Assembly (NCBI RefSeq): GCF_036227605.1
Contig: NZ_CP109487.1
Span: forward strand, 4,104,001 to 4,168,000
DNA: 64,000 nucleotides
Source of the DNA: Streptomyces sp. NBC_01439
Lineage (GTDB): Bacteria; Actinomycetota; Actinomycetes; Streptomycetales; Streptomycetaceae
Reading direction: 5' to 3'
Within the stretch, counting starts at the first letter, position 1; every line of letters starts with the position of its first letter. Below, piece by piece: positions 1-64,000 of the stretch. Made by a program: the position numbers and the translations under genes. The notes beneath the pieces were generated by a model, which saw only the letters and a list, made by a program, of their open reading frames with translations, did no database searches and was not told where the DNA came from.

Positions 1-211
1 CGGCGGTCGCCGTCCACCAGCCGGTGTCGACGTAGGGGGCCAGTACCTCCAGGGCCTCGGACGGCGCGCCCCGGTCGGCCAGCAGGCGTGCCCAGGCGCG
101 GGCGCAGAACCAGTCGCCGTCCTCCGCCAAGGCCTGGCCGCGCACCACGTCGTCGTGCCCGAGGGCGAGGAGCCGGTCGACGAGGTCCGGTGGCAGGCAC
201 TCGTCGTGCAT
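1..211 (-). CDS. Hypothetical protein, C-terminus cut by window edge
   Basis: An open frame on the minus strand starts at ATG 211 and runs off the left edge with no stop, giving about 70 residues. The visible part begins MHDECLPPDLVDRLLALGHD and is rich in Leu, Ala, Asp and Trp, with helical Leu/Ala spacing that resembles a TPR or helical-repeat protein. I do not recognise a catalytic motif. The 174-bp gap to the divergent gene at 386 presumably holds both promoters. Confidence 0.6.
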   Translation of the reverse strand, partial: MHDECLPPDLVDRLLALGHDDVVRGQALAEDGDWFCARAWARLLADRGAPSEALEVLAPYVDTGWWTATA

Positions 212-385
212 GGTGGTCCTGCGGTGGAGTACGGCGGCGTCCGTGGCCGCACCCCATGGCGCCCGTTCGCGCGACCGGGCGGGTCCCTTCCGGTGATTGC
301 CGGGCGCCGCGCGAGCCGGGCGGGACCGGTGCGGGTAGGCCCTCTTCGCAACGACGGACGTCGAGCACCGTTGAGGAGATCAACC

Positions 386-670
386 ATGTACGCAGCTGTC
401 CGGCGCTACGAAGGCGTGACCGACCCGGCCGAGGCCGGACGCATCGTCGACGAGGGGTTCGTGCCGATCATGCGTCAGGTCCCCGGATTCGTGGCGTACT
501 TCTGGGTCGACGCCGGGGGCGGGGTGATGGTGTCCACCAGTGTCTTCCGGGACCGTGCGGGCGCCGACGAGTCGGTCGAGCGGGCAGCGCTGTTCGTCCG
601 CGACAACCTGGCCCGGTTCCTGCCCAACCCGCCCCAGGTCACCGCCGGGAAGGTCGTCGCCTCCGCCTAG
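386..670 (+). CDS. Small dimeric alpha/beta-barrel (ABM-like) protein
   Basis: This 94-residue protein begins MYAAVRRYEGVTDPAEAGRI and has the pattern of antibiotic-biosynthesis-monooxygenase-like ferredoxin folds: a strand with YAAVRRYEG, a helix, 'VPGFVAYFWVDAGGGVMVS' spanning the two central strands, then a helix with 'VFRDRAGADESVERAALFV'. Such proteins are often stress-responsive or of unknown function. The ATG at 386 is chosen because GAGGAG lies 8 nt upstream; longer starts in the same frame lack a ribosome site. It appears monocistronic. No substrate can be inferred. Confidence 0.75.
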   Translation: MYAAVRRYEGVTDPAEAGRIVDEGFVPIMRQVPGFVAYFWVDAGGGVMVSTSVFRDRAGADESVERAALFVRDNLARFLPNPPQVTAGKVVASA

Positions 671-857
671 GTTCCGAAGGCGGCCCAGGACGGGCTGCAG
701 ACGCTGAGGGGTGAGGAGCGCGTAGCGATCGGACGCGCCCACTGGCCCGGGGCCGGGTCGGGATGGGCCCGTCTCTCGGTCGTGGCTCTTCGCGCCCGAC
801 AGGGATGGGTGTTGCCGACGGCCCGTCCCTGAAGGAGGAGTCCCGGCCCGTTCTTTT

Positions 858-1000
858 GGGGGTTTCTCGGCAGTCTTCGGTTCTCCGTGGCGGGACGGTC
901 GGTCAAGGGTGGCCGTAGGCCATCGCGAAGCGACGCGACGAAGGAGCGCCCTTGAGGGACCGTCCCGACACGGAGACGATCGGACTGACGGGAAAACCCC
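858..1000. repeat. Approx. 145-bp imperfect inverted-repeat element (MITE-like or long hairpin)
   Basis: The gap between 671 and 1116 has no convincing gene but holds a long imperfect palindrome. The outer arms 858-875 and 983-1000 match at about 16 of 18 positions. Inner arms 885-911 and 947-973 match with few mismatches, including GGGACGGTC at 892-900 against GACCGTCCC at 958-966. The whole element could fold into one long hairpin. It may be a non-autonomous mobile repeat or a structured terminator; target-site duplications are not evident. Confidence 0.6.
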
Positions 1001-1116
1001 ATACGCAACTCCGATACCGCCCCGGCGGATCCCGCCCCCGAAACCCCCGTCGCGCCTGCCTGATACCGCCCCGCCGCACCGGGACCCCGCACCGGAACCC
1101 CGCCCCGGAGCCGCTC

Positions 1117-1998
1117 CTACAGGTAGTCCTCCAGGCGGCCGATGCGGAAGCCCTGTTCCTGGATGCGCTGGAGCATGCGCGTCGTCATCTGGGTTTCCGT
1201 GGTGCCCTTGAGTTCACCGGGGCCGCGAAAGTGGGCCAGGACGATGTCGCCCGGCTTGAGGGCGGAGCCCTCGGCATACTGGAAGTTGTTGATCTGCATC
1301 GAGACCCGCCAGAGCACCAGGGACGAGACTCCGCACTCCGAGGCCGCCCGGAGGGTGTCGTCGTTGTAGTTGCCGAAGGGCGGGCGGAAGAACGGCGGGC
1401 GCTGGCCGAAGTGCTTCTCGAGGCGTTCCTGCTGGCCGCATATCTCCTTCTTCTGCGCCGCGAAGGAGAAGGTCCGCAGGTTCGGGTGCGTCAGCGTGTG
1501 GTTGTTTATCGTGCTCGCCGAGCCGTTGTCGCGGATCTTCTCGAAGTACCCGTAGTCCGACGAAGCCACGCTGTCCGTGAGGAACATGCTGATCGGCAGC
1601 TTGAGGTCGGCCGCCATCTTCAGGAATTCGGGGTCCTTCTCCGCGCCGTCGTCGAAGGTCAGGAAGACGACCTTGTCGTCCGCCGGGACGGGTATTCGGT
1701 CTATCACCGGGACCTTGCCCGGGCCCGGCTTCGGAACCTGCGGCTTCTGGGCCGGCTTGGGCGCGTACTGGAGGGGGGCCGTCAGGCCCCACTTCTTGTA
1801 CGCCTCGTCGGAGGCGCCCCCCGGCGCAGGAGACGGCGAGGCCGTCGACGGCGTGGCGCCACCGGCCTCCGGTGTGGGCTGCGCCGTCTTGCCGGCCAGT
1901 CGCTCGGTGGGGGCCGCGCTGTCCCCGCACCCCGTCAGGGACAGCGCGAGCGCGCCGGCCGCCAGTGTTCCGGCTACCAACCGGCGCGCGTGCTTCAC
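1117..1998 (-). CDS. NodB-domain polysaccharide deacetylase, lipoprotein
   Basis: This 293-residue secreted lipoprotein is predicted to remove N- or O-acetyl groups from an extracellular glycan. It has a signal peptide with a lipobox LTGC at residues 21-24, then a Pro/Ala/Thr-rich linker to about 95. The NodB catalytic domain shows motif 1 TFDDG (114-118), motif 2 HTLTH (167-171, metal ligands) and motif 3 RPPFG (205-209). The GTG start at 1998 overlaps the upstream gene's stop by four bases (GTGA), implying translational coupling to the paralogue at 1995-2933. Function is inferred from the family; the substrate is unknown. Confidence 0.88.
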   Translation of the reverse strand: MKHARRLVAGTLAAGALALSLTGCGDSAAPTERLAGKTAQPTPEAGGATPSTASPSPAPGGASDEAYKKWGLTAPLQYAPKPAQKPQVPKPGPGKVPVIDRIPVPADDKVVFLTFDDGAEKDPEFLKMAADLKLPISMFLTDSVASSDYGYFEKIRDNGSASTINNHTLTHPNLRTFSFAAQKKEICGQQERLEKHFGQRPPFFRPPFGNYNDDTLRAASECGVSSLVLWRVSMQINNFQYAEGSALKPGDIVLAHFRGPGELKGTTETQMTTRMLQRIQEQGFRIGRLEDYL

Positions 1999-2933
1999 AG
2001 ATAGTCCTCCAGGCGGGCCACGGCGTATCCCTTGTCCGTGACGGTCTTCATGACATGACGGATCATGTCAGGCATCGTGCCCTTCCAGTCCTCCTTGCCC
2101 CGGAAGTGCGTGAGGATGATGTCACCGGGGTGCAGGTCGCGGTCCCATTCCCGGTAGTCCATCCGGTTGGTGAACGCCTCCGCGTTCCACAGCGGGACCG
2201 CCTTGATGCCGCAGGACTTCGCCGCGCGCAGCGTGTCCTGGTTGTAATTGCCGTACGGCGGCCGGAAGAGGGTCGGCCGCTTGCCGAACTGCTTCTGGAT
2301 CGTGTCCTGCTGCCCGCAGATCTCCTCGCGCTGCTGCTCGTACGAGAGGCCCGGCATGTAGCGGTGGTTGAGCGTGTGGTTGTTCAGGGTGACGCCGGCG
2401 GCCTGCATCTGCTTGAAGTACGGGTAGTTGTCCCGTACGACGTAGTCGCTGAGGAAGGCCGTGTAGGGGATCTTGAGCTCCTGCATCATCTTCAGGAACT
2501 CGGGGTCCTTCTCCGAGCCGTCGTCGATCGTCAGGAAGACGACCTTGTCCTCGGTCGGGACCGTGGTGAAGACGTTCGGGTACTCCTCCTGGTCCTCCAC
2601 CTCGAATCCGTCGCGCGTGTGGATCTCGGGCTTCTGCTTCGGCGCCGGCGGGGCCGCGAGCGGGGTCTTGCGCAGCCCCCACTTCTTCGCCGCGGCGACG
2701 CGCGCCTGCTGGGCCGCCTTGGCCTTCTCAGCGGCGCTGAGCGCGCCCGCGGCGCCCGCCTCCGCGGCCTTCGCCTTCGCGGCCTTGTCCGGCCCGGAGT
2801 CCCCGGAGCCGCACGCCGTCCCGAGGGCGGCGACGAGCAGGGCTGCCACGGCCACCCCGAACCGGCCGCGCGGACCTGCCGCGTACCGGTGACCTTGTTG
2901 CGACTTATTTCCTTTTTGTCGGACTAGCTGCAT
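1995..2933 (-). CDS. NodB-domain polysaccharide deacetylase, lipoprotein (paralogue)
   Basis: This 312-residue lipoprotein is a paralogue of the downstream gene. The signal peptide ends in LGTAC with Cys41, followed by a Lys/Ala-rich, probably helical spacer (46-85). The NodB domain carries TIDDG at 135-139 (Ile for the usual Phe), HTLNH at 186-190 and RPPYG at 224-228, so the metal ligands are intact. The ATG at 2933 gives a normal lipoprotein signal; an upstream in-frame GTG is possible. The two genes overlap by four bases and form one leftward unit. The catalytic role on a cell-envelope or external glycan is inferred from the family. Confidence 0.87.
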   Translation of the reverse strand: MQLVRQKGNKSQQGHRYAAGPRGRFGVAVAALLVAALGTACGSGDSGPDKAAKAKAAEAGAAGALSAAEKAKAAQQARVAAAKKWGLRKTPLAAPPAPKQKPEIHTRDGFEVEDQEEYPNVFTTVPTEDKVVFLTIDDGSEKDPEFLKMMQELKIPYTAFLSDYVVRDNYPYFKQMQAAGVTLNNHTLNHRYMPGLSYEQQREEICGQQDTIQKQFGKRPTLFRPPYGNYNQDTLRAAKSCGIKAVPLWNAEAFTNRMDYREWDRDLHPGDIILTHFRGKEDWKGTMPDMIRHVMKTVTDKGYAVARLEDYL

Positions 2934-3136
2934 AGCAGCGCATCCTGGCACCCGACACACGGACTCCCCGGAAGACACCGCGAACGCGGTCGGACCTTCC
3001 TTCGACTGGCCCACAGCGTCCACCGCAGGACCCGTTCCCCCACCCCCTCCCCATGCTCGTCCCGTCCCGCCCGGACCGCTCCCGGGCCGGCCCATCGCCG
3101 GCCCATCGCCGACAACGGACCCGCGACAATGGACCC

Positions 3137-4357
3137 GTGACCCCCGAAGACTTCGCCGCCCTGCTCACCCCCGAGGGCCGGACCCTCCTCGACTCGCTCC
3201 GCGACTACGACCCCTCCCAGGAGCTGGCCGTCGCCACCCGGTTGCGCCGCGAGCACCCCGCCGCCCTGGTCTCCGCCGCGCTCGGGCAGGCCCGGCTGCG
3301 GCAGCGCGCCGTGGCGAAGTTCGGCGCCGAGGACGCCTTCCGGATGTACTTCACGCCCGGCGGTGGTGAGATGGCCACCCGCGCGTCCGTGGCCTCGTAC
3401 CGGGCCGAGCGGCTCGCCGCCCTCGGCGTACGGAGCCTTGCGGACCTGTGCTGCGGCATCGGCGGCGACGCCCTGGCCCTGGCCCGGCTCGGCATCCGGG
3501 TGCTCGCGGTGGACCACGACCCGCTCACGGTCGCCGTCGCGCGGGCCAATGCCGAGGCGCTGGGGCTGGCGGACCTGATCGAGGTCCGGGAGGCGGACGT
3601 GACGGAGGTGGACACCGCCGGCTACGACGCCGTCTTCATCGACCCGGCCCGGCGCGGGGGGCGCGGCCGGATCTTCGACCCGGAGTCGTACTCGCCGCCG
3701 CTGTCGTGGGCGGTGGAGACGGCCCGTGCGGCGAAGTACGCCGCCATCAAGATCGCCCCCGGGATCCCGCACGAGGCCGTGCCCGCGGAGGCCGAGGCCG
3801 AGTGGATCTCCGACCAGGGGGACGTCAAGGAGGCCGTGCTCTGGTTCGGAACCGCACCGGGAACCGTGCGCGCGACCCTGCTCCCCGGACCGCGCGAGCT
3901 GCACACCGCCGATCCGCTGCCCGATCCGGAGGCCGGGCCGGTCGGCCGCTGGCTCTACGAACCCGATGGCGCCGTCATCCGCGCCCACCTCGTCGCCGAG
4001 GTCGCCGGGCAGCTGGGCGGCCGGCTGATCGACCCGACCATCGCGTACATCACCGCCGACGAGCTGCGCGCGACGCCGTACGCGACGGCGTACGAGATCA
4101 CCGACGTGCTGCCCTTCGGCCTGAAGAAGCTGAAAGCACTGCTGCGCGAGCGCGGGGTCGGCATCCTGACCGTGAAGAAGCGCGGCTCGGCGATCGAGCC
4201 CGAGGAGCTGCGCAGGAAGGTCAAGCCGCAGGGGCCGCACTCCGCGACCGTCTTCCTGACCCGGGTGGCGGGGGCTCCCTCGATGCTCATCGGCGCCCCG
4301 GCCGTACCGCCTGCCGTACCGCCTGCCGTACCGCCTGCGGCGACGCCCGGCCGGTGA
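3137..4357 (+). CDS. Class I SAM-dependent methyltransferase with THUMP-like C-terminal domain
   Basis: The protein has 406 residues from GTG 3137. A Rossmann-type methyltransferase core shows the SAM-binding 'LADLCCGIGGDALALARLG' near residues 100-118, an acidic loop 'VDHDPLTV', and the family hallmark 'FIDPARRGGRGR' near 170. The C-terminal part ('FGLKKLKALLRERG...VKKRGSAIEP') matches the THUMP-like domain seen in this actinobacterial family, which suggests an RNA substrate; the real target is unknown. The C-terminus carries PAVP repeats from a 12-bp tandem repeat at about 4302-4340. The following 200 bp (4358-4557) hold only GC-rich degenerate repeats. Confidence 0.85.
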   Translation: MTPEDFAALLTPEGRTLLDSLRDYDPSQELAVATRLRREHPAALVSAALGQARLRQRAVAKFGAEDAFRMYFTPGGGEMATRASVASYRAERLAALGVRSLADLCCGIGGDALALARLGIRVLAVDHDPLTVAVARANAEALGLADLIEVREADVTEVDTAGYDAVFIDPARRGGRGRIFDPESYSPPLSWAVETARAAKYAAIKIAPGIPHEAVPAEAEAEWISDQGDVKEAVLWFGTAPGTVRATLLPGPRELHTADPLPDPEAGPVGRWLYEPDGAVIRAHLVAEVAGQLGGRLIDPTIAYITADELRATPYATAYEITDVLPFGLKKLKALLRERGVGILTVKKRGSAIEPEELRRKVKPQGPHSATVFLTRVAGAPSMLIGAPAVPPAVPPAVPPAATPGR

Positions 4358-4557
4358 GATGCGGGTCCGGCCCCACGAGCCGGGGCGGGCAGGTCGGACC
4401 GCGACGTGTCAGACCGCGACAGGCCGCGCGGGCCCAGACGTGTCGGGCCGGGCGGACCGTGACAGGTCGGACGGGGCCGGCGGTGCAGGTCGGGCCCTGT
4501 CCGGTCCGGCAGTGCGGGGTGGGCCCGGGCCACTCGGCCGGGCCGGGCCGCCGCCGG

Positions 4558-4830
4558 TCAGGCTCCGTCGACCTCCACCGACTCGAACCGCCAGCGGTGC
4601 ACCGCCCGCGTGATCAGGTCGGCCGCGGGTTCGGGCAGCTCGGGGAGGTCGGCGGCCACGCCCTCGGCGGCCTCCCACCAGGTGATCACGAGGACCCGGT
4701 CCTGCGGGGCCCGGAACACCTCGCGGCGCACCGGCTCCCGGGCGAGGACCTGGGCGCGGGCCCACTCCAGCAGCTCGTTGCCCCGGCCGTCGGCGGCCCG
4801 GGCCTCCCACATCAGCGCGACGGTGCTCAC
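4558..4830 (-). CDS. Conserved small hypothetical protein downstream of tsaD
   Basis: This 90-residue protein starts at GTG 4830 and overlaps the tsaD stop by four bases (GTGA), so it is probably co-translated with tsaD. It reads as a small alpha/beta protein ('[17 protein letters not shown]', '[13 protein letters not shown]', '[14 protein letters not shown]') and may be a dimeric ferredoxin-like fold of the ABM type. No catalytic residues are recognised. It is the last gene of the leftward tsa block. Confidence 0.75.
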
Positions 4831-5960
4831 GAGTACAGGTTGTCCTTGCTCAGTTCGTGCACGTGGTCGTGATCGTGCGAGTGGGAGTGGGAGTGCGCGT
4901 GCCCGTGCGCCTGCCCGGTACCCGGCACGTGCGGGTCCGTCACCGGCAGCGAGGAGTCCGCCGACAGGTCCCAGTCCGATGCCGGCCGGTTCCGCTTGAC
5001 CATCTCCGCGCCCAGCGCCGCGACCATCGCGCCGTTGTCCGTGCACAGCTTCGGCCTCGGCACGCGCAGCACGATCCCCGCGGCGTCGCACCGCTCCTGC
5101 GCCAGCGAGCGCAGTCGGGAGTTGGCCGCGACGCCGCCGCCGATCATCAGGTGGTCGACGCCCTCGTCCTTGCACGCCCGGATCGCCTTGCGCGTCAGCA
5201 CGTCCACCACGGCCTCCTGGAAGGACGCCGCCACATCGCGCACCGGTACGTCCTCGCCCGCGTTGCGCTTCGCCTCGATCCAGCGGGCGACGGCCGTCTT
5301 GAGCCCGGAGAAGGAGAAGTCGTACGCGGCGTCGCGCGGCCCCGTCAGCCCGCGCGGGAAGTTGATCGCCTTCGGGTCGCCCTCGCGTGCGAGCCGGTCG
5401 ATGACCGGGCCGCCGGGGAAGCCCAGCTGGAGCACGCGCGCGATCTTGTCGAAGGCCTCGCCCGCCGCGTCGTCGATGGTCGCACCGAGCGGCCGTACAT
5501 CGGAGGTGATGTCCGGGGCCAGCAGGAGCGAGGAGTGCCCGCCGGACACCAGCAGGGCCATCGTCGGCTCCGGCAGCGGTCCGTGCTCCAGCTGGTCCAC
5601 GCAGATGTGGGAGGCGAGGTGGTTGACCCCGTACAGCGGCTTGCCGAGCGCGTACGCGTAGGCCTTGGCCGCCGAGACGCCCACGAGCAGTGCGCCGGCG
5701 AGTCCGGGACCCGCGGTGACGGCGATGCCGTCGAGGTCGCGGGCGCTGACCCCGGCCTCCTTCAGGGCGCGCTCGATGGTGGGGACCATCGCCTCCAGAT
5801 GGGCCCGCGAGGCGACCTCGGGCACGACGCCGCCGAAGCGGGCGTGCTCGTCGACGCTCGACGCGATGGCGTCCGCGAGCAGGGTGGTGCCGCGGACGAC
5901 GCCGACGCCGGTCTCGTCGCAGGAGGTCTCGATGCCGAGGACGAGCGGTTCGTCAGCCAT
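4827..5960 (-). CDS. tsaD: tRNA N6-adenosine threonylcarbamoyltransferase
   Basis: TsaD transfers the threonylcarbamoyl group to A37 of ANN-decoding tRNAs in a complex with TsaB and TsaE. The ASKHA-fold protein starts '[20 protein letters not shown]' and has the metal-binding 'NHLASH' motif and the nucleotide-binding 'VSGGHSSL' and 'GGGVAANS' segments. ATG 5960 is preferred over GTG 5969. At 377 residues it is longer than usual because of an approximately 30-residue C-terminal tail rich in alternating His ([17 protein letters not shown]), a likely metal-binding appendage. The start overlaps rimI by eight bases and the stop overlaps the next gene by four. Confidence 0.96.
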
Positions 5961-6465
5961 TGCTCTCACTGCTCTCAGTTCGTGCTTGTGCGGGGTCGGT
6001 CAGTCGCATGACGAGCGCGTCGACGTTGCCGGGCTGGTAGTAGCCGCGCCGGAAGCCGATGGGCTCGAAGCCGAAGCGCTCGTAGAGCTTCTGGGCGCGG
6101 GTGTTGTCCACCCGTACCTCCAGCAGCACCTCGGCACATTCGAACGCGGTGGCGGCGCGCAGCAGGTCGGTCAGGAGCCGGGCACCGAGCCCGGTCCCCC
6201 ACTGGTCGCGCGCGGCCGCGATGGTCTGTACGTCGGCCAGGTCACCGGCGGCGGCCAGTCCGGCGTAGCCGACGAGGCGGCCGTCCGGCGTCTCGGCGAC
6301 GACGTAGCGGCGCGTGGCCTGCGGGCCGCGGGCGTGGGCGAGTTCGGACCAGAACATCCCGGCGGACCAGGCGTCCTCGGGGAACAGCTCGTGCTCCAGT
6401 TCCAGCACGGGCCCGATGTCCCACCAGCGCATCTCGCGCACGGTATGGGGGGTCGCCGGGGTCAC
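5953..6465 (-). CDS. rimI: Ribosomal-protein alanine N-acetyltransferase family (GNAT)
   Basis: This 170-residue GNAT acetyltransferase lies between tsaB and tsaD, the position of rimI in many bacteria; RimI acetylates the N-terminus of ribosomal protein S18. The acetyl-CoA binding motif is visible as '[13 protein letters not shown]' (about 86-98), followed by '[19 protein letters not shown]', typical of the family. GTG 6465 overlaps the tsaB stop by four bases; a start at the internal ATG of 'MRWWD' would remove about 11 residues. The substrate here is inferred from family and context. Confidence 0.9.
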
Positions 6466-7124
6466 TGCGGGGTGACCACCTTGTAGTTCTTGGGCACCTG
6501 GGCGTCGGGCCGGCGCAGGTACAGGGGGGTAGGAGGCAGGAACTCCAGGCCCGCCGCCAGTCGTTCCGCGGCCAACGAGGCCAGCGCGGCGGCCGACTGG
6601 TGCTCGGGGCCCCGGGCGTCCTGGAAGACCTCGGGGTACAGGAGCGCGCCCTGGCCGACCGCGGTCAGGCCCGCGACCTGCTCGGCGATGTCGGCCGGGC
6701 GGTCCACGGCGGGCTCGCCGACGCGCGTGCGGGGGTCCTCGTACCGGGCCCAGTAGACCTCCTTGCGCCGCGCGTCGGTGGCGACGGTGAAGGGGCCCTC
6801 GATGCCGGCGGCCCCGGCGGCGTACGCGAGGCCGTCGAGCGTGCACAGGCCGTGCACGGGCACGCCCAGCACGGCGGCGAAGGTGGAGGCGGTGACGAGG
6901 CCGACGCGCAGTCCGGTGTAGGGGCCGGGGCCGACACCGACGACGACGCCGGTGACGGCTTCGAGGGTGACCCCGGCCTCGGCGAGGACCTTGTCCACGG
7001 AGGGCAGCAGGAGCTCCCCGTGGCGGCGGGCGTCGACCTGGTTCGACTCGGCGACGACGGACTCACCGTCGTGCAGGGCGACGGTGACGGCGGGCGTGGC
7101 GGTATCTACGGCGAGCAAGAGCAC
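6462..7124 (-). CDS. tsaB: tRNA threonylcarbamoyladenosine biosynthesis protein TsaB
   Basis: TsaB is the TsaD-like scaffold partner in t6A synthesis. The 220-residue protein starts (GTG 7124) with 'MLLLAVDTATPAVTVALHDG', the ASKHA N-lobe signature, and has 'GVGPGPYTGLRVGLVTA'. It lacks the His metal-binding pair of TsaD, as expected for TsaB. It forms a tight coupled unit with rimI and tsaD (4- and 8-bp overlaps). The 119 bp upstream separate it from a divergent gene. Confidence 0.94.
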   Translation of the reverse strand: MLLLAVDTATPAVTVALHDGESVVAESNQVDARRHGELLLPSVDKVLAEAGVTLEAVTGVVVGVGPGPYTGLRVGLVTASTFAAVLGVPVHGLCTLDGLAYAAGAAGIEGPFTVATDARRKEVYWARYEDPRTRVGEPAVDRPADIAEQVAGLTAVGQGALLYPEVFQDARGPEHQSAAALASLAAERLAAGLEFLPPTPLYLRRPDAQVPKNYKVVTPQ

Positions 7125-7243
7125 GCGAACAGCCTACGACTCCGGCGGCCGCACCCCTCGCGGCCGGTCTCGGAGCAGGGCGGCTGCTACCTTTCGACGG
7201 GGTACCTGACGTGGTATCGGTCGGCGCGGAGAGGTGGAGCAAG

Positions 7244-7798
7244 GTGGCACTCAGCAGCTCGGGAATCGTGGCCGGGCTCACCGCCGCGGCAGTGGCCGTC
7301 GTCGGCTTCCTCGGCTACCAGGCTTCCGCCACGGCGCCCGCGCATCCCCCGAAGGCCGCCGTGCAGGAACCGGCCCCCGCCGCGAGCCCGGCCGCCAAGC
7401 AGGACCCGGCGAAGCCGGCCGCCGTGCCCGAGGGTTCCGGTGACGGGGTGCGCGTCGTGTACTCGGTGGGCCAGAAGCGGGTGTGGCTGGTGGGCGACCC
7501 CGCGCAGCCGCCGAAGTCGTTCGCGGTGATGCCGAGCACGGTGCACCCGAAGCCGGGCAGCTACGCGGTCGGGTCGCGCTCGGGTTCGGTCACCGGCTCG
7601 GACGGCGTGCCGATCGAGCACGTCGTGCGGTTCGCCACCGCGGAGGGCGTGGCGGTCGGTTTCAGCGCCCGTACGGACGGCGCGCTGCCGGAGCCCGACC
7701 CGAACAAGAAGACCGGCGGCATCCGGATGAGCCGTGCGGACGGCGACGCGATGTGGGCCTTCGCGACGATCGCGTCGAAGGTCGTCGTCGTTCCCTGA
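7244..7798 (+). CDS. Membrane-anchored YkuD-like protein lacking the catalytic Cys
   Basis: This 184-residue protein starts at GTG 7244, chosen for the GGTGGAG just upstream; GTG 7211 would add 11 residues. Residues 1-30 form an N-terminal membrane anchor ('GIVAGLTAAAVAVVGFLGY') followed by a Pro/Ala-rich linker. The rest resembles an L,D-transpeptidase fold ('VRVVYSVGQKRVWLV', 'GSYAVGSRSG'), but the expected HGCIR-type active-site segment reads 'TGGIRMSRADGDAMW', with no Cys anywhere in the domain. It is therefore probably a non-catalytic envelope protein. The fold assignment is inferred from these motifs. Confidence 0.72.
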   Translation: MALSSSGIVAGLTAAAVAVVGFLGYQASATAPAHPPKAAVQEPAPAASPAAKQDPAKPAAVPEGSGDGVRVVYSVGQKRVWLVGDPAQPPKSFAVMPSTVHPKPGSYAVGSRSGSVTGSDGVPIEHVVRFATAEGVAVGFSARTDGALPEPDPNKKTGGIRMSRADGDAMWAFATIASKVVVVP

Positions 7799-7823
7799 CG
7801 GATCCGACGGATCCGACGGATCC
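7797..7823 (+). repeat. Three perfect 9-bp tandem repeats
   Basis: GACGGATCC occurs three times in a row, starting within the stop codon region of the preceding gene. It looks like a slipped-strand expansion in the 3' UTR. Confidence 0.85.
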
Positions 7824-7831
7824 CCCGCGCT

Positions 7832-7847
7832 TCACCCGACCGGGTGA
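7832..7847 (+). terminator. Hairpin after the YkuD-like gene
   Basis: TCACCCG-AC-CGGGTGA forms a perfect 7-bp stem just downstream of the preceding stop. A second hairpin (7856-7882, arms AGGCCGCT/AGCGGCCT) follows, overlapping the end of the convergent small gene. There is no clear U tract, which is usual for this GC-rich genus. Confidence 0.55.
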
Positions 7848-7853
7848 CGCCCC

Positions 7854-8039
7854 TCAGGCCGCTTCGGATTCCGGAGCGGCCTCTTCGCGTGCGGTGTCGA
7901 CCGGCCCGGCCGGGGCGGTGGCGTACTCCCGCGCGGGCGGTGTGGAGACGGCGGTGGCGGCCACGCCGGCGGCGAGGAGCGTCCACATGGAGACGGTGGA
8001 CGGGCGGGGTTCGCGATGTGCTCCTGCTGGTGCCGACAT
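7854..8039 (-). CDS. Small predicted membrane protein with iron-box-like promoter
   Basis: This 61-residue protein starts at ATG 8039 behind a strong AGGAGG ribosome site. It has a short hydrophobic stretch ('VSMWTLLAAGVAATAV', residues about 16-31) and a polar, acidic C-terminus ending EEAAPESEAA. It looks like a single-pass small membrane protein and is unknown to me. A 16-bp perfect dyad resembling a DtxR/IdeR-family iron box overlaps the predicted -10 element upstream, so expression may respond to iron. It is convergent with the YkuD-like gene. Confidence 0.68.
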   Translation of the reverse strand: MSAPAGAHREPRPSTVSMWTLLAAGVAATAVSTPPAREYATAPAGPVDTAREEAAPESEAA

Positions 8040-8067
8040 GGCTGCCTCCTGGACCCGGGACACCGTA

Positions 8068-8104
8068 CTTAGGCATACCTAAGAAACTCTCGGTACCATG
8101 TCAC
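8068..8104 (-). promoter_or_regulatory. Putative promoter overlapped by a DmdR/IdeR-type iron box
   Basis: CTTAGGCATACCTAAG (8068-8083) is a perfect dyad whose TTAGGC-2N-ACCTAA core equals the right half of the DtxR-family consensus. On the minus strand GTGACA (8099-8104) and TAGGTA (8076-8081) are separated by 17 bp, a plausible -35/-10 pair, so the dyad covers the -10 element. It lies about 30 bp from the start of the 61-residue gene. Confidence 0.6.
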
Positions 8105-8154
8105 CACGAGGGCGGCCGACAGCGCAATATCTTGCCGACGAGTTGTCGGTACGT

Positions 8155-8730
8155 TTACTCCGAGAGGGCGCCGGCCAGGGCGTCCAGCCCGGCCCCCGCG
8201 CTCCAGCGCGACCCGACCCCGCGCACGTGGACCTCCCGTACGTCGTCCAGGACCTCCTCGTGGCCGACCGCCCGCGCGATCACCACGTGCAGCCGGTCGT
8301 CGGAGAGCTCCTCCACCTTGCCGTCGCCCCACTCCACGACGACCACGGACTCGGGCAGCGAGACGTCGAGGTCCAGGTCCTCCATCTCGTCCAGCCCGCC
8401 GCCCAGGCGGTACGCGTCCACGTGCACCAGCGCCGGTCCGCCGGTCAGTGAAGGGTGCACCCGGGCGATCACGAAGGTCGGCGAGGTCACGGCCCCGCGC
8501 ACGCCCAGGCCCTCGCCGAGGCCCCGGGTGAGCGTGGTCTTGCCCGCACCCAGCTCGCCGGTCAGCAGGACGAGGTCGCCGGGGCGCAGCAGGGCGGCGA
8601 TCCTGCGGCCCAATTCCTGCATCGCGTCCGGGGAGTCGATGGTGATCCGGATCTCCGCGCCGGCCGCGGCCTCAGGTGCCGGCGCCTGGCTGCGCTGTGC
8701 TTCCAGCGGTACTTCTTCCATGCCCGCCAA
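8155..8730 (-). CDS. tsaE: tRNA threonylcarbamoyladenosine biosynthesis ATPase TsaE
   Basis: TsaE is the ATPase that drives the TsaB-TsaD complex in t6A synthesis. The protein (191 residues) has a Walker A P-loop 'GELGAGKTT' at 58-66, 'VTSPTFVIARVH', 'VHVDAYRLGG' and 'VVVVEWGDG', all typical of TsaE. ATG 8730 lies within the 3' end of the upstream hydrolase gene (59-bp overlap); ATG 8721 is an alternative. The N-terminal 25 residues are Ala/Pro-rich and likely disordered. Confidence 0.93.
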   Translation of the reverse strand: MAGMEEVPLEAQRSQAPAPEAAAGAEIRITIDSPDAMQELGRRIAALLRPGDLVLLTGELGAGKTTLTRGLGEGLGVRGAVTSPTFVIARVHPSLTGGPALVHVDAYRLGGGLDEMEDLDLDVSLPESVVVVEWGDGKVEELSDDRLHVVIARAVGHEEVLDDVREVHVRGVGSRWSAGAGLDALAGALSE

Positions 8731-9856
8731 CGTTAGTCGCTGCGGGGAGGGTCGCCGCCCCGGTGCGCGCCAGCAGCTCGGTGAGCAGCCGCGTCACGGT
8801 CTCCGGGCGCTCCAGCATCATCAGGTGCCCGGTGGACTCCAGGACCACGAGGTCGGCGCCGGGGAGCGTCTCCTTGATGGCGACGCTGTGCGCGGGCGGG
8901 GTGATCATGTCCTTGTCCCCGGCTATGACGGTGACCGGCAGGTCCGCGAACAGCTGGAGCGCGGAGGTCTTGTCGTGGGTCTGGAAGGCCGGATAGAACT
9001 CGGCGACCACGTCGATGGGCGTGGCCTCGATCAGCCGCTCCGCGAACCGCGCGACGCCCGGATCCACGTCCCGGGAGCCGAACGAGTACATCTTGATCAT
9101 TCCGGCGAAGAGGTCCGCGGTGGCCCGCCGGCCCTTCTCCACCAGTTCCACCTGCGAGCCGAGCGCCTTGAGCACGCCCGGCAGGAGCCGGCGCACGGCC
9201 CCCATGCCGGCGGCCGGCAGCCCGTACGTCACCTCGTCGAGGCGACCGCTGGAGGTGCCGACCAGGGCCACGCCGACGACGCGGTCGCGGACGATCTCGG
9301 GGTACTGCTCGGCGAATCCCATGATGGTCATTCCGCCCATCGAGTGACCCACCAGGATCAGCGGCCCCTCGGGGGCGGTCGCGTCGATGACGGCCTTCAG
9401 GTCCCGGCCGAGCTGGTCGATGGTCACCGCCTCGCCGTCCGCCTGGGCGAGGCCGCGGGCGCTGCGGCCGTGGCTGCGCTGGTCCCAGTAGACCGCCCGG
9501 ACCACGCCGCGCAGGGCGGCGCGCTGGAAGTGCCAGGAGTCCTGGCCGAGGCAGTAGCCGTGGCAGAAGACGACGGTGGCCGGGGGTTCGGCCTTGCGCC
9601 GCAGCCGCCGCCGCTTGCCGTCGTCGGGGAGCTCGTCGACCTCGTAGTAGAGCTCGGTGGCGTCCTCGGCCCGGCAGATTCCCTCGGCGCCGCGCAGGGA
9701 CCCGTAGTCCCCGGCCGCGTCGAGTGCCAGGCGTGCCTTCCTCCGCATACCGCGCCCCACGGTGATCCGTTCGACCGCGACACCGGCCGCCGCGCCCGCG
9801 GCTATCACGCCGATGGCGGCGCCGGCCCAGCCGGCCTTGCGCCAGTTCTCGCTCAC
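8672..9856 (-). CDS. Alpha/beta hydrolase with N-terminal membrane segment
   Basis: This 394-residue protein starts at GTG 9856 behind GGAGTGAGGG, 19 bp after alr. An N-terminal hydrophobic helix ('WAGAAIGVIAAGAAAGVAV', 10-28) anchors it or acts as a signal. The alpha/beta-hydrolase fold has the oxyanion segment 'VVFCHGYCLGQDSW' (about 95-108), nucleophile elbow GHSMGG (170-175, Ser172) and a C-terminal 'ESTGHLMMLERPE' with the catalytic His. The substrate is unknown. It sits between alr and tsaE, an arrangement I recall as conserved in actinobacteria. Confidence 0.87.
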   Translation of the reverse strand: MSENWRKAGWAGAAIGVIAAGAAAGVAVERITVGRGMRRKARLALDAAGDYGSLRGAEGICRAEDATELYYEVDELPDDGKRRRLRRKAEPPATVVFCHGYCLGQDSWHFQRAALRGVVRAVYWDQRSHGRSARGLAQADGEAVTIDQLGRDLKAVIDATAPEGPLILVGHSMGGMTIMGFAEQYPEIVRDRVVGVALVGTSSGRLDEVTYGLPAAGMGAVRRLLPGVLKALGSQVELVEKGRRATADLFAGMIKMYSFGSRDVDPGVARFAERLIEATPIDVVAEFYPAFQTHDKTSALQLFADLPVTVIAGDKDMITPPAHSVAIKETLPGADLVVLESTGHLMMLERPETVTRLLTELLARTGAATLPAATNVGGHGRSTAGSTAQPGAGT

Positions 9857-9875
9857 GCCGCCGCCCTCACTCCGT

Positions 9876-11012
9876 TCAGCCGCCCAGGTACACCCGGGGC
9901 ACACGTGCACCGATACGGGTGACGATCTCATACGCGATCGTGTGCGCTGCCCGTGCCCAGTCCTCGGCGGTCGGTTCACCGCGTTCCGCGTCCCCGAAGA
10001 TGACGGCCTCGTCACCGGCGCGGGCGTGGTCTCCCTCCAAGTCGACCACGAACTGGTCCATCGCGACGCGCCCGGCGACGTGGCGGATCTTGCCGCCGAT
10101 GAGCACCGGGCCGAGGCCCGAGGCCTGCCGCGGGATGCCGTCGGCGTACCCGGCGGGGACCAGCGCGAGGGTCGTCTCGGCGTCGGTGACGTAGTGGTGG
10201 CCGTAGCTCACCCCGTGCCCGGCGGGGACCGTCTTGACCAGCGCCAGGGAGGCCTTGAGGGTCATCGCGGGCCGCAGGCCCAGCTGGGCCGGGGTGCCGA
10301 GCTCGGGGGCGGGCGAGACCCCGTAGACGGCCAGTCCGCAGCGCACCAGGTCGAAGTGGGACTCGGGCAGGGTCAAGGTGGCCGGCGAGTTGGCGATGTG
10401 CCGGACCTCGGGCTCGACGCCCGCCTTCTCGGCGTAGGCGAGCATGTCGCGGAAGGCGGCCAGCTGGAGCTGGATGGAGGGGTGCCCGGGCTCGTCGGCG
10501 CAGGCGAAGTGCGACCAGACGCCGGTGACCTTGACGGTCCCCTCGGCCTGGGCGGCGACGGCCGCGGCGACCAGCGCCTCCCAGTCGGCGGGCTGGCAGC
10601 CGTTGCGGCCGAGGCCGGTGTCGGCCTTGAGCTGGATGCGTGCCGTGCGGCCCGCCGCACGGGCGGCCCCGCACACCTCGTCGAGGGCCCACATTCCGCT
10701 GACGGAGACGTCGAGATCGGCCTCGACGGCCTCCCGCCAGGGCCCGCCCGGCGTCCAGAGCCAGCACATGAGGCGCCCCTGGATCCCGGCGGCGCGGAGC
10801 GCGAGGGCCTCGTCGGGCGTGGCGGCCCCGAGCCAGGTGGCACCGGCCTCCTGGGCGGCCCTGGCGCACTCCAGGGCCCCGTGCCCGTAGGCGTTCGCCT
10901 TGACCACGGCCATGAGCTGGGAGCGGGGCGCCCGCTCGCGCAGTGCGCGCACGTTCTCCCGTACGGCGTCAAGATCGATCTCGGCGTACACGCGCGTCGC
11001 TGTCTCGTTCAT
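9876..11012 (-). CDS. alr: Alanine racemase
   Basis: This PLP-dependent enzyme interconverts L- and D-alanine for peptidoglycan. It has 378 residues, the normal length. The PLP lysine is Lys38 in 'AVVKANAYGHG', and the second catalytic base, a Tyr, is in 'GVSYGHHYVT' near residue 267. The C-terminal beta domain contains 'AGYADGIPR' and 'VAGRVAMDQFVVD'. The ATG at 11012 follows a terminator-like hairpin, so alr may have its own promoter. Confidence 0.97.
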   Translation of the reverse strand: MNETATRVYAEIDLDAVRENVRALRERAPRSQLMAVVKANAYGHGALECARAAQEAGATWLGAATPDEALALRAAGIQGRLMCWLWTPGGPWREAVEADLDVSVSGMWALDEVCGAARAAGRTARIQLKADTGLGRNGCQPADWEALVAAAVAAQAEGTVKVTGVWSHFACADEPGHPSIQLQLAAFRDMLAYAEKAGVEPEVRHIANSPATLTLPESHFDLVRCGLAVYGVSPAPELGTPAQLGLRPAMTLKASLALVKTVPAGHGVSYGHHYVTDAETTLALVPAGYADGIPRQASGLGPVLIGGKIRHVAGRVAMDQFVVDLEGDHARAGDEAVIFGDAERGEPTAEDWARAAHTIAYEIVTRIGARVPRVYLGG

Positions 11013-11031
11013 CGCCCCCAGTCTCTCAGAA

Positions 11032-11053
11032 CCCCCGCCGGGCCTTGCGGGGG
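11032..11053 (-). terminator. Hairpin between nnr and alr
   Basis: CCCCCGC (11032-11038) pairs with GCGGGGG (11047-11053) in the 157-bp gap. On the minus strand the stem is followed by TTCT, so it may end or attenuate transcription from the nnr gene. Confidence 0.5.
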
Positions 11054-11169
11054 CTGGCCCAACCGGGCACCGGGCTTCCGCTACGACGGGGTCGCGGGGG
11101 GGGTGGTGCGGGGTGCGGGCCGCCGCTGCGCGGAGCTCCGGCGCGGCCGGGAGCCTCCGGCCCCGCCGG

Positions 11170-12570
11170 TCAGGAGTGGCGGGTGTCCCGCCAGGCGTCC
11201 GGGAGGGCCTCGGCCACCTGGTGGGCCAGGAGCGGGCCCCCGACGCGGCGGGCCGCCAGGCCGTGCAGGTACGCGCCCACCGCCCCCGCGTCCGCCCCGG
11301 ACAGCCCGCCCGCCAGCAGGGAGCCGGCCAGCCCGGACAGCACGTCCCCGCTGCCGGCGGTGGCCAGCCACGGGGTGCCGGTCGGATTCACCCGAACGGC
11401 TCCGCCGCCCGAGGCGACCAGCGTCGTCGAACCCTTCAGCAGCACCGCCGCTCCGTACCGCTGCGCCAACGCCCGTACCGCGTCCAGCCGGCCCGCCTCC
11501 ACCGCTTGGCGCTCCACCCCCAGCAGCGCCGCCGCCTCCCCAGCGTGCGGGGTCAGCAGGGTGGGGGCGCTGCGGGCGCGCAGGGCCGCCGCGTCCAGGC
11601 CGCGCAGCCCGTCCGCGTCGACCAGCACCGCCGTGTCCCCCGCCAGCAGTTCCGCGACCTCCCCGACGCGGCCCTCGCCCAGCCCCGGGCCGACCACCCA
11701 CGCCTGTACCCGGCCGGGCCCGATCAGCGTCTCGGGGTAGCGGGCGAGCACCGCCTCCGCCGCCGGCCCCACGTACCGCACCGCGCCCGCGCCGCCCCGC
11801 AGCGCCCCCGCCACGGCCAGCACCGCCGCGCCCGGGTACTGCACGGACCCGGCGACGATCCCGACCACGCCCCGCCGGTACTTGTCGCTCGTCGCCGTCG
11901 GCTCCGGCAGCAGCCCCGCCACGTCCGCGTGCTGCAGGGCCTCCACCTCCGGTGACGGCAGTTCCAGCCCGATGTCGACGAGGTGCACCGCGCCCGCCCG
12001 CGAGGCCCCGGGGTCGATCAGCAGCCCGGGCTTGTACGCCCCGAAGGTCACCGTCACATCGGCGCTCACGGCCGGACCCGCCACCTCTCCGGTGTCCGCG
12101 TCCACCCCGCTCGGCAGGTCCACCGCGACCACCGGGACCCCCGGCGGGATCCGCTCCACCAGCGCCGCGGCCGCCGGCCGCAGCCCGCCCCGCCCGCCGA
12201 TCCCGAGCAGCCCGTCCAGTACGAGGTCCGCCCGCTGCGGGACGGCTCGGGCGAGGTGTCCCCCGGCGGCCCGCAGCGCGGCCAGCCCGCCCGGGTGCAT
12301 CCGCTCGGGGTCCATCGGCACGGCCGTCACGGCGGCCCCGCGCCGGGCCAGGCGGGCGCCCGCGTACAGCGCGTCGCCGCCGTTGTCCCCGGGGCCGACG
12401 AGCAGGACGGCCCGGGCCCCGTACACCCCGCCGCGGGTCCGCCCGAGCAGCCCGGCGCACGCGGCGGCCAGCCCGGCCGCCGCCCGCTGCATCAGGGCGC
12501 CTTCGGGGAGCCGGGCCATCAGCTCCCGCTCGGCGGCCCGTACGGTCTCCACGCTGTAAGCAGTTCGCAC
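11170..12570 (-). CDS. nnrDE: Bifunctional NAD(P)H-hydrate epimerase/dehydratase
   Basis: This 466-residue fusion repairs damaged nicotinamide cofactors. The N-terminal YjeF_N epimerase (about 1-210) shows 'LLVGPGDNGGDALYAGARLA', and the C-terminal ADP/ATP-dependent dehydratase (about 225-466) has 'VDADGL', 'LTPHAGEAAALLG' and the ribokinase-like 'LATAGSGDVLSGL'. The GTG start at 12570 lies 10 bp after the acpS stop, so the two are co-transcribed. The symbol follows the E. coli-style naming of the fused activities. Confidence 0.93.
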   Translation of the reverse strand: MRTAYSVETVRAAERELMARLPEGALMQRAAAGLAAACAGLLGRTRGGVYGARAVLLVGPGDNGGDALYAGARLARRGAAVTAVPMDPERMHPGGLAALRAAGGHLARAVPQRADLVLDGLLGIGGRGGLRPAAAALVERIPPGVPVVAVDLPSGVDADTGEVAGPAVSADVTVTFGAYKPGLLIDPGASRAGAVHLVDIGLELPSPEVEALQHADVAGLLPEPTATSDKYRRGVVGIVAGSVQYPGAAVLAVAGALRGGAGAVRYVGPAAEAVLARYPETLIGPGRVQAWVVGPGLGEGRVGEVAELLAGDTAVLVDADGLRGLDAAALRARSAPTLLTPHAGEAAALLGVERQAVEAGRLDAVRALAQRYGAAVLLKGSTTLVASGGGAVRVNPTGTPWLATAGSGDVLSGLAGSLLAGGLSGADAGAVGAYLHGLAARRVGGPLLAHQVAEALPDAWRDTRHS

Positions 12571-12580
12571 GGACTGCCCC

Positions 12581-12949
12581 CTAACCCTCTGCGATCACCA
12601 CGGCGGAGGCGACCCCGGCGTCGTGGCTGAGCGAGATGTGCCAGGACTTCACGCCCAGCGCCAGCGCCCGCGCCTCGACCGTCCCGGACACCCGCAGCCG
12701 CGGCTGCCCGCTGTCCTCGACGTACACCTCGGCGTCGGTCCACAGCATGCCGGCGGGCGCGCCGAGCGCCTTGGCGAGGGCCTCCTTGGCGGCGAACCGG
12801 GCGGCGAGCGAGGCGGTCCCGCGCCGCTCGCCGCTCGGCAGCGTCAACTCGGCGTCGACGAACAGCCGCCCGGCCAGGTTGGGCGTGCGCTCCAGCGCCG
12901 CGCCGAACCGCTCGATCTCCGCCACGTCGATCCCGACGCCGATAATCAC
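12581..12949 (-). CDS. acpS: Holo-[acyl-carrier-protein] synthase
   Basis: AcpS transfers 4'-phosphopantetheine from CoA to the fatty-acid carrier protein. This 122-residue protein has the Mg-binding start '[14 protein letters not shown]' and the '[14 protein letters not shown]' motif near residues 48-61, both diagnostic. It starts at GTG 12949 and lies 24 bp downstream of glmS in the same direction. Confidence 0.96.
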
Positions 12950-12973
12950 AACGACAACTCCACTGGCCGACTA

Positions 12974-14821
12974 CTACTCCACGGTCACCGACTTGGCGAG
13001 GTTACGCGGCTGGTCCACCTCGTTGCCGCGCGCCGTCGCCAGTTCGCACGCGAACACCTGCAGCGGCACCGTCGCGACCAGCGGCTGGAGCAGCGTCGGC
13101 GTCGCGGGGATCCGGATCAGGTGGTCGGCGTACGGGACGACCGCCTCGTCGCCCTCCTCCGCGATCACGATGGTCCGCGCCCCGCGCGCCCGGATCTCCT
13201 GGATGTTCGACACGATCTTGTCGTGGAGCACCGACCGGCCGCGCGGCGACGGGACGACCACCACCACCGGCAGGTCCTTCTCGATCAGCGCGATCGGCCC
13301 GTGCTTGAGCTCGCCCGCCGCGAAGCCCTCGGCGTGCATGTACGCCAACTCCTTGAGCTTGAGCGCGCCCTCCAGCGCCACCGGGTACCCGACGTGCCGT
13401 CCCAGGAAGAGCACGGTGTTCTTGTCGGCGAGCGAGCGCGCGAGCCTCCGTACCGGCTCCATGGTCTCCAGGACGGTGTCCACCGCCGCGGCGATGTCCG
13501 ACAGCTCCCGGATCACGGCCTCGATCTCGTCGCCCCACTTCGTGCCCCGGACCTGTCCGAGGTAGAGCGCGACCAGGTAGCAGGCCACCAGCTGCGTCAG
13601 GAAGGCCTTGGTCGAGGCGACGGCCACCTCGGGACCGGCGTGCGTGTAGAGCACCGCATCCGATTCGCGCGGGATCGTCGACCCGTTCGTATTGCAGATC
13701 GCCAGGACCTTGGCCCCCTGCTCGCGCGCGTGCCGCAGCGCCATCAGGGTGTCCATGGTCTCGCCGGACTGCGAGATCGCGACCACCAGCGTCCGCTGGT
13801 CCAGGATCGGGTCGCGGTAGCGGAACTCGCTCGCCAGCTCCGTCTCGCACGGGATGCGGGTCCAGTGCTCGATGGCAAGCTTCGCGATCATGCCCGCGTG
13901 GTACGCCGTACCGCACGCCACGATCACGACCTTGTCGACCTCCCTGAGCACCGAAACGGGGATGCGAACCTCGTCCAGGCTCAGCGAGCCGCTCGCGTCG
14001 ATCCTGCCCAGGAGGGTGTCGGCGACGGCCTTCGGCTGCTCGGCGATCTCCTTGAGCATGAAGTAGTCGTAACCCCCCTTCTCGGCCGCCGAGGCGTCCC
14101 AGTCCACGTGGTACGCCCGCACGGTCGCGACCGAACCGTCGAAGTTGGTCACCGAGACGCCCTCGCGGCGGAGCTCGACGACCTGGTCCTGCCCCAACTC
14201 GATCGCGGACCGCGTGTGGGCGATGAACGCGGCCACATCCGAGGCGAGGAAGTTCTCGCCCTCTCCAACGCCCACCACCAGGGGGGAGTTCCGGCGCGCG
14301 CCGACCACCACGTCCGGCTCGTCGGCGTGCACGGCGACCAGGGTGAAGGCGCCCTCCAGGCGCCGGCACACCTGCCGCATGGCTTCCGCGAGATCGCCGG
14401 TGGCCGAGAACTGCTCCGCCAGCAGGTGCGCCACGACCTCGGTGTCCGTCTCGGACTCCAGCCGGTGTCCGCGCTCGGCCAGCTCGGCCCGGAGCGCGGC
14501 GAAGTTCTCGATGATGCCGTTGTGCACGACGGCCACGCGCCCCGAGTTGTCGAGGTGCGGGTGGGCGTTGGCGTCGGTGGGCCCGCCGTGGGTCGCCCAC
14601 CGGGTGTGCCCGAGCCCCGTGGAACCGGTCGGCAGCGGGTGCCCGACCAGCTCCTTCTCCAGATTGACGAGCTTCCCGGCCTTCTTGACGGCCGCCAGGC
14701 TGCCGTCCGCGAGGACCGCGACCCCGGCCGAGTCGTAGCCGCGGTACTCCAGCCGCTTGAGTCCGGCGATGACCACATCGAGCGCCGACTGCGCTCCCAC
14801 GTAACCCACAATTCCGCACAT
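12974..14821 (-). CDS. glmS: Glutamine-fructose-6-phosphate aminotransferase (isomerizing)
   Basis: GlmS makes glucosamine-6-phosphate, the first step to UDP-GlcNAc. The 615-residue protein starts MCGIVGYVG, which places the nucleophile Cys2 after Met removal and fixes the ATG at 14821. Domains are an N-terminal class II glutaminase (1-225; 'GHTRWATHGGPTDANAHPH') and two SIS isomerase domains ('VACGTAYHAG', 'SQSGETMDT') ending in 'NLAKSVTVE'. glmM, the next pathway enzyme, lies about 3 kb away in this window. Confidence 0.97.
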   Translation of the reverse strand: MCGIVGYVGAQSALDVVIAGLKRLEYRGYDSAGVAVLADGSLAAVKKAGKLVNLEKELVGHPLPTGSTGLGHTRWATHGGPTDANAHPHLDNSGRVAVVHNGIIENFAALRAELAERGHRLESETDTEVVAHLLAEQFSATGDLAEAMRQVCRRLEGAFTLVAVHADEPDVVVGARRNSPLVVGVGEGENFLASDVAAFIAHTRSAIELGQDQVVELRREGVSVTNFDGSVATVRAYHVDWDASAAEKGGYDYFMLKEIAEQPKAVADTLLGRIDASGSLSLDEVRIPVSVLREVDKVVIVACGTAYHAGMIAKLAIEHWTRIPCETELASEFRYRDPILDQRTLVVAISQSGETMDTLMALRHAREQGAKVLAICNTNGSTIPRESDAVLYTHAGPEVAVASTKAFLTQLVACYLVALYLGQVRGTKWGDEIEAVIRELSDIAAAVDTVLETMEPVRRLARSLADKNTVLFLGRHVGYPVALEGALKLKELAYMHAEGFAAGELKHGPIALIEKDLPVVVVVPSPRGRSVLHDKIVSNIQEIRARGARTIVIAEEGDEAVVPYADHLIRIPATPTLLQPLVATVPLQVFACELATARGNEVDQPRNLAKSVTVE

Positions 14822-14875
14822 ACGCCGCAGCGTACGCCGTAGTTGGCCGTCTGCCCCGTAGCGGAACAAGACGAA

Positions 14876-14909
14876 AAACCCGCCCCGGCGCATGCGCCGG
14901 GGCGGGTTT
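14876..14909 (-). terminator. Strong hairpin terminator upstream of glmS
   Basis: A near-perfect palindrome pairs AAACCCGCCCCGGCGC with GCGCCGGGGCGGGTTT, with A and T runs at both ends. It lies between the lipoprotein stop and the glmS start and should end the lipoprotein transcript. Confidence 0.85.
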
Positions 14910-14932
14910 GACGGTCTGTTCGACGGCCCGAC

Positions 14933-15709
14933 TCAGCCGAGCTTCTTGACCTGGGCGTCGATCACGGTCTTGGGCTGCTCCGCCGTCACGCCGAAGGCGT
15001 AGAAGGTGGCCAGCGCGTTGCCCTTGCGCACGATGACGAAGTGGTTGGCGGACTTCTCGCCGTCGTCCAGGTCCATGGTCAGGGTGAAGGCCGCGGCCTC
15101 GTCCCCGGCGGTGACGGCGGCACCCGGCTTGACGTCGAGGTACTTCACCTTCTCGCCGCCCTCGGTGACCGTGTAGCCGCCGGAGCAGGCCGCGGCAGCC
15201 GTCTTGAGGGCGGCGAACGCCTCCTCGGCGCCCTTCGCGTCGTACGAGCTGACGCCGACCAGCGTCTGGGTGGCGCCGAGCGCCTCCAGGCCCGCCTTCA
15301 GCTTGTCCTCGGGGGAGGCGTCGGCGGCCGCCGCCTTCGGCTTGGCCTTGGTCGTCGTACGGCCGATGCCGGTCGCGGCGCCCACCTTCTGGCCCGACTG
15401 GGCCTGCATCAGCGGCTTGCACTCGGCCTTGTCGACCGTGGCCCCGGCCGATTCGGTGGCGGCCTTCGCCGCGCCCTCGGCGGAGACGATCTGGTCCGGC
15501 AGATCGGCCTGGGTGACGACCAGGGCCGTGGCCTCGGCGTCCGTCTTCCCCTTGACCGCAGGCGCGGCCGGAGCCGCCGAGGAGGCGGGGGCCGACGGCT
15601 TGGCGTCCGCCTTGGTGTCGGCCTTGTCGGAGCCGCAGGCGGTGGTCAGCAGGGCCAGGGACACCGCGGACGCGGTCAGGACGGTACGACGGACAAGGGC
15701 GGTACGCAC
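14933..15709 (-). CDS. Hypothetical lipoprotein
   Basis: This 258-residue protein starts at GTG 15709 with a good GGGGAGAT ribosome site. Its signal peptide ends in LTTAC (Cys25), and an Ala/Lys/Ser-rich linker runs to about 50. The mature domain has paired Cys candidates (in 'KAECKPLM' and '[10 protein letters not shown]') and a C-terminal '[19 protein letters not shown]' strand pair, resembling extracellular sensor-type lipoprotein domains of actinobacteria. The function is unknown. It is monocistronic between a terminator and the divergent coaA region. Confidence 0.82.
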
Positions 15710-16009
15710 GAAAGATCTCCCCCATGGAGTACGACGGCTACAGGGCAGGCCGAACCGCGTCCCTCGGAGCGGGACGTGGACATGACTGCGGTGATCAACA
15801 ATGTACGGGGCAATCGATCACCCCGCCGCCACACAGCGCGCCCGCGGCCGATCGTGACCCGGACGAGACCCCAAGAACTTCCAATCGAAACCACTGCGCG
15901 TACAACCGGGGCCGCCGGCGGCCGGGCCCGGCCCGGCAACCGCCCCTCCCGTTGCACACGTGACCGACCACACCACCCACAACCGTCCCGGAGCCCCGAC
16001 AATGGCGGT

Positions 16010-17059
16010 GTGATCACTTCGCCGCCACGAAGCAACACGCCGGACAACGCAACGGAGCGCACCGGCCGGGAGGGGCATTCCGCGCGCCCCGCGCACCGCC
16101 GGGGCCCCGAGGCCTCGCCCTACGTCGACCTCACCCGCGCCGAGTGGAGCGCCCTGCGGGAGCGGACCCCCCTGCCGCTGACCGCCGACGAGGTGGAGCG
16201 ACTGCGCGGCCTCGGTGACGTCATCGACCTCGACGAAGTCCGCGACGTCTACCTGCCGCTGTCCCGGCTCCTGAACCTCTACGTCGGCGCCACCAGCAAC
16301 CTGCGCGGCACCCTCAACACCTTCCTCGGCGACGCGGGCAACGGGCACGGCGCCCAGCAGGGCACCCCCTTCGTCATAGGGGTCGCCGGTTCGGTCGCCG
16401 TCGGCAAGTCCACCGTGGCGCGCCTGCTGCAGGCCCTGCTGGCCCGCTGGCCCGAGCACCCGCGCGTGGAACTGGTCACCACCGACGGCTTCCTGTACCC
16501 GATGAAGGAGCTCCAGCGGCGCGGCCTCACCTCCCGCAAGGGCTTCCCGGAGTCCTACGACCGCCGCGCGCTCACCCGCTTCGTCGCCGACATCAAGGCC
16601 GGCAAGGACGAGGTGCGGGCCCCGGTCTACTCGCACCTGATCTACGACATCGTCCCCGGCGAGGAGCTCGTCGTGCGCCGCCCGGACATCCTCATCGTCG
16701 AGGGCCTCAACGTGCTCCAGCCGGCCCTGCCCGGCACCGACGGCCGCACCCGCGTCGCCCTCGCCGACTACTTCGACTTCAGCGTGTACGTGGACGCGCG
16801 CCCCGAGGACATCGAGCGCTGGTACCTGAACCGTTTCCGGAAGCTGCGCGCGACCGCGTTCCAGAACCCCTTCTCCTACTTCCGCAAGTACACCCAGGTC
16901 TCCGAGGAGGAGGCCATCGAGTACGCGCAGACGATGTGGCGCACGATCAACCGGCCCAACCTGCTGGAGAACGTGGCGCCGACCCGCGGCCGGGCCACCC
17001 TCGTCGTCCGCAAGGGACCGGACCACAAGGTGCAGAAGTTGAGCCTCCGCAAGCTCTAG
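16010..17059 (+). CDS. coaA: Pantothenate kinase, type I
   Basis: CoaA phosphorylates pantothenate, the first step to CoA. This 349-residue protein starts at GTG 16010. It has an approximately 35-residue polar N-terminal extension, then '[14 protein letters not shown]', P-loop '[12 protein letters not shown]' (124-135), 'TTDGFLYP', '[10 protein letters not shown]', and 'DFSVYVDA' with a C-terminal '[12 protein letters not shown]'. All are type I PanK features. The 300 bp to the divergent lipoprotein gene (15710-16009) hold no other gene I can support. Confidence 0.96.
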
Positions 17060-17082
17060 CGCGCAGTCGCTAGGGTGCGGAA

Positions 17083-18054
17083 ATGCTGCATCTGCGGATG
17101 ATCACCCCACCTCACCTCACGGAGCGGGTGGTGGCGCTGATCGACCAGACGGTCGGGACCACCCATCTGGTCGTACTGACCGGCGCCGCCCGCGACCCCG
17201 AGGGCGATCTCGTCCTGTGCGACGTGGCCCGCGAAGCGGCGGACGAGCTGCTGCAGGCGATGCGCCAGCTCGGTATCGACGAGACCGGTTCGATCGCCGT
17301 GGAGAACATCGGCCTGTCGATCTCCAGACGCGCCGACGCGGCCGAGGAGGAGGCGCCGGGCGAGGCCGCCGACGCGGTGGTCTGGGAGCAGCTCGCCGAG
17401 TCGACGCACGAGGAGTCCACCCTCACGATCACCTACGCCGCCTTCATGATCGTCGCGACGATGATCGCGGCCTGCGGCGTGGTCCTGGACAACGCGATCC
17501 TGATCGTGGGGGCCATGGCGGTCGGCCCGGAGTTCGGACCGCTCGCCGGCATCTGCACCGGCCTCGTGCAGCGCCGCCGCACGCTCGCCGCCCGCTCGCT
17601 CTTCGCCCTGTTCATCGGGTTCACGGCGGCGATCGTGGCGACGACGGTCTTCAGTCTGGCGATGACCGCGCTCGGTCTGTTCGACGAGGCAATGCTGGAG
17701 AACCCCCGGCCGAACACCAGCTTCATCTGGCAGCCCGACCCGTTCTCCTTCGTCGTGGCGCTGCTCGCCGGTGTGGCCGGGATGCTGTCGCTGACCTCGG
17801 CGAAGGCCGGTGCGCTGGTGGGCGTGGCGATCTCCGTCACCACCGTCCCGGCGGGCGCGAACGCGGCGGTGGCCCTCAGCTACGGCGACTTCTCCCAGAT
17901 GTGGGGCTCGGCCGTGCAACTGGCACTGAACCTGGGCGGCATCATCCTCTCCGGGACGCTCACCCTCATCTGCTGGAAACTGCTGTGGCGCACCCAGGAG
18001 AGCCGGATGGTCCGGAAACCGGGTGCGCCACGCAGGCCGGGCGGAGCCCTTTAG
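17083..18054 (+). CDS. DUF389 integral membrane protein
   Basis: This 323-residue protein has a soluble N-terminal domain (1-110, including 'TGAARDPEGDLVLCDVAREAADELL') followed by about six membrane segments. It shows the DUF389 signature 'NAILIVGAMAVGPEFGPLAGICTGL' spread over residues about 140-165 and 'SAKAGALVGVAISVTTVPAGAN'. The family's function is unknown. ATG 17083 is 23 bp after coaA in the same direction, so they may be co-transcribed. It ends 5 bp before the convergent glmM stop. Confidence 0.87.
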   Translation: MLHLRMITPPHLTERVVALIDQTVGTTHLVVLTGAARDPEGDLVLCDVAREAADELLQAMRQLGIDETGSIAVENIGLSISRRADAAEEEAPGEAADAVVWEQLAESTHEESTLTITYAAFMIVATMIAACGVVLDNAILIVGAMAVGPEFGPLAGICTGLVQRRRTLAARSLFALFIGFTAAIVATTVFSLAMTALGLFDEAMLENPRPNTSFIWQPDPFSFVVALLAGVAGMLSLTSAKAGALVGVAISVTTVPAGANAAVALSYGDFSQMWGSAVQLALNLGGIILSGTLTLICWKLLWRTQESRMVRKPGAPRRPGGAL

Positions 18055-18059
18055 ACGGC

Positions 18060-19418
18060 CTAGCCCAGCGCGGACTTCACGACGTCCGCGAGGCGGCCGG
18101 CGACCGAACGGGCCTGCTCGATGTCGGCGGCCTCGACCATCACGCGTACGAGCGGCTCCGTACCGGAGGGGCGCAGCAGCACCCGCCCGGTGGTGCCCAG
18201 CTCGCGCTCGGCGTCGGCGACCGCCGCGGCCAGCTCGGCGGAGGTGGTGACGCGGGACTTGTCCACGTCGGGCACGTTGATGAGCACCTGCGGCAGCCGC
18301 TGCATGACGCCCGCCAGTTCGGCGAGGGACCTGCCGGTGGCCACGACGCGCGCCGCCAGCAGCAGGCCGGTCAGGGTGCCGTCACCGGTCGTCGCGTGGT
18401 CGAGGATGATCACGTGGCCGGACTGCTCGCCGCCGAGCGCGTAGCCGTGCTCCTTCATCGACTCCAGCACGTAGCGGTCGCCGACCCCGGTCTGCACGAC
18501 CTGGATGCCCTCGGCCTCCATGGCCAGCTTGAAGCCCAGGTTGGACATCACGGTGCCGACCACGGTGTTCTCGCGGAGCTGGCCGGCCTCGCGCATGGCC
18601 AGGGCCAGCACGGCGAGGATCTGGTCCCCGTCGATCTCCTCGCCGGAGCCGTCCACGGCCAGGCAGCGGTCGGCGTCGCCGTCGTGCGCGATGCCGAAGT
18701 CGGCGCCGTGCTCGACCACGGCCGCCTTGAGCAGGCCGAGGTGAGTGGAGCCGCAGCCGTCGTTGATGTTGAGGCCGTCGGGCTCGGCGCCGATCGTGAC
18801 GATCTCCGCGCCGGCCCGGGTGAAGGCCTCGGGCGAGACGTACGCGGCCGCGCCGTGGGCCTCGTCGAGGACGACCTTCAGGCCGTCGAGGCGGTTCGGG
18901 AGGACGCCGATGAGGTGGGCGACGTACCGGTCGAAGCCCTCGGTGTAGTCGGAGACGCGGCCGACGCCGGAGCCGGTGGGCCGGTCCCAGGGGGCGCCGG
19001 TGCGGTGCTGCTCGTAGGTCGACTCGATGCGGTCCTCCAGCTCGTCGGCGAGCTTGTGGCCGCCGCGCGCGAAGAACTTGATGCCGTTGTCGGGCATGGC
19101 GTTGTGGCTGGCGGAGAGCATCACGCCGAGGTCGGCGCCCAGCGCACCGGTGAGATACGCCACCGCCGGGGTGGGCAGCACACCGACGCGCAGGACGTCC
19201 ACGCCCGCGCTCGCGAGGCCGGCCACGACCGCGGCCTCCAGGAATTCGCCGGAGGCGCGGGGGTCCCGGCCGACCACCGCGGTCGCCCGGTGGCCCTCGA
19301 AGGTGCCCGCCTCGGCCAGTACGTGGGCAGCCGCCACGGAGAGGCCGAGCGCGAGCTCCGCCGTCAGATCCGCGTTGGCGACGCCGCGTACACCGTCCGT
19401 CCCGAAGAGTCGTCCCAC
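18060..19418 (-). CDS. glmM: Phosphoglucosamine mutase
   Basis: GlmM converts glucosamine-6-P to glucosamine-1-P for UDP-GlcNAc. The 452-residue protein starts at GTG 19418 (GGGAGGAC upstream), reading [11 protein letters not shown]. The phosphoserine loop is '[12 protein letters not shown]' (Ser104), the metal loop 'HDGDADRC' and the sugar loop 'GGEQSGH'; C-terminal '[13 protein letters not shown]' binds phosphate. It follows rpsI-rplM, separated by a terminator, an order typical of actinobacteria. Confidence 0.97.
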
Positions 19419-19491
19419 TGTTGTCCTCCCGAGTTTCCGCTTCGCGTTATGACCGCTTGTGACAGATATTTGCCGCTTGTGGCGGTAAACG

Positions 19492-19531
19492 AACCGCCCC
19501 GGCAGCACGGAGAGTGCTGCCGGGGCGGTTT
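19492..19531 (-). terminator. Terminator of the rplM-rpsI operon
   Basis: AACCGCCCCGGCAGCAC and GTGCTGCCGGGGCGGTT form a perfect 17-bp stem with a 5-nt loop (GGAGA), flanked by A and T runs, between rpsI and glmM. Confidence 0.9.
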
Positions 19532-19554
19532 CGTTGCAGAACAGCAGGCGCAGA

Positions 19555-20073
19555 TTAACGCTTGCTGTACTGCGGAGCCTTACGGGCCTTCTTGAGACCG
19601 GCCTTCTTGCGCTCGACCGCACGGTCGTCGCGGGAGAGGAAGCCGGCCTTCTTCAGCGCCGGGCGGTTGTTGTCCACGTCCGCCTCGTTCAGCGCACGGG
19701 CCACACCGAGGCGCAGGGCGCCGGCCTGGCCGGACACGCCGCCACCCGAGATGCGGGCGATGACGTCGTAGCGGCCGTCAAGCTCGAGGAGCTTGAAGGG
19801 CTCGTTGACTTCCTGCTGGTGCACCTTGTTGGGGAAGTAGTCCTCAAGGGTGCGACCGTTGATCTTCCACTTGCCGGTGCCCGGAACGATCCGGACGCGG
19901 GCGATGGCGTTCTTGCGACGGCCCAGGCCGGCGGCCGGCTGGGGGTCGCCGAAGCGACCGGCAAGGGACTCGGAGGTGTAGTCGCCCTCGACGACGACCT
20001 CAGACTCGCTGGTGTACTCCTCGACGTTGCCCTCGAACTCTTCGACGGTCGTCTCGGCGGTGGTCTCGGCCAC
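19555..20073 (-). CDS. rpsI: 30S ribosomal protein S9
   Basis: Residues about 45-172 are the S9 core ('[18 protein letters not shown]', '[19 protein letters not shown]', C-terminal '[11 protein letters not shown]' that reaches the decoding centre). The first 45 residues are an acidic extension ([20 protein letters not shown]) common in Streptomyces S9. It is co-transcribed with rplM, 42 bp upstream. Confidence 0.98.
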
Positions 20074-20115
20074 GATGCTCCTCAGAATTTTCTACGTCTT
20101 AGGGGGTGGCCGGAA

Positions 20116-20559
20116 CTACTGCGCGACCTGGGTGATCTCGAACGGCACCGGCTGCTGGGCAGCGTGGGGGTGCTGGTCGCCCGAGTAGACCTTCAGCTTC
20201 GAGAGCATCTGACGGCCCAGGGTGTTCTTGGGGAGCATGCCCTTGACGGCCTTCTCGACGGCCTTCTCCGGGTTGTTCGCCAGGAGGTCGTCGTAGCGCA
20301 CGGAGCGGAGACCGCCCGGGTAGCCGGAGTGGCGGTACGCCATCTTCTGCGACGCCTTGTTACCGGACAGGTGCACCTTGTCGGCGTTGATGATGACGAC
20401 GAAGTCACCCATGTCCATGTGGGGGGCGTAGGTCGGCTTGTGCTTGCCCTTCAGGAGGGCAGCGGCCTGGGTCGCCAGACGGCCGAGGACAACGTCCTGG
20501 GCGTCGATGACGAGCCACTGGCGCGAGATGTCGCCGGGCTTGGGGCTGAACGTACGCAC
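20116..20559 (-). CDS. rplM: 50S ribosomal protein L13
   Basis: The 147-residue L13 starts [20 protein letters not shown] at GTG 20559. It has the usual '[19 protein letters not shown]' and '[19 protein letters not shown]' segments. It leads the two-gene operon with rpsI. The 231-bp leader upstream (20560-20790) is relatively AT-rich at 20738-20775 and should contain the promoter. Confidence 0.98.
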
Positions 20560-20695
20560 GCGTATGCCTTCGCTTCTTCAGTGGTGGTATCCCAAGGGCG
20601 CAAGCCCCACGGGAAGGTCCTGACAGGGTCACCACGGACGATCACGACAGCCCTCGTTCACAGCGGGGACGCACCCGCGTGAAGCTGCTGGTCAT

Positions 20696-20710
20696 CGGTC
20701 CGGTGGACCG
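20696..20710 (-). other. Small hairpin in the rplM upstream region
   Basis: CGGTCC-GGT-GGACCG forms a 6-bp stem about 140 nt before the rplM start. It could be part of a structured leader. No known L13 leader class can be assigned by eye. Confidence 0.35.
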
Positions 20711-20790
20711 GCGCAAGGCCCTTTCACGTGAGAATGAGAAAGCCAATACGCATAACAAACCAGCAGGATACCCAAGCAGACCCGTACGGG

Positions 20791-22113
20791 TCAAAACGCG
20801 GTCCGCGATGCCGATTCTGCTGGCGTCGCGGCGCACTCCGGTTCGGTCCTGGATGGGGACCCCGCAGTTGTTACGGGCTCCAGAGTAACCCGTTCCGGGC
20901 GCAGCGCACGACGCGCCAGCACGAACGCAAGCCCGCACAGGGTGGCGCAGTCCTTGAAGGCGCGCCGTTTGGCCTCCAGCTCCGACGGCCACGGAATGCC
21001 CGCCACCTGGGGCCCCAGCACCGCCCAGAACCAGGGCGAACGCGCCGCCGCGTCCGACCGCACCACCGAAGCCATCAGCAGCGGCAGGACCACCAGCAGG
21101 TAGTGGTCGAAGGACGGCCGAGACACCAAGAACGCGGCGAGCATCACCATGCAGGCCGTTTCCACCAGGCGCAGCTCGCCCCCGTCGGTGTCCTCCCGCC
21201 GCCACCGGACCCATGCGGCCCACAGGCCCGCCGCGGCTCCCGCGAAGGCCACCAGCACCGCCAGCGGCGCCGGCACGCCCAGCCGCGGCAGCACGGCGAT
21301 CGGCGAGGCGTCCCACGGCAGCGCGTACGAGTCCTGCCCCTGGAGCAGGAAGGGCAGGGTCTTGGTGAAGAACAGCGACGGGCTCGGCATCACCAGCGCG
21401 CCGGCCAGCGAGAACCCCAGCGGCACCAGCACGGCCGCGGCCAGCGCCCGCCACCGCCGGGCGACCAGGAAGAGCAGTCCGAGGGGCACGAGCATCGGCT
21501 TGCACGCGATCGCGAGGCCCACGACCAGCCCGGCCGACCCCCACCTGTGCCGCTGCGCGAGCAGCAGCGCCACCGGCAGGGCGGCCGCCGAGATGGCGGT
21601 CCAGTTGCCGATCAGCACGAGGTTGACGTACGGCTTGTAGGCGAGGGCGAACACCGCGAAGCCGCCGACCGCGAACCGCGAGCGCAGCGGCACCGCGAAT
21701 ATCCGCAGCGCGGCCAGCCAGCCGACGCCCAGCAGCCCCGACATCCCGAGCGGCAGCAGCCACCGCAGCACCTCGCGCGGCAACAGCGCCTCGGGGACCG
21801 CCATGAGCACGGCACTGGGCAGGTAGAGGAACCGCTTGTCCTCGTACGGGGACCCGCCGTCCAGCAGCGTCTGCGCGGCCTTGACCACGAACGCGTTGTC
21901 GGAGCCCCAGTTCGCCCGAAGGCTCGTGGAGACGGCGATCCCGAGGAGCACCGCGAGGGAGACCACCTGCCAGGACCGGCCGGCCGGCCGGAGCAGCCAG
22001 CCGATCAGCCTGCTCCCGGCTCCCCCGTACCCCGGGCCCCCGTCCCCGGCACCCCGGTTCCCGGGACCCTGGTTCTCCCACTTCATCAGCCAGTTGCTAG
22101 GCCGCAGCCCCAC
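20791..22113 (-). CDS. Multi-pass membrane glycosyltransferase, GT87/DUF2029 type
   Basis: This 440-residue protein has about 10 hydrophobic segments, beginning near residue 48 ('SWQVVSLAVLLGIAVSTSL'). After TM1 comes 'NWGSDNAFVVKAAQTLLDGGSPYEDKRFLYLPS', the acidic-loop pattern of polyprenyl-phosphate-dependent mannosyl/arabinosyltransferases (GT-C fold). The N-terminus has a Gly/Pro-rich repeat, and ATG 22083 is an alternative start. It probably transfers a sugar to an envelope glycan or lipid; acceptor and donor are unknown. It stands alone between rplM and an ABC-F gene. Confidence 0.78.
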   Translation of the reverse strand: MGLRPSNWLMKWENQGPGNRGAGDGGPGYGGAGSRLIGWLLRPAGRSWQVVSLAVLLGIAVSTSLRANWGSDNAFVVKAAQTLLDGGSPYEDKRFLYLPSAVLMAVPEALLPREVLRWLLPLGMSGLLGVGWLAALRIFAVPLRSRFAVGGFAVFALAYKPYVNLVLIGNWTAISAAALPVALLLAQRHRWGSAGLVVGLAIACKPMLVPLGLLFLVARRWRALAAAVLVPLGFSLAGALVMPSPSLFFTKTLPFLLQGQDSYALPWDASPIAVLPRLGVPAPLAVLVAFAGAAAGLWAAWVRWRREDTDGGELRLVETACMVMLAAFLVSRPSFDHYLLVVLPLLMASVVRSDAAARSPWFWAVLGPQVAGIPWPSELEAKRRAFKDCATLCGLAFVLARRALRPERVTLEPVTTAGSPSRTEPECAATPAESASRTAF

Positions 22114-22156
22114 GACGCCTGCCCCTCACTCGACCGAGGGGGCCACGGTCGCCCCC

Positions 22157-23785
22157 CTAGCGCTTGCGTTCGACTCTACGTTCGTCCCAGACGGGTTCCT
22201 GAGTCTCCCGCACAACACCGTCCGAACCGAAGACCAGGTAACGGTCAAATGTGCGCGCGAACCACCGGTCGTGCGTGACGCACAGCACCGTGCCGTCGTA
22301 GGCCTCCAGTCCGTCCTGCAGCGCCTCCGCCGACTCCAGGTCCAGGTTGTCCGTCGGCTCGTCCAACAGCAGCGCCGTGGTGCCCGCCAGCTCCAGCAGC
22401 AGGATCTGGAAGCGCGCCTGCTGCCCGCCCGAGAGCTTCTCGAACGGCTGGTCCCCCTGGCGCTCCAGCTCGTACCGGCGCAGGGCCCCCATCGCCTGCC
22501 CCAGGGGCTTCGCCGCCTCCGTCCAGAGGATGTCGACGAGGGTCCGCCCGAAGAGCTCCGGGTGGGCGTGCGTCTGCGCGAAATGGCCGGGAACCACCCG
22601 TGCGCCCAGCTTCCACGTACCCGTGTGCTTGACGTCCTCGCCCGCCATCAGGCGCAGGAAGTGCGACTTGCCCGAGCCGTTCGAGCCGAGGACCGCGACC
22701 CGCTCCCCGTAGAAGACCTCCAGGGAGAAGGGCTTCATCAGGCCGGTCAGCTCCAGGTTCTCCACGGTCAGGGCGCGCACGCCCGTGCGGCCGCCCTTGA
22801 GCCGCATCTTGATGTCCTGCTCCCGCGGCGGCTCCGGCGGCGGGCCGGCCTCCTCGAACTTCTGGAAGCGGGTCTGCATCGCGCGGTACCGCGAGGCCAT
22901 GTCGGGGCTGCTCGCGGCCTGGTTGCGCAGCCGCAGCACCAGCGCCTTCAGTCGCGCGTGCTCCTCGTCCCAGCGCCGCTTGAGCTCCTCGAAGCGCGCG
23001 AAGCGCTCCTTGCGGGCGTCGTGGTACGTGGCGAAGCCGGCGCCGTGCACCCAGACGTCGGAGCCCGTCGGGCTCGCCTCCAGGCTGATGATCTTCTCGG
23101 CGGCCTGGGTCAGCAGCTCCCGGTCGTGGGAGACGAAGAGCACCGTCTTGCGGGTGGCCTTCAGCTGCTCTTCCAGCCAGCGCTTGCCGGGGACGTCCAG
23201 GTAGTTGTCCGGCTCGTCGAGCAGCAGCACCTCGTCGGGCCCGCGCAGCAGCGCCTCCAGCACGAGGCGCTTCTGCTCACCGCCCGAGAGCGTCCGCACC
23301 TCGCGGAACTGCGCGGAGTCGTACGGAATCGCCAGCGCGGCCATGGTGCAGACGTCCCACAGCGTCTCCGCCTCGTACCCCTGGACGTCCGCCCAGTCGC
23401 TCAACGCCTGGGCGTAGGCCATCTGGGCGGCCTCGTCGTCCACCGTCAGGATCAGCTGCTCGGCGCGGTCCACCGCCTTGGCGGCCTCCCGGATGCGCGG
23501 CTGGGCCACCGAGACCAGCAGGTCCCGTACGGTCGTCTCGTCCCGCACCGAGCCCACGAACTGCGACATCACGCCGAGGCCGCCGGAGACGGTGATCCCG
23601 CCGCCGTGCGGCTGGAGCTCGCCGGAGATCATCTTCAGCAGGGTGGTCTTGCCGGCCCCGTTCGCCCCGACGAGCGCGACGACCGACCCCTCCCCCACGC
23701 GGAAGGAGACGTCAGGGAGCAGTACCCGCCCGTCGGGAAGGTAGTACTCCAGGTGGCTGGCTTCGAGATGTCCCATGCCGGGCAT
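22157..23785 (-). CDS. ABC-F family ATP-binding protein
   Basis: This 542-residue protein has two ABC domains and no membrane part. The first has Walker A 'GANGAGKTT' (39-47), signature 'LSGGEQKR' and Walker B 'VLLLDEPDNYLD'; the second has Walker A 'GSNGSGKS', signature 'LSGGQQARF' and 'ALLLDEPTDNLD'. The linker contains an Arg/Glu-rich helical arm. ABC-F proteins act on ribosomes as translation factors or antibiotic-protection proteins; I cannot assign a resistance type. ATG 23776 (MGHLEAS) is an alternative start. Confidence 0.9.
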   Translation of the reverse strand: MPGMGHLEASHLEYYLPDGRVLLPDVSFRVGEGSVVALVGANGAGKTTLLKMISGELQPHGGGITVSGGLGVMSQFVGSVRDETTVRDLLVSVAQPRIREAAKAVDRAEQLILTVDDEAAQMAYAQALSDWADVQGYEAETLWDVCTMAALAIPYDSAQFREVRTLSGGEQKRLVLEALLRGPDEVLLLDEPDNYLDVPGKRWLEEQLKATRKTVLFVSHDRELLTQAAEKIISLEASPTGSDVWVHGAGFATYHDARKERFARFEELKRRWDEEHARLKALVLRLRNQAASSPDMASRYRAMQTRFQKFEEAGPPPEPPREQDIKMRLKGGRTGVRALTVENLELTGLMKPFSLEVFYGERVAVLGSNGSGKSHFLRLMAGEDVKHTGTWKLGARVVPGHFAQTHAHPELFGRTLVDILWTEAAKPLGQAMGALRRYELERQGDQPFEKLSGGQQARFQILLLELAGTTALLLDEPTDNLDLESAEALQDGLEAYDGTVLCVTHDRWFARTFDRYLVFGSDGVVRETQEPVWDERRVERKR

Positions 23786-23841
23786 TGTCCCGGTCCGGCG
23801 GCGATCCGCCCAAACGGATTAGCCGGACGCCCGCGGGGCGG

Positions 23842-24693
23842 TCAGCAGCAGCCGGCGCCCGGCAGGGTCCGCACGTTGCGCGCTTCCTTGCTGCGGGCGG
23901 CCAGCAGCTCGTCCGCCGGGTAGCCGACCTCCTCCAGGGTCAGGCCGTGCGGCTTGACCACGTGCACCGAGGAGTCCCGTACGGCGGCCGCCAGCACCTT
24001 GCCGGGCCAGTCGGTGGGCCGGTGGCCGTCGCCGACGTGCAGCAGGGCGCCCACCAGCGAGCGGACCATGTTGTGGCAGAAGGCGTCGGCGCGGACGGTC
24101 GCGGTGACGATCCCGTCCTCGGCCCGCTCCCAGCTGAGCTGCTGGAGGGTACGGATGGTCGTGGCGCCCTCGCGCTTCTTGCAGTACGCGGCGAAGTCGT
24201 GCTCGCCGAGCAGCGGGGCGGCGGCCTCGTTCATGGCGTCCACGTCGAGCGGCCACTGGTGCCAGAGCACGTGCCCGCGGCGCAGCGGGTCGACGCCGCC
24301 CTGGTGGTCGCCGACGCGGTAGGCGTAGCGCCGCCAGATCGCCGAGAAGCGCGCGTTGAAGCCTTCGGGGGCCTCGGCGACCTTCCACACCCGTACGTCG
24401 TGCGGCAGCCGGCCGGCGAGGCGGCGCAGCAGCTTGTCGTGGTGCTCGGCCCAGACCTCCTCGGCGAGGTCGAACTGGGCGACCTGTCCGCGGGCGTGCA
24501 CGCCCGCGTCCGTGCGCCCGGCCACGGTCAGCTCGACCGGCTCGGACAGTCGCATCACGGTCTGCAGGGCCGACTCCAGCTCGCCCTGGACGGTCCGCAG
24601 CACGCGCTGCTTCGCCCAGCCGGAGAAGTCCTTGCCGTCGTAGCTCAGGTCCAACCGCACCCGGACGTGCCCGGGCTCCACCTCGTCACTCAC
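23842..24693 (-). CDS. truA: tRNA pseudouridine(38-40) synthase
   Basis: TruA isomerises uridines in the anticodon arm. The 283-residue protein has the catalytic Asp62 in '[18 protein letters not shown]' and '[17 protein letters not shown]' near residue 205, both diagnostic. It lies downstream of rplQ in the usual order, separated by a terminator. GTG 24693 gives a normal start ([20 protein letters not shown]). Confidence 0.96.
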
Positions 24694-24725
24694 GTGACCG
24701 ATCCTCTCAGAAGCTCACATATGCA

Positions 24726-24759
24726 GAACGGGCCCGCCCCGGAAGGGGCGGGCCCGTTC
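24726..24759 (-). terminator. Terminator of the rplQ operon
   Basis: GAACGGGCCCGCCCC pairs perfectly with GGGGCGGGCCCGTTC around a GGAA loop, just downstream of rplQ and before truA. Confidence 0.9.
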
Positions 24760-24790
24760 AGAGCCTTGTCAGCGTGATCCCGGGAGGGGA

Positions 24791-25255
24791 TCAGGCCTCC
24801 TTGGTCTCCTCGGCGGCGGGAGCCTCGGTGGCCTCCGCCTCCTTCACGGCGCGCTTGGTGGCGGCCTCGGCCTCACCAGTGGCCTGCTGGGCGACCGTCA
24901 GGGCCTCGACCAGCTCGATGACGGCCATCGGGGCGTTGTCGCCACGACGGTTGCCGATCTTGGTGATGCGCGTGTAACCACCGGGGCGGTTCTCGTAGCG
25001 CGGGGCGATCTCGGTGAACAGCGTGTGCACGATGCTCTTGTCCGTGATCGTCTGCAGCACCAGGCGACGGTTGTGGATGTCGCCCTTCTTGGCCTTGGTG
25101 ACCAGACGCTCGGCGTAGGGACGCAGGCGGCGGGCCTTGGCCTCGGTGGTGGTGATGCGGCCGTGCTCGAAGAGCGCCTTCGCGAGGTTCGCGAGCAGGT
25201 GCTTCTCGTGCGCGGCGGAACCGCCCAGGCGGGCACCCTTTGCGGGACGCGGCAT
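24791..25255 (-). CDS. rplQ: 50S ribosomal protein L17
   Basis: The 154-residue protein starts [20 protein letters not shown]. The L17 core runs to about residue 120 ('[20 protein letters not shown]', '[20 protein letters not shown]'), followed by an Ala/Glu-rich C-terminal tail typical of actinobacteria. It is the last gene of the alpha operon here. Confidence 0.98.
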
Positions 25256-25395
25256 GGTGTTACTCCTTCATATCTGCACCGGCCGTGTCAGGTACCGGTG
25301 TCAGTTCCCCCGAGGCGGATGCCGCGGGAAAGATTTCGGTCCGAGCCCGGCCGGCGACCCGGGCCGAAGGCCTCGGCCGCCGGCGGCGGGGTGGA

Positions 25396-26418
25396 TCAGT
25401 ACTGCTCGGTCTCGACGAAACCGGCGTCCGCGTCGTCGTCGGCACCGAAGGCGTCGGCGGCGGCGGTCGGGTCGAATCCGGGCGGGCTGTCCTTGAGGGC
25501 CAGGCCCATGCCGGCCAGCTTCGCCTTAACCTCGTCGATCGACTTCGCACCGAAGTTGCGGATGTCGAGCAGGTCGGCCTCGGAGCGGGCGACGAGCTCA
25601 CCCACGGAGTGGATGCCCTCGCGCTTGAGGCAGTTGTACGAGCGGACCGTGAGCTCGAGCTCCTCGATCGGCAGCGCCAGGTCGGCGGCCAGGGCGGCGT
25701 CCGTGGGGGACGGGCCCATGTCGATGCCCTCGGCGTCGATGTTGAGCTCGCGCGCCAGACCGAACAGCTCGACCAGGGTCTTACCGGCGGACGCCATGGC
25801 GTCACGCGGGCGCATGGCCTGCTTGGTCTCGACGTCGACGATCAGCTTGTCGAAGTCGGTGCGCTGCTCGACTCGGGTCGCCTCGACCTTGTAGGTGACC
25901 TTGAGGACCGGGCTGTAGATGGAGTCGACCGGGATGCGGCCGATCTCCTGGCCCAGCTGCTTGTTCTGGACGGCGGAGACGTAGCCGCGACCGCGCTCGA
26001 CGGTCAGCTCCATCTCCAGCTTGCCCTTGCCGTTGAGCGTGGCGAGGACCAGGTCCGGGTTGTGCACCTCGACACCGGCCGGGGGCGCGATGTCAGCGGC
26101 GGTGACCAGGCCGGGACCCTGCTTGCGCAGGTACATCACGACCGGCTCGTCGTGCTCCGAGGAGACGACCAGCTGCTTGATGTTCAGGATGATGTCGGTG
26201 ACGTCTTCCTTCACACCCGGCACGGTCGTGAACTCGTGCAGGACGCCGTCCACGCGGATGCTGGTGACGGCGGCACCCGGGATGGAGGACAGGAGGGTGC
26301 GGCGCAGGGAGTTGCCGAGGGTGTAACCGAAGCCCGGCTCCAGCGGCTCGATCACGAACCGCGAGCGGTACTCGTCGACGACCTCTTCGGTCAGCGAAGG
26401 ACGCTGAGCGATAAGCAT
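25396..26418 (-). CDS. rpoA: RNA polymerase alpha subunit
   Basis: The 340-residue alpha subunit has an N-terminal dimerisation domain (1-230; '[20 protein letters not shown]') and a C-terminal DNA/activator-binding domain (about 245-315; '[18 protein letters not shown]'). A short acidic tail ends in [12 protein letters not shown]. The gap to rpsK is 152 bp and contains a hairpin, so rpoA-rplQ may be partly uncoupled from the genes upstream. Confidence 0.99.
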
Positions 26419-26500
26419 GTCTGTGTTCCTTCATTCGTGGACGCCCACTATTTGACGCCCGACGGACACGGTCCGGAGGACCGCGGACTTACAAGGGTAC

Positions 26501-26536
26501 GGGCGGCACGTCCCCCGCGAGGGGTACGTACCGCCC
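26501..26536 (-). other. Hairpin between rpsK and rpoA
   Basis: GGGCGG (26501-26506) and CCGCCC (26531-26536) enclose an inner CCCC/GGGG stem, forming an imperfect hairpin in the rpsK-rpoA gap. It may attenuate or process the transcript. Confidence 0.45.
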
Positions 26537-26570
26537 GGACACTCAAGAACGCACAGGTGCGTCCGCTGCG

Positions 26571-26975
26571 TCAGACGCGGCGGCGCTTCGGCGGGCGGCA
26601 GCCGTTGTGCGGGGTGGGGGTGACGTCCTGGATCGAGCCGACCTCGAGGCCGGTGGCCTGGAGGGAGCGGATCGCGGTCTCGCGGCCGGAGCCCGGACCC
26701 TTCACGAAGACGTCAACCTTGCGCATGCCGTGCTCCTGCGCGCGACGGGCGGCCGACTCGGCGGCCATCTGCGCGGCGAAGGGGGTGGACTTGCGCGAGC
26801 CCTTGAAGCCGACGTGGCCGGCGGAGGCCCAGGAGATCACGTTGCCGGACGGGTCCGTGATCGAAACGATGGTGTTGTTGAACGTGCTCTTGATGTGGGC
26901 GTGCCCGTGAGCGACGTTCTTCTTTTCCTTGCGGCGCACCTTCTTGGCAGCGCCCTGACGACCCTTGGGGGGCAT
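26571..26975 (-). CDS. rpsK: 30S ribosomal protein S11
   Basis: This S11 (134 residues) has a basic N-terminus ([20 protein letters not shown]), core '[20 protein letters not shown]' and the C-terminal '[18 protein letters not shown]' that is invariant in S11. It follows rpsM by 54 bp. Confidence 0.99.
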
Positions 26976-27029
26976 CTAAATCTCCTACGGGAGGTGGTCG
27001 GTCCTACAGCGCAAGACCGCTGAACAGGA

Positions 27030-27410
27030 CTACTTCTTGCCCGGCTTCTTCTTACCGGCGATCGCGCGACGCGGGCCCTTGCGGGTACGCGCGTTGGTGC
27101 TGGTGCGCTGACCGTGCACCGGGAGGCCGCGACGGTGGCGGATACCCTGGTAGCACTGGATCTCGATCTTGCGGCGGATGTCGCCCTGGATCTCGCGGCG
27201 GAGGTCACCCTCGGTACGGAGGTTGGCGTCCACGTACTCGCGGATCTTGACGAGGTCCTCTTCGGCCAGGTCACGAACGCGGGTGTTCGGGTTCACGCCG
27301 GTGGAGGCGAGGATCTCCTTGGACCGGGTGCGCCCGATACCGAAGACGTAGGTGAGTGCGATCTCCACGCGCTTTTCGCGCGGGATGTCAACACCGGAAA
27401 CGCGTGCCAT
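27030..27410 (-). CDS. rpsM: 30S ribosomal protein S13
   Basis: This S13 (126 residues) starts [20 protein letters not shown] and has the helix-two-turns-helix '[11 protein letters not shown]' and the basic '[16 protein letters not shown]' C-terminal region contacting the P-site tRNA. It is preceded by a 200-bp gap (27411-27610) after rpmJ with GC-rich hairpin potential but no gene. Confidence 0.99.
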
Positions 27411-27610
27411 TCAATGGCTCCTGTGTGTTCGGGGGTCTTCAGCAGAACCGACCCCGACCGCCGACCACCCCGAAATGGGTGATGGTACGCCCGGGTCCCC
27501 GGCCCCCGCCGGAGGTGCCGCCGGCCCCGTGAAGGGCTGGGCGGGTTCTGCGTATGTACGTTTTCTTACGTCGCGCGAAGAACTGCGGAAGGCAGGTCGG
27601 TCGGCGTGCG

Positions 27611-27724
27611 TCAGCCCTGGCGCTGCTTGTGGCGCAGGTTGTCGCAGATGACCATGACCCGACCGTGACGGCGGATCACCTTGCACTTGTCGCAGATCTT
27701 CTTGACGCTCGGCTTGACCTTCAT
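27611..27724 (-). CDS. rpmJ: 50S ribosomal protein L36 (zinc-binding form)
   Basis: The 37-residue protein starts [20 protein letters not shown]. Cys11, Cys14, Cys27 and His32 form the zinc ribbon, so this is the zinc-containing (C+) form. It lies 73 bp downstream of infA, the usual order. Confidence 0.98.
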
Positions 27725-27797
27725 GTTGGTGAGGTTCTCCGGGTCAGTGCCACCACCCGCACCGGGACGGACGCCCAGGCAGGAGTGAGAGCAAGAT

Positions 27798-28019
27798 CTA
27801 CTTGTATCGGTAGACGATCCGGCCACGCGTCAGGTCGTACGGAGACAGCTCCACAACGACCCGGTCATCGGGGAGGATGCGGATGTAGTGCATACGCATC
27901 TTGCCGCTGATGTGCGCGAGGACCTTGTGACCGTTCTGGAGTTCCACCTTGAACATGGCGTTCGGGAGGGACTCGATCACGGTGCCCTCGATTTCGATGG
28001 CACCTTGCTTCTTGGCCAC
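27798..28019 (-). CDS. infA: Translation initiation factor IF-1
   Basis: IF-1 is a 73-residue OB-fold protein binding the ribosomal A site. GTG 28019 gives [20 protein letters not shown], the standard Streptomyces start, and the C-terminus is '[15 protein letters not shown]'. A 138-bp gap to map may hold a promoter. Confidence 0.98.
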
Positions 28020-28157
28020 GCTTCGCCTTTCGAATCGGCTACCTTGATCGGCTCTGTGCGCCACGCAGACATGGAAGTGCACGAGAGCCGACGAGTCAGT
28101 CTACGTCAGGGCACCCAGAAAGACGAATCCGGAAAGTTTGCCCCAGAGTCTAGATCA

Positions 28158-29009
28158 TTAACCGAGGGGGTCCGGAGCCGTGGTGACCCCGTACTCCGCC
28201 AGCTTCGCCTTGCCGCAATCCGGGCTGGTCAGGACGATGGGCCCGGCCTCCGTCAGCGCGATGGAGTGCTCCCAGTGCGAGGACCAGGTGCCGTCCGTCG
28301 TGATGACCGTCCAGTCGTCCGAAAGGACCTCCGTCTGGGCGGTGCCGAGGGAAACCATCGGCTCGATCGCCAGGCAGAGACCCGGAACGAGCTTGATCCC
28401 CTTGCCCCGCTTGCGCGAGACGTAGTTCAGCAGGTGGGGGTCCATGTGCATCTCGGACCCGATGCCGTGGCCGCCGTAGTCCTCGATGATCCCGAACTTG
28501 CCGAGGCTGTGCTCACCGGTGGAAGGACGGGGCTGGCGCTTGATGTACGTCTCGATCGCCTTGGAGATGTCCACGAGGCGGTTGCCGAGCTTCATGGCGG
28601 CGATCCCGGCCCACATGGACTCCTCGGTCACCCGGGACAGCTCCACGAGCTCAGGCGCGTGCCCGGTGCCCACGAAGGCGGTGTACGCGGCGTCGCCGTG
28701 CCAGCCGTCCACGATCGCGCCGGCGTCGATCGAGATGATGTCGCCGTCCTTGAGGACGGTCTTGTCGTCCGGGATGCCGTGGACGACGACCTCGTTCACC
28801 GAGGTGCAGATGGTCGCGGGGAACCCGCCGTAGCCGAGGAAGTTCGACCTGGCCCCGGCGTCCGCGATGACCTTGCGGGCCACCATGTCCAGATCCCGCG
28901 TCGTGGCACCCGGTACGGCCGCCTCACGGGTCGCGGCGTGGATCGCCGCGACGACCAGCCCTGCCTCGCGCATCTTCGCGATCTGCTCGGGGGTCTTGAT
29001 CTGGACCAT
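28158..29009 (-). CDS. map: Methionine aminopeptidase, type I
   Basis: Map removes N-terminal Met. The 283-residue pita-bread enzyme retains its metal ligands: two Asp in 'SIDAGAIVDGWHGDAA', His in 'YGGHGIGSEMH', Glu in 'LAIEPMVSLG' and Glu in 'HWEHSIALTEAG'. It starts 'MVQIKTPEQIAKMREAG' without a zinc-finger extension. A strong hairpin separates it from adk upstream. Confidence 0.97.
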   Translation of the reverse strand: MVQIKTPEQIAKMREAGLVVAAIHAATREAAVPGATTRDLDMVARKVIADAGARSNFLGYGGFPATICTSVNEVVVHGIPDDKTVLKDGDIISIDAGAIVDGWHGDAAYTAFVGTGHAPELVELSRVTEESMWAGIAAMKLGNRLVDISKAIETYIKRQPRPSTGEHSLGKFGIIEDYGGHGIGSEMHMDPHLLNYVSRKRGKGIKLVPGLCLAIEPMVSLGTAQTEVLSDDWTVITTDGTWSSHWEHSIALTEAGPIVLTSPDCGKAKLAEYGVTTAPDPLG

Positions 29010-29058
29010 GGGAAATGCCTTCCACCTTCGGATCTGCGTTGTTCAGGTCTTTTCAACA

Positions 29059-29095
29059 GTACGGCCGCGATGCCCTGGGGACACCGCGGCCGTAC
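29059..29095 (-). terminator. Hairpin between adk and map
   Basis: GTACGGCCGCG (29059-29069) and CGCGGCCGTAC (29085-29095) form a perfect 11-bp stem 3' of adk. It may terminate or attenuate the secY-adk transcript before map. Confidence 0.75.
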
Positions 29096-29112
29096 CTGCA
29101 CACAAAGGGTTA

Positions 29113-29760
29113 CTACTTCTTGAGGGCGTCCATCGCGCGCTTGGTGACGTCCGCGACCTCACCGAGGGCCGGAATGGTCACCAGCAGGCCCTGGGCCTTG
29201 TAGTAGTCGATGATCGGCTCGGTCTGCGTGTGGTAGACCTCCAGCCGGTTGCGGACCGTGGCCTCGGAGTCGTCGCCGCGCTGGTACAGCTCGCCTTCGC
29301 AGGTGTCGCAGACACCCTCGACCTTCGGACGGGCGTACGCCACGTGGAAGACGTGCGAGGAGTCCTTGCGGCAGATCCGCCGACCGGCGATCCGCTTGAC
29401 GACCTCGTCCTCCTCGACCTCCAGGTCGAGGACGGCGTCGAGCTTCATGCCCTCCGCCTGGAGCATCACGTCGAGCGCCTCGGCCTGCGAGACGTTGCGC
29501 GGGAAACCGTCGAGCAGGAAGCCGTTCACGGCGTCCGGCTGCTCCATACGGTCCTTGGCCATGCCGATGGTCACCTCGTCGGGCACCAGGTCGCCGGCGT
29601 CCATGTACGCCTTCGCCTGCTTGCCCAGCTCAGTGCCCTGGCTGATGTTGGCCCGGAACAGGTCACCCGTGGAGATGTGCGGAATCGACAGGTTCTTAGC
29701 AAGGAACGCGGCCTGCGTTCCCTTGCCGGCACCGGGCGGTCCAACGAGGACGATTCGCAT
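29113..29760 (-). CDS. adk: Adenylate kinase
   Basis: Adk interconverts AMP+ATP and 2 ADP. The protein (215 residues) has the P-loop '[11 protein letters not shown]' (7-17), '[12 protein letters not shown]' and '[15 protein letters not shown]'. The LID (about 127-160) carries 'CRKDSSH' and 'CDTC', suggesting a zinc-binding LID. The ATG shares its A with the secY TGA stop (TGATG), so translation is coupled. Confidence 0.98.
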
Positions 29761-31073
29761 CAGCGGAGGAACCCTTCGTAATTACGCTGCTGGAGCTGGC
29801 TCTCGATCTGCTTCACGGTTTCCAGACCCACACCCACGATGATCAGGATGCTCGTCCCGCCGAACGGGAAGTTCTGGTTCGCTCCGAAGCCGGCCAACGC
29901 CATCGTCGGCACAAGAGCGATGAGACCCAGGTACAGCGACCCCGGCCAGGTGATCCGGTTGAGTACGTAGCTGAGGTACTCGGCGGTGGGCCGACCGGCG
30001 CGGATGCCCGGGATGAACCCACCATACTTCTTCATGTTGTCTGCAACTTCCTCGGGGTTGAACGAGATCGCCACGTAGAAGAACGCGAAGAAGACGATCA
30101 GGAGGAAGTAGGCCGCGATGTAGTACGGGTGGTCGCCCTTGACGAAGTGCTTCTGGATCCAGGTGGCCCAGCCTGCCTGGGATCCGCTGAACTGCACGAC
30201 CAGCGCCGGGATGTAGAGCAGCGACGAGGCGAAGATGACGGGGATGATGCCCGCCTGGTTCACCTTGAGCGGGATGTAGGTCGAGGTGCCGCCGTACGCA
30301 CGGCGACCGATCATGCGCTTCGCGTACTGGACCGGGATCCGGCGCTGCGCCTGCTCGACGAAGACCACCAGGCCGACCATCGCGAGGCCGACGAGCATGA
30401 CCACACCGAACTCGACCCAGCCGTCGGCGATCTTGCCCTGGAGCTTGATCTGCCACAGCGCGCCGATGAAGCCGGCGGCGATCGAGATGAACATGAGGAT
30501 CGACATGCCGTTGCCGATGCCGCGGTCGGTGATGAGCTCACCGAGCCACATCACGACGCAGGTACCGGCGGTCATGGTGACCACCATGACGACCGTGGTG
30601 AAGATCGACCGGTCCGGGACGATCTCGCGGCCGACCTGGCAGGTGCCGAAGAGGGCACCGGTGCGAGCGGTGGCGACGAGGCCGGTGCCCTGCAGGATCG
30701 CGAGGGCGACCGTCAAATAGCGCGTGTACTGGGTGATCTTCGCCGTGCCGGACTGTCCCTCCTTCTTGAGGGCCTCCAGCTTCGGGATGACCACGGTCAG
30801 CAGCTGCAGGATGATGCTCGCCGTGATGTAGGGCATGATGCCGAGCGCGAAGATCGTGATCTGCAGCAGCGCACCGCCGCTGAACATGTTGACCAGGCCG
30901 AACAGCCCATTGCTGCTGCCTGCCTGCTCCACACAGATCTGAACGTTCTTGTAGCTCACCCCGGGGACCGGTACGTGGGACCCGAGCCGGAACAGCACGA
31001 TGATGCCGAGCGTGAAGAGCAGCTTCTTGCGCAGGTCGGGCGTCTTGAACGCCCGGGCGAACGCGGTGAGCAC
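29760..31073 (-). CDS. secY: Protein translocase subunit SecY
   Basis: SecY is the channel of the general secretion pathway. The 437-residue protein has ten membrane helices, begins '[20 protein letters not shown]', and contains the plug-side '[20 protein letters not shown]' and cytoplasmic loop '[20 protein letters not shown]' motifs. It starts at GTG 31073 behind GGAGG. A strong hairpin upstream separates it from rplO, so a separate secY promoter in 31074-31190 is likely. Confidence 0.99.
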
Positions 31074-31190
31074 GGTGCCTCCTGCGACCCCCGCGCTACT
31101 GCGTCAGAGGTGACGGTCTGAGGGATCGACGAATACGACAAAGCAAAGGTGCACGCCACCTTACCGGCGAGTGTGCCTTCCGTGGAACGA

Positions 31191-31230
31191 CCGACCGGGG
31201 ATGCCCCATATGTGAGGCATCCCCGGTCGG
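31191..31230 (-). terminator. 15-bp-stem hairpin between rplO and secY
   Basis: CCGACCGGGGATGCC and GGCATCCCCGGTCGG are perfect complements around a 10-nt loop. The element lies 30 bp after the rplO stop and marks the end of the S10-spc transcript or an attenuator before secY-adk. Confidence 0.85.
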
Positions 31231-31260
31231 GTTTCGAGCTATTCAGCCACTGAAATCGTC

Positions 31261-31716
31261 TTAGACGAGCTCGGTGACGGTGCCGCCGGCAGCGGCAATC
31301 TTCTCCTTGGCGGAGGCGGAGACGGCGTCAACCGAAACCTGCAGCGCCACGGAGATCTCGCCCTGGCCCAGGACCTTGACGAGGCTGTTCTTGCGAACCG
31401 CGCCCTTGGCGACCAGGTCGGCCACCGTGACTTCTCCACCCTCGGGGTAGAGCGCGCCGAGCTTGTCCAGGTTCACGACCTGGAACTCGGTGCGGAACGG
31501 GTTCTTGAAGCCCTTGAGCTTCGGCAGGCGCATGTGGAGGGGCATCTGCCCACCCTCGAAGCGCTGCGGGATCTGGTAACGGGCCTTCTGGCCCTTCGTA
31601 CCACGACCGGCCGTCTTACCCTTCGACGCCTCACCACGACCGACACGGGTCTTCGCGGTCTTGGCGCCGGGGGCGGGACGGAGGTTGTGGGCCTTCAGCG
31701 GGCTGTTCTCAGCCAT
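31261..31716 (-). CDS. rplO: 50S ribosomal protein L15
   Basis: This L15 (151 residues) has N-terminal '[20 protein letters not shown]', Gly-rich '[20 protein letters not shown]' and '[20 protein letters not shown]'. It lies 2 bp after rpmD. Confidence 0.99.
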
Positions 31717-31718
31717 GA

Positions 31719-31901
31719 TTAGTCAACCTCCTCAACCGTCACGAGGTGGCGGACGGTGTGCACCATTCCGCGGAACTCGGGGCGGTCCTCCTTGACGACG
31801 ACGTCGTTCAGGCGCTTGAGCCCGAGCGAACGCAGCGTGTCGCGGTGGTTCTGCTTGCTACCGATGTACGACTTCGTCTGCGTGATCTTGAGGCGAGCCA
31901 T
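31719..31901 (-). CDS. rpmD: 50S ribosomal protein L30
   Basis: The 60-residue L30 starts [20 protein letters not shown] at ATG 31901, whose A is shared with the rpsE TAA stop (TAATG). Confidence 0.98.
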
Positions 31902-32503
31902 TACGCACCCGCCCCAGCACGTGCACGAAGCAGAGCCGCGGGGGCGACGTCCTCGAGGGGCAGACCACGGCGAGCCGCGATCTCCTCGGGACGCTGCAGG
32001 CCCTTGAGGGCCTCCACGGTCGCGTGCACGATGTTGATCGCGTTGTCGGAGCCCAGGGACTTCGACAGGATGTCGTGAACGCCGGCGCACTCCAGAACGG
32101 CGCGCACCGGGCCACCGGCGATAACACCGGTACCGGGGGAAGCAGGCTTCAGCAGGACGACGCCCGCAGCCTTCTCGCCCTGGATCGGGTGAGGGATGGT
32201 GCCCTGGATGCGCGGAACCTTGAAGAAGTTCTTCTTGGCTTCCTCGACACCCTTGGCGATGGCCGCGGGAACTTCCTTGGCCTTGCCGTAACCGACACCT
32301 ACGGTGCCGTCACCGTCGCCCACCACGACCAGCGCGGTGAAGCTGAAGCGGCGACCACCCTTGACAACCTTGGCGACGCGGTTGATCGCGACAACGCGCT
32401 CAACGTAAGCGGTCTTCTCGGCGGCAGGGCCACCGTCGCGACCCTTCCGGTCCCGCCGCTCGCCGCCACCGGCACCGCTTCCGCGGCGCTGGGGTCCAGC
32501 CAT
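31901..32503 (-). CDS. rpsE: 30S ribosomal protein S5
   Basis: This S5 (200 residues) has a Gly/Arg-rich N-terminal extension (residues 1-30), the double-stranded-RNA-binding part '[20 protein letters not shown]' and the C-terminal '[19 protein letters not shown]'. It is coupled to rpmD downstream. Confidence 0.99.
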
Positions 32504-32548
32504 TGGATTACCTCTCTCTGTTACGTCCGTGAGTCCCGGAACCGGGGC

Positions 32549-32932
32549 TTAGAACTTCAGCCCGGCTTCGCGGGCGGCGTCAGCCAGAGCGGCAATGCGC
32601 CCGGCGTATCGGTTGCCACCGCGGTCGAACACGACGGTCTCGACACCCGCGGCCTTGGCACGCTCGGCGACGAGCGCGCCGACAGCCTGGGCCTGCGAGC
32701 TCTTGTCGCCTTCGCCACCGCGGATCGAAGCGTCCAGGGTCGACGCCGACGCCAGGGTGTGGCCCTGGAGGTCGTCGATGACCTGAGCAACGATGTTGCG
32801 GTTCGAACGCGTCACGACGAGGCGCGGACGCTCCGCCGTACCCGAGACGTTCTTGCGGATGCGGATGTGGCGGCGAGCCTTGGCAGCGCGCTTGTACGCG
32901 TCGCCCTTGGCGATCTTCACACCGTATGCCAT
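32549..32932 (-). CDS. rplR: 50S ribosomal protein L18
   Basis: The 127-residue 5S-rRNA-binding L18 has '[18 protein letters not shown]' and C-terminal '[20 protein letters not shown]'. It begins 2 bp after rplF. Confidence 0.98.
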
Positions 32933-32934
32933 GG

Positions 32935-33474
32935 CTACTTACCAGCCTTTCCGACCTTGCGGCGGATGACCTCGCCGGCGTACTTGACACCCTTGGCCTT
33001 GTACGGGTCGGGCTTCCGCAGCTTGCGGATGTTGGCGGCGACCTCGCCGACCTTCTGCTTGTCGATGCCCTCGACCGTGAACTTGGTCGGCGACTCGACC
33101 TTGAAGGAGATGCCCTCGGGCGCCTCCACCAGGATCGGGTGGCTGTAGCCCAGCTGGAACTCCAGGTTGGAGCCCTTCGCCAGGACACGGTAACCGACAC
33201 CGCTGATCTCGAGAGCCTTGACGTATCCCGTGGTCACACCGGTGATCATGTTCGCCACCAGCGTGCGGGACAGGCCGTGCAGGGCCTTGTTCTGACGCTC
33301 GTCGTTCGGACGGGTGACGTTCAGAACGCCGTCCTCGCCCTTAACAACGGCGATGGGAGCCTTGACGGTGTGGGAAAGGGAACCCTTGGGGCCCTTCACC
33401 GCAACCGTGCTGCCATCGATGGTGACGTCCACACCGGCGGGAACCTGGATGGGGAGCTTGCCGATTCGCGACAT
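32935..33474 (-). CDS. rplF: 50S ribosomal protein L6
   Basis: The 179-residue protein starts [20 protein letters not shown] and has two alpha/beta repeats, with C-terminal '[20 protein letters not shown]' typical of L6. It lies 20 bp downstream of rpsH. Confidence 0.99.
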
Positions 33475-33494
33475 TGCTTTTCCTCCGTTCCCGA

Positions 33495-33893
33495 CTACCA
33501 GACGTAGGCGAGGACTTCCCCACCTACGCCCTTCTTGCCTGCCTGCTGGCCGGTGAGCAGACCGTGCGACGTGGAGATGATCGCCACGCCCAGGCCGCCG
33601 AGCACCTTCGGCAGGTTGGTGGACTTCGCGTACACGCGCAGACCGGGCTTCGAGATCCGCTTGATGCCCGCGATGGAGCGCTCACGGTTCGGCCCGAACT
33701 TCAGCTCGAGGACGAGGTTCTTGCCGACCTCGGCGTCCTCGACCTTCCAGCCGGTGATGAAACCCTCCTGCTTGAGGATCTCCGCGATGTGCGACTTGAT
33801 CTTGCTGTGCGGCATCACGACGGTGTCGTGGTACGCCGAGTTAGCGTTACGCAGACGGGTCAGCATGTCTGCGATCGGGTCAGTCATGGTCAT
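33495..33893 (-). CDS. rpsH: 30S ribosomal protein S8
   Basis: The S8 protein has 132 residues from ATG 33893 ([20 protein letters not shown]); ATG 33887 would be two residues shorter. The C-terminus '[20 protein letters not shown] ... GGEVLAYVW' is standard. S8 is the known autoregulator of spc operons in E. coli; no such site is proposed here. A 222-bp gap upstream (33894-34115) holds no gene. Confidence 0.98.
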
Positions 33894-34115
33894 GAAGTGG
33901 CCTTCGGCCTCTCTCGCCGGGGTTTCCTGTATGCGCCATCCCTCTCCCCACTCAGTGGCGGGACGGGTGCGGTGCGGGGACCTACGGCGTAGTAAGTCGA
34001 TAGGGCGGCGGACGCCCAACCCCACAAGCCTACGGCATGCGGAGCTGGGCACCCACCGACCAGATGCTTACCGAGAGTCTCTGGAACTTCCCAAGTCCTT
34101 ACGGACGGAAGGGAA

Positions 34116-34301
34116 TTACCAGGAGCTCTTGGTCACGCCCGGCAGCTCGCCACGGTGAGCCATCTCACGAAGGCAGACGCGGCACAGGCCGAACTTGCGG
34201 TACACGGAGTGGGGACGACCGCAGCGCTGGCAGCGGGTGTACGCACGCACACCGAACTTGGGCTTGCGGGCAGCCTTCGCGATGAGAGCCTTCTTCGCCA
34301 T
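34116..34301 (-). CDS. rpsN: 30S ribosomal protein S14, zinc-binding type Z
   Basis: The 61-residue S14 has CQRC and CRVC pairs (near 24-27 and 40-43) forming a zinc finger, so it is the zinc-dependent form. It starts [20 protein letters not shown], 5 bp after rplE. Confidence 0.98.
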
Positions 34302-34306
34302 CTCGC

Positions 34307-34858
34307 TTACGCCTCCTTGAAGGGGAAGCCGAGGTGACGAAGGAGCGCGCGGCCCTCAGCGTCGTTGGTCGCCGTGGTGACCACGGTGATGTCCATACCC
34401 CGGGTACGGTCGATCTTGTCCTGGTCGATCTCGTGGAACATGACCTGCTCCGTGAGACCGAAGGTGTAGTTACCACGGCCGTCGAACTGCTTCGGCGACA
34501 GACCACGGAAGTCACGGATACGCGGCAGCGCGAGCGACAGCGTACGGTCCAGGAACTCCCACATGCGGTCACCACGGAGGGTGACGTGGCAGCCGATCGG
34601 CTGACCCTCGCGCAGCTTGAACTGCGCGATGGACTTGCGGGCCTTCGTGACGGCCGGCTTCTGACCGGTGATCGTCGTCAGGTCCTTGATGGCGCCGTCG
34701 ATCAGCTTGGAGTCGCGGGCGGCGTCGCCCACACCCATGTTGACCACGATCTTCACGAGGCCGGGGATCTGCATGACGTTCTCGTAGGAGAACTCCTCAC
34801 GCAGCTTGCCCGCGATGTCCTCGCGGTACTTCGTCTTGAGACGCGGAGTGGTAGCCAT
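34307..34858 (-). CDS. rplE: 50S ribosomal protein L5
   Basis: The 183-residue L5 binds 5S rRNA and tRNA. It starts [20 protein letters not shown], with '[20 protein letters not shown]' and '[19 protein letters not shown]'. It overlaps the rplX stop by one base. Confidence 0.99.
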
Positions 34859-35169
34859 CAGATGTCCTCACCCGTCCGCTTGGCAACGCGGATCTTGTTG
34901 CCCTCGTCGTCGAAGCGGTAGCCGACGCGGGTGACGACCTTCTTGCCGTCCTTCTCCACAACCAGCTGAACGTTGCTGACGTGGACCGGGGCCTCGGTGA
35001 TCACAATGCCACCGGCCTGGTTCTGCGCAGCCTTGGTGTGCTTCTTGACCCGGTTGACACCCTCGACGAGGACACGGTTGTCGGCGGGGAAGGCAACGAT
35101 GACCTTGCCCTGCTTGCCCTTGTCCTTACCGGTGATGACCTGGACCAGGTCGCCCTTCTTGATCTTCAT
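34858..35169 (-). CDS. rplX: 50S ribosomal protein L24
   Basis: The 103-residue L24 has the KOW motif '[20 protein letters not shown]' at residues 2-21 and '[20 protein letters not shown]'. It lies 2 bp after rplN. Confidence 0.98.
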
Positions 35170-35171
35170 GC

Positions 35172-35540
35172 TTACAGCACCTCCGGCGCGAGCGAGATGA
35201 TCTTCATGAACTTCTTCTCGCGCAGCTCACGGCCCACCGGGCCGAAGATACGGGTGCCGCGAGGGTCGCCGTCGTTCTTCAGAATGACGGCGGCGTTCTC
35301 GTCAAAGCGGATGTACGAGCCGTCCTGGCGGCGACGCTCCTTGACGGTGCGAACGATGACCGCCTTGACGACGTCACCCTTCTTCACGTTGCCACCGGGG
35401 ATCGCGTCCTTGACGGTGGCGACGATGACGTCACCGATGCCCGCGTAGCGGCGACCGGAACCACCGAGAACACGGATGCAAAGGATTTCCTTGGCACCAG
35501 TGTTGTCGGCGATACGCAGTCGCGACTCCTGCTGGATCAC
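35172..35540 (-). CDS. rplN: 50S ribosomal protein L14
   Basis: The 122-residue L14 starts [20 protein letters not shown] and includes '[20 protein letters not shown]', all typical. A 105-bp gap separates it from rpsQ. Confidence 0.99.
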
Positions 35541-35645
35541 GTGTATCTCCTGTTTGTCTGCCGGTTCCCGGCGGGGGCTTCACTCCGGAGAGCGTCGCCC
35601 CCACCGAGCCTGGCGGAACGAACCTGAGGGAAACCCCTCAGATAA

Positions 35646-35927
35646 TTACTTGGCCTTCTCGAGGATCTCGACGATGCGCCAGCGCTTGCTCGCCGACAGC
35701 GGACGCGTCTCCATGATGAGGACGCGGTCGCCGACGCCAGCAGCGTTCTGCTCGTCGTGCGCCTTGAGCTTGTTCGTACGGCGGATGACCTTGCCGTACA
35801 GGGCGTGCTTCACGCGGTCCTCGACGGCGACGACGACGGTCTTGTCCATCTTGTCGCTGACGACCAGACCCTCACGGGTCTTGCGGAAACCGCGCTCGGT
35901 CTTCTCAGTCACGTTGTTCTCGCTCAT
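35646..35927 (-). CDS. rpsQ: 30S ribosomal protein S17
   Basis: The 93-residue OB-fold S17 has '[20 protein letters not shown]' and '[20 protein letters not shown]'. Its ATG shares one base with the rpmC stop. Confidence 0.98.
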
Positions 35928-36151
35928 CAGGCGCTCTCCACCGTCTCGATACCGAGCTCACGCTCGTGCATCAGGGTGTAGATGCGAGCGATGTCCTTAC
36001 GGACGGACTTGAGCCGGCCGTTGTTCTCCAGCTGACCCGTGGCCGCCTGGAAGCGGAGCTTGAACAGCTCCTCCTTGGCCTCGCGCAGCTTGCCAACGAG
36101 CTCCTCGTTGCCGAGCTCACGCAGCTCGGACGCCTTGGTTCCCGTCGCCAT
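35927..36151 (-). CDS. rpmC: 50S ribosomal protein L29
   Basis: The 74-residue helical hairpin protein starts [20 protein letters not shown] at ATG 36151, which shares a base with the rplP stop (TGATG). A GTG three bases earlier is less likely as the start. Confidence 0.97.
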
Positions 36152-36570
36152 CACGACTCACCTGCCTCGCGCCGAACAATCCGGCACTTCATCGGAAGCT
36201 TGTGAGCAGCGCGGGTGAGCGCCTCACGAGCAATCTTCTCGTTCGGGTAGGACAGCTCGAACATGACCCGGCCCGGGTGCACGTTGGCGATCCACCACTC
36301 AGGAGAACCCTTACCGGAACCCATGCGGGTCTCGGCAGGCTTCTTCGTCAGCGGGCGGTCCGGGTAGATGTTGATCCAGACCTTGCCGCCACGCTTGATG
36401 TGGCGGGTCATCGCAATACGAGCCGCCTCGATCTGGCGGTTCGTCACGTACGCCGGGGTCAGCGCCTGGATGCCGTACTCGCCGAACGTGACCTCAGTAC
36501 CGCCCTTGGCCATACCGCTGCGCTTCGGGTGGTGCTGCTTGCGGTGCTTGACCCTACGAGGGATCAGCAT
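36151..36570 (-). CDS. rplP: 50S ribosomal protein L16
   Basis: The 139-residue L16 starts [20 protein letters not shown] and contains '[20 protein letters not shown]', the hallmark loop near the peptidyl transferase centre. It is coupled to rpmC. Confidence 0.99.
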
Positions 36571-36575
36571 GTCGG

Positions 36576-37418
36576 TCAGGCCTCCGTTCCGGTGCTCTCG
36601 GCCGGAGCGGCGGCGGGAGCGTCGGCCTTGGGGGCCTCGACACCAGCAGCCTGCTGCGGCTTGCGGCCACCACGGCCGCCGCGCTCGCCACCACGGCCAC
36701 CACGGCCGGCGGGACGGTCGCCAGCGCCCTGCGCGCCACGGGCCGGGCGGTTACCCGCACGGGCCGCAGCGTTCTCGGCGCGAACCTCGGCGATGTTCTT
36801 GACGTCGCCCTTGTAGATCCAGACCTTCACACCGATGCGGCCGAAGGTGGTCTTGGCCTCGAAGAAGCCGTAGTCCACGTTCGCGCGGAGGGTGTGCAGC
36901 GGCACACGGCCTTCGCGGTAGAACTCGGAGCGGGACATCTCGGCGCCGCCGAGACGGCCGCCACACTGGATCTTGATGCCCTTGGCGCCGGCCTTCATCG
37001 TGCCCTGCATGCTCTTGCGCATGGCACGACGGAAGGAGACGCGGGAGGAGAGCTGCTCGGCCACGGCCTGGGCAACCAGCTGAGCGTCAAGCTCGGGGTT
37101 CTTGACCTCGAGGATGTTCAGCTGAACCTGCTTGCCCGTGAGCTTCTCGAGGTCACCGCGGATGCGGTCGGCCTCGGCGCCACGGCGGCCGATGACGATG
37201 CCCGGACGAGCGGTGTGGATGTCCACACGCACGCGGTCACGGGTGCGCTCGATCTCAACCTTCGAGATGCCGGCGCGCTCCATGCCGGACGTCATCATCC
37301 GACGGATGGCGACGTCTTCCTTGACGTAGTCCTTGTACAGCTTGTCGGCGTACCAACGCGACTTGAAGTCGGTGGTGATGCCGAGCCGGAACCCGTGCGG
37401 GTTTACCTTCTGGCCCAT
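36576..37418 (-). CDS. rpsC: 30S ribosomal protein S3
   Basis: The 280-residue S3 has an N-terminal KH domain ('[20 protein letters not shown]') and C-terminal domain to about residue 215. A long Gly/Arg- then Ala/Glu-rich tail (about 220-280) is typical of actinobacterial S3. It overlaps the rplV stop by one base. Confidence 0.99.
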
Positions 37419-37765
37419 TACCGGGAACCTTCCTTGCTGCTGACGACCACGGTGATGTGGCTGGTCCGCTTGCGGATCCGGTAGGCACGGCCCTGGGCAC
37501 GCGGACGGAACCGCTTCAGGGTCGGGCCCTCGTCCACGTACGCCTCGCTGATGACCAGCGTGGAGGCGTCCGGGTGGTTGTAGTTGTGTGCGGCGTTGGC
37601 AATGGCGCTGTCCAGCACCTTGCCGACCGGCACGCTCGCGGCCTGCGGGGCGAAACGCAGGACCGCCTGAGCCTCCGTGGCATCCATGCCACGGATAAGG
37701 TCCACCACTCGGCGGGCCTTCATGGGCGTGACGCGGATGTACCGCGCCTGGGCCCTGGCTTCCAT
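37418..37765 (-). CDS. rplV: 50S ribosomal protein L22
   Basis: L22 (115 residues) starts [20 protein letters not shown] at ATG 37765, supported by GAAGGG upstream; an in-frame ATG 12 codons earlier lacks this support. The C-terminal hairpin '[20 protein letters not shown]' lines the exit tunnel. Confidence 0.97.
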
Positions 37766-37808
37766 GGTTGTCCCTTCGGTGTAAGTCATAGTCATAACCA
37801 CCCCGCCT

Positions 37809-38090
37809 TTAGCGGCGCTTCGACTTCCGGTCGTCCTTGACGTGGCCGCGGAAGGTGCGAGTCGGCGAGAACTCGCCGAGCTTGTGGCCGACCATCGACT
37901 CGGTGACGAACACCGGGACGTGGGTCTTGCCGTTGTGCACCGCGATGGTGTGGCCCAGCATGCTGGGGATGATCATCGAGCGACGGGACCAGGTCTTGAT
38001 GACGTTCTTGGTGCCGGCTTCGTTCTGGACGTCCACCTTCTTTACGAGGTGGTCGTCGACGAAGGGCCCCTTCTTGAGACTGCGCGGCAT
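37809..38090 (-). CDS. rpsS: 30S ribosomal protein S19
   Basis: The 93-residue S19 starts [20 protein letters not shown] and has '[20 protein letters not shown]', as in all S19. It is 12 bp after rplB. Confidence 0.99.
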
Positions 38091-38102
38091 CTAAACCCGC
38101 TC

Positions 38103-38939
38103 CTAGCGCTTCTTGTTCGTCTTGCGGCGGCGGACGATGTACTTGCTCGAAGCCTTCTTCGGCGAGCGAGTACGACCCTCCTTCTGACCCCACGGGGAGA
38201 CCGGGTGGCGACCACCACTGGTCTTGCCCTCACCACCACCGTGCGGGTGGTCAACCGGGTTCATCGCGACACCGCGGACGGACGGGCGAACGCCCTTCCA
38301 GCGCATGCGGCCGGCCTTGCCCCAGTTGATGTTCGACTGCTCGGCGTTGCCGACCTCGCCGACCGTGGCGCGGCAGCGCGCGTCGACGAGACGGATCTCG
38401 CCCGACGGCATACGAAGGTGGGCCATCGTGCCCTCCTTCGCCAGCAGCTGCACGGAGGCACCAGCCGAACGCGCGAACTTCGCGCCGCCACCGGGACGGA
38501 GCTCGATCGCGTGGATCGTGGTACCGACCGGGATGTTGCGGAGCGCGAGGTTGTTACCGGGCTTGATGTCGGCCGTGGGGCCGTTCTCAATCCGGTCGCC
38601 CTGCTTCAGAGCCTTCGGCGCGATGATGTAGCGCTTCTCGCCGTCCGCGTAGTGCAGGAGCGCGATGCGCGCGGTGCGGTTGGGGTCGTACTCGATGTGC
38701 GCGACCTTGGCCGGCACGCCGTCCTTGTCGTGACGACGGAAGTCGATCACGCGGTAGGCGCGCTTGTGTCCACCACCCTGGTGGCGAACGGTGATCCGAC
38801 CGGTGTTGTTACGGCCGCCCTTGCTGTGCAGGGGGCGAACCAGCGACTTCTCCGGCGTGGACCGCGTGATCTCGACAAAGTCGGCGACGCTGGAGCCACG
38901 ACGGCCCGGGGTCGTCGGCTTGTACTTGCGGATACCCAT
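38103..38939 (-). CDS. rplB: 50S ribosomal protein L2
   Basis: The 278-residue L2 has the OB and SH3 domains and the invariant C-terminal '[20 protein letters not shown]', close to the peptidyl transferase centre. Confidence 0.99.
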
Positions 38940-38978
38940 TTCTCAGTCCTCGTCCGATTCCGGACGACTAGACCTCCG

Positions 38979-39302
38979 TTAGGAGGCCTGGCCGCCGAAG
39001 ATGTCGATTCGGTCGCCCTCAGCGAGGGTCACGATGGCGCGCTTGGTGTCAGCGCGCTTGCCGAAACCAGTCTTGGTGCGCTTGCGCTTACCCTGACGGT
39101 TGATCGTGTTGACCCCGGTGACCTTGACCGAGAAGACCGCTTCCACAGCCTGCTTGATCTGGGTCTTGTTCGAGCCGGGCGCGACGATGAACGTGTACTT
39201 GTTCTCGTCGAGCAGCGCGTAGCTCTTCTCCGAGACAACCGGCTTGATCAGCAGGTCGCGCGGGTCAGTGAAGGTCTTGCTGGTAACGGTCGCGTCAGAC
39301 AT
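38979..39302 (-). CDS. rplW: 50S ribosomal protein L23
   Basis: The 107-residue L23 docks trigger factor and SRP at the exit tunnel. It contains '[20 protein letters not shown]' and '[20 protein letters not shown]'. It overlaps rplD by one base. Confidence 0.98.
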
Positions 39303-39952
39303 TACGCGTCGCTCCCTTCGGTCTCATCGGCCTTGGGGCCAGACACGAAGGACTCGAAAGCGGCCTGAGTGAAGACCACGTCGTCAGAGACGATCACGTC
39401 GTACGTGTTCAGCTGGCCCGGCTCCAGGATGTGAACCTGGGGCAGGTTGCGGGCGGACAGCCACGCGGCCTCTTCGGCGCGGTCGACGACCAGGAGCAGG
39501 TTCTTGCGCTCCGAGATCTTGCCGAACAGCGTCTTGGCGGCCTTCGTGGAGGCAGCACCCTCGACCACGCCGGTGACGACGTGAATGCGGGAGTGACGCG
39601 CACGGTCCGAGAGGGCACCGCGGAGGGCGGCAGCCTTCATCTTCTTCGGGGTCCGCTGGGAGTAGTCACGCGGCTGCGGGCCGTGGACAACGCCACCGCC
39701 GACGAACTGCGGCGCGCGGGTCGAACCCTGGCGCGCACGGCCGGTGCCCTTCTGGCGGTACGGCTTGCGGCCACCACCACGGACTTCGCCGCGACGCTTG
39801 GTCTTGTGCGTGCCCTGACGGGCAGCAGCCAGCTGAGCGACAACGACCTGGTGGATCAGCGGAACGCTGGTCTTCGCGTCGAAGATCTCCGCGGGGAGCT
39901 CGACGGTACCGGCCTTGTCGCCTGCCGGCGAAAGGATGTCAATGGTGCTCAT
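39302..39952 (-). CDS. rplD: 50S ribosomal protein L4
   Basis: The L4 protein has 216 residues from ATG 39952 ([20 protein letters not shown]). The tunnel loop '[20 protein letters not shown]' and '[17 protein letters not shown]' are intact. L4 is the S10-operon autoregulator in E. coli; whether it acts here is unknown. Confidence 0.98.
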
Positions 39953-39956
39953 TACC

Positions 39957-40601
39957 TCAAGCCCCCTTGGCCGCGGTACGGACCAGGACGAGGCCGCCGT
40001 TCGGACCGGGGACCGCGCCCTTGATGAGCAGCAGACCCTTCTCCGCGTCAACCGCGTGGATGGTCAGGTTCTGGGTGGTGACGCGCTCGTTACCCATACG
40101 ACCGGCCATGCGCATGCCCTTGAAGACACGCCCAGGGGTGGCGCAGCCACCGATCGAACCGGGGGAGCGGTGCTTGCGCTGCACACCGTGACCGGCGCCG
40201 AGGCCCCGGAAGTTGTGCCGCTTCATGACACCGGCGAAGCCCTTGCCCTTGCTGTTGCCCGTGACGTCAACCTTGACGCCGGACTCGAACACCTCAGCAG
40301 TGATCTCCTGGCCGAGCGTGTACTCGCTGGCGTCGGAGGTGCGGAGCTCCACCAGGTGGCGGCGGGGGGTCACGTCGGCCTTGGCGAAGTGGCCCTTGAG
40401 GGGCTTGTTCACCTTGCGCGGGTCGATCTCGCCGAAGGCGATCTGGACCGACTCGTAGCCGTCGATGTCGTTCGTACGGACCTGGGTAACGACGCAGGGT
40501 CCGGCCTTGACCACGGTCACCGGGACGACACGGTTGTTCTCGTCCCAGACCTGGGTCATGCCGAGCTTCTCGCCCAGGACGCCCTTGATCTGCTTTGCCA
40601 T
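39957..40601 (-). CDS. rplC: 50S ribosomal protein L3
   Basis: The 214-residue L3 starts [20 protein letters not shown] and has the central extension '[20 protein letters not shown]'. It lies 14 bp after rpsJ. Confidence 0.99.
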
Positions 40602-40615
40602 CTTCTCGACGCCTC

Positions 40616-40924
40616 TCAGAGCTTGATCTCGATGTCAACGCCGGCCGGAAGGTCCAGGCGCATCAGCGAGTCAACGGTCTTGGGAGTCGGGTCGAGGATG
40701 TCGATCAGGCGCTTGTGCGTGCGCATCTCGAAGTGCTCGCGCGAGTCCTTGTACTTGTGCGGCGACTTGATGACGCAGTACACGTTCTTCTCAGTGGGCA
40801 GCGGCACCGGGCCCGCGACCGACGCACCAGTGCGCGTCACCGTCTCGACGATCTTCTTCGCCGAGGAATCGATGACCTCGTGGTCGTAGGCCTTGAGCCG
40901 GATGCGGATCTTCTGTCCCGCCAT
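40616..40924 (-). CDS. rpsJ: 30S ribosomal protein S10
   Basis: The 102-residue S10 starts [20 protein letters not shown], the first gene of the S10 operon. It also serves as NusE in antitermination. About 400 nt of leader precede it. Confidence 0.99.
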
Positions 40925-41003
40925 GGCTACTCCGTAGTCCTGTCTGTATGTGGAAACGCTCTGGCTCCCGGTCGGCTGCGGAATGGAATCCCGCCGCCTC
41001 TCC

Positions 41004-41028
41004 TCCGACCCACGCGGTCGGGCGTGTC
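41004..41028 (-). promoter_or_regulatory. Leader hairpin element shared by the S10 and str operons
   Basis: In RNA sense this 25-nt element contains CCGACC-GCGTG-GGTCGG, a 6-bp stem, preceded by CGACACGC. The same 25 nt occur at 54267-54291 upstream of rpsL with a single difference. It lies 80 nt before the rpsJ start, in a leader otherwise lacking genes (40925-41399). It is probably a post-transcriptional or transcriptional control element for ribosomal operons. Confidence 0.7.
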
Positions 41029-41327
41029 GCACTCCCTCTACAGAAAATTCCCATACGGAAATTCCCTCATCCAAGGGGGTGCGGTCCCGATGACCGCGAT
41101 TCGGGGGAGAAACACCCACCGAGTGCCTGGTGGGCACCGTGCTGACACTTCCCAGAAGATTCCCGTACGTCCGTCCCCATTGCTGCCCCGAGAGGCAGAT
41201 TAAGGACGACGAGTACTGTGGGACTCGCTTCCGGTCCTCCCGGCGGGAGGCGCGCAGCATCGGCACTCAGCCGAGCAACTTGAGTAGTCTGCCATACGAG
41301 GCACGTACCTGGCCAATCGGGCCGAAG

Positions 41328-41355
41328 ACAATACCCCGCCACGCTGAGTGGTCAA
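41328..41355 (-). promoter_or_regulatory. Putative S10 operon promoter
   Basis: Minus-strand TTGACC (41350-41355) and TATTGT (41328-41333) are 16 bp apart, a good primary-sigma promoter. Start would fall near 41320, giving a leader of about 400 nt. Several small hairpins (e.g. CCTCCCG-CC-GGGAGG near 41240) lie within the leader. Confidence 0.6.
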
Positions 41356-41399
41356 ACTGCGCCGCACCCTTGGCCCAGCGGAGCTCCTCCCCGGCCGCG

Positions 41400-42530
41400 T
41401 CAGGTCCGCGAGACCGTCCCGCACCCCTCCTGCTCGGGCTGTTCCAGGGCCTGGCTGCGGTCGTACGGGTCCCTGGGCGTCCCCGTCGGCTCGGGGCTGT
41501 CGGTCGGCGCGTCCCGGAACATCGGATGCAGGTACCCGTCGTAGACGAAGCACTCCGAATTCGCGATGTCGTACTGGTAGGGCCCGATCTGCATCATCCC
41601 CGCCTCGACCCGCCACTTGCGGGGATCGGCGAAGGTGAACTCCATCTGCCTGCGCACGATGGTGCGGCTGACCTCCTCGGCGCCGCTCTTCGCCTGGACC
41701 AGCGGGTAGACGAAGGTGTAGTCGGTCATGACGTCGATCTGGCCCGGGCTCGCGCCGGGCTCGACCGTCGTCTGGCCGCGCACCTTCACCACGTCGCCGG
41801 CGAGGCGCACCCGTGCGGGGTCGGCGCGGGTGAACACCTGGAGCGGGTCCGCGTCCCTGCCCGGGCGGGCCAGGGCCCCTTCCAACCGGTCCACCATCTC
41901 CCGCTGGCCGGGGTCGATCATCTGCAGCGCCGCGGTGGGGCGCTCGCCGCGCAGCGTTGCCGGGTCCAGGTTGGCGAGCACCAGGAACTGCTTCGTGCGC
42001 TCCAGCCCCTGGGCGACCAGCTCGCGGCTGACCCCGTTCACGGCGGTGGCCTCGGGCATCTCGATGCCGGCGGCGCCGTCCGCCCACTGCAGGGCCGGGG
42101 AGCCCCGGAAGGGCTCTGCCAGGGTCGGTGAATCCGGGGGCACGGCACCCGGGGCCGCGGTCGGCCGGGCCGTCTCCGCGGGCAGCGGCACCCTCGCCGC
42201 CTCCCGGGCGGCGGTCTTGCCCGTGACCCGGTCGATCACCAGCTCGGGCCGTACCGCGACCAGCGCGAGCCCGGCGATGAAGACGACGGCCAGGGTGACC
42301 TTGATCCCCCGCTTGGCCCGGCCCCGCCCGCCCCGTGTCCCCCGCCCGGTCGGGCCGGTGCGCCAGCCCGGCGGATCCTGCTGGTGGCGCAGCCGCTCGG
42401 TCACCATCCGGGCCCGCGCCGACGGCTCGCGCGGCGCCTCTCCGGTGCCCGCGGCAGCCTGCTCCAAGAACGCCGCCAGCTCCTCGTCGGATATGCCCGA
42501 GCCCCGCGCGTCCTCGTGTTTCCCGCCCAT
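41400..42530 (-). CDS. Conserved hypothetical single-pass membrane protein
   Basis: This 376-residue protein starts at ATG 42530 (MGGKHEDARGSGISDEELAA). The cytoplasmic N-terminal 80 residues are Arg/Gly-rich, followed by one membrane helix ('GIKVTLAVVFIAGLALVAV', about 87-105). A large extracellular domain ('FAGDG'-free, with 'DYTFVYPLVQAKSGAEEVSR' and 'RQMEFTFADPRKWRVEAG') follows. I recognise no enzyme motif. It is the last gene of the leftward polysaccharide locus and ends 45 bp from the S10 promoter. Confidence 0.8.
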   Translation of the reverse strand: MGGKHEDARGSGISDEELAAFLEQAAAGTGEAPREPSARARMVTERLRHQQDPPGWRTGPTGRGTRGGRGRAKRGIKVTLAVVFIAGLALVAVRPELVIDRVTGKTAAREAARVPLPAETARPTAAPGAVPPDSPTLAEPFRGSPALQWADGAAGIEMPEATAVNGVSRELVAQGLERTKQFLVLANLDPATLRGERPTAALQMIDPGQREMVDRLEGALARPGRDADPLQVFTRADPARVRLAGDVVKVRGQTTVEPGASPGQIDVMTDYTFVYPLVQAKSGAEEVSRTIVRRQMEFTFADPRKWRVEAGMMQIGPYQYDIANSECFVYDGYLHPMFRDAPTDSPEPTGTPRDPYDRSQALEQPEQEGCGTVSRT

Positions 42531-42676
42531 GTCCCACCCCGTGTGCATCCGTGTGCGGCCCCTCGGCCACCGATCGGGCGACTGGTCCCGTCGCCAGATC
42601 AAGAAATCGTACTTTGGGACGATCAAGGCGTGCCGTGCGGCAGGCCCGGAACGGAAACGACCGTCACGTCACGGGG

Positions 42677-43975
42677 TCAGACCTCGGTGAGCTGTCCCTC
42701 GGGCGCCGGTACGGCAGCACGGCGCGGAACGGCGCCGCGCAGCGTCAGCAGCATCGCGCCGGCCGTGGCCAGCGAACCGACCGCGTACGCGAGCCCCACG
42801 CGCAGCGCGATGTCCCCGGGCACCAGCGTGATGCCGAGCAGCACCGCGGTGCCGAACGCCCAGCAGGCCAGCTGCGCACGGTGCTTGTGCAACACCATCT
42901 GGGCCTGACCGAGCACCATCGCCAGCATGTAGCAGGTCGTCCCGATGGAGAACCAGACGAAGTCGACGTGACCGAGCTGCCCGGGCGTGGCACGGAAGAG
43001 GACCTCGATCAGCCAGGGACCGAGCACCACGGCGGGCACACCGCCGACGGCGCCGAGGCCCAGCACCACCACACAGGCCTTGCGCAGCATCCGGGCGAAG
43101 CCCTGGTGGTCCCCGGCGGCCACCACGGTGGACAGCCCGGAGAGCAGCGAGGCCTGCAGCGAGCCGAAAACGAACAGCGGCACCCGGGCCAGCACCAGGG
43201 CGCTGAGCAGGGCCGAGATCAAGGCGATGCGGGTCGGCTCCAGCAGCTGGGTGCTCATCACCGCCGCGTTGACCACCACCTGCGCCAGCAGGGTGGAGGC
43301 GGTCAGCGGCCCGAGTCCACGGGCCAGCTCCCGGGTGGGGAACACCCCGCCGGGCCGCGCCGCGCGCAGCGTCGGGGCCAGCGTGACCAGCAGGGCGACG
43401 AACGGCGCCACGACGAGGATCAGGCTGAAGGCGAGCGCCGAGTGCAGCCCGGCGGCGGCGCAGGCGAAGGCCAGCACGATCCGCAGGCCGCCGTCGACCG
43501 CGAGCTGGGAGCCGTACGCGGTGAAGCGGCCGACGCCGGCCAGGATGCCCCGGGTGAGGTAGCACAGGGCCATCCCCGCGAAGGCACCGCCGAGCACGGC
43601 GACCATCTGGAGGTCACCGTGGAACAGCCGGTCGGCGATCGGCCGGGCGAAGACGGCGAGCACCCCGAGGACCGCGCCGAGGACGCCCCCGGTCAGCAGT
43701 CCCGCCTTCCGGAGCACCGGCGCGGAACCCTCACCGCGCACCACGCGGGCGGCGACGATCCGGGTGAGCTCCTGCTCGATCGGGAAGAACAGACCGATCC
43801 CGACGGACATCACCAGGGTCCACAGCACCGAGACGCCGGCCTTGTCGGCCTCGGAGAGGCTGTGTCCGGCCACCGCGAGGTGGATGTAGGAGGCGGCGCC
43901 GAGTACGGCGGTGCCCCCCGCGACCATGGCGGTCCCGGGGGGCAGGGCCTTGAGCAGTCTTGCTATCGGGTTCAT
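42677..43975 (-). CDS. Wzx/MATE-like polysaccharide flippase
   Basis: This 432-residue protein has about 12 membrane helices and belongs by pattern to the MOP superfamily (lipid-linked oligosaccharide flippases): N-terminal 'ALPPGTAMVAGGTAVLGAAS', 'GIGLFFPIEQELTRIVAARV' and 'LTASTLLAQVVVNAAVMSTQ'. It should move lipid-linked glycan units across the membrane. ATG 43975 lies 25 bp after the GT2 stop; the ribosome site is weak. Context with two transferases and rhamnose genes supports a surface polysaccharide role. Confidence 0.82.
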   Translation of the reverse strand: MNPIARLLKALPPGTAMVAGGTAVLGAASYIHLAVAGHSLSEADKAGVSVLWTLVMSVGIGLFFPIEQELTRIVAARVVRGEGSAPVLRKAGLLTGGVLGAVLGVLAVFARPIADRLFHGDLQMVAVLGGAFAGMALCYLTRGILAGVGRFTAYGSQLAVDGGLRIVLAFACAAAGLHSALAFSLILVVAPFVALLVTLAPTLRAARPGGVFPTRELARGLGPLTASTLLAQVVVNAAVMSTQLLEPTRIALISALLSALVLARVPLFVFGSLQASLLSGLSTVVAAGDHQGFARMLRKACVVVLGLGAVGGVPAVVLGPWLIEVLFRATPGQLGHVDFVWFSIGTTCYMLAMVLGQAQMVLHKHRAQLACWAFGTAVLLGITLVPGDIALRVGLAYAVGSLATAGAMLLTLRGAVPRRAAVPAPEGQLTEV

Positions 43976-44000
43976 CCCGTGGCTTTCATCGGCCGCACGC

Positions 44001-44885
44001 TCAGCGCGTGGCGTGGCGGAGCATGGCGCTGACACCGGGCCGGCCGGCCTTGATGGCGGCACCGGGCAGCAGGGTGATCGCGTGCAGCCGGGAGGAGAGG
44101 TGCAGCCTGGACACCTTGGCGGCGCGCGGCCAGCCGTGCCGGTCCAAGCGGTTGGCGGTCTCCACGAAGAAGCGCTTGGCCTCCTCGAAGCGGTGACCGG
44201 TGAAGGCCTTGGCCGAGGACTCGCTCTCGGCGTGCCGGCGGTAGCTGAAGCAGACCTCCGGCGTGGTGGCCAGGGACTCCCCCGCCACCAGCAGGTCCAC
44301 GACCAGGGCGAGGTCCTGGATCACACCGAGGTCGGTGCGGAAGCCGAAGCGCTTGACCGCCTCGGTGCGCCAGCAGATCGACGGGAAGTACAGCCAGTTC
44401 CCGCGCAGCAGGCTGGTGGCCAGCTCCTCGCCGCCGAGCAGGGCCCGGCCGGGGCCCTTGGGTGCGTACAGCTTGCGCTTGGTCCGGTCGCCGAGGGTGT
44501 CGTACGGCAGGCCGTCGGTGCCGATCACCTGGACGCCGGGCTGGATCATCGCGGCGGTCGGCTCGCGGTCGGCGGCGGCCCGCACCACCTGCAGGTAGTT
44601 CGGGTGCATGAGGTCGTCGCAGCCCATGAGCACCAGGTACGCGTACTCGGCGAGCTCGACGCAGCGGTTGAAGTTGCCGGTCACTCCGAGGTTGCGCTCG
44701 TTGCGCAGGTAGCGGACGCGGGGGTCGGCGAGCTGCTCGAACCACTCGGGGACGCCCGGCTCGCGGCCGTCGTCGACGACGGTGAGGCGCCAGTCGTCGC
44801 CGTCCTGGGCCAGGACGCTGCGGACGGCGTCCTGCATCAGCGCGACGTCGCCGTAGTACGGCAGGAGGATTTCGAAACGCGACAT
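44001..44885 (-). CDS. Family 2 glycosyltransferase
   Basis: The 294-residue GT-A enzyme starts MSRFEILLPYYGDVALMQDA. It has nucleotide-binding 'LTVVDDGREPGVPEW' and 'NLGVTGNFNRCVELA', then the acidic 'LMGCDDLMHPNYLQV' metal motif near 105. It has no membrane helices and is cytoplasmic or peripheral. A rhamnosyl donor is plausible from the rfb genes next door, but donor and acceptor are unknown. Confidence 0.9.
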   Translation of the reverse strand: MSRFEILLPYYGDVALMQDAVRSVLAQDGDDWRLTVVDDGREPGVPEWFEQLADPRVRYLRNERNLGVTGNFNRCVELAEYAYLVLMGCDDLMHPNYLQVVRAAADREPTAAMIQPGVQVIGTDGLPYDTLGDRTKRKLYAPKGPGRALLGGEELATSLLRGNWLYFPSICWRTEAVKRFGFRTDLGVIQDLALVVDLLVAGESLATTPEVCFSYRRHAESESSAKAFTGHRFEEAKRFFVETANRLDRHGWPRAAKVSRLHLSSRLHAITLLPGAAIKAGRPGVSAMLRHATR

Positions 44886-44894
44886 GCTCTCCGC

Positions 44895-45701
44895 CTACGC
44901 CTTGGTCAGTTCGCGCGCGACCAGCTCGGCGGTGCGCTGCTGGAAGGCGCTGTACGCCGGGGTGCCGGGCGTGAACGTCTTGAGCTCGCCGGGCATCCGG
45001 CGGATCATCGCGAGCAGCAGCACGAGGCCGGCCCGGGTGAGGTAGACCATGGCCCTGAACGGCGAGGCGCTCGGCCGGCCGGTGGTCCGCTCGCGCATCG
45101 CCACGGGAATCTGGCGCACGGTGAAGCCGGATCGGGCGGCGCCCACCATGGACTCGATGGTGTCCCCGAGGTACTCCACGGGGTACCAGCGGGCGAAGAA
45201 CTCTATGAGCGGCCGGTTGCAGGCACGGAAGCCCGAGGTGGTGTCGGTGAGCTTGGTCCGGGTGATGCGCGACAGCACCACGGACAGCAGCGACATCGCC
45301 CACTTGCGCGGGCCGCGCACCGTGTAGTCGCCGTCGCCGGCGAACCGGGCGCCTATGACCAGGTCGGCGTCACCGACGGCGAGGCGCTCCAGCAGCGCCG
45401 GTACGTACGCCGGGTCGTGCTGGCCGTCGGCGTCCACCTGGATCGCCACGTCGTAGCCGTGCTGCTGCGCGTAGCGGTAGCCGAGCCGCATCGCGCCGCC
45501 GACACCGAGGTTGAAGGGCAGCTGGGCGACGGCCGAGCCGGCCGCCCGGGCCACCTCGGCGGTGTTGTCCGCCGAGCCGTCGTCGACCACCAGGGTGTCC
45601 ACGTACGGCAGTTGCTGCTGGATCTCCCGCAGGACGGAGGGCAGTCCGTCCTGCTCGTTCCAGGCGGGAAGAATGATCAGAACGCGACGACCGTCGTTCA
45701 C
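44895..45701 (-). CDS. Family 2 glycosyltransferase, DPM1/GtrB-like
   Basis: This 268-residue protein starts at GTG 45701, overlapping the previous gene by four bases. It shows 'ILPAWNEQDGLPSVLREI', 'VVDDGSADNTAEVARA', 'GVGGAMRLGYRYAQQHGYDV' and the metal motif 'QVDADGQHDP', a pattern of polyprenol-phosphate sugar synthases. A hydrophobic C-terminal stretch ('LTRAGLVLLLAMI') may anchor it. Likely it charges a lipid carrier with a sugar, together with the DUF2304 partner. Confidence 0.9.
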   Translation of the reverse strand: MNDGRRVLIILPAWNEQDGLPSVLREIQQQLPYVDTLVVDDGSADNTAEVARAAGSAVAQLPFNLGVGGAMRLGYRYAQQHGYDVAIQVDADGQHDPAYVPALLERLAVGDADLVIGARFAGDGDYTVRGPRKWAMSLLSVVLSRITRTKLTDTTSGFRACNRPLIEFFARWYPVEYLGDTIESMVGAARSGFTVRQIPVAMRERTTGRPSASPFRAMVYLTRAGLVLLLAMIRRMPGELKTFTPGTPAYSAFQQRTAELVARELTKA

Positions 45702-46099
45702 GAGTTCACCTGTGCCTCGATGGCGCCGGATTCCTCCGCGCGCGGCGACGTACTGGGGTATCCGCCCTGCTGCACGAGGTGCGCGCGGATCAGCGCGACG
45801 TCCTCCGCCAGGGTGCGCGTCTCCGCCTCCAGCCGACTGGTCTCCCAGCTGAGGTGCAGGCTCACCAGCAGGACCAGGACGAACCCGATGAAGAACACCA
45901 GGCTCACGCCGGACGCCACGCCGAGGCTCCTGGCCACCGGGTCCAGCAGGTCGGGGACGAACCCGAGCGGGGCGGCCAGCAATCCGATGGCGAGCCATAT
46001 CGCCGCGTACTTCTCCCGCAGTTGCTGGCGGCGCAGCAGCTCGAGGATGTACCCCAGCACCAGAAGACCGGTGATGGAGGTCAAAACGGAGAGTCGCAC
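45698..46099 (-). CDS. DUF2304 membrane protein
   Basis: The protein has 133 residues from GTG 46099. Three hydrophobic helices ('VLTSITGLLVLGYILELLRR', 'AAIWLAIGLLAAPLGF', 'SLVFFIGFVLVLLVSLHLSW') precede a charged coiled C-terminus. The family is commonly found beside DPM-like GT2 enzymes, as here, and may be their membrane partner. It is the first gene of a leftward unit of five. Confidence 0.85.
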   Translation of the reverse strand: MRLSVLTSITGLLVLGYILELLRRQQLREKYAAIWLAIGLLAAPLGFVPDLLDPVARSLGVASGVSLVFFIGFVLVLLVSLHLSWETSRLEAETRTLAEDVALIRAHLVQQGGYPSTSPRAEESGAIEAQVNS

Positions 46100-46135
46100 A
46101 GCGGACGGCGCCTTTCGCGCGAAGGGGCCAACATC

Positions 46136-46164
46136 TTTATAGGAGAAGCATATGGCACGGCACA
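46136..46164 (-). promoter_or_regulatory. Possible promoter of the glycosyltransferase unit
   Basis: Minus-strand TATAAA (46136-46141) is an unusually AT-rich -10 candidate 37 bp before the DUF2304 start. The matching -35 (TGTGCC at 17 bp) is weak. Confidence 0.4.
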
Positions 46165-46174
46165 TGACGCCAAC

Positions 46175-46203
46175 GGGGCCCGAAAGGTTGCGTACCGGGC
46201 CCC
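46175..46203 (-). terminator. Terminator after rfbD
   Basis: GGGGCCCG and CGGGCCCC form a perfect 8-bp stem with a 13-nt loop, 39 bp past the rfbD stop. Confidence 0.65.
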
Positions 46204-46241
46204 ATTGACGACGTGCGTGTGGGGCGATCAGCCCCGCCGGC

Positions 46242-47153
46242 TCACCTCGTGGAGGGGAGTCCCAGCAGATCAGCGAAGGCGGGGCGGGTGATCGCCTCGG
46301 CGAGCTGAACCCTCCAGTCGGCCAGCGGTTCCAGCCCGGCGGCCGACCAGCCGTCGTGAGCAAGGACACTGAAGGCCGGTCGCACGGCGGGACGGACGAA
46401 CGCCTCGGAGGTCGTCGGCCGGATCCGTTCGGGGTCGAGCCCGCTCAGTCGGTAGGCCTCGCGCGCCAGCCCCATCCAGGTGGTGCGGCCGCTCGCGGTG
46501 CCGTGGTAGATCCCGCCGGGGGCCCTGCCCGCCAGCGCGGCGAGACCGAGGTCGACCAGGTGCCGGGCCAGCGCGTAGGACCAAGTGGGCTGACCGTGCT
46601 GGTCGTCGACCACGTCGAGGGTGTCCCGCTGGGCCGCCAGCTTCAGCATGGTGGCGACGAAGTTCGCCCCGTGCTCGCCGTACAGCCACGCGGTCCGCAC
46701 GATGTAGCCGTCCTGCGGGAGCAACTCGGCGACGGCCTGTTCGCCGACCAGCTTGGAGCGCCCGTAGGCGTTGACCGGACCGGTCTCGGCGTCCTCGGGG
46801 TACGGCTGCACGGCATTGCCGGGCAGCACGTAGTCGGTGGAGACGTGCAGCAGGCGCGCACCGGTGTCGGCACAGGCCGCGGCGAGGACGCGCACGCCGG
46901 TGCCGTTGACGGCGGTGGCGGCTTCCTCGGCGGTCTCGGCACCGTCCACGTCGGTCCAGGCCGCGCAGTTGACGACGACGGCCACGCCCTCGACGGCGGC
47001 CCGGACGGCTGCCGGGTCGGTGATGTCGAGGTCGGCTCGACGCAGGCCCGCGGCCTCGATGCCGGCGTCCTTCAGGACGGCCAGGACGTCCTGGCCGAGC
47101 ATTCCGGCGGCGCCGGTGACGAGCCAGCGGCCGGCTCGCAGGTCGGCGGTCAC
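46242..47153 (-). CDS. rfbD: dTDP-4-dehydrorhamnose reductase
   Basis: RfbD makes dTDP-L-rhamnose with NADPH. The 303-residue SDR protein starts at GTG 47153 (overlap with rfbB by four bases). It has the nucleotide motif 'LVTGAAGMLGQDVLAVL', 'NCAAWTDVDGAE', 'STDYVLPG' and the catalytic 'YGRSKLVGE'. The surrounding frame stays open into rfbB, but homology begins at this GTG. Confidence 0.95.
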   Translation of the reverse strand: MTADLRAGRWLVTGAAGMLGQDVLAVLKDAGIEAAGLRRADLDITDPAAVRAAVEGVAVVVNCAAWTDVDGAETAEEAATAVNGTGVRVLAAACADTGARLLHVSTDYVLPGNAVQPYPEDAETGPVNAYGRSKLVGEQAVAELLPQDGYIVRTAWLYGEHGANFVATMLKLAAQRDTLDVVDDQHGQPTWSYALARHLVDLGLAALAGRAPGGIYHGTASGRTTWMGLAREAYRLSGLDPERIRPTTSEAFVRPAVRPAFSVLAHDGWSAAGLEPLADWRVQLAEAITRPAFADLLGLPSTR

Positions 47154-48127
47154 TTCTGCAGGGCCGCCTTCGCCTTCAGCGGCTCCCACCAGGCACGGTT
47201 CTCGCGGTACCAGTCGATGGTGGCCTTGATGCCGTCCTCGAAGGTGACCTGCGGGGTGTAGCCCAGCTCGGCGCCGATCTTGCTGATGTCGATGGAGTAG
47301 CGGAGGTCGTGGCCCTTGCGGTCCTCGACCTGCTCGACCATGTCCCAGCCGAGGCCGGCGGCCTCCAGCAGGACACCGGTGAGCTCCTTGTTGGTGAGCT
47401 CGGTGCCGCCGCCGATGTTGTAGACCTCGCCGGCCCGGCCCTTGCGCATGGCCAGGTCGATGCCGCGGCAGTGGTCGGAGACGTGCAGCCAGTCGCGGAC
47501 GTTGCCGCCGTTGCCGTACAGCGGGACCTTCTTGCCGTCCATCAGGTTCGAGACGAACAGCGGGATGACCTTCTCCGGGAACTGGTAGTGCCCGTAGTTG
47601 TTGGAGCAGCGGGTGACCACCACGTCCATGCCGTGGGTGCGGTGGTAGGCCAGCGCCAGCAGGTCGGACGACGCCTTCGAGGCGGAGTACGGGGAGTTGG
47701 GCACCAGCGGCCACTCCTCCGTCCAGGAGCCCTCGTTGATCGAGCCGTAGACCTCGTCCGTGGAGATGTGGACGAAGCGGCCGACGCCGTGCTTGCGGGC
47801 GGAGTCGAGCAGCACCTGGGTGCCCACGACATTGGTCATCACGAACGGGCCCGCGCCGGCGATCGAACGGTCCACGTGGGACTCGGCCGCGAAGTGCACG
47901 ACGACGTCGTGACCGGGCATGACCTGGTCGACGGCGTCCGCGTCGCAGATGTCGCCCTTGACGAAGGCGTATCCGGGGTGGTCGGCGACCGGGGCGAGGT
48001 TGGCCTCGACGCCCGAGTACGTCAGCTTGTCGAAGACAGTGATCTGCGCCGTGGCATCTGCAGCGAGCTGCTGGCGGACGAATTCTGAACCGATGAAGCC
48101 GGCGCCGCCGGTCACGAGGATGCGCAT
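47150..48127 (-). CDS. rfbB: dTDP-glucose 4,6-dehydratase
   Basis: The 325-residue extended SDR enzyme starts [20 protein letters not shown]. It shows '[11 protein letters not shown]', 'STDEVYGSI' and 'YSASKASSD' with the catalytic Tyr-Lys pair, as in RmlB. It is divergent from rfbA; the 81-bp gap must hold both promoters. Confidence 0.97.
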
Positions 48128-48208
48128 AATACGAAGAGTCTAGCGGTCCGCCCAACGTCACATGTGCTGAGTCCGCTCCCCCACGCCCTCTCGCATAGGG
48201 TTCTCTCC

Positions 48209-49084
48209 ATGCGTGGAATCCTCTTGGCCGGTGGCACCGGATCTCGACTCTGGCCGCTGACCCGGGCCGTCTCGAAGCAGCTGCTGCCCGTCTTCGACAA
48301 GCCGATGATCTACTACCCCCTCTCGACCCTCGTGATGGCGGGCATCAGCGAAATCCTGATCATCACCACCCCGGACGACCGCGACCAGTTCGAGCGACTG
48401 CTCGGCGACGGCTCGCAGTTCGGCCTGCGGCTGGAGTACGCCGTCCAGGAGCGCCCGGAAGGCATCGCCCAGGCGTTCGTCCTCGGTGCCGACTTCATCG
48501 GAGACGAGTCCGTCGCCCTGATCCTCGGCGACAACATCTTCCACGGCAGTGGCCTCGGCACCCGCCTCGCCCGGCACACGGACGCCAAGGGCGGCCGCGT
48601 GTTCGCGTACCCGGTCGCGGACCCCACCGCTTACGGCGTGGTCGAGTTCGACGAGAACGGCCAGGCGATCTCCATCGAGGAGAAGCCGGAGAAGCCCAAG
48701 TCCCGCTACGCGGTGCCGGGTCTGTACTTCTACGACAACCGGGTCGTCGAGATAGCCCGCGGCCTCGAGCCCAGTGCCCGCGGCGAGCTGGAGATCACCG
48801 CCGTCAACGACGCGTACCTCCAGGCCGGCGAGCTCAACGTGACCATCCTCGACCGCGGTACCGCGTGGCTGGACACCGGCACCTTCGTCTCGATGGTGCA
48901 GGCCTCCGAGTTCGTCCGCGTGATCGAGGAGCGCCAGGGCTTCAAAATAGGCTGCATCGAGGAGGCGGCCTGGCGGGCCGGCCTGATCGACTCCGCGCAG
49001 CTGCGCGCGCTCGCCGAGCCGCTGACCAAGAGCGGCTACGGCGACTACCTGCTGATGCTGCTCGCCGAGGAGGACGCCCGATGA
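48209..49084 (+). CDS. rfbA: Glucose-1-phosphate thymidylyltransferase
   Basis: RfbA makes dTDP-glucose. The 291-residue protein starts '[18 protein letters not shown]' and has '[16 protein letters not shown]', '[11 protein letters not shown]' and 'TAWLDTGTF'. The ATG is preceded by little ribosome-site sequence and by CATAGGGT about 15 nt upstream, so the transcript may be nearly leaderless. Confidence 0.97.
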
Positions 49085-49680
49085 AGTTCCGCGAACTCTC
49101 CATAGCCGGCGCCTTCGAGGTCACCCCGCAGCTGCACGGCGACCCGCGCGGCCTGTTCACCGAGTGGTACCGCTTCGACCGCCTCGCCGAGGTCGTCGGT
49201 CACCCGCTGAACCTGGCGCAGGCGAACCTCTCGGTCTCCTCCGCGGGCGTGGTCCGCGGCATCCACTTCGCCGACGTACCGCGCGGCCAGGCCAAGTACG
49301 TGACCTGCGTGCGCGGCGCCGTGCTCGACGTCATCGTCGACCTGCGGGTCGGCTCCCCCACCTTCGGCCAGTGGGAGGGCGTCCGCCTCGACGACGTGGA
49401 CCGTCGTGCGGTCTACATCCCCGAGGGCCTCGGCCACGGCTTCTGCGCGCTGAGCGACGACGCGACGCTGTCGTACCTCTGCTCGGAGACGTACAACCCG
49501 ACCGGCGAGCACTCGGTGCACCCGCTCGACCCCGATCTGGGCATCGAGTGGCCGGCCGACGTGCCGCTGCTGTCCGCCCGCGACGAGGCCGCCCCCTCGC
49601 TGGCCGACGCCCTCGCGACCGGTCTGCTGCCCGACCACGCCGCGTGCGTCGAGTTCACCGAGTCCCTGCGCGTGAGCTGA
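49081..49680 (+). CDS. rfbC: dTDP-4-dehydrorhamnose 3,5-epimerase
   Basis: The 199-residue cupin starts [20 protein letters not shown] at ATG 49081, overlapping rfbA by four bases. It has '[11 protein letters not shown]', '[20 protein letters not shown]' with the catalytic His, and '[20 protein letters not shown]'. With rfbA, rfbB and rfbD it completes the dTDP-L-rhamnose pathway. Confidence 0.95.
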
Positions 49681-49697
49681 CCCGCCGCCGCAACACG

Positions 49698-49736
49698 ACT
49701 GAGGGCCGCACCCCGTACGGGGGTGCGGCCCTCAGT
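49698..49736 (+). terminator. Terminator after rfbC
   Basis: ACTGAGGGCCGCACCCC and GGGGTGCGGCCCTCAGT form a long perfect stem. A second short hairpin, GTCCGCCC-GT-GGGCGGAC, follows at 49743-49760. Confidence 0.9.
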
Positions 49737-49765
49737 CGTACCGTCCGCCCGTGGGCGGACATGCC

Positions 49766-49809
49766 GAAGGGCCCCGTCCCACCGCCGAGGCGATGGGCCG
49801 GGGCCCTTC
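49766..49809 (-). terminator. Terminator after tuf
   Basis: GAAGGGCCCC (49766-49775) and GGGGCCCTTC (49800-49809) form a perfect 10-bp outer stem, 48 bp past the tuf stop. It converges on the rfbC terminator. Confidence 0.8.
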
Positions 49810-49857
49810 AGTGCAACTTGGTGCCCGGTGAACGGGCTACCAGGTCAGAGCACGAAA

Positions 49858-51051
<1,194 letters not shown>

Positions 51052-51122
51052 GGGGTCCTCCTGGAGAGTGGTTCTGTACGCCTTACAGATCGGCGCCAGG
51101 TGATCTTTGCTGGAAAGCCGGC

Positions 51123-51162
51123 CCTCCGGGGCAATGGAGGGGTACTCCTGTTGCCCCAGAGG
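51123..51162 (-). other. Leader hairpin upstream of tuf
   Basis: CCTCCGGGGCAA (51123-51134) and TTGCCCCAGAGG (51151-51162) pair at 11 of 12 positions in the fusA-tuf gap. It may be an attenuator or processing site. Confidence 0.6.
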
Positions 51163-51198
51163 CTCCGGTGACAAGCCTAAAGCGTGTACTCGGAAGAG

Positions 51199-53331
51199 TT
51201 ACTCGCCCTTGGCCTTCGCGATGATCTCCTCGGCGACGTTCCGGGGAACCTCGGCGTAGGAGTCGAACTGCATCGAGTAGCTGGCGCGACCCGAGGTCTT
51301 GCTGCGGAGGTCTCCGACGTAGCCGAACATCTCCGAAAGGGGCACGAGGCCCTTCACGACGCGAGCACCGTGACGCTCCTCCATGGCCTGGATCTGGCCA
51401 CGGCGGGAGTTGATGTCACCGATGACGTCACCCATGTAGTCCTCGGGCGTGGTGACCTCTACGGCCATCATCGGCTCGAGGAGCACGGGAGAAGCCTTGC
51501 GCGCGGCCTCCTTGAAGGCCTGCGAACCGGCGATCTTGAAGGCGAGCTCCGAGGAGTCGACCTCGTGGTAGCCACCGTCGAGAAGCGTGACGCGAACGCC
51601 CGTCATCTCGTAGCCGGCCAGGATGCCGAACTGCATGGCTTCCTGCGCACCGGCGTCGACCGAAGGGATGTACTCCTTCGGGACGCGTCCACCGGTGACC
51701 TTGTTCACGAACTCGTACGCCGGACCGTCGGTCTCGGTGATGGGCTCGATCGCGATCTGCACCTTGGCGAACTGACCGGTACCACCGGTCTGCTTCTTGT
51801 GCGTGTAGTCGTGACGCTCGACGGCCTTGCGGATCGTCTCGCGGTACGCGACCTGCGGCTTGCCGACGTTGGCCTCGACCTTGAACTCGCGCTTCATACG
51901 GTCGACCAGCACCTCGAGGTGCAGCTCGCCCATACCGCCGAGGATGGTCTGGCCCGTCTCCTCGTCCGAGTGAACGTGGAAGGAGGGGTCCTCCTCCGCG
52001 AGACGCTGGATGGCAACACCCAGCTTCTCCTGGTCACCCTTGGACTTGGGCTCGATGGCGACCTGGATGACCGGAGCCGGGAAGTCCATGGACTCCAGGA
52101 TCACGGGCTGCTTGTCGTCACACAGCGTCTCACCGGTGGTGGTCTGCTTCAGGCCCATGACGGCGACGATGTCGCCGGCGCCCACCGCGTCGATCTCTTC
52201 ACGCTTGTTGGCGTGCATGCGGTAGATCTTGCCGATGCGCTCCTTCTTGCCCTTGACGGAGTTCAGCACCGCAGTGCCGGCCTCCAGGCGGCCCGAGTAA
52301 ACCCGGACGAAGGTGAGCTTGCCGAGGTGCGGGTCGCTCATGATCTTGAACGCGAGCGCGGCGAGGGGCTCCTCGTCGGACGGCTTGCGCTTCACGACGA
52401 CCTCGGCGTCGCGGACGTCGTGGCCCTCGATGGCCTCGATGTCCAGCGGCGACGGCAGGTAGCGGACGACGGCGTCGAGCAGGGGCTGAACGCCCTTGTT
52501 CTTGAACGCCGTGCCACAGAACACCGCGGTGATCGTGGGCTCGCCCTTGCCCTTGCCGGAGTTCAGGATGATCCGACGGACGGCGGCGTGCAGCTGCTCG
52601 ACGGTGGGCTCGTTGCCCTCCAGGAACAGCTCCATGATCTCGTCGTCGTTCTCGGCGACGGTCTCGACCAGCTTGCCGCGCCACTCTTCAGCAGCCTCGG
52701 TGTGCGTGGCCGGGATGTCGACGATGTCGTACATCTCGCCCTTGGTCGCCTCGGCGGACCAGACGAACGCCTTCATCGTGACGAGGTCGACGACACCCTG
52801 GAAGTCGGCCTCGGCACCGATGGGGAGCTGCATGACGATCGGAACCGCACCGAGGCGGTCCTTGATCATGTCGACGCAGCGGTGGAACTCTGCGCCGGTG
52901 CGGTCGAGCTTGTTGACGAAGCAGATGCGCGGCACGCCGTAGCGGTCCGCCTGACGCCAAACGGTCTCGGACTGCGGCTCGACGCCGGCCACACCGTCGA
53001 AGACGGTGACGGCGCCGTCGAGGACGCGGAGCGAACGCTCTACCTCGACGGTGAAGTCGACGTGACCCGGGGTGTCGATGATGTTGATCGTGTGGTCAAC
53101 GTCTTCGAGGGGCCAGTGGCAGGTCGTCGCGGCAGACGTGATGGTGATACCACGCTCCTGCTCCTGCTCCATCCAGTCCATCGTGGCAGCGCCGTCGTGG
53201 ACCTCACCGATCTTGTACGACACACCGGTGTAGAACAGGATGCGCTCGGTGGTGGTCGTCTTGCCCGCGTCGATGTGGGCCATGATCCCGATGTTGCGGA
53301 CCTTGGCCAGGTCAAGCGAAGTGGTAGCCAT
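51199..53331 (-). CDS. fusA: Elongation factor G
   Basis: EF-G (710 residues) catalyses translocation. It starts [20 protein letters not shown], with the G1 loop '[15 protein letters not shown]', '[15 protein letters not shown]' and '[12 protein letters not shown]', and the domain IV '[20 protein letters not shown]' end. It lies 39 bp after rpsG in the str operon. Confidence 0.99.
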
Positions 53332-53370
53332 AAGGCTTCGGTCTTCTCTCGGTCTCGATGTGGGGTGGGA

Positions 53371-53841
53371 CTACCAGCGGTAGTGCGCGAAGGCCTTGTT
53401 GGACTCGGCCATCTTGTGCGTGTCCTCGCGCTTCTTGACGGCAGCGCCAAGACCGTTGGAGGCGTCGAGCAGCTCGTTCATGAGGCGCTCGGTCATGGTC
53501 TTCTCACGGCGGGCGCGGGAGTAACCCACGAGCCAGCGGAGGGCCAGGGTCGACTGGCGACCCGGCTTGACCTCGACGGGGACCTGGTAGGTCGCGCCAC
53601 CGACACGGCGGGACTTGACCTCGAGGGACGGCTTGACGTTCTCCAGCGCGCGCTTCAGCGTGATGACCGGGTCGTTGCCGGTCTTCTCGCGGAGGCCTTC
53701 CATGGCGCCGTAAACGATGCGCTCGGCGGTGGAGCGCTTGCCGTTCAGGAGGATCTTGTTGATGAGCGACGTCACCAGAGGAGATGCGTAGACCGGGTCG
53801 ATGATGACCGGGCGCTTCGGGGCGGGGCCCTTACGAGGCAT
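53371..53841 (-). CDS. rpsG: 30S ribosomal protein S7
   Basis: The 156-residue S7 starts [20 protein letters not shown], has the usual '[20 protein letters not shown]' and ends '[15 protein letters not shown]'. It lies 2 bp after rpsL. Confidence 0.99.
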
Positions 53842-53843
53842 TC

Positions 53844-54215
53844 TTACTTCTCCTTCTTGGCGCCGTAGCGGCTGCGGGCCTGCTTGCGGTTCTTGACAGC
53901 CTGGGTGTCAAGCGCACCGCGGATGATCTTGTAACGAACACCCGGCAGGTCCTTCACACGGCCACCACGCACGAGCACGATCGAGTGCTCCTGCAGGTTG
54001 TGTCCCTCACCCGGAATGTAAGCGGTGACCTCGATGCCGGAGGTCAGACGCACACGCGCGACCTTACGGAGCGCCGAGTTCGGCTTCTTCGGGGTGGTCG
54101 TGAACACACGCGTGCAGACGCCGCGACGCTGGGGCGAAGCCTCAAGCGCGGGGGTCTTTGTCTTCTCGACCTTGTCCTGCCGGCCCTTACGGACCAGCTG
54201 CTGGATCGTAGGCAC
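53844..54215 (-). CDS. rpsL: 30S ribosomal protein S12
   Basis: The S12 protein has 123 residues from GTG 54215 ([20 protein letters not shown]). The '[16 protein letters not shown]' and '[12 protein letters not shown]' segments carry the wild-type Lys residues at the positions where streptomycin-resistance changes occur. It heads the str operon. Confidence 0.98.
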
Positions 54216-54266
54216 TACTTCTCCGGTTTCTGTGTGCCGTGTAGTGAAACTAACCTGGAACGTTTG

Positions 54267-54291
54267 CCGACCCACGCGGTCGGGTGTGTCG
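54267..54291 (-). promoter_or_regulatory. Leader hairpin element shared with the S10 operon
   Basis: This is the same 25-nt element as at 41004-41028 (24 of 25 identical), containing CCGACC-GCGTG-GGTCGG in RNA sense. It lies 52 nt before the rpsL start. Confidence 0.7.
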
Positions 54292-54346
54292 GATCCGGCG
54301 GACCTCCGCGCAAGCACGGAAACGCATGGATCGCGGTGGCCGACTC

Positions 54347-54381
54347 GGCTCACGTGCGGTTGATGGACACGCACGTGAGCC
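54347..54381 (-). other. 12-bp-stem hairpin in the rpsL leader
   Basis: GGCTCACGTGCG (54347-54358) and CGCACGTGAGCC (54370-54381) are perfect complements with an 11-nt loop. It starts about 20 nt after the predicted transcription start. Confidence 0.7.
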
Positions 54382-54407
54382 TAGGCACACCCCAGGCACA
54401 AGGTCAG

Positions 54408-54436
54408 AGCGTACCTACCTCACAGAGGTAGGTCAA
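54408..54436 (-). promoter_or_regulatory. str operon promoter with palindromic spacer
   Basis: Minus-strand TTGACC (54431-54436) and TACGCT (54408-54413) are 17 bp apart. A perfect dyad ACCTACCTC-TGT-GAGGTAGGT (54413-54433) fills the spacer and touches both hexamers, suggesting a protein-binding site within the promoter. Transcription would start near 54400, giving a leader of about 185 nt. Confidence 0.7.
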
Positions 54437-54520
54437 AACAAATGCCCAGCACGAAAACACACCGGGCGCAAGTGGTGGCGGCGACCGGGGCCGCCGCCGG
54501 TCGAGTGCGGGAAGGCCGGA

Positions 54521-54982
54521 TCAGTCCTGCACCCGGCGGCGCGGCTCCGCGACGGCCGACGGCTCGGCGGGAACCTCGCCCGGGGCCGCGTCGGGCTCCA
54601 GAAACTGACTGACGACCTTGACGAAGACCTCGCGGCGGCCCTCGGGGACACCCAGCCACCGGGCGAAGTCCTCGATGGTGGGCGTACGGCCGCCGGGCGG
54701 CAGCTCCTGCGCGGCCAGCGGGAGCTCCTCGGGGGCGACCCGGCCGGAGCGGATCAGCATGTCGCGCACGGAGACACCGAGGAGCGGGGCGATCCGGCGC
54801 ATGGTCTCCAGGTCGGGCATGCTCTGGCGCTGGAGCAGGCGCGTGACGGCGGCACGGTGCACCCCGGCCTCGTCCGCGATCCTCGACTTGCCGCCGCCTC
54901 GCGGGCTGTCGATGTCGTATCCACGCTGCCGCATCAGGGTTTCCACCCAGGCCGCGAACGCGTCAAGTTCCAGAGTGCCCAT
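54521..54982 (-). CDS. XRE-family (Cro/CI-like) transcriptional regulator of the tail island
   Basis: This 153-residue protein starts at ATG 54982 with GAGGAG upstream. An N-terminal helix-turn-helix domain (about 20-75) shows 'GGKSRIADEAGVHRAAVTRL' and 'MPDLETMRRIAPLLGVSVRD'; a second helical region ('TPTIEDFARWLGVPEGRREV') may dimerise. It faces the WhiB-like gene across a 206-bp intergenic region holding two similar 18-bp sites, the classic arrangement of an autoregulated phage repressor. The weak GC hairpin at 54477-54495 may end its transcript. Confidence 0.82.
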   Translation of the reverse strand: MGTLELDAFAAWVETLMRQRGYDIDSPRGGGKSRIADEAGVHRAAVTRLLQRQSMPDLETMRRIAPLLGVSVRDMLIRSGRVAPEELPLAAQELPPGGRTPTIEDFARWLGVPEGRREVFVKVVSQFLEPDAAPGEVPAEPSAVAEPRRRVQD

Positions 54983-55032
54983 GTGCCGCTCCTCAGTCCG
55001 CCGTTCGCAATCCGCACCATGACAGCACATCT

Positions 55033-55050
55033 TAGCGTGCTTGCGCGCAC
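55033..55050 (-). promoter_or_regulatory. Diverged operator copy before the XRE gene
   Basis: Read on the minus strand, GTGCGCGCAAGCACGCTA matches the 18-bp operator at 55113-55130 at 14 of 18 positions, in inverted orientation. It lies 51 bp upstream of the XRE start, so it may mediate autorepression. Confidence 0.55.
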
Positions 55051-55112
55051 GGAATTATGACCTCCATAAATAAAGCACAACCTAAGTCAAGGGCAAGTAA
55101 TGAGGTTCTTGA

Positions 55113-55141
55113 TTGCGCGCTCGCACGCAACATGCCACAGT
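55113..55141 (+). promoter_or_regulatory. Promoter/operator of the regulatory unit
   Basis: TTGCGCGCTCGCACGCAA is an imperfect dyad. TTGCGC (55113-55118) and CACAGT (55136-55141) are 17 bp apart and can serve as -35 and -10. The 29-bp block recurs at 56537-56565 with three differences. Confidence 0.7.
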
Positions 55142-55188
55142 GAGGCGGCCTTGAGCCACGGTCGTCCCAGCCTCGCGGAGTCGTCACC

Positions 55189-55479
55189 ATGCCCCTTGCC
55201 CCGCCCCCAGCCCCACCCGCCGCCGCGCGCACCGCCGTCCCCTGGCCCTGGCAGGCCTCCGCCGCGTGCGCCGACCTCCCGCCCACCGTCGTCTTCGCCC
55301 GCCGGATCAAGGACGCGGCCCCGGCCCTGCGCGCCTGCGCCGCCTGCCCGGTCCGGCACCAGTGCGAACAAGCCGTCGCGCCGGCCGAGAGCTGGTTCGA
55401 CGGAGTGTGCGCCGGCCGGCTGTGGCGCAACGGCCGCCCCGCCGCCCTCACCTCGCCCACCGGGAGCTCCCGTGCCTGA
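55189..55479 (+). CDS. WhiB-like protein (Wbl), phage-type
   Basis: This 96-residue protein starts at ATG 55189. Four Cys in Wbl spacing, Cys27, Cys50, Cys53 and Cys59 (C-X2-C-X5-C), should bind a [4Fe-4S] cluster. After them comes 'WFDGVCAGRLWRNGRPAAL'; the usual G(V/I)WGG turn reads GVCAG, with Cys in place of Trp, followed by a basic tail that could touch DNA. Wbl proteins regulate transcription with the primary sigma factor. It is the first gene after the island's promoter/operator and overlaps the next gene by eight bases. Confidence 0.8.
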   Translation: MPLAPPPAPPAAARTAVPWPWQASAACADLPPTVVFARRIKDAAPALRACAACPVRHQCEQAVAPAESWFDGVCAGRLWRNGRPAALTSPTGSSRA

Positions 55480-56182
55480 CCTCCGTACCGGCGACACCGC
55501 GCTGTGGATCGCCTCGCTGATCCGCAACTTCCCCGAGCTCTGCGAAGAGCTGGCGCCCGGGCGCGCCGCCGCCTTCTCCGCGCACGTCCCGGCCCCGCGC
55601 GGCCCGCGTGACGACGAGCTCGTCCGCGTGGAGCGGCGCGAGGCCCTGCTCCTGCAGCAGGAGCACGGCCTGACCGCCTCCGGCCACAGCGCCGCCCCGA
55701 TCCGGCTGCACGTCTCCGACACCATCCGGGACGTCACCGACGGGGTGGTCGAGCTGGAGGAGGCCGTGTGCGCCCGGCTCGGCATCCCCCGCCCCCGGCG
55801 CGCTCCGGTCCCGGAGCGGCTGCGCCGGCTCGCCGCCATGCTGGACGGCATCGGGGCCCACCCGGTGCTCGCCCGCCACGTGCGCGACGAGCTGCGCCGG
55901 ATGGCCCGCCGCTGCGCCCGCGTACTCGGCGACACCGAGCAGGTCGTACGGGTCTCCGGGCGCTGCCCGTGGTGCGACTCCGTCTCGCTGCGCGCGTTCC
56001 CCGACCGGCGGGCGGTGCTGTGCGTGAACCCGGCCTGCCGCTGCACGGTCGGGGACTGCGGCTGCCACGACGATCCCGCCTACCGCCACCTGTGGCCCGA
56101 GACGGAGTGGGCCACGCTGGCCGCCGAGTCGGGCTGCCGCACCGAGGAACTCGACTCCGCGATGGAAGGAACCCAGCAGTGA
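55472..56182 (+). CDS. Zinc-ribbon protein of unknown function
   Basis: This 236-residue protein starts at GTG 55472 (MPDLRTGDTALWIASLIRNF), overlapping the Wbl stop by eight bases. The first 150 residues are helical and charged. The C-terminal part has a likely zinc ribbon, 'GRCPWCDSVSLRAFPD' then 'VLCVNPACRCTVGDCGC' (about 165-205), with extra Cys and His residues. I recall similar proteins in actinophage and tail-cluster contexts, but no function is known. It is coupled to the next gene by GTGA. Confidence 0.7.
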   Translation: MPDLRTGDTALWIASLIRNFPELCEELAPGRAAAFSAHVPAPRGPRDDELVRVERREALLLQQEHGLTASGHSAAPIRLHVSDTIRDVTDGVVELEEAVCARLGIPRPRRAPVPERLRRLAAMLDGIGAHPVLARHVRDELRRMARRCARVLGDTEQVVRVSGRCPWCDSVSLRAFPDRRAVLCVNPACRCTVGDCGCHDDPAYRHLWPETEWATLAAESGCRTEELDSAMEGTQQ

Positions 56183-56376
56183 TCGCTCCGCTCCCCTCCC
56201 TGATCCCCGGCCCGGTGGCCGCCCATGAGGCGGGGGTCGCCCCCGCCACGATCCGCAAGTGGGTCCAGCTCGGCCGGCTCACGGCGGCGGGGAAGGCGGG
56301 CCGGGCGCAGCTGTTCCGCCTGGAGGACGTGTTCGCCGCGGAACGGGCCGCCAGCCGCCGCGCGGCCCCGGCCTGA
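56179..56376 (+). CDS. Small HTH (MerR/excisionase-like) protein
   Basis: This 65-residue protein starts at GTG 56179. It contains 'GPVAAHEAGVAPATIRKWVQ' and 'RAQLFRLEDVFAAERAASRR', a helix-turn-helix followed by the short wing and helix of AlpA/Xis or MerR-like DNA-binding domains. It is the last gene of the regulatory unit and may control tail-gene transcription. There is no integrase nearby that would make it a true excisionase. Confidence 0.75.
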   Translation: MIAPLPSLIPGPVAAHEAGVAPATIRKWVQLGRLTAAGKAGRAQLFRLEDVFAAERAASRRAAPA

Positions 56377-56403
56377 CCCCCGTACCGCTCGCCCGAACGC
56401 ACC

Positions 56404-56436
56404 GATGCCCGGTCTCCCCCGTGGAGGCCGGGCATC
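56404..56436 (+). terminator. Terminator of the regulatory unit
   Basis: GATGCCCGG and CCGGGCATC flank an inner CTCC/GGAG stem, 28 bp after the HTH gene. The 322-bp gap 56377-56698 otherwise holds the tail promoter and another hairpin. Confidence 0.7.
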
Positions 56437-56536
56437 CGGCGTTTCGCGAGAAGCGTGCGGAGTCCGCGGGAAGCGGGCCGGACGGCCGCGGGAGACGGCC
56501 CGGACGCGGCCTTGGTGAACTGCCCGCACGAATTTG

Positions 56537-56565
56537 TTGCGCGCGCGCACGCAACGTGTCACAGT
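56537..56565 (+). promoter_or_regulatory. Promoter/operator of the tail gene unit
   Basis: TTGCGCGCGCGCACGCAA (56537-56554) plus CACAGT (56560-56565) repeat the block at 55113-55141 at 26 of 29 positions, including the 17-bp spacing. The same regulator probably controls both units. Confidence 0.7.
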
Positions 56566-56620
56566 TGGTGCAGCGGCAGAGCTGCGCCCGCAGGACGGGC
56601 GGCGGCCGGCCGCTCCCCCC

Positions 56621-56665
56621 GCCGGGCGGTGCCCGCCCCTCGCCCCCCTTCGGGCACCGCCCGGC
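56621..56665 (+). terminator. 15-bp-stem hairpin in the leader of the tail unit
   Basis: GCCGGGCGGTGCCCG (56621-56635) and CGGGCACCGCCCGGC (56651-56665) are perfect complements. It sits between the promoter and the first tail gene, as an attenuator or antitermination target would. Confidence 0.6.
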
Positions 56666-56698
56666 ATCCCCGCCACCCACCAGCTGAGGTGATCCGTC

Positions 56699-57106
56699 GT
56701 GACCACTCCCCCGAGTGCCTTCCCCGACGTCGAGGCCCTAGTCGTCGACGTCCTCAAGGCCGATTCCGCCCTGTCCGCGGCCGCCGTCGCCGTCGACCCG
56801 CCCGCCGGGTTCGACGGCACGCAGCGGGCCGTCCTGGTCAACCGCCGCGGCGGCGCCTGGACCGGCGACCTGCACGTCGACCGTCCGCTGATCGAGCTGG
56901 AGGTGTACGGCCCGACCAAGGCCGCCGCCCACACCCTGGCCAACGCCGCGCGGCGGGCCCTGCTCGCCACGCTCGGCAAGACCATCGGCTCGAACGCCTT
57001 CACCGATGTCGAGGAGCAGGACGGTCCTCGCTGGCTGCCCGACTACCTGTACCGCGGCGCGAACCGCTACGTCTGCGTGATCCAGGTGTCCCTCAGCGTC
57101 TTCTGA
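56699..57106 (+). CDS. Tail terminator-like protein
   Basis: This 135-residue protein starts at GTG 56699 after GAGGTG. It begins 'MTTPPSAFPDVEALVVDVLK' and has 'WTGDLHVDRPLIELEVYGPT', 'AAHTLANAARRALLATLG' and a C-terminal 'YRGANRYVCVIQVSLSVF' strand pair. Size, sequence pattern and its place just before the tube gene fit siphovirus tail terminator/completion proteins (gpU-like fold). The head-completion genes that normally precede it are absent. Confidence 0.72.
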   Translation: MTTPPSAFPDVEALVVDVLKADSALSAAAVAVDPPAGFDGTQRAVLVNRRGGAWTGDLHVDRPLIELEVYGPTKAAAHTLANAARRALLATLGKTIGSNAFTDVEEQDGPRWLPDYLYRGANRYVCVIQVSLSVF

Positions 57107-57120
57107 CGCTCCCACAGACC

Positions 57121-57147
57121 AAGGCCCCGCCGCCCGGTGGGGCCTTT
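57121..57147 (+). terminator. Hairpin between tail terminator and tube genes
   Basis: AAGGCCCC and GGGGCCTT around a 10-nt loop, followed by TTG. It may help set different levels of the two products. Confidence 0.7.
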
Positions 57148-57215
57148 GCCGTACCCGGACGCGGACACATCCGCGCTCCGGACCGGCAGACCTCTATACA
57201 AGGAGAAGCATCACC

Positions 57216-57818
57216 ATGGCAGGAAACTCGTCCGAGATCCGCGTTGCCGGCAGCGGCCGCATCTTCGTCGCCGCCGCCGGTACGGCCCTTCCGACCGCCT
57301 TCACCGGCAAGCCGGACACCGACTGGGGCGCCAACTGGAAGGACCTCGGCTTCTCCACGGCCGACGGCGTCACCTTCTCCAAGAAGGACAAGCTCGAGCC
57401 CATCGACTCGTGGCAGGCCGTCAGCCCGGTCCACTTCACCTACTCCGACCGGGACCTGTCCCTGAAGTTCTCGCTGCTCCAGTTCAACGAGCTGACGCTG
57501 CCGTTCTTCATGGGCGGCGGCGCGGTGGCCGACGAGGCCACCCCGTCCAACGGCATCTACCGCTACGACATCGCGGACTCGCCGAAGTCGGACGCCCGTG
57601 CGCTGGGCCTGGAGTTCACCGACACCAAGGCCAGTGACGGCTCGGTCGTAACCTACCGCTTCTACATCCCGCGCGGCCAGGTCACCGCCTCCGACGACAT
57701 CAAGCTGGCCCGCAAGGCGGCCTCCACGCTCGGCATCACCTTCACCGCGCTGGCCGCGGGCGACGACAAGCCGCTGGCGAGCTTCGTCATGAAGGACGGC
57801 GCGTACGCCGCCGGCTGA
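57216..57818 (+). CDS. Major tail (tube) protein
   Basis: This 200-residue protein starts at ATG 57216 with AGGAG upstream. It begins 'MAGNSSEIRVAGSGRIFVAA' and has 'PDTDWGANWKDLGFSTADGV', 'AVSPVHFTYSDRDLSLKFSL' and 'GSVVTYRFYIPRGQVTASDD', typical of siphovirus tube proteins that polymerise as hexameric rings. Hairpins stand on both sides, consistent with an abundant product. Its place between terminator and chaperone genes supports the call. Confidence 0.85.
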   Translation: MAGNSSEIRVAGSGRIFVAAAGTALPTAFTGKPDTDWGANWKDLGFSTADGVTFSKKDKLEPIDSWQAVSPVHFTYSDRDLSLKFSLLQFNELTLPFFMGGGAVADEATPSNGIYRYDIADSPKSDARALGLEFTDTKASDGSVVTYRFYIPRGQVTASDDIKLARKAASTLGITFTALAAGDDKPLASFVMKDGAYAAG

Positions 57819-57831
57819 TCCGGCCCCTGAC

Positions 57832-57863
57832 GGGGCGGGGCTGCCTCCGGGCCGCCCCGCCCC
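57832..57863 (+). terminator. Hairpin after the tube gene
   Basis: GGGGCGGGGC (57832-57841) and GCCCCGCCCC (57854-57863) are perfect complements, 14 bp past the tube stop. Confidence 0.7.
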
Positions 57864-57910
57864 ACCCCCACCTCTTCCGATCCACCTTCACCCAGAGGAG
57901 ACCCATCACC

Positions 57911-58201
57911 ATGGCAGGCTTCGACGTCAACGCGGCCCGCGCCCAGCGCCAGGAAGCCCTCGGCCGTTCCTGGTCCTTCCAGCTGGACGACGAGACGTAC
58001 ACCCTCCCCACCGAGCTCAGCCGGGCAGCGGCCAAGGGGCTGCGCAAGCTCGACGACAACGACGTGGACGGTCTGCTGCGCGTCCTCTTGGGTGACAAGC
58101 AGTTCGAGCGCTTCGAGCAGCACGACATCACGATGCAGGACGTCGCCGCGATCCTCGAGGCCTACGGCAAGGAGACCGGGCTCGGCCTGGGGGAAGGCTG
58201 A
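57911..58201 (+). CDS. Tail assembly chaperone, G part
   Basis: This 96-residue protein starts at ATG 57911 (MAGFDVNAARAQRQEALGRS). It has 'SFQLDDETYTLPTELSRAAA' and 'LRVLLGDKQFERFEQHDITM', the pattern of siphovirus G-type chaperones that coat the tape-measure protein. Its end carries a GGGGGAA slippery run two codons before the stop, and the -1 frame continues open for 143 codons. This is the standard G/GT arrangement. Confidence 0.85.
   Translation: MAGFDVNAARAQRQEALGRSWSFQLDDETYTLPTELSRAAAKGLRKLDDNDVDGLLRVLLGDKQFERFEQHDITMQDVAAILEAYGKETGLGLGEG
58189..58195 (+). other. Putative -1 programmed frameshift site
   Basis: In the G frame the codons are CTG GGG GAA GGC TGA. GGGGGAA lets the P-site Gly codon re-pair perfectly in the -1 frame, which then avoids the TGA and continues AGG CTG AGC. 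The direction (-1) matches lambda-type G/GT. No strong downstream pseudoknot was resolved by eye. Confidence 0.75.
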
Positions 58202-58626
58202 GCCTCGTCGAGTTCGTCGACGAACACGCCGAGGCCCTCGAAGCGGACCTGCTCCGCTATTACGGCAAGGACCTCCTTGACTGGCACCGCGGGGAGCTCT
58301 CCTCGCGGCGCCTGATGGTCCTGATCAAGCACCTGCCGCAGGACAGCGCCGTCAACCGGGACCTGTTCGGCGAGGCCGCCGACTGGTCGGTGACCGACCA
58401 CCTGCTGGCGGCCACCGTGGACCACCTGGCGGCCGGCAACTGGATGTTCGCCTGCGTCAACACGGCGGAGGACGACGATCCGCCGGAGGCACCGAAGCCG
58501 GTGCCGAGGCCGGACGGCAAGCCGAGGAGTTCCGAGTCGGATGCGGAGTCCGACCCGGACCCGGACACGGACGCGGCCCAGGCCGAAGCCGTCTCCCCGG
58601 ACAAGCTCGTCCGCTTCTTCGGCTGA
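58195..58626 (+). CDS. Tail assembly chaperone, T extension made by -1 frameshift
   Basis: After the shift the frame encodes 143 residues beginning RLSLVEFVDEHAEALEADLL, with 'YYGKDLLDWHRGELSSRRLM' and an acidic Pro/Asp/Glu-rich tail ending 'SPDKLVRFFG'. The first in-frame ATG is only at 58315, inside the conserved part, so independent initiation is unlikely. The G-T fusion would have about 238 residues. T extensions recruit the tube protein during assembly. Confidence 0.8.
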   Translation, partial: RLSLVEFVDEHAEALEADLLRYYGKDLLDWHRGELSSRRLMVLIKHLPQDSAVNRDLFGEAADWSVTDHLLAATVDHLAAGNWMFACVNTAEDDDPPEAPKPVPRPDGKPRSSESDAESDPDPDTDAAQAEAVSPDKLVRFFG

Positions 58627-58635
58627 CCGTACGGG

Positions 58636-59469
58636 TCAGTCACCCTGCTCGGGGGGCTCGGGCCTGCCCGGGCCGGCCCGGGTCTCCAGGTCCTGAGCCA
58701 GGGCCCGGGCCCGGTCGGCCAGAGTCAGCCGGTCCGGGCCCCCGTCCGCCCCCGGCCCGTCCGCCGGGAGGTCGGCCGGGGTGCCCTGCGGGCGCGGCTG
58801 TACGGGTACGGATTCCAGTGGCGGCACGATGGGGCGCCCGTTGCGCCGTACGACCTTCCGGCCGACCGGCGTCGCGCGCTTCTCGCGCGCGTCGCCTCGC
58901 GCGCGCGTCGCGCGGGCGGCGCCCGGCGCCGCGGGAGCGGTCATGACCGGCTCCCGGGGCGTTTCGCCGTCCTTGTGACGGCGCGGCGGCGGGATGGGTC
59001 CCGGATCCGGCTCGGCGGCCGGTGGGGGGCCGGTGTCGGAACGCCGGTCCAGGATCTCCTGGGCCCGGCGCATCCGCTCCTCGGTCTCCACCATCAGGGG
59101 CGAGGGTTCGAGCAGCGTGGCGAACGGCAGCCGGATCACGGTGGCCCCCCGGCCGTCGCCGGGAGTGCGCCGGGCGGCCGCATCGCCTCCGCGTCCGCCA
59201 CCCGCGGCGTACGCCTCTGCGACCCGTTTCTCGTACTCGCGGCGGATCCGAGGCAGTTCCTCGGACATCGCCTCGGCCCATCCGGCGGTGAAGGCGGCCG
59301 TCTCCCGGCGGTCGATCTCCGCCCTCGGTATCACGACGAGATCCTCGGGTGCGAAGCCCGCCGCATGTACAAGTTCTGACAGCCGCGCAAACAAATGGGG
59401 CAGGTCAGGGACCATTTCAAGCCAGTCGATGGCATGGTCACGCCTTCTGGCGCCCGCTTCCCTGTCCAT
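58636..59469 (-). CDS. Antisense-oriented hypothetical protein within the tail block
   Basis: This 277-residue frame starts at ATG 59469. The first 90 residues look ordered ('WLEMVPDLPHLFARLSELVH', 'PRAEIDRRETAAFTAGWAEA'), and the rest is Pro/Arg/Ala-rich and probably disordered. The RET-A-TAGW segment is shared with the 64-residue protein at 59773. It runs against the surrounding tail genes and ends 10 bp from the T frame. It may be a regulator or moron-type gene; no function is assigned. Confidence 0.6.
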   Translation of the reverse strand: MDREAGARRRDHAIDWLEMVPDLPHLFARLSELVHAAGFAPEDLVVIPRAEIDRRETAAFTAGWAEAMSEELPRIRREYEKRVAEAYAAGGGRGGDAAARRTPGDGRGATVIRLPFATLLEPSPLMVETEERMRRAQEILDRRSDTGPPPAAEPDPGPIPPPRRHKDGETPREPVMTAPAAPGAARATRARGDAREKRATPVGRKVVRRNGRPIVPPLESVPVQPRPQGTPADLPADGPGADGGPDRLTLADRARALAQDLETRAGPGRPEPPEQGD

Positions 59470-59661
59470 GCGTCAGCACTGCCTTCCCGCCCCCAGGCTC
59501 CCCTCGCGCCCCGCGTGACACGCGCGTTCCTGGGCGGGGAACAGTGATCAAGCGTACCCGGTCGTCCTGAAACTCCCTGTTCTTGGTACACGCATCCCGA
59601 GTAACGGACCTCACGCCGGACCCCGTGACGCGCCGAGGGGGCTTTCCAGCTCGACAAACAT

Positions 59662-59675
59662 CGAACGAATGTTCT
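59662..59675 (+). promoter_or_regulatory. LexA (SOS) box-like site
   Basis: CGAACGAATGTTCT contains the GAAC-N4-GTTC core of the actinobacterial/Gram-positive LexA box. It lies between TCGACA (59651-59656) and CTTAAC (59674-59679), a possible -35/-10 pair 17 bp apart, and upstream of both the 64-residue gene (+) and the 277-residue gene (-). The 303-bp gap 59470-59772 has no other supported gene. Confidence 0.6.
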
Positions 59676-59772
59676 TAACTCTGTTCGCACACACATTCGA
59701 CAACCGGTGCCCCCGCTCCCGACCCGCGGCGCCACCACGCAGCAAGGGCAAGCAACTGGAAGGCAGGCGTCC

Positions 59773-59967
59773 ATGACCCAGCAGGCCGAGGGATCACCGC
59801 AGCTCGCGCTCCACGACCGCCTCAGCCAGCTTTTGGACGGACCCGCCCCCCTCGACAAGAGGGCCCTGCTCGGCTCCCTGCACGCCGAGATCACCAGCCG
59901 CGAGACCCGCGCGTACACGGCCGGCTGGAACGACGCCCTCTCCGAGTCGCGGCGCCCCGCGCAGTAG
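59773..59967 (+). CDS. Small protein with TAGW motif
   Basis: This 64-residue protein starts at ATG 59773 with GGAAGGCAGG upstream. It is helical ('HDRLSQLLDGPAPLDKRALL') and ends with 'HAEITSRETRAYTAGWNDAL', matching 'RAEIDRRETAAFTAGWAEAM' in the antisense protein at 58636-59469. It is the nearest gene downstream of the LexA-like box and is followed by its own terminator. The function is unknown. Confidence 0.7.
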   Translation: MTQQAEGSPQLALHDRLSQLLDGPAPLDKRALLGSLHAEITSRETRAYTAGWNDALSESRRPAQ

Positions 59968-59991
59968 CCCCGCAGCCCTTTGTCCGACCGA

Positions 59992-60025
59992 GCCCTCGCC
60001 GATGTTCGACCGGCGGGGGCTTCTT
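59992..60025 (+). terminator. Terminator after the 64-residue gene
   Basis: GCCCTCGCCG (59992-60001) and CGGCGGGGGC (60011-60020) pair at 9 of 10 positions with one T-G wobble, followed by TTCTT. Confidence 0.75.
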
Positions 60026-60062
60026 GGCGCTTGGCCCGACCGGCCGGAAGCGGAGGAACACC

Positions 60063-61046
60063 ATGGCAATCGAAGACCCGCAGCCTTCACGGGTGATATC
60101 CGAAGAAAAACCGCCGGACCCCCCGAAGGGCGAGAAACCGCTCACCGCCTCCCAACTGCTCGAGTGGTACACCTCGCACCCTCCGGAGCTCGTCGCGCAG
60201 CTGGGCGCGGCGAACTTCGTCACGAACGTCAGCCTGGCTGCGCTCCTGGAGCCCATCGCCAAGGACATCAAGGACATCCATCACGAGGTCGTCAACCCCC
60301 TGGCGGTCGAGCTGCTGCAGCAACTGCGGCTCGAGTCCGCCGCCGCCGCACTCAAGAAGAGCCCCATCTTCGAGAACCACGAGCAGTGGTGGGCGTACGC
60401 CGTCACGGCCGCCGCCGGAATCCTCGTCACCATCCTCGCCGCCCGCTTCGTCAGCAAGCTCCCGGCCCGGCTCACCGGCGCGCCGCCAGGCGCCGCCGCG
60501 GACCTGACCCCGGAGCGGGTGGAGGCGCTGCGCAGGGAGCTCACCGACACGAACCCGCTGCTGCAGACCTACGCCGACCAGGTGCGGCGACTCCCCCAGG
60601 CGAAGGAGATGACCGCCCGGGCGACGGCCATCGGCAAGCTCAAGAATGCCGTGGCCAACCAGAACAACACCGAGGTCACGGCGGCCGCCGATGCGATCAA
60701 GAGCCTCAAGACCGCCCTCAGGAACTTCGACCCCAAGAAGCTCCCGACGAACCACTCGGCGCTGAAGAAGACCGCCGACGCCCTCGACAAGCTGAGGGGG
60801 GCGATCGAGCGGCTGAAGGTCGATGACGTGAGGAACGCGACCCAGGCCTTCCTCCGCCTCAAGATCGTCCTCCGGAACCTCAAGCCCTCCGACATCCCCA
60901 AGTCGGGCGACATGAGGGCCAGCGCCCGGGCCGCCAGCAGCCTCGAGGGCGCCACCCGCAGACTGACCGGCGCCCTCCAGCCCCTGGCTCCCGCGCTGCG
61001 GGGTGTCATCTCGTCGGCCCAGACCACCGCCGGCGCCCTCGGCTGA
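60063..61046 (+). CDS. Hypothetical coiled-coil protein with one membrane helix, upstream of tape measure
   Basis: The protein has 327 residues from ATG 60063 (GGAGGAAC upstream). An approximately 115-residue N-terminal part ('LTASQLLEWYTSHPPELVAQ') is followed by a hydrophobic helix ('WWAYAVTAAAGILVTILAAR', about 117-136). A long Lys/Ala/Leu-rich helical region with heptad-like repeats ('IGKLKNAVANQ', 'IKSLKTALRN', 'LDKLRGAIERLK') makes up the rest. Position and composition suggest a tape-measure-related or tail-interior protein; this is inference. Confidence 0.65.
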   Translation: MAIEDPQPSRVISEEKPPDPPKGEKPLTASQLLEWYTSHPPELVAQLGAANFVTNVSLAALLEPIAKDIKDIHHEVVNPLAVELLQQLRLESAAAALKKSPIFENHEQWWAYAVTAAAGILVTILAARFVSKLPARLTGAPPGAAADLTPERVEALRRELTDTNPLLQTYADQVRRLPQAKEMTARATAIGKLKNAVANQNNTEVTAAADAIKSLKTALRNFDPKKLPTNHSALKKTADALDKLRGAIERLKVDDVRNATQAFLRLKIVLRNLKPSDIPKSGDMRASARAASSLEGATRRLTGALQPLAPALRGVISSAQTTAGALG

Positions 61047-61083
61047 TCCGCAGCCCTCACCACACAAAGGAGGTGTGACCACC

Positions 61084-62283
61084 ATGACTCTCGCCAGTTC
61101 CACGAAGCGCGCCTCGGACGCTCTGCGCAACCTCAAGACGCAGGCTTCCGGCGCCGCGGCCCCCGTCAAGCGGGTCGGCGACGCCGGCAACCGTGCTTCG
61201 GGCCAGCTCAGAACGCTCCGTACGAACGCCCAGGGCTCCACCGGCCAGCTCAAGAGCCTCAAGACCGCCGCCGACCAGGCCGAACGGGCGATGTCCAAGG
61301 CCGGCCAGACCGGTCAGCGGGCCGGCACGCAGCTCGGCCGGTTCAAGACCGGCGCCGACCGGGCCGCCTCGGGCCAGGACAAGCTCAACAAGTCCATGAG
61401 GGGCAACTTCCTCGCCCGCCTGATCGAACTGTTCATGCCGCTCATCGAGAAGATCGTCGAAATGGCGATGCGCTCGAAGACGATGCAGACCGTGATCCGG
61501 ACCGCTTTCAACGCCATCCGGACCGTGATCTCCACGGTCATCAAGGCCATCGGCCCGATCATCCGCGGCGCCGGCAACCTGATCAAGTCGGTGTGGAACA
61601 GCGTCAAGAGCGCCGTCCTGCCGATCGTCTCGGCCATCGGCAACGCCGTGAAGTCCGCCTTCAACGGCATCAAGTCGGTCATCACCAGTGTGATGAACGG
61701 CGTCCGCTCGGTCATCAGCAGCGTGTGGAACGGCATCAAGGCCGTCATCATGCCGGTGGTCGACTGGATCAAGTCGGCCGTCCCGAACGCCTTCAACGCC
61801 GTCAAGGACCGGATGTCCAGCGCCTGGAGCGGGCTCAAGGGCATCGCTTCCGGCGCGTTCGGCGCCATCGTCGGCGCGGTCAAGTCCCCCATCAACTCCG
61901 TCATCAGCCTGATCAACTCCATGATCAGCCGGATCAACCGGATCCGCGTCAGCGTCCCCGGCTGGGTCCCCTTCGTCGGCGGCAAGAGCTTCGGCGTCAG
62001 CCTGCCCACCATCCCCATGCTCGCCACCGGCGGTGTGGTCATGCCGCGCAGCGGCGGTGTCCCGGCGATCCTCGCCGAGGCGGGCGAGGCCGAAGCCGTG
62101 CTGCCGCTGTCGAAGCTCGACCGCCTGCTCGCCCGTACGGCCGCCCGCGCCCGGATGACCTCCGCCGCCCCGGGCTCCGGTGAGGGCTCCGCCCTGCACA
62201 TCGAGCACTACTACGCCGCGCAGAACACCGACCCGCAGCGCACGGCCGACGCGCTGATGTACCTGGCGAAGGCGCGCGGATGA
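61084..62283 (+). CDS. Tape measure-like protein 1
   Basis: The protein has 399 residues from ATG 61084 with a near-consensus AAAGGAGGTG. Residues 1-100 are a basic coiled coil. About 115-290 contain amphipathic, membrane-active-looking repeats with Trp-Asn/Ser spacing ('SVWNSVKSAVLPIVSAIGNA', 'SVWNGIKAVIMPVVDWIKSA'). The end has 'LPTIPMLATGGVVMPRSGGV' and 'AILAEAGEAEAVLPLSKLDR', a very common tape-measure C-terminus. It is short for a tape measure; its stop overlaps the next gene (ATGA). Confidence 0.82.
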   Translation: MTLASSTKRASDALRNLKTQASGAAAPVKRVGDAGNRASGQLRTLRTNAQGSTGQLKSLKTAADQAERAMSKAGQTGQRAGTQLGRFKTGADRAASGQDKLNKSMRGNFLARLIELFMPLIEKIVEMAMRSKTMQTVIRTAFNAIRTVISTVIKAIGPIIRGAGNLIKSVWNSVKSAVLPIVSAIGNAVKSAFNGIKSVITSVMNGVRSVISSVWNGIKAVIMPVVDWIKSAVPNAFNAVKDRMSSAWSGLKGIASGAFGAIVGAVKSPINSVISLINSMISRINRIRVSVPGWVPFVGGKSFGVSLPTIPMLATGGVVMPRSGGVPAILAEAGEAEAVLPLSKLDRLLARTAARARMTSAAPGSGEGSALHIEHYYAAQNTDPQRTADALMYLAKARG

Positions 62284-63563
62284 GTGCGGCCGTCGTCGCG
62301 GTGAACCCCTTCGGCGGCCTCACGAGGTCCATGGGCCGTGTCCGTACCCAGGTCGGGGCGGCCACCGGGAACGCCCGCCAGGTCGCCTCGTCGCTGAAGC
62401 AGGTCGGCTCCGCGGTCAAGAAGGCCGCCTCCGACACGGCACGGCTCGCGCCGGCGGCCGCCCAGGCCGGCAAGGTGCTGGCCGGGCTGAAGACCCAGGC
62501 CGCTGCAGCCGCCACGTCCGCGGCCAAGCTCGGCCAGTCCGCGACCCGGGCGGCCACCGGCACCAAGCGGGTGGATTCCGGGGCCCGCGGGGTCGTGGCC
62601 TCGCTGCGGAAACTGGCCGCGAAGACCGGTGGCGTCCTGGCCGTCATCGGCGGCCTGCTGCCGGCCATCGGGATCGTCTCCACGCTCATGAGCACCTTCG
62701 GCATCGCCATGACCGTGGGCGCCGTCGTGATGACCGCGGTCAACGTGGCCATGCGGGCCAACCCGATCGGCTTCGTGCTCGGCATCCTCATCCCGCTCGG
62801 CGCCTGGCTCATCGAACTCGCCATGAACTCCGAGACCGGCCGGCGCCTGATCGAGCAGACGTTCACCGTGGTCCTCAAGGTGTTCGAGGAGTACGCGAAG
62901 TTCCTCACCCCGCTGCTCGCGACCGTCCGCACGATCGTGACCACGTACTTCAAGACGTACTTCGAGGTCATCTCGGCGGTGGTGGGCGGTCTGCGCGGAG
63001 CCGTCAACGGCTTCTCCCGGACCGGCAGTGCCGCCGGTTCGGCCAGCAACGCGCTGCGCGGCATCGCCTCCGGCACCTTCAACGCGATCATGGCCCCGAT
63101 CCGCCCGGTGATCACCTTCCTGACCGGCACCCTGCCCGGGGCGTTCTCCCGGGTGAGCTCGTCGCTGTCCGGTTCCCTCAACGGCATCGGCCGCTTCGTC
63201 ACCACCGGCCTGCAGGCCGTGCTCGCCGTGGTCACCGGCCCGTTCAACGGCATGATCGCCTTCGCCAACTGGATCATCGACGGCCTGGAGGACCTCAGCT
63301 TCGAGCTCCTCGGCAAGAAGTTCGGCGTCGACCTCGACAAGATCCCGATGCTCGCCGAAGGCGGCGTCGTCTGGCCGATGTCCATGGGCTCGGCCCCGCG
63401 GATCAACCCCGTATCCGACCTCGACCACCGTCGCGTCGCACCCGCGCCTCCGCCCTCCCCGGGCCAGGGCCCCCACCGCATACGGGAGTACCGGGAGTCC
63501 GCGGGCGCGGGCCCCCGCTCGACCGCCGAGGACCTGCTCTTCCTCGCCGCCGCCCACGCATGA
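62280..63563 (+). CDS. Tape measure-like protein 2
   Basis: The protein has 427 residues from ATG 62280, overlapping the previous stop. A Lys/Ala/Ser-rich N-terminal coil (1-105) is followed by hydrophobic segments ('GGVLAVIGGLLPAIGIVSTL', 'GFVLGILIPLGAWLIELAM') and a repeat region. 'LDKIPMLAEGGVVWPMSMG' near 356-374 mirrors the C-terminal motif of protein 1. Two coupled tape-measure-like genes in tandem are unusual; they may have arisen by duplication or by splitting of one tape measure. Confidence 0.78.
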   Translation: MSAAVVAVNPFGGLTRSMGRVRTQVGAATGNARQVASSLKQVGSAVKKAASDTARLAPAAAQAGKVLAGLKTQAAAAATSAAKLGQSATRAATGTKRVDSGARGVVASLRKLAAKTGGVLAVIGGLLPAIGIVSTLMSTFGIAMTVGAVVMTAVNVAMRANPIGFVLGILIPLGAWLIELAMNSETGRRLIEQTFTVVLKVFEEYAKFLTPLLATVRTIVTTYFKTYFEVISAVVGGLRGAVNGFSRTGSAAGSASNALRGIASGTFNAIMAPIRPVITFLTGTLPGAFSRVSSSLSGSLNGIGRFVTTGLQAVLAVVTGPFNGMIAFANWIIDGLEDLSFELLGKKFGVDLDKIPMLAEGGVVWPMSMGSAPRINPVSDLDHRRVAPAPPPSPGQGPHRIREYRESAGAGPRSTAEDLLFLAAAHA

Positions 63564-63612
63564 TCCACCGGACATCCCCGCCCCATCCCCGAGAGCGAGG
63601 TGACGGCCCGCC

Positions 63613-64000
63613 ATGGCCGAGACCATCACAGACACCTACACCGCCGACCACGCACCCGGCTCACTCATCACCCAGGACGGGCAGATGCAGTGGGCCGGAC
63701 TGCTTCTCGGGCCCGGTACCCCCTTCACCGTCGACCGGTCGGGACTGACCGGCTGGGAAGACCTGCCGGAGTACGACAGCTCCGACGCCGAACGCCCCAC
63801 CGGCCACGGCGCCTGGCCCGGCGCCCGCTACGCCAAGCCCCGCAAGATCGGCGGCACGGTGTGGATGACGCCCGCGCGGGGCGCCTCCCTGAGTACGGTC
63901 CGCATCCTGCGCCAGGCGATGGCCCTGGGCGACGCCGAACGCTGGCTGGCCGTACGGATGCACGGCGAGGTCCTCGCCGTGCGCGCCCGGATCAGCCAGC
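63613..64000 (+). CDS. Distal tail (Dit)-like protein, cut by right edge
   Basis: The frame opens at ATG 63613 after GAGGTG and stays open to the window end (129 residues). It shows 'DGQMQWAGLLLGPGTPFTVD', 'LTGWEDLPEYDSSDAERPTG', 'HGAWPGARYAKPRKIGGTVW' and 'DAERWLAVRMHGEVLAVRAR', the pattern of phage tail-tip Dit proteins of Gram-positive siphophages. Its place after the tape measure genes fits. Confidence 0.8.
   Translation, partial: MAETITDTYTADHAPGSLITQDGQMQWAGLLLGPGTPFTVDRSGLTGWEDLPEYDSSDAERPTGHGAWPGARYAKPRKIGGTVWMTPARGASLSTVRILRQAMALGDAERWLAVRMHGEVLAVRARISQ

Follow-up and report, generated by a model that had tools for sequence, protein, structure and literature searches.

The gap between rpsL and rpoC in Streptomyces sp. 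NBC_01439 is filled by a 16.4-kb gene block (54521 to 70901) that probably encodes an F-type tailocin, a non-contractile phage tail that has been domesticated and belongs to a family fixed in Streptomycetaceae; we put the probability of this reading at roughly 0.77. Coordinates are those of the window, the 64,000-nucleotide stretch of DNA analysed (G000:C1:4104001-4168000), which was extended rightwards past 64 kb. The sequence itself shows a siphovirus-type tail set with an amidase and with no head or packaging families, long conserved at fixed chromosomal sites and equipped with shared operators. The first-pass annotation had called the island 'F-type tailocin-like', and no other reading fits better; probable SOS control, the presence of a lysis gene and the variability of the lectin-like receptor-binding proteins add weight to it. 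The most likely function is that of a weapon against competing bacteria, given that relatives keep the island intact at the same spot and that published data for one species place its genes among those that DNA damage induces most strongly.

The gene order, with limits set by a simple purpose-made gene caller, runs from a CI-like repressor, a WhiB-like protein and two small regulators to a tail terminator, tube, G/T chaperones, a three-ORF tape-measure part (g17, TMP1 and TMP2) and Dit. To the right of Dit follow two receptor-binding-type proteins (phrog_3398), a Tal-like protein, the tip protein g24, g25, an amidase, a holin-like protein and g28. Pfam and PHROGs profile matches account for a non-contractile tail set of terminator, tube, chaperones, tape measures, Dit and Tal-like protein. 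No capsid, portal, terminase or integrase family was matched among the scanned island proteins from rpsL to rpoC, nor was a contractile sheath or AAA+ ATPase (g10 and g16 were scanned against NCBIfam only, g28 against PHROGs only). NCBIfam searches of ten island proteins named only the peptidoglycan-binding domain of the amidase, the g17 match falling far below the cut-off, and Rfam gave no match in 54000-64000. These results bear out the first-pass annotation in its complete-looking tail order, its four-gene regulatory module ahead of the tail genes and its lack of portal, capsid, terminase and integrase. Its gene list stopped at Dit because the window ends there; the head genes that it allowed for beyond 64 kb did not appear, and the extension revealed further tail and lysis genes up to 70901, then yfhO and, at 73597, rpoC, placing the island in the rpoC-rpsL gap as proposed.

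The regulatory module begins with a CI/Cro-like helix-turn-helix (HTH) repressor (54521..54982, minus strand; PF01381 HTH_3, 9.6e-6; phrog_3949 transcriptional repressor, 4.9e-12), which is divergent from the rest of the island and was matched in 55 of the 82 loci searched, many of them cut before this gene. On the plus strand follow the WhiB-like regulator (55189..55479; PF02467 Whib, 1.6e-6; phrog_472, 1e-9), g9 (55472..56182) and g10 (56179..56376), a small protein found in 56/82 loci that appears HTH-like by eye and has no NCBIfam match. Conserved g9 has no Pfam or NCBIfam match and weak PHROG matches (best 0.0013), and is probably a regulator with a zinc-ribbon-like fold, as read by eye from cysteines 165, 168, 184, 189, 191, 196 and 198 and histidine 206, all invariant across 18 aligned sequences. 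The WhiB operon is preceded by an 18-bp operator, TTGCGCGCTCGCACGCAA (55113..55130, plus strand), found by genome-wide motif search and overlapping a promoter-like pair read by eye, TTGCGC-17-CACAGT. A second operator, TTGCGCGCGCGCACGCAA (56537..56554, plus strand), precedes the tail operon in the same promoter-like arrangement, and a third, weaker operator-like palindrome (55033..55050, minus strand; up to 3 mismatches) lies at the flank of the divergent promoter that faces the repressor gene. Throughout the 9.58-Mb genome, the only two sites with 0-1 mismatch are those in the island, with seven others at two mismatches; window positions 1-50000 hold no site at up to 3 mismatches. The operator lies no more than 350 bp from the terminator gene in 65 of 67 loci (missing in L152 and L180), compared with 3 of 1340 random control windows.

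The front half of the tail module, all on the plus strand, comprises the tail terminator (56699..57106; phrog_123, 1.8e-20), the tube or major tail protein (57216..57818; PF25681 Phage_TTP_17, 3.3e-59; phrog_117, 8.3e-38) and the assembly chaperones G (57911..58201; phrog_10551, 1.3e-25) and T (58315..58626; phrog_3656, 5.1e-16, over the C-terminal part of the profile). T is the C-terminal part of a G-T fusion, the -1 frame being open from 58096, and a GGGGGAA slip site (58189..58195) would permit the -1 frameshift. Of 73 loci, 72 have this heptamer in the slippery frame, and in every one of the 72 the -1 frame stays open for at least 131 codons. The best phage-record match to the tube is 31.7% identical among the matches listed, and sequence searches of the PDB with tube and Dit returned nothing at E 0.1.

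Between the chaperones and the tape-measure operon lies an antisense gene, revORF (58636..59469, minus strand; matched in 48/82 loci), with no family match in Pfam, PHROGs or NCBIfam; it shares a domain (50% identity over 48 columns) with g16 (59773..59967), a small conserved protein matched in 51/82 loci. The plus-strand genes from g16 onwards are preceded by a LexA-like SOS box, TCGAACGAATGTTCTT (59661..59676), and a second LexA-like element, TCGCACACACATTCGA (59685..59700). Of the 51 loci with g16 (31 of 82 lack it), 49 carry a box scoring at least 10 of 12 within the 260 bp before this gene, compared with 25 of 1020 random windows. The score of 10 of 12 in this genome is below that of 48 of the other 50 loci, and in other genera the loci at the rpoC/rpsL site (L206-L210, L212) yielded no box scoring 11 or higher. 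The operon continues with g17 (60063..61046), a variable protein with one hydrophobic segment and a weak match to a tail protein family (phrog_2589, 0.0019; 21/82 loci), TMP1 (61084..62283; phrog_3981, 2.8e-26) and TMP2 (62280..63563; phrog_3981, 6e-21), which has hydrophobic segments. TMP1 and TMP2 are paralogous, with 25.7% of residues identical over 389 aa (E 3e-31), and 70 of 78 intact TMP1 copies measure 396-406 aa.

SOS control of this operon is probable, as suggested by the conserved LexA-like boxes here and by induction published for S. venezuelae. In the available part of that report, three genes of a "predicted prophage cluster" are LexA targets, raised 190- to 526-fold by mitomycin C (PMC9380542). 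Both SOS boxes printed there are found exactly in the matching locus of this study, at distances from the start codons called here that differ by 5-18 nt from print, with the second box falling inside TMP2. By place and both boxes, the three-gene set evidently belongs to this cluster. Adjoining the printed box in S. venezuelae are TCGAACAGATGTTCCA and TCGCACAGAGGTTCGA, which come closer to the full palindrome (11 of 12 each, against 9 of 12 for the printed one) and are conserved in relatives, yet are no better by the looser consensus given in that part of PMC9380542. Control through bldA is unlikely because these genes contain only two TTA codons among about 330,000 (some ORFs being counted under both g21 and g22).

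Dit (63613 to 64524, plus strand, cut by the window at 64000; SPP1_Dit PF22768, 1.1e-12; phrog_5577, 3.6e-81) leads into the tip and lysis genes. The receptor-binding-type proteins, one to five copies in each of 89 loci, are better conserved in their N-terminal (54% identity) than in their C-terminal parts (29%); single-linkage clustering of the C-termini gave one giant group and was uninformative. A phrog_3398 protein models as fibre-like with a lectin-like head, the lectin match coming from the VIA re-alignment while Foldseek's own top match was an unrelated toxin (TM 0.19). These variable proteins are predicted to bind receptors. The tip protein g24 has almost no third-position excess. The amidase is well matched (PF01510, 1.2e-22; phrog_880, 5.9e-75), and the holin-like protein is assigned by its place and hydrophobic segment only, its family phrog_4316 carrying no function label.

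Where the cluster end is present, rpoC follows in 67 of 73 named loci, at a median of 83 bp. Across up to 82 loci, core genes are almost always undamaged, judged by stops inside the best match and short ORFs, a test that would miss small in-frame damage. This speaks against the remnant that the first-pass annotation would have read from frameshifted tail genes, and the attachment repeats that it associated with a prophage were also lacking: the longest exact words shared between the left edge and two possible right edges are 8 and 10 bases, as expected at random. Its description of the island as vertically kept is supported by a tail tree that largely matches the rpoC tree, with exceptions, and in which a second genus forms one clade, as it does in the rpoC tree. 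Tail and rpoC distances are moderately correlated (rho 0.43), and the trees suggest some allelic replacement alongside vertical inheritance at this stable, integrase-free chromosomal locus. Median NG86 dN/dS values of 0.31-0.62 suffer from saturation and from a skew caused by GC bias; they were therefore dropped as proof of selection, and intact frames, the slip site and the operators were used instead.

How such an island would work can be outlined as follows. DNA damage would remove LexA, and probably the CI-like repressor too, whereupon the regulator and tail promoters, sharing one 18-bp operator, would fire. The tube would polymerise on the tape measures, aided by the frameshifted G/GT chaperones, and receive the terminator as its cap, and the producing compartment would be lysed by the holin-like protein together with the amidase. 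Through their lectin-like heads, released tails may bind sugar receptors of related actinomycetes, which they would kill by opening the membrane. Both particle production and the killing of other bacteria are inferred from the genes.

The strongest alternative, though an unlikely one, is a tail-derived protein-delivery or self-lysis device, whose tails would stay in or near the producer to deliver an effector or kill a damaged compartment. There is precedent in the contractile tail system of Streptomyces, which in the available parts of two reports works inside its own cells, the cytoplasmic system of S. coelicolor being described as such a delivery or self-killing device (PMC10066040; PMC12237407). 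DNA-damage induction would also fit programmed death, and g9, revORF, g16 and g25 are conserved without an assigned role. However, no effector domain was matched among the island proteins scanned, and the variable lectin-like heads point to recognition of other cells. It is decidedly less probable that the island donates tails to heads encoded elsewhere, in a prophage or capsid-only satellite, and so moves DNA. The head-facing terminator is retained, the window genome has one capsid-like gene (3551174-3551905), a S. venezuelae-like genome (G015) carries terminase, portal and capsid near 3.13 Mb, and another (G066) has capsid and portal genes elsewhere; nevertheless, of ten island genomes surveyed for PF05065, PF04860 and PF03354 only (G079 being left out), seven lack an HK97 capsid, eight a portal and nine TerL.

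Slimmer still is the chance that the island is a prophage remnant in the course of being lost. Losses do occur, with fragments only in one genome (G083, L086), an island broken in three in another (G012) and empty sites in close relatives, and dN/dS is not low, but nearly all loci keep intact core genes, slip site and operators are conserved, and the S. venezuelae cluster is strongly induced in the available part of PMC9380542. Judged from the rpoC neighbour, intact genes, slip site, operator, SOS boxes and trees, the island is not a decaying prophage. Just as improbable is an ordinary inducible prophage whose head genes are dispersed through the island or escape recognition there. In its favour, the phrog_3398 proteins carry the PHROGs label 'head and packaging', and the best-covering matches in SV1/Picard-type Streptomyces siphophages and Chymera are 43-45% identical for Dit and 55-57% for the amidase. 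Against this, the block is closed by rpsL and by yfhO-rpoC, the phrog_3398 model is fibre-like, the island DNA inside the window has no match among phage records, and the sole relative found in IMG/VR with the tube profile is itself a cluster of 11 kb that runs from repressor to g28. A prophage with head genes past the end of the window is ruled out because rpoC follows, and the scans dismiss an intact temperate prophage (no integrase, terminase, portal or capsid match), a gene transfer agent (no capsid, portal or terminase family of its own) and a contractile injection system (no sheath or AAA+ ATPase).

Beyond the tailocin reading itself, a fuller account seems somewhat favoured: that the main antibiotic producers share, across the family, an ancient weapon built from a non-contractile tail. 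These would be the first F-type tailocins known in Actinomycetota, and in many Streptomyces LexA would control them directly. They would be parked by housekeeping genes (rpoC-rpsL, proC, dnaK-dnaJ), whose sequences would act as homology arms when alleles are exchanged without an integrase. Each would have a pair of paralogous tape measures and between one and five exchangeable receptor-binding proteins with lectin heads, which would set a kin-specific target range. Known F-type tailocins are few, and a conserved Streptomyces one, if real, would give the best-studied antibiotic producers a protein weapon as well. It would also account for several LexA targets that are among the most strongly induced in S. 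venezuelae and are now filed as prophage. S. venezuelae NRRL B-65442, a laboratory strain with the cluster, offers a tractable model, and fixed sites by essential genes provide a clean case of phage parts becoming host genes.

F-pyocin of Pseudomonas aeruginosa and monocin of Listeria are headless, combining non-contractile tail and lysis genes with SOS-linked production. Rhizoviticin of Allorhizobium vitis likewise has a non-contractile tail, lysis genes, no head genes and a link to SOS, and the available part of its 2024 report names only F-pyocin and monocin besides (PMC10811719). Among the matches listed in a literature search outside preprints and thin in subscription papers, none was a Streptomyces F-type tailocin by title or abstract opening, and the word 'tailocin' is absent from the available parts of PMC10023795 and PMC11302927. 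The S. venezuelae 'predicted prophage cluster' (vnz_21525-21550) is, by place and both SOS boxes, evidently the same cluster; the accessible text of PMC9380542 calls it a prophage and makes no mention of the missing head, the rpoC-rpsL site or the family. The contractile injection system (eCIS, SLP), phage-tail derived and widespread in Streptomyces according to the available part of PMC8910223, is reportedly bldA-dependent, whereas the island has no sheath match and almost no TTA codons. SV1/Picard-type phages and Chymera (TMP1 24% identical over 86%, best-covering match) are complete phages, and the front half of the island tail module is only distantly related to phage records. Like F-type tailocins, the island combines non-contractile tail genes and an amidase with no head genes. 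Unlike those described, it belongs to Actinomycetota, and its tail is of a different lineage, the tube being 31.7% identical to the best match among the phage records listed. In the Streptomyces cluster the tape-measure operon has probable LexA boxes, the regulators include a WhiB and a zinc-ribbon-like protein, the tape measures form a pair of paralogues, and the site lies between rpoC and rpsL.

The 16.4-kb phage-tail gene block at 54521-70901 very probably represents an F-type tailocin-like system, encoding a headless non-contractile tail particle, with particle formation and killing both putative. The window covers bases 4104001-4168000 of a 9.58-Mb genome assembled as one contig, and the block runs past its right end. 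The left neighbour of the block is rpsL (53844-54215, minus strand). A CI-like repressor is followed on the plus strand by WhiB, g9, g10, the tail terminator, tube and chaperones G and T, then by g16 (59773-59967), g17, the tape measure proteins TMP1 and TMP2, the distal tail protein Dit and two receptor-binding-type phrog_3398 proteins, and finally by a Tal-like tail protein, the tip protein g24, g25, an amidase, a putative holin-like protein (named from gene position and a hydrophobic segment only, its PHROG being without known function) and g28, the last gene of the cluster, which ends at 70901. A yfhO gene (PF09586) separates g28 from rpoC (from 73597, minus strand). The first-pass annotation had predicted an island filling the rpoC-rpsL gap, with an ordered set of tail genes (terminator, tube, G/T, tape measures and Dit) and neither head genes nor integrase; the sequence read rightwards to rpoC agrees on each point, adding further tail genes and the amidase. 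Families were assigned with Pfam, PHROGs and NCBIfam, and none of the island proteins scanned matched capsid, portal, terminase, sheath or integrase families.

Between T and g16 lies an antisense gene, revORF (58636-59469, minus strand), a segment of which is 50% identical to part of g16, the gene across the LexA-like sites (SOS boxes). In more distant clusters (L049, L150, L151, L153, L157 and L159), an extra protein of ~480-535 aa between g24 and the amidase occupies the place of g25; the L151 copy, the sole one scanned, had no Pfam match. Relative to the tail operon, the regulator block lies in inverted orientation at L109, L112, L116, L117, L125, L127, L131, L134, L136, L139, L140 and L143, and also at L151 and L153, mostly within one Streptomyces group.

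The tail cluster is a fixed chromosomal locus. Of 150 Streptomyces genomes, 139 have rpsL and rpoC co-oriented on a single contig, a median of 1.2 kb apart; the gap reaches 17-25 kb in eleven, and ten of these, counting the window's genome, hold the tail cluster. The eleventh (G127) has a conjugation-type gene inside the gap and no island homologue. A further outlier, G012, has a rearranged chromosome, and in G116 the cluster adjoins rpoC while rpsL lies on a separate contig. In genomes of named species, a pattern search gave 179 matches, of which a Dit profile recognised 96 as relatives; the top 80 were kept, whose records all carry the name Streptomyces apart from ‘Actinobacteria bacterium OV320’ and ‘Microtetraspora glauca’. 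Seven of these loci end before the cluster does, and in 67 of the other 73 the rpoC stop follows the last tail gene, at a median of 83 bp (57 loci at ≤190 bp, five at 1.7-3.6 kb). Within the window's family, 81 of 297 genomes matched the tube profile, 46 scoring ≥239 bits; a sample of 296 genomes from the class gave seven matches, a single one of them outside the family (59 bits). Of 20 loci fetched from this survey of family and class, seven lie at rpoC and/or rpsL, six of them in other genera (both genes seen in L206, L207 and L212; rpoC in L208 and L210; rpsL in L209 and L224).

Related tail clusters occupy other fixed sites, adjoining proC (L211, L216 and L220), dnaJ-dnaK (L218 and L219) or a DUF3027 gene (L150 and L151), as determined by Pfam on one member per site group and blastp for the others; those unmatched inner ORFs of L151, L215 and L217 that were scanned gave no head match. 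In G041, cluster L103 sits on its own 16-kb contig and rpoC and rpsL are 2 kb apart on another, which points to another location or to an artefact of assembly. Other cargo fills the rpoC-rpsL gap (6-17 kb) in 23 further genomes (L060, L062-L083), where the sole island homologue is yfhO, in L063 and L067; ten scanned proteins included a type IV secretion coupling protein (L060), polysaccharide genes (L062) and an M48 peptidase (L064).

Vertical retention, as originally proposed, is upheld, though alleles have sometimes been replaced. Trees of tail genes (78 loci) and rpoC (~1 kb, 67 loci) share their main groups, several rpoC nodes being weak. A second genus forms a single clade in both, with six and four tips respectively; L147 and L212, on contigs of equal length, are apparently one genome, leaving five and three genomes. 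Conflicting placements (L158/L161, L174/L175 and L148/L154, among others) indicate the occasional replacement. Tail and rpoC distances correlate moderately (rho 0.43, 62 loci; 0/999 permutations as high), most strongly in genes adjoining rpoC (g28 0.61, holin-like 0.59, amidase 0.56; other island genes 0.27-0.46), a pattern expected of replacement by way of homologous flanks.

A decaying remnant would be expected to show broken tail frames. Frames are intact wherever matched for tube (73/73), Dit (82/82), Tal (81/81), amidase (75/75) and g28 (75/75), and TMP1 measures 396-406 aa in 70 of 78 copies; the island is kept, not decaying. Broken copies comprise g9 (L134), a phrog_3398 gene (L132), the holin-like gene (L112) and revORF (L144); TMP1 of L125 was flagged in the integrity test, short versions are seen for revORF (L125 and L141) and g16 (L144), and the remaining incomplete copies are ended by contig or locus limits. 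The search for a start codon failed for 15 of 75 T genes, which production of T by frameshifting would predict; 72 of 73 loci have a correctly phased GGGGGAA slip site, with the -1 frame beyond it open for at least 131 codons in 72/72. Neither NG86 dN/dS medians (0.31-0.62) nor g24, with little third-position excess (23.1, 17.0 and 23.6 differences per 100 codons; rpoC 1.2, 0.8 and 6.4), helps the case for retention. Loss is seen as an empty site in a close relative and as deletion scars at L086 (G083) and L088 (G074), with remnants of the repressor, a phrog_3398 gene, g28 or the holin-like gene. In G012 the island lies in three chromosome places 3-4 Mb apart (L095, L096 and L040: rpsL-repressor-WhiB; TMP1-TMP2-Dit; and a partial yfhO with rpoC), indicating rearrangement breakpoints, or assembly errors, inside it.

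The 18-bp palindrome TTGCGCGCnCGCACGCAA stands once before the WhiB operon and once before the tail operon, overlapping a TTGCGC-17-CACAGT pair that reads as a putative promoter. At 0-1 mismatch it occurs at just these two sites in the whole genome, with seven more places at two mismatches. Allowing up to 3 mismatches, 65 of 67 loci have it in the 350 bp ahead of the terminator, versus 3 of 1340 random windows, and it is also present in cluster members at proC and other sites. A LexA-like box precedes g16 and the tape measures. Of the 82 loci, 31 have no g16; in 49 of the other 51 the box scores 10 of 12 positions or better (random control 25/1020 windows). The score is 10 in the window's genome; no box of 11 or more was seen in L206-L210 or L212, and L218 and L219 have a perfect box close to the regulator operator.

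Such boxes link the locus to published induction in Streptomyces venezuelae. There, vnz_21525 (526-fold) and vnz_21545/vnz_21550 (190-fold after mitomycin C) are reported to rank with the most strongly induced LexA targets, filed as ‘a predicted prophage cluster’ (PMC9380542); vnz_21445 encodes L11 and vnz_21600 S12 (PMC12096830), which places the induced genes in the interval from rplK to rpsL. The two SOS boxes that PMC9380542 prints have exact matches in L043 (G015, 8.22 Mb): the first separates revORF from g16, and the second falls within the 3' end of TMP2, ahead of Dit. One of them recurs in L014, another piece of that genome. G015 is inferred to be S. venezuelae. Distances from box to start codon are 184 (printed 174), 118 and 200 (printed 123 and 182).

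Megablast of the window part of the island against phage records gave no match. The best-covering rows put Dit at 45% and the amidase at 57% identity to Streptomyces phages, the tube at 31.7% identity to a phage record, and TMP1 at 24% over 86% of its length or 32-38% over half to three fifths; the best amidase match is 60-80% in 59 of 823 records, and the eight best-covering rows include none of these. The tube profile found a single contig in IMG/VR, labelled viral (IMGVR_UViG_2862207470_000003; L180), whose 11.3 kb are themselves one such cluster, running from the repressor to g28. Outside the island, in ten genomes that carry it (G079 excluded), HK97 capsid genes occur in 3/10, portal in 2/10 and TerL in 1/10; in the window's genome a single HK97-type capsid gene stands ~0.6 Mb away (G000:C1:3551174-3551905), and there is no match to the PF04860 portal or PF03354 terminase. 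The tailocin-like reading made at first pass is retained as very probable, and an F-type tailocin-like system of this kind would be new for Actinomycetota, as far as literature searches show.
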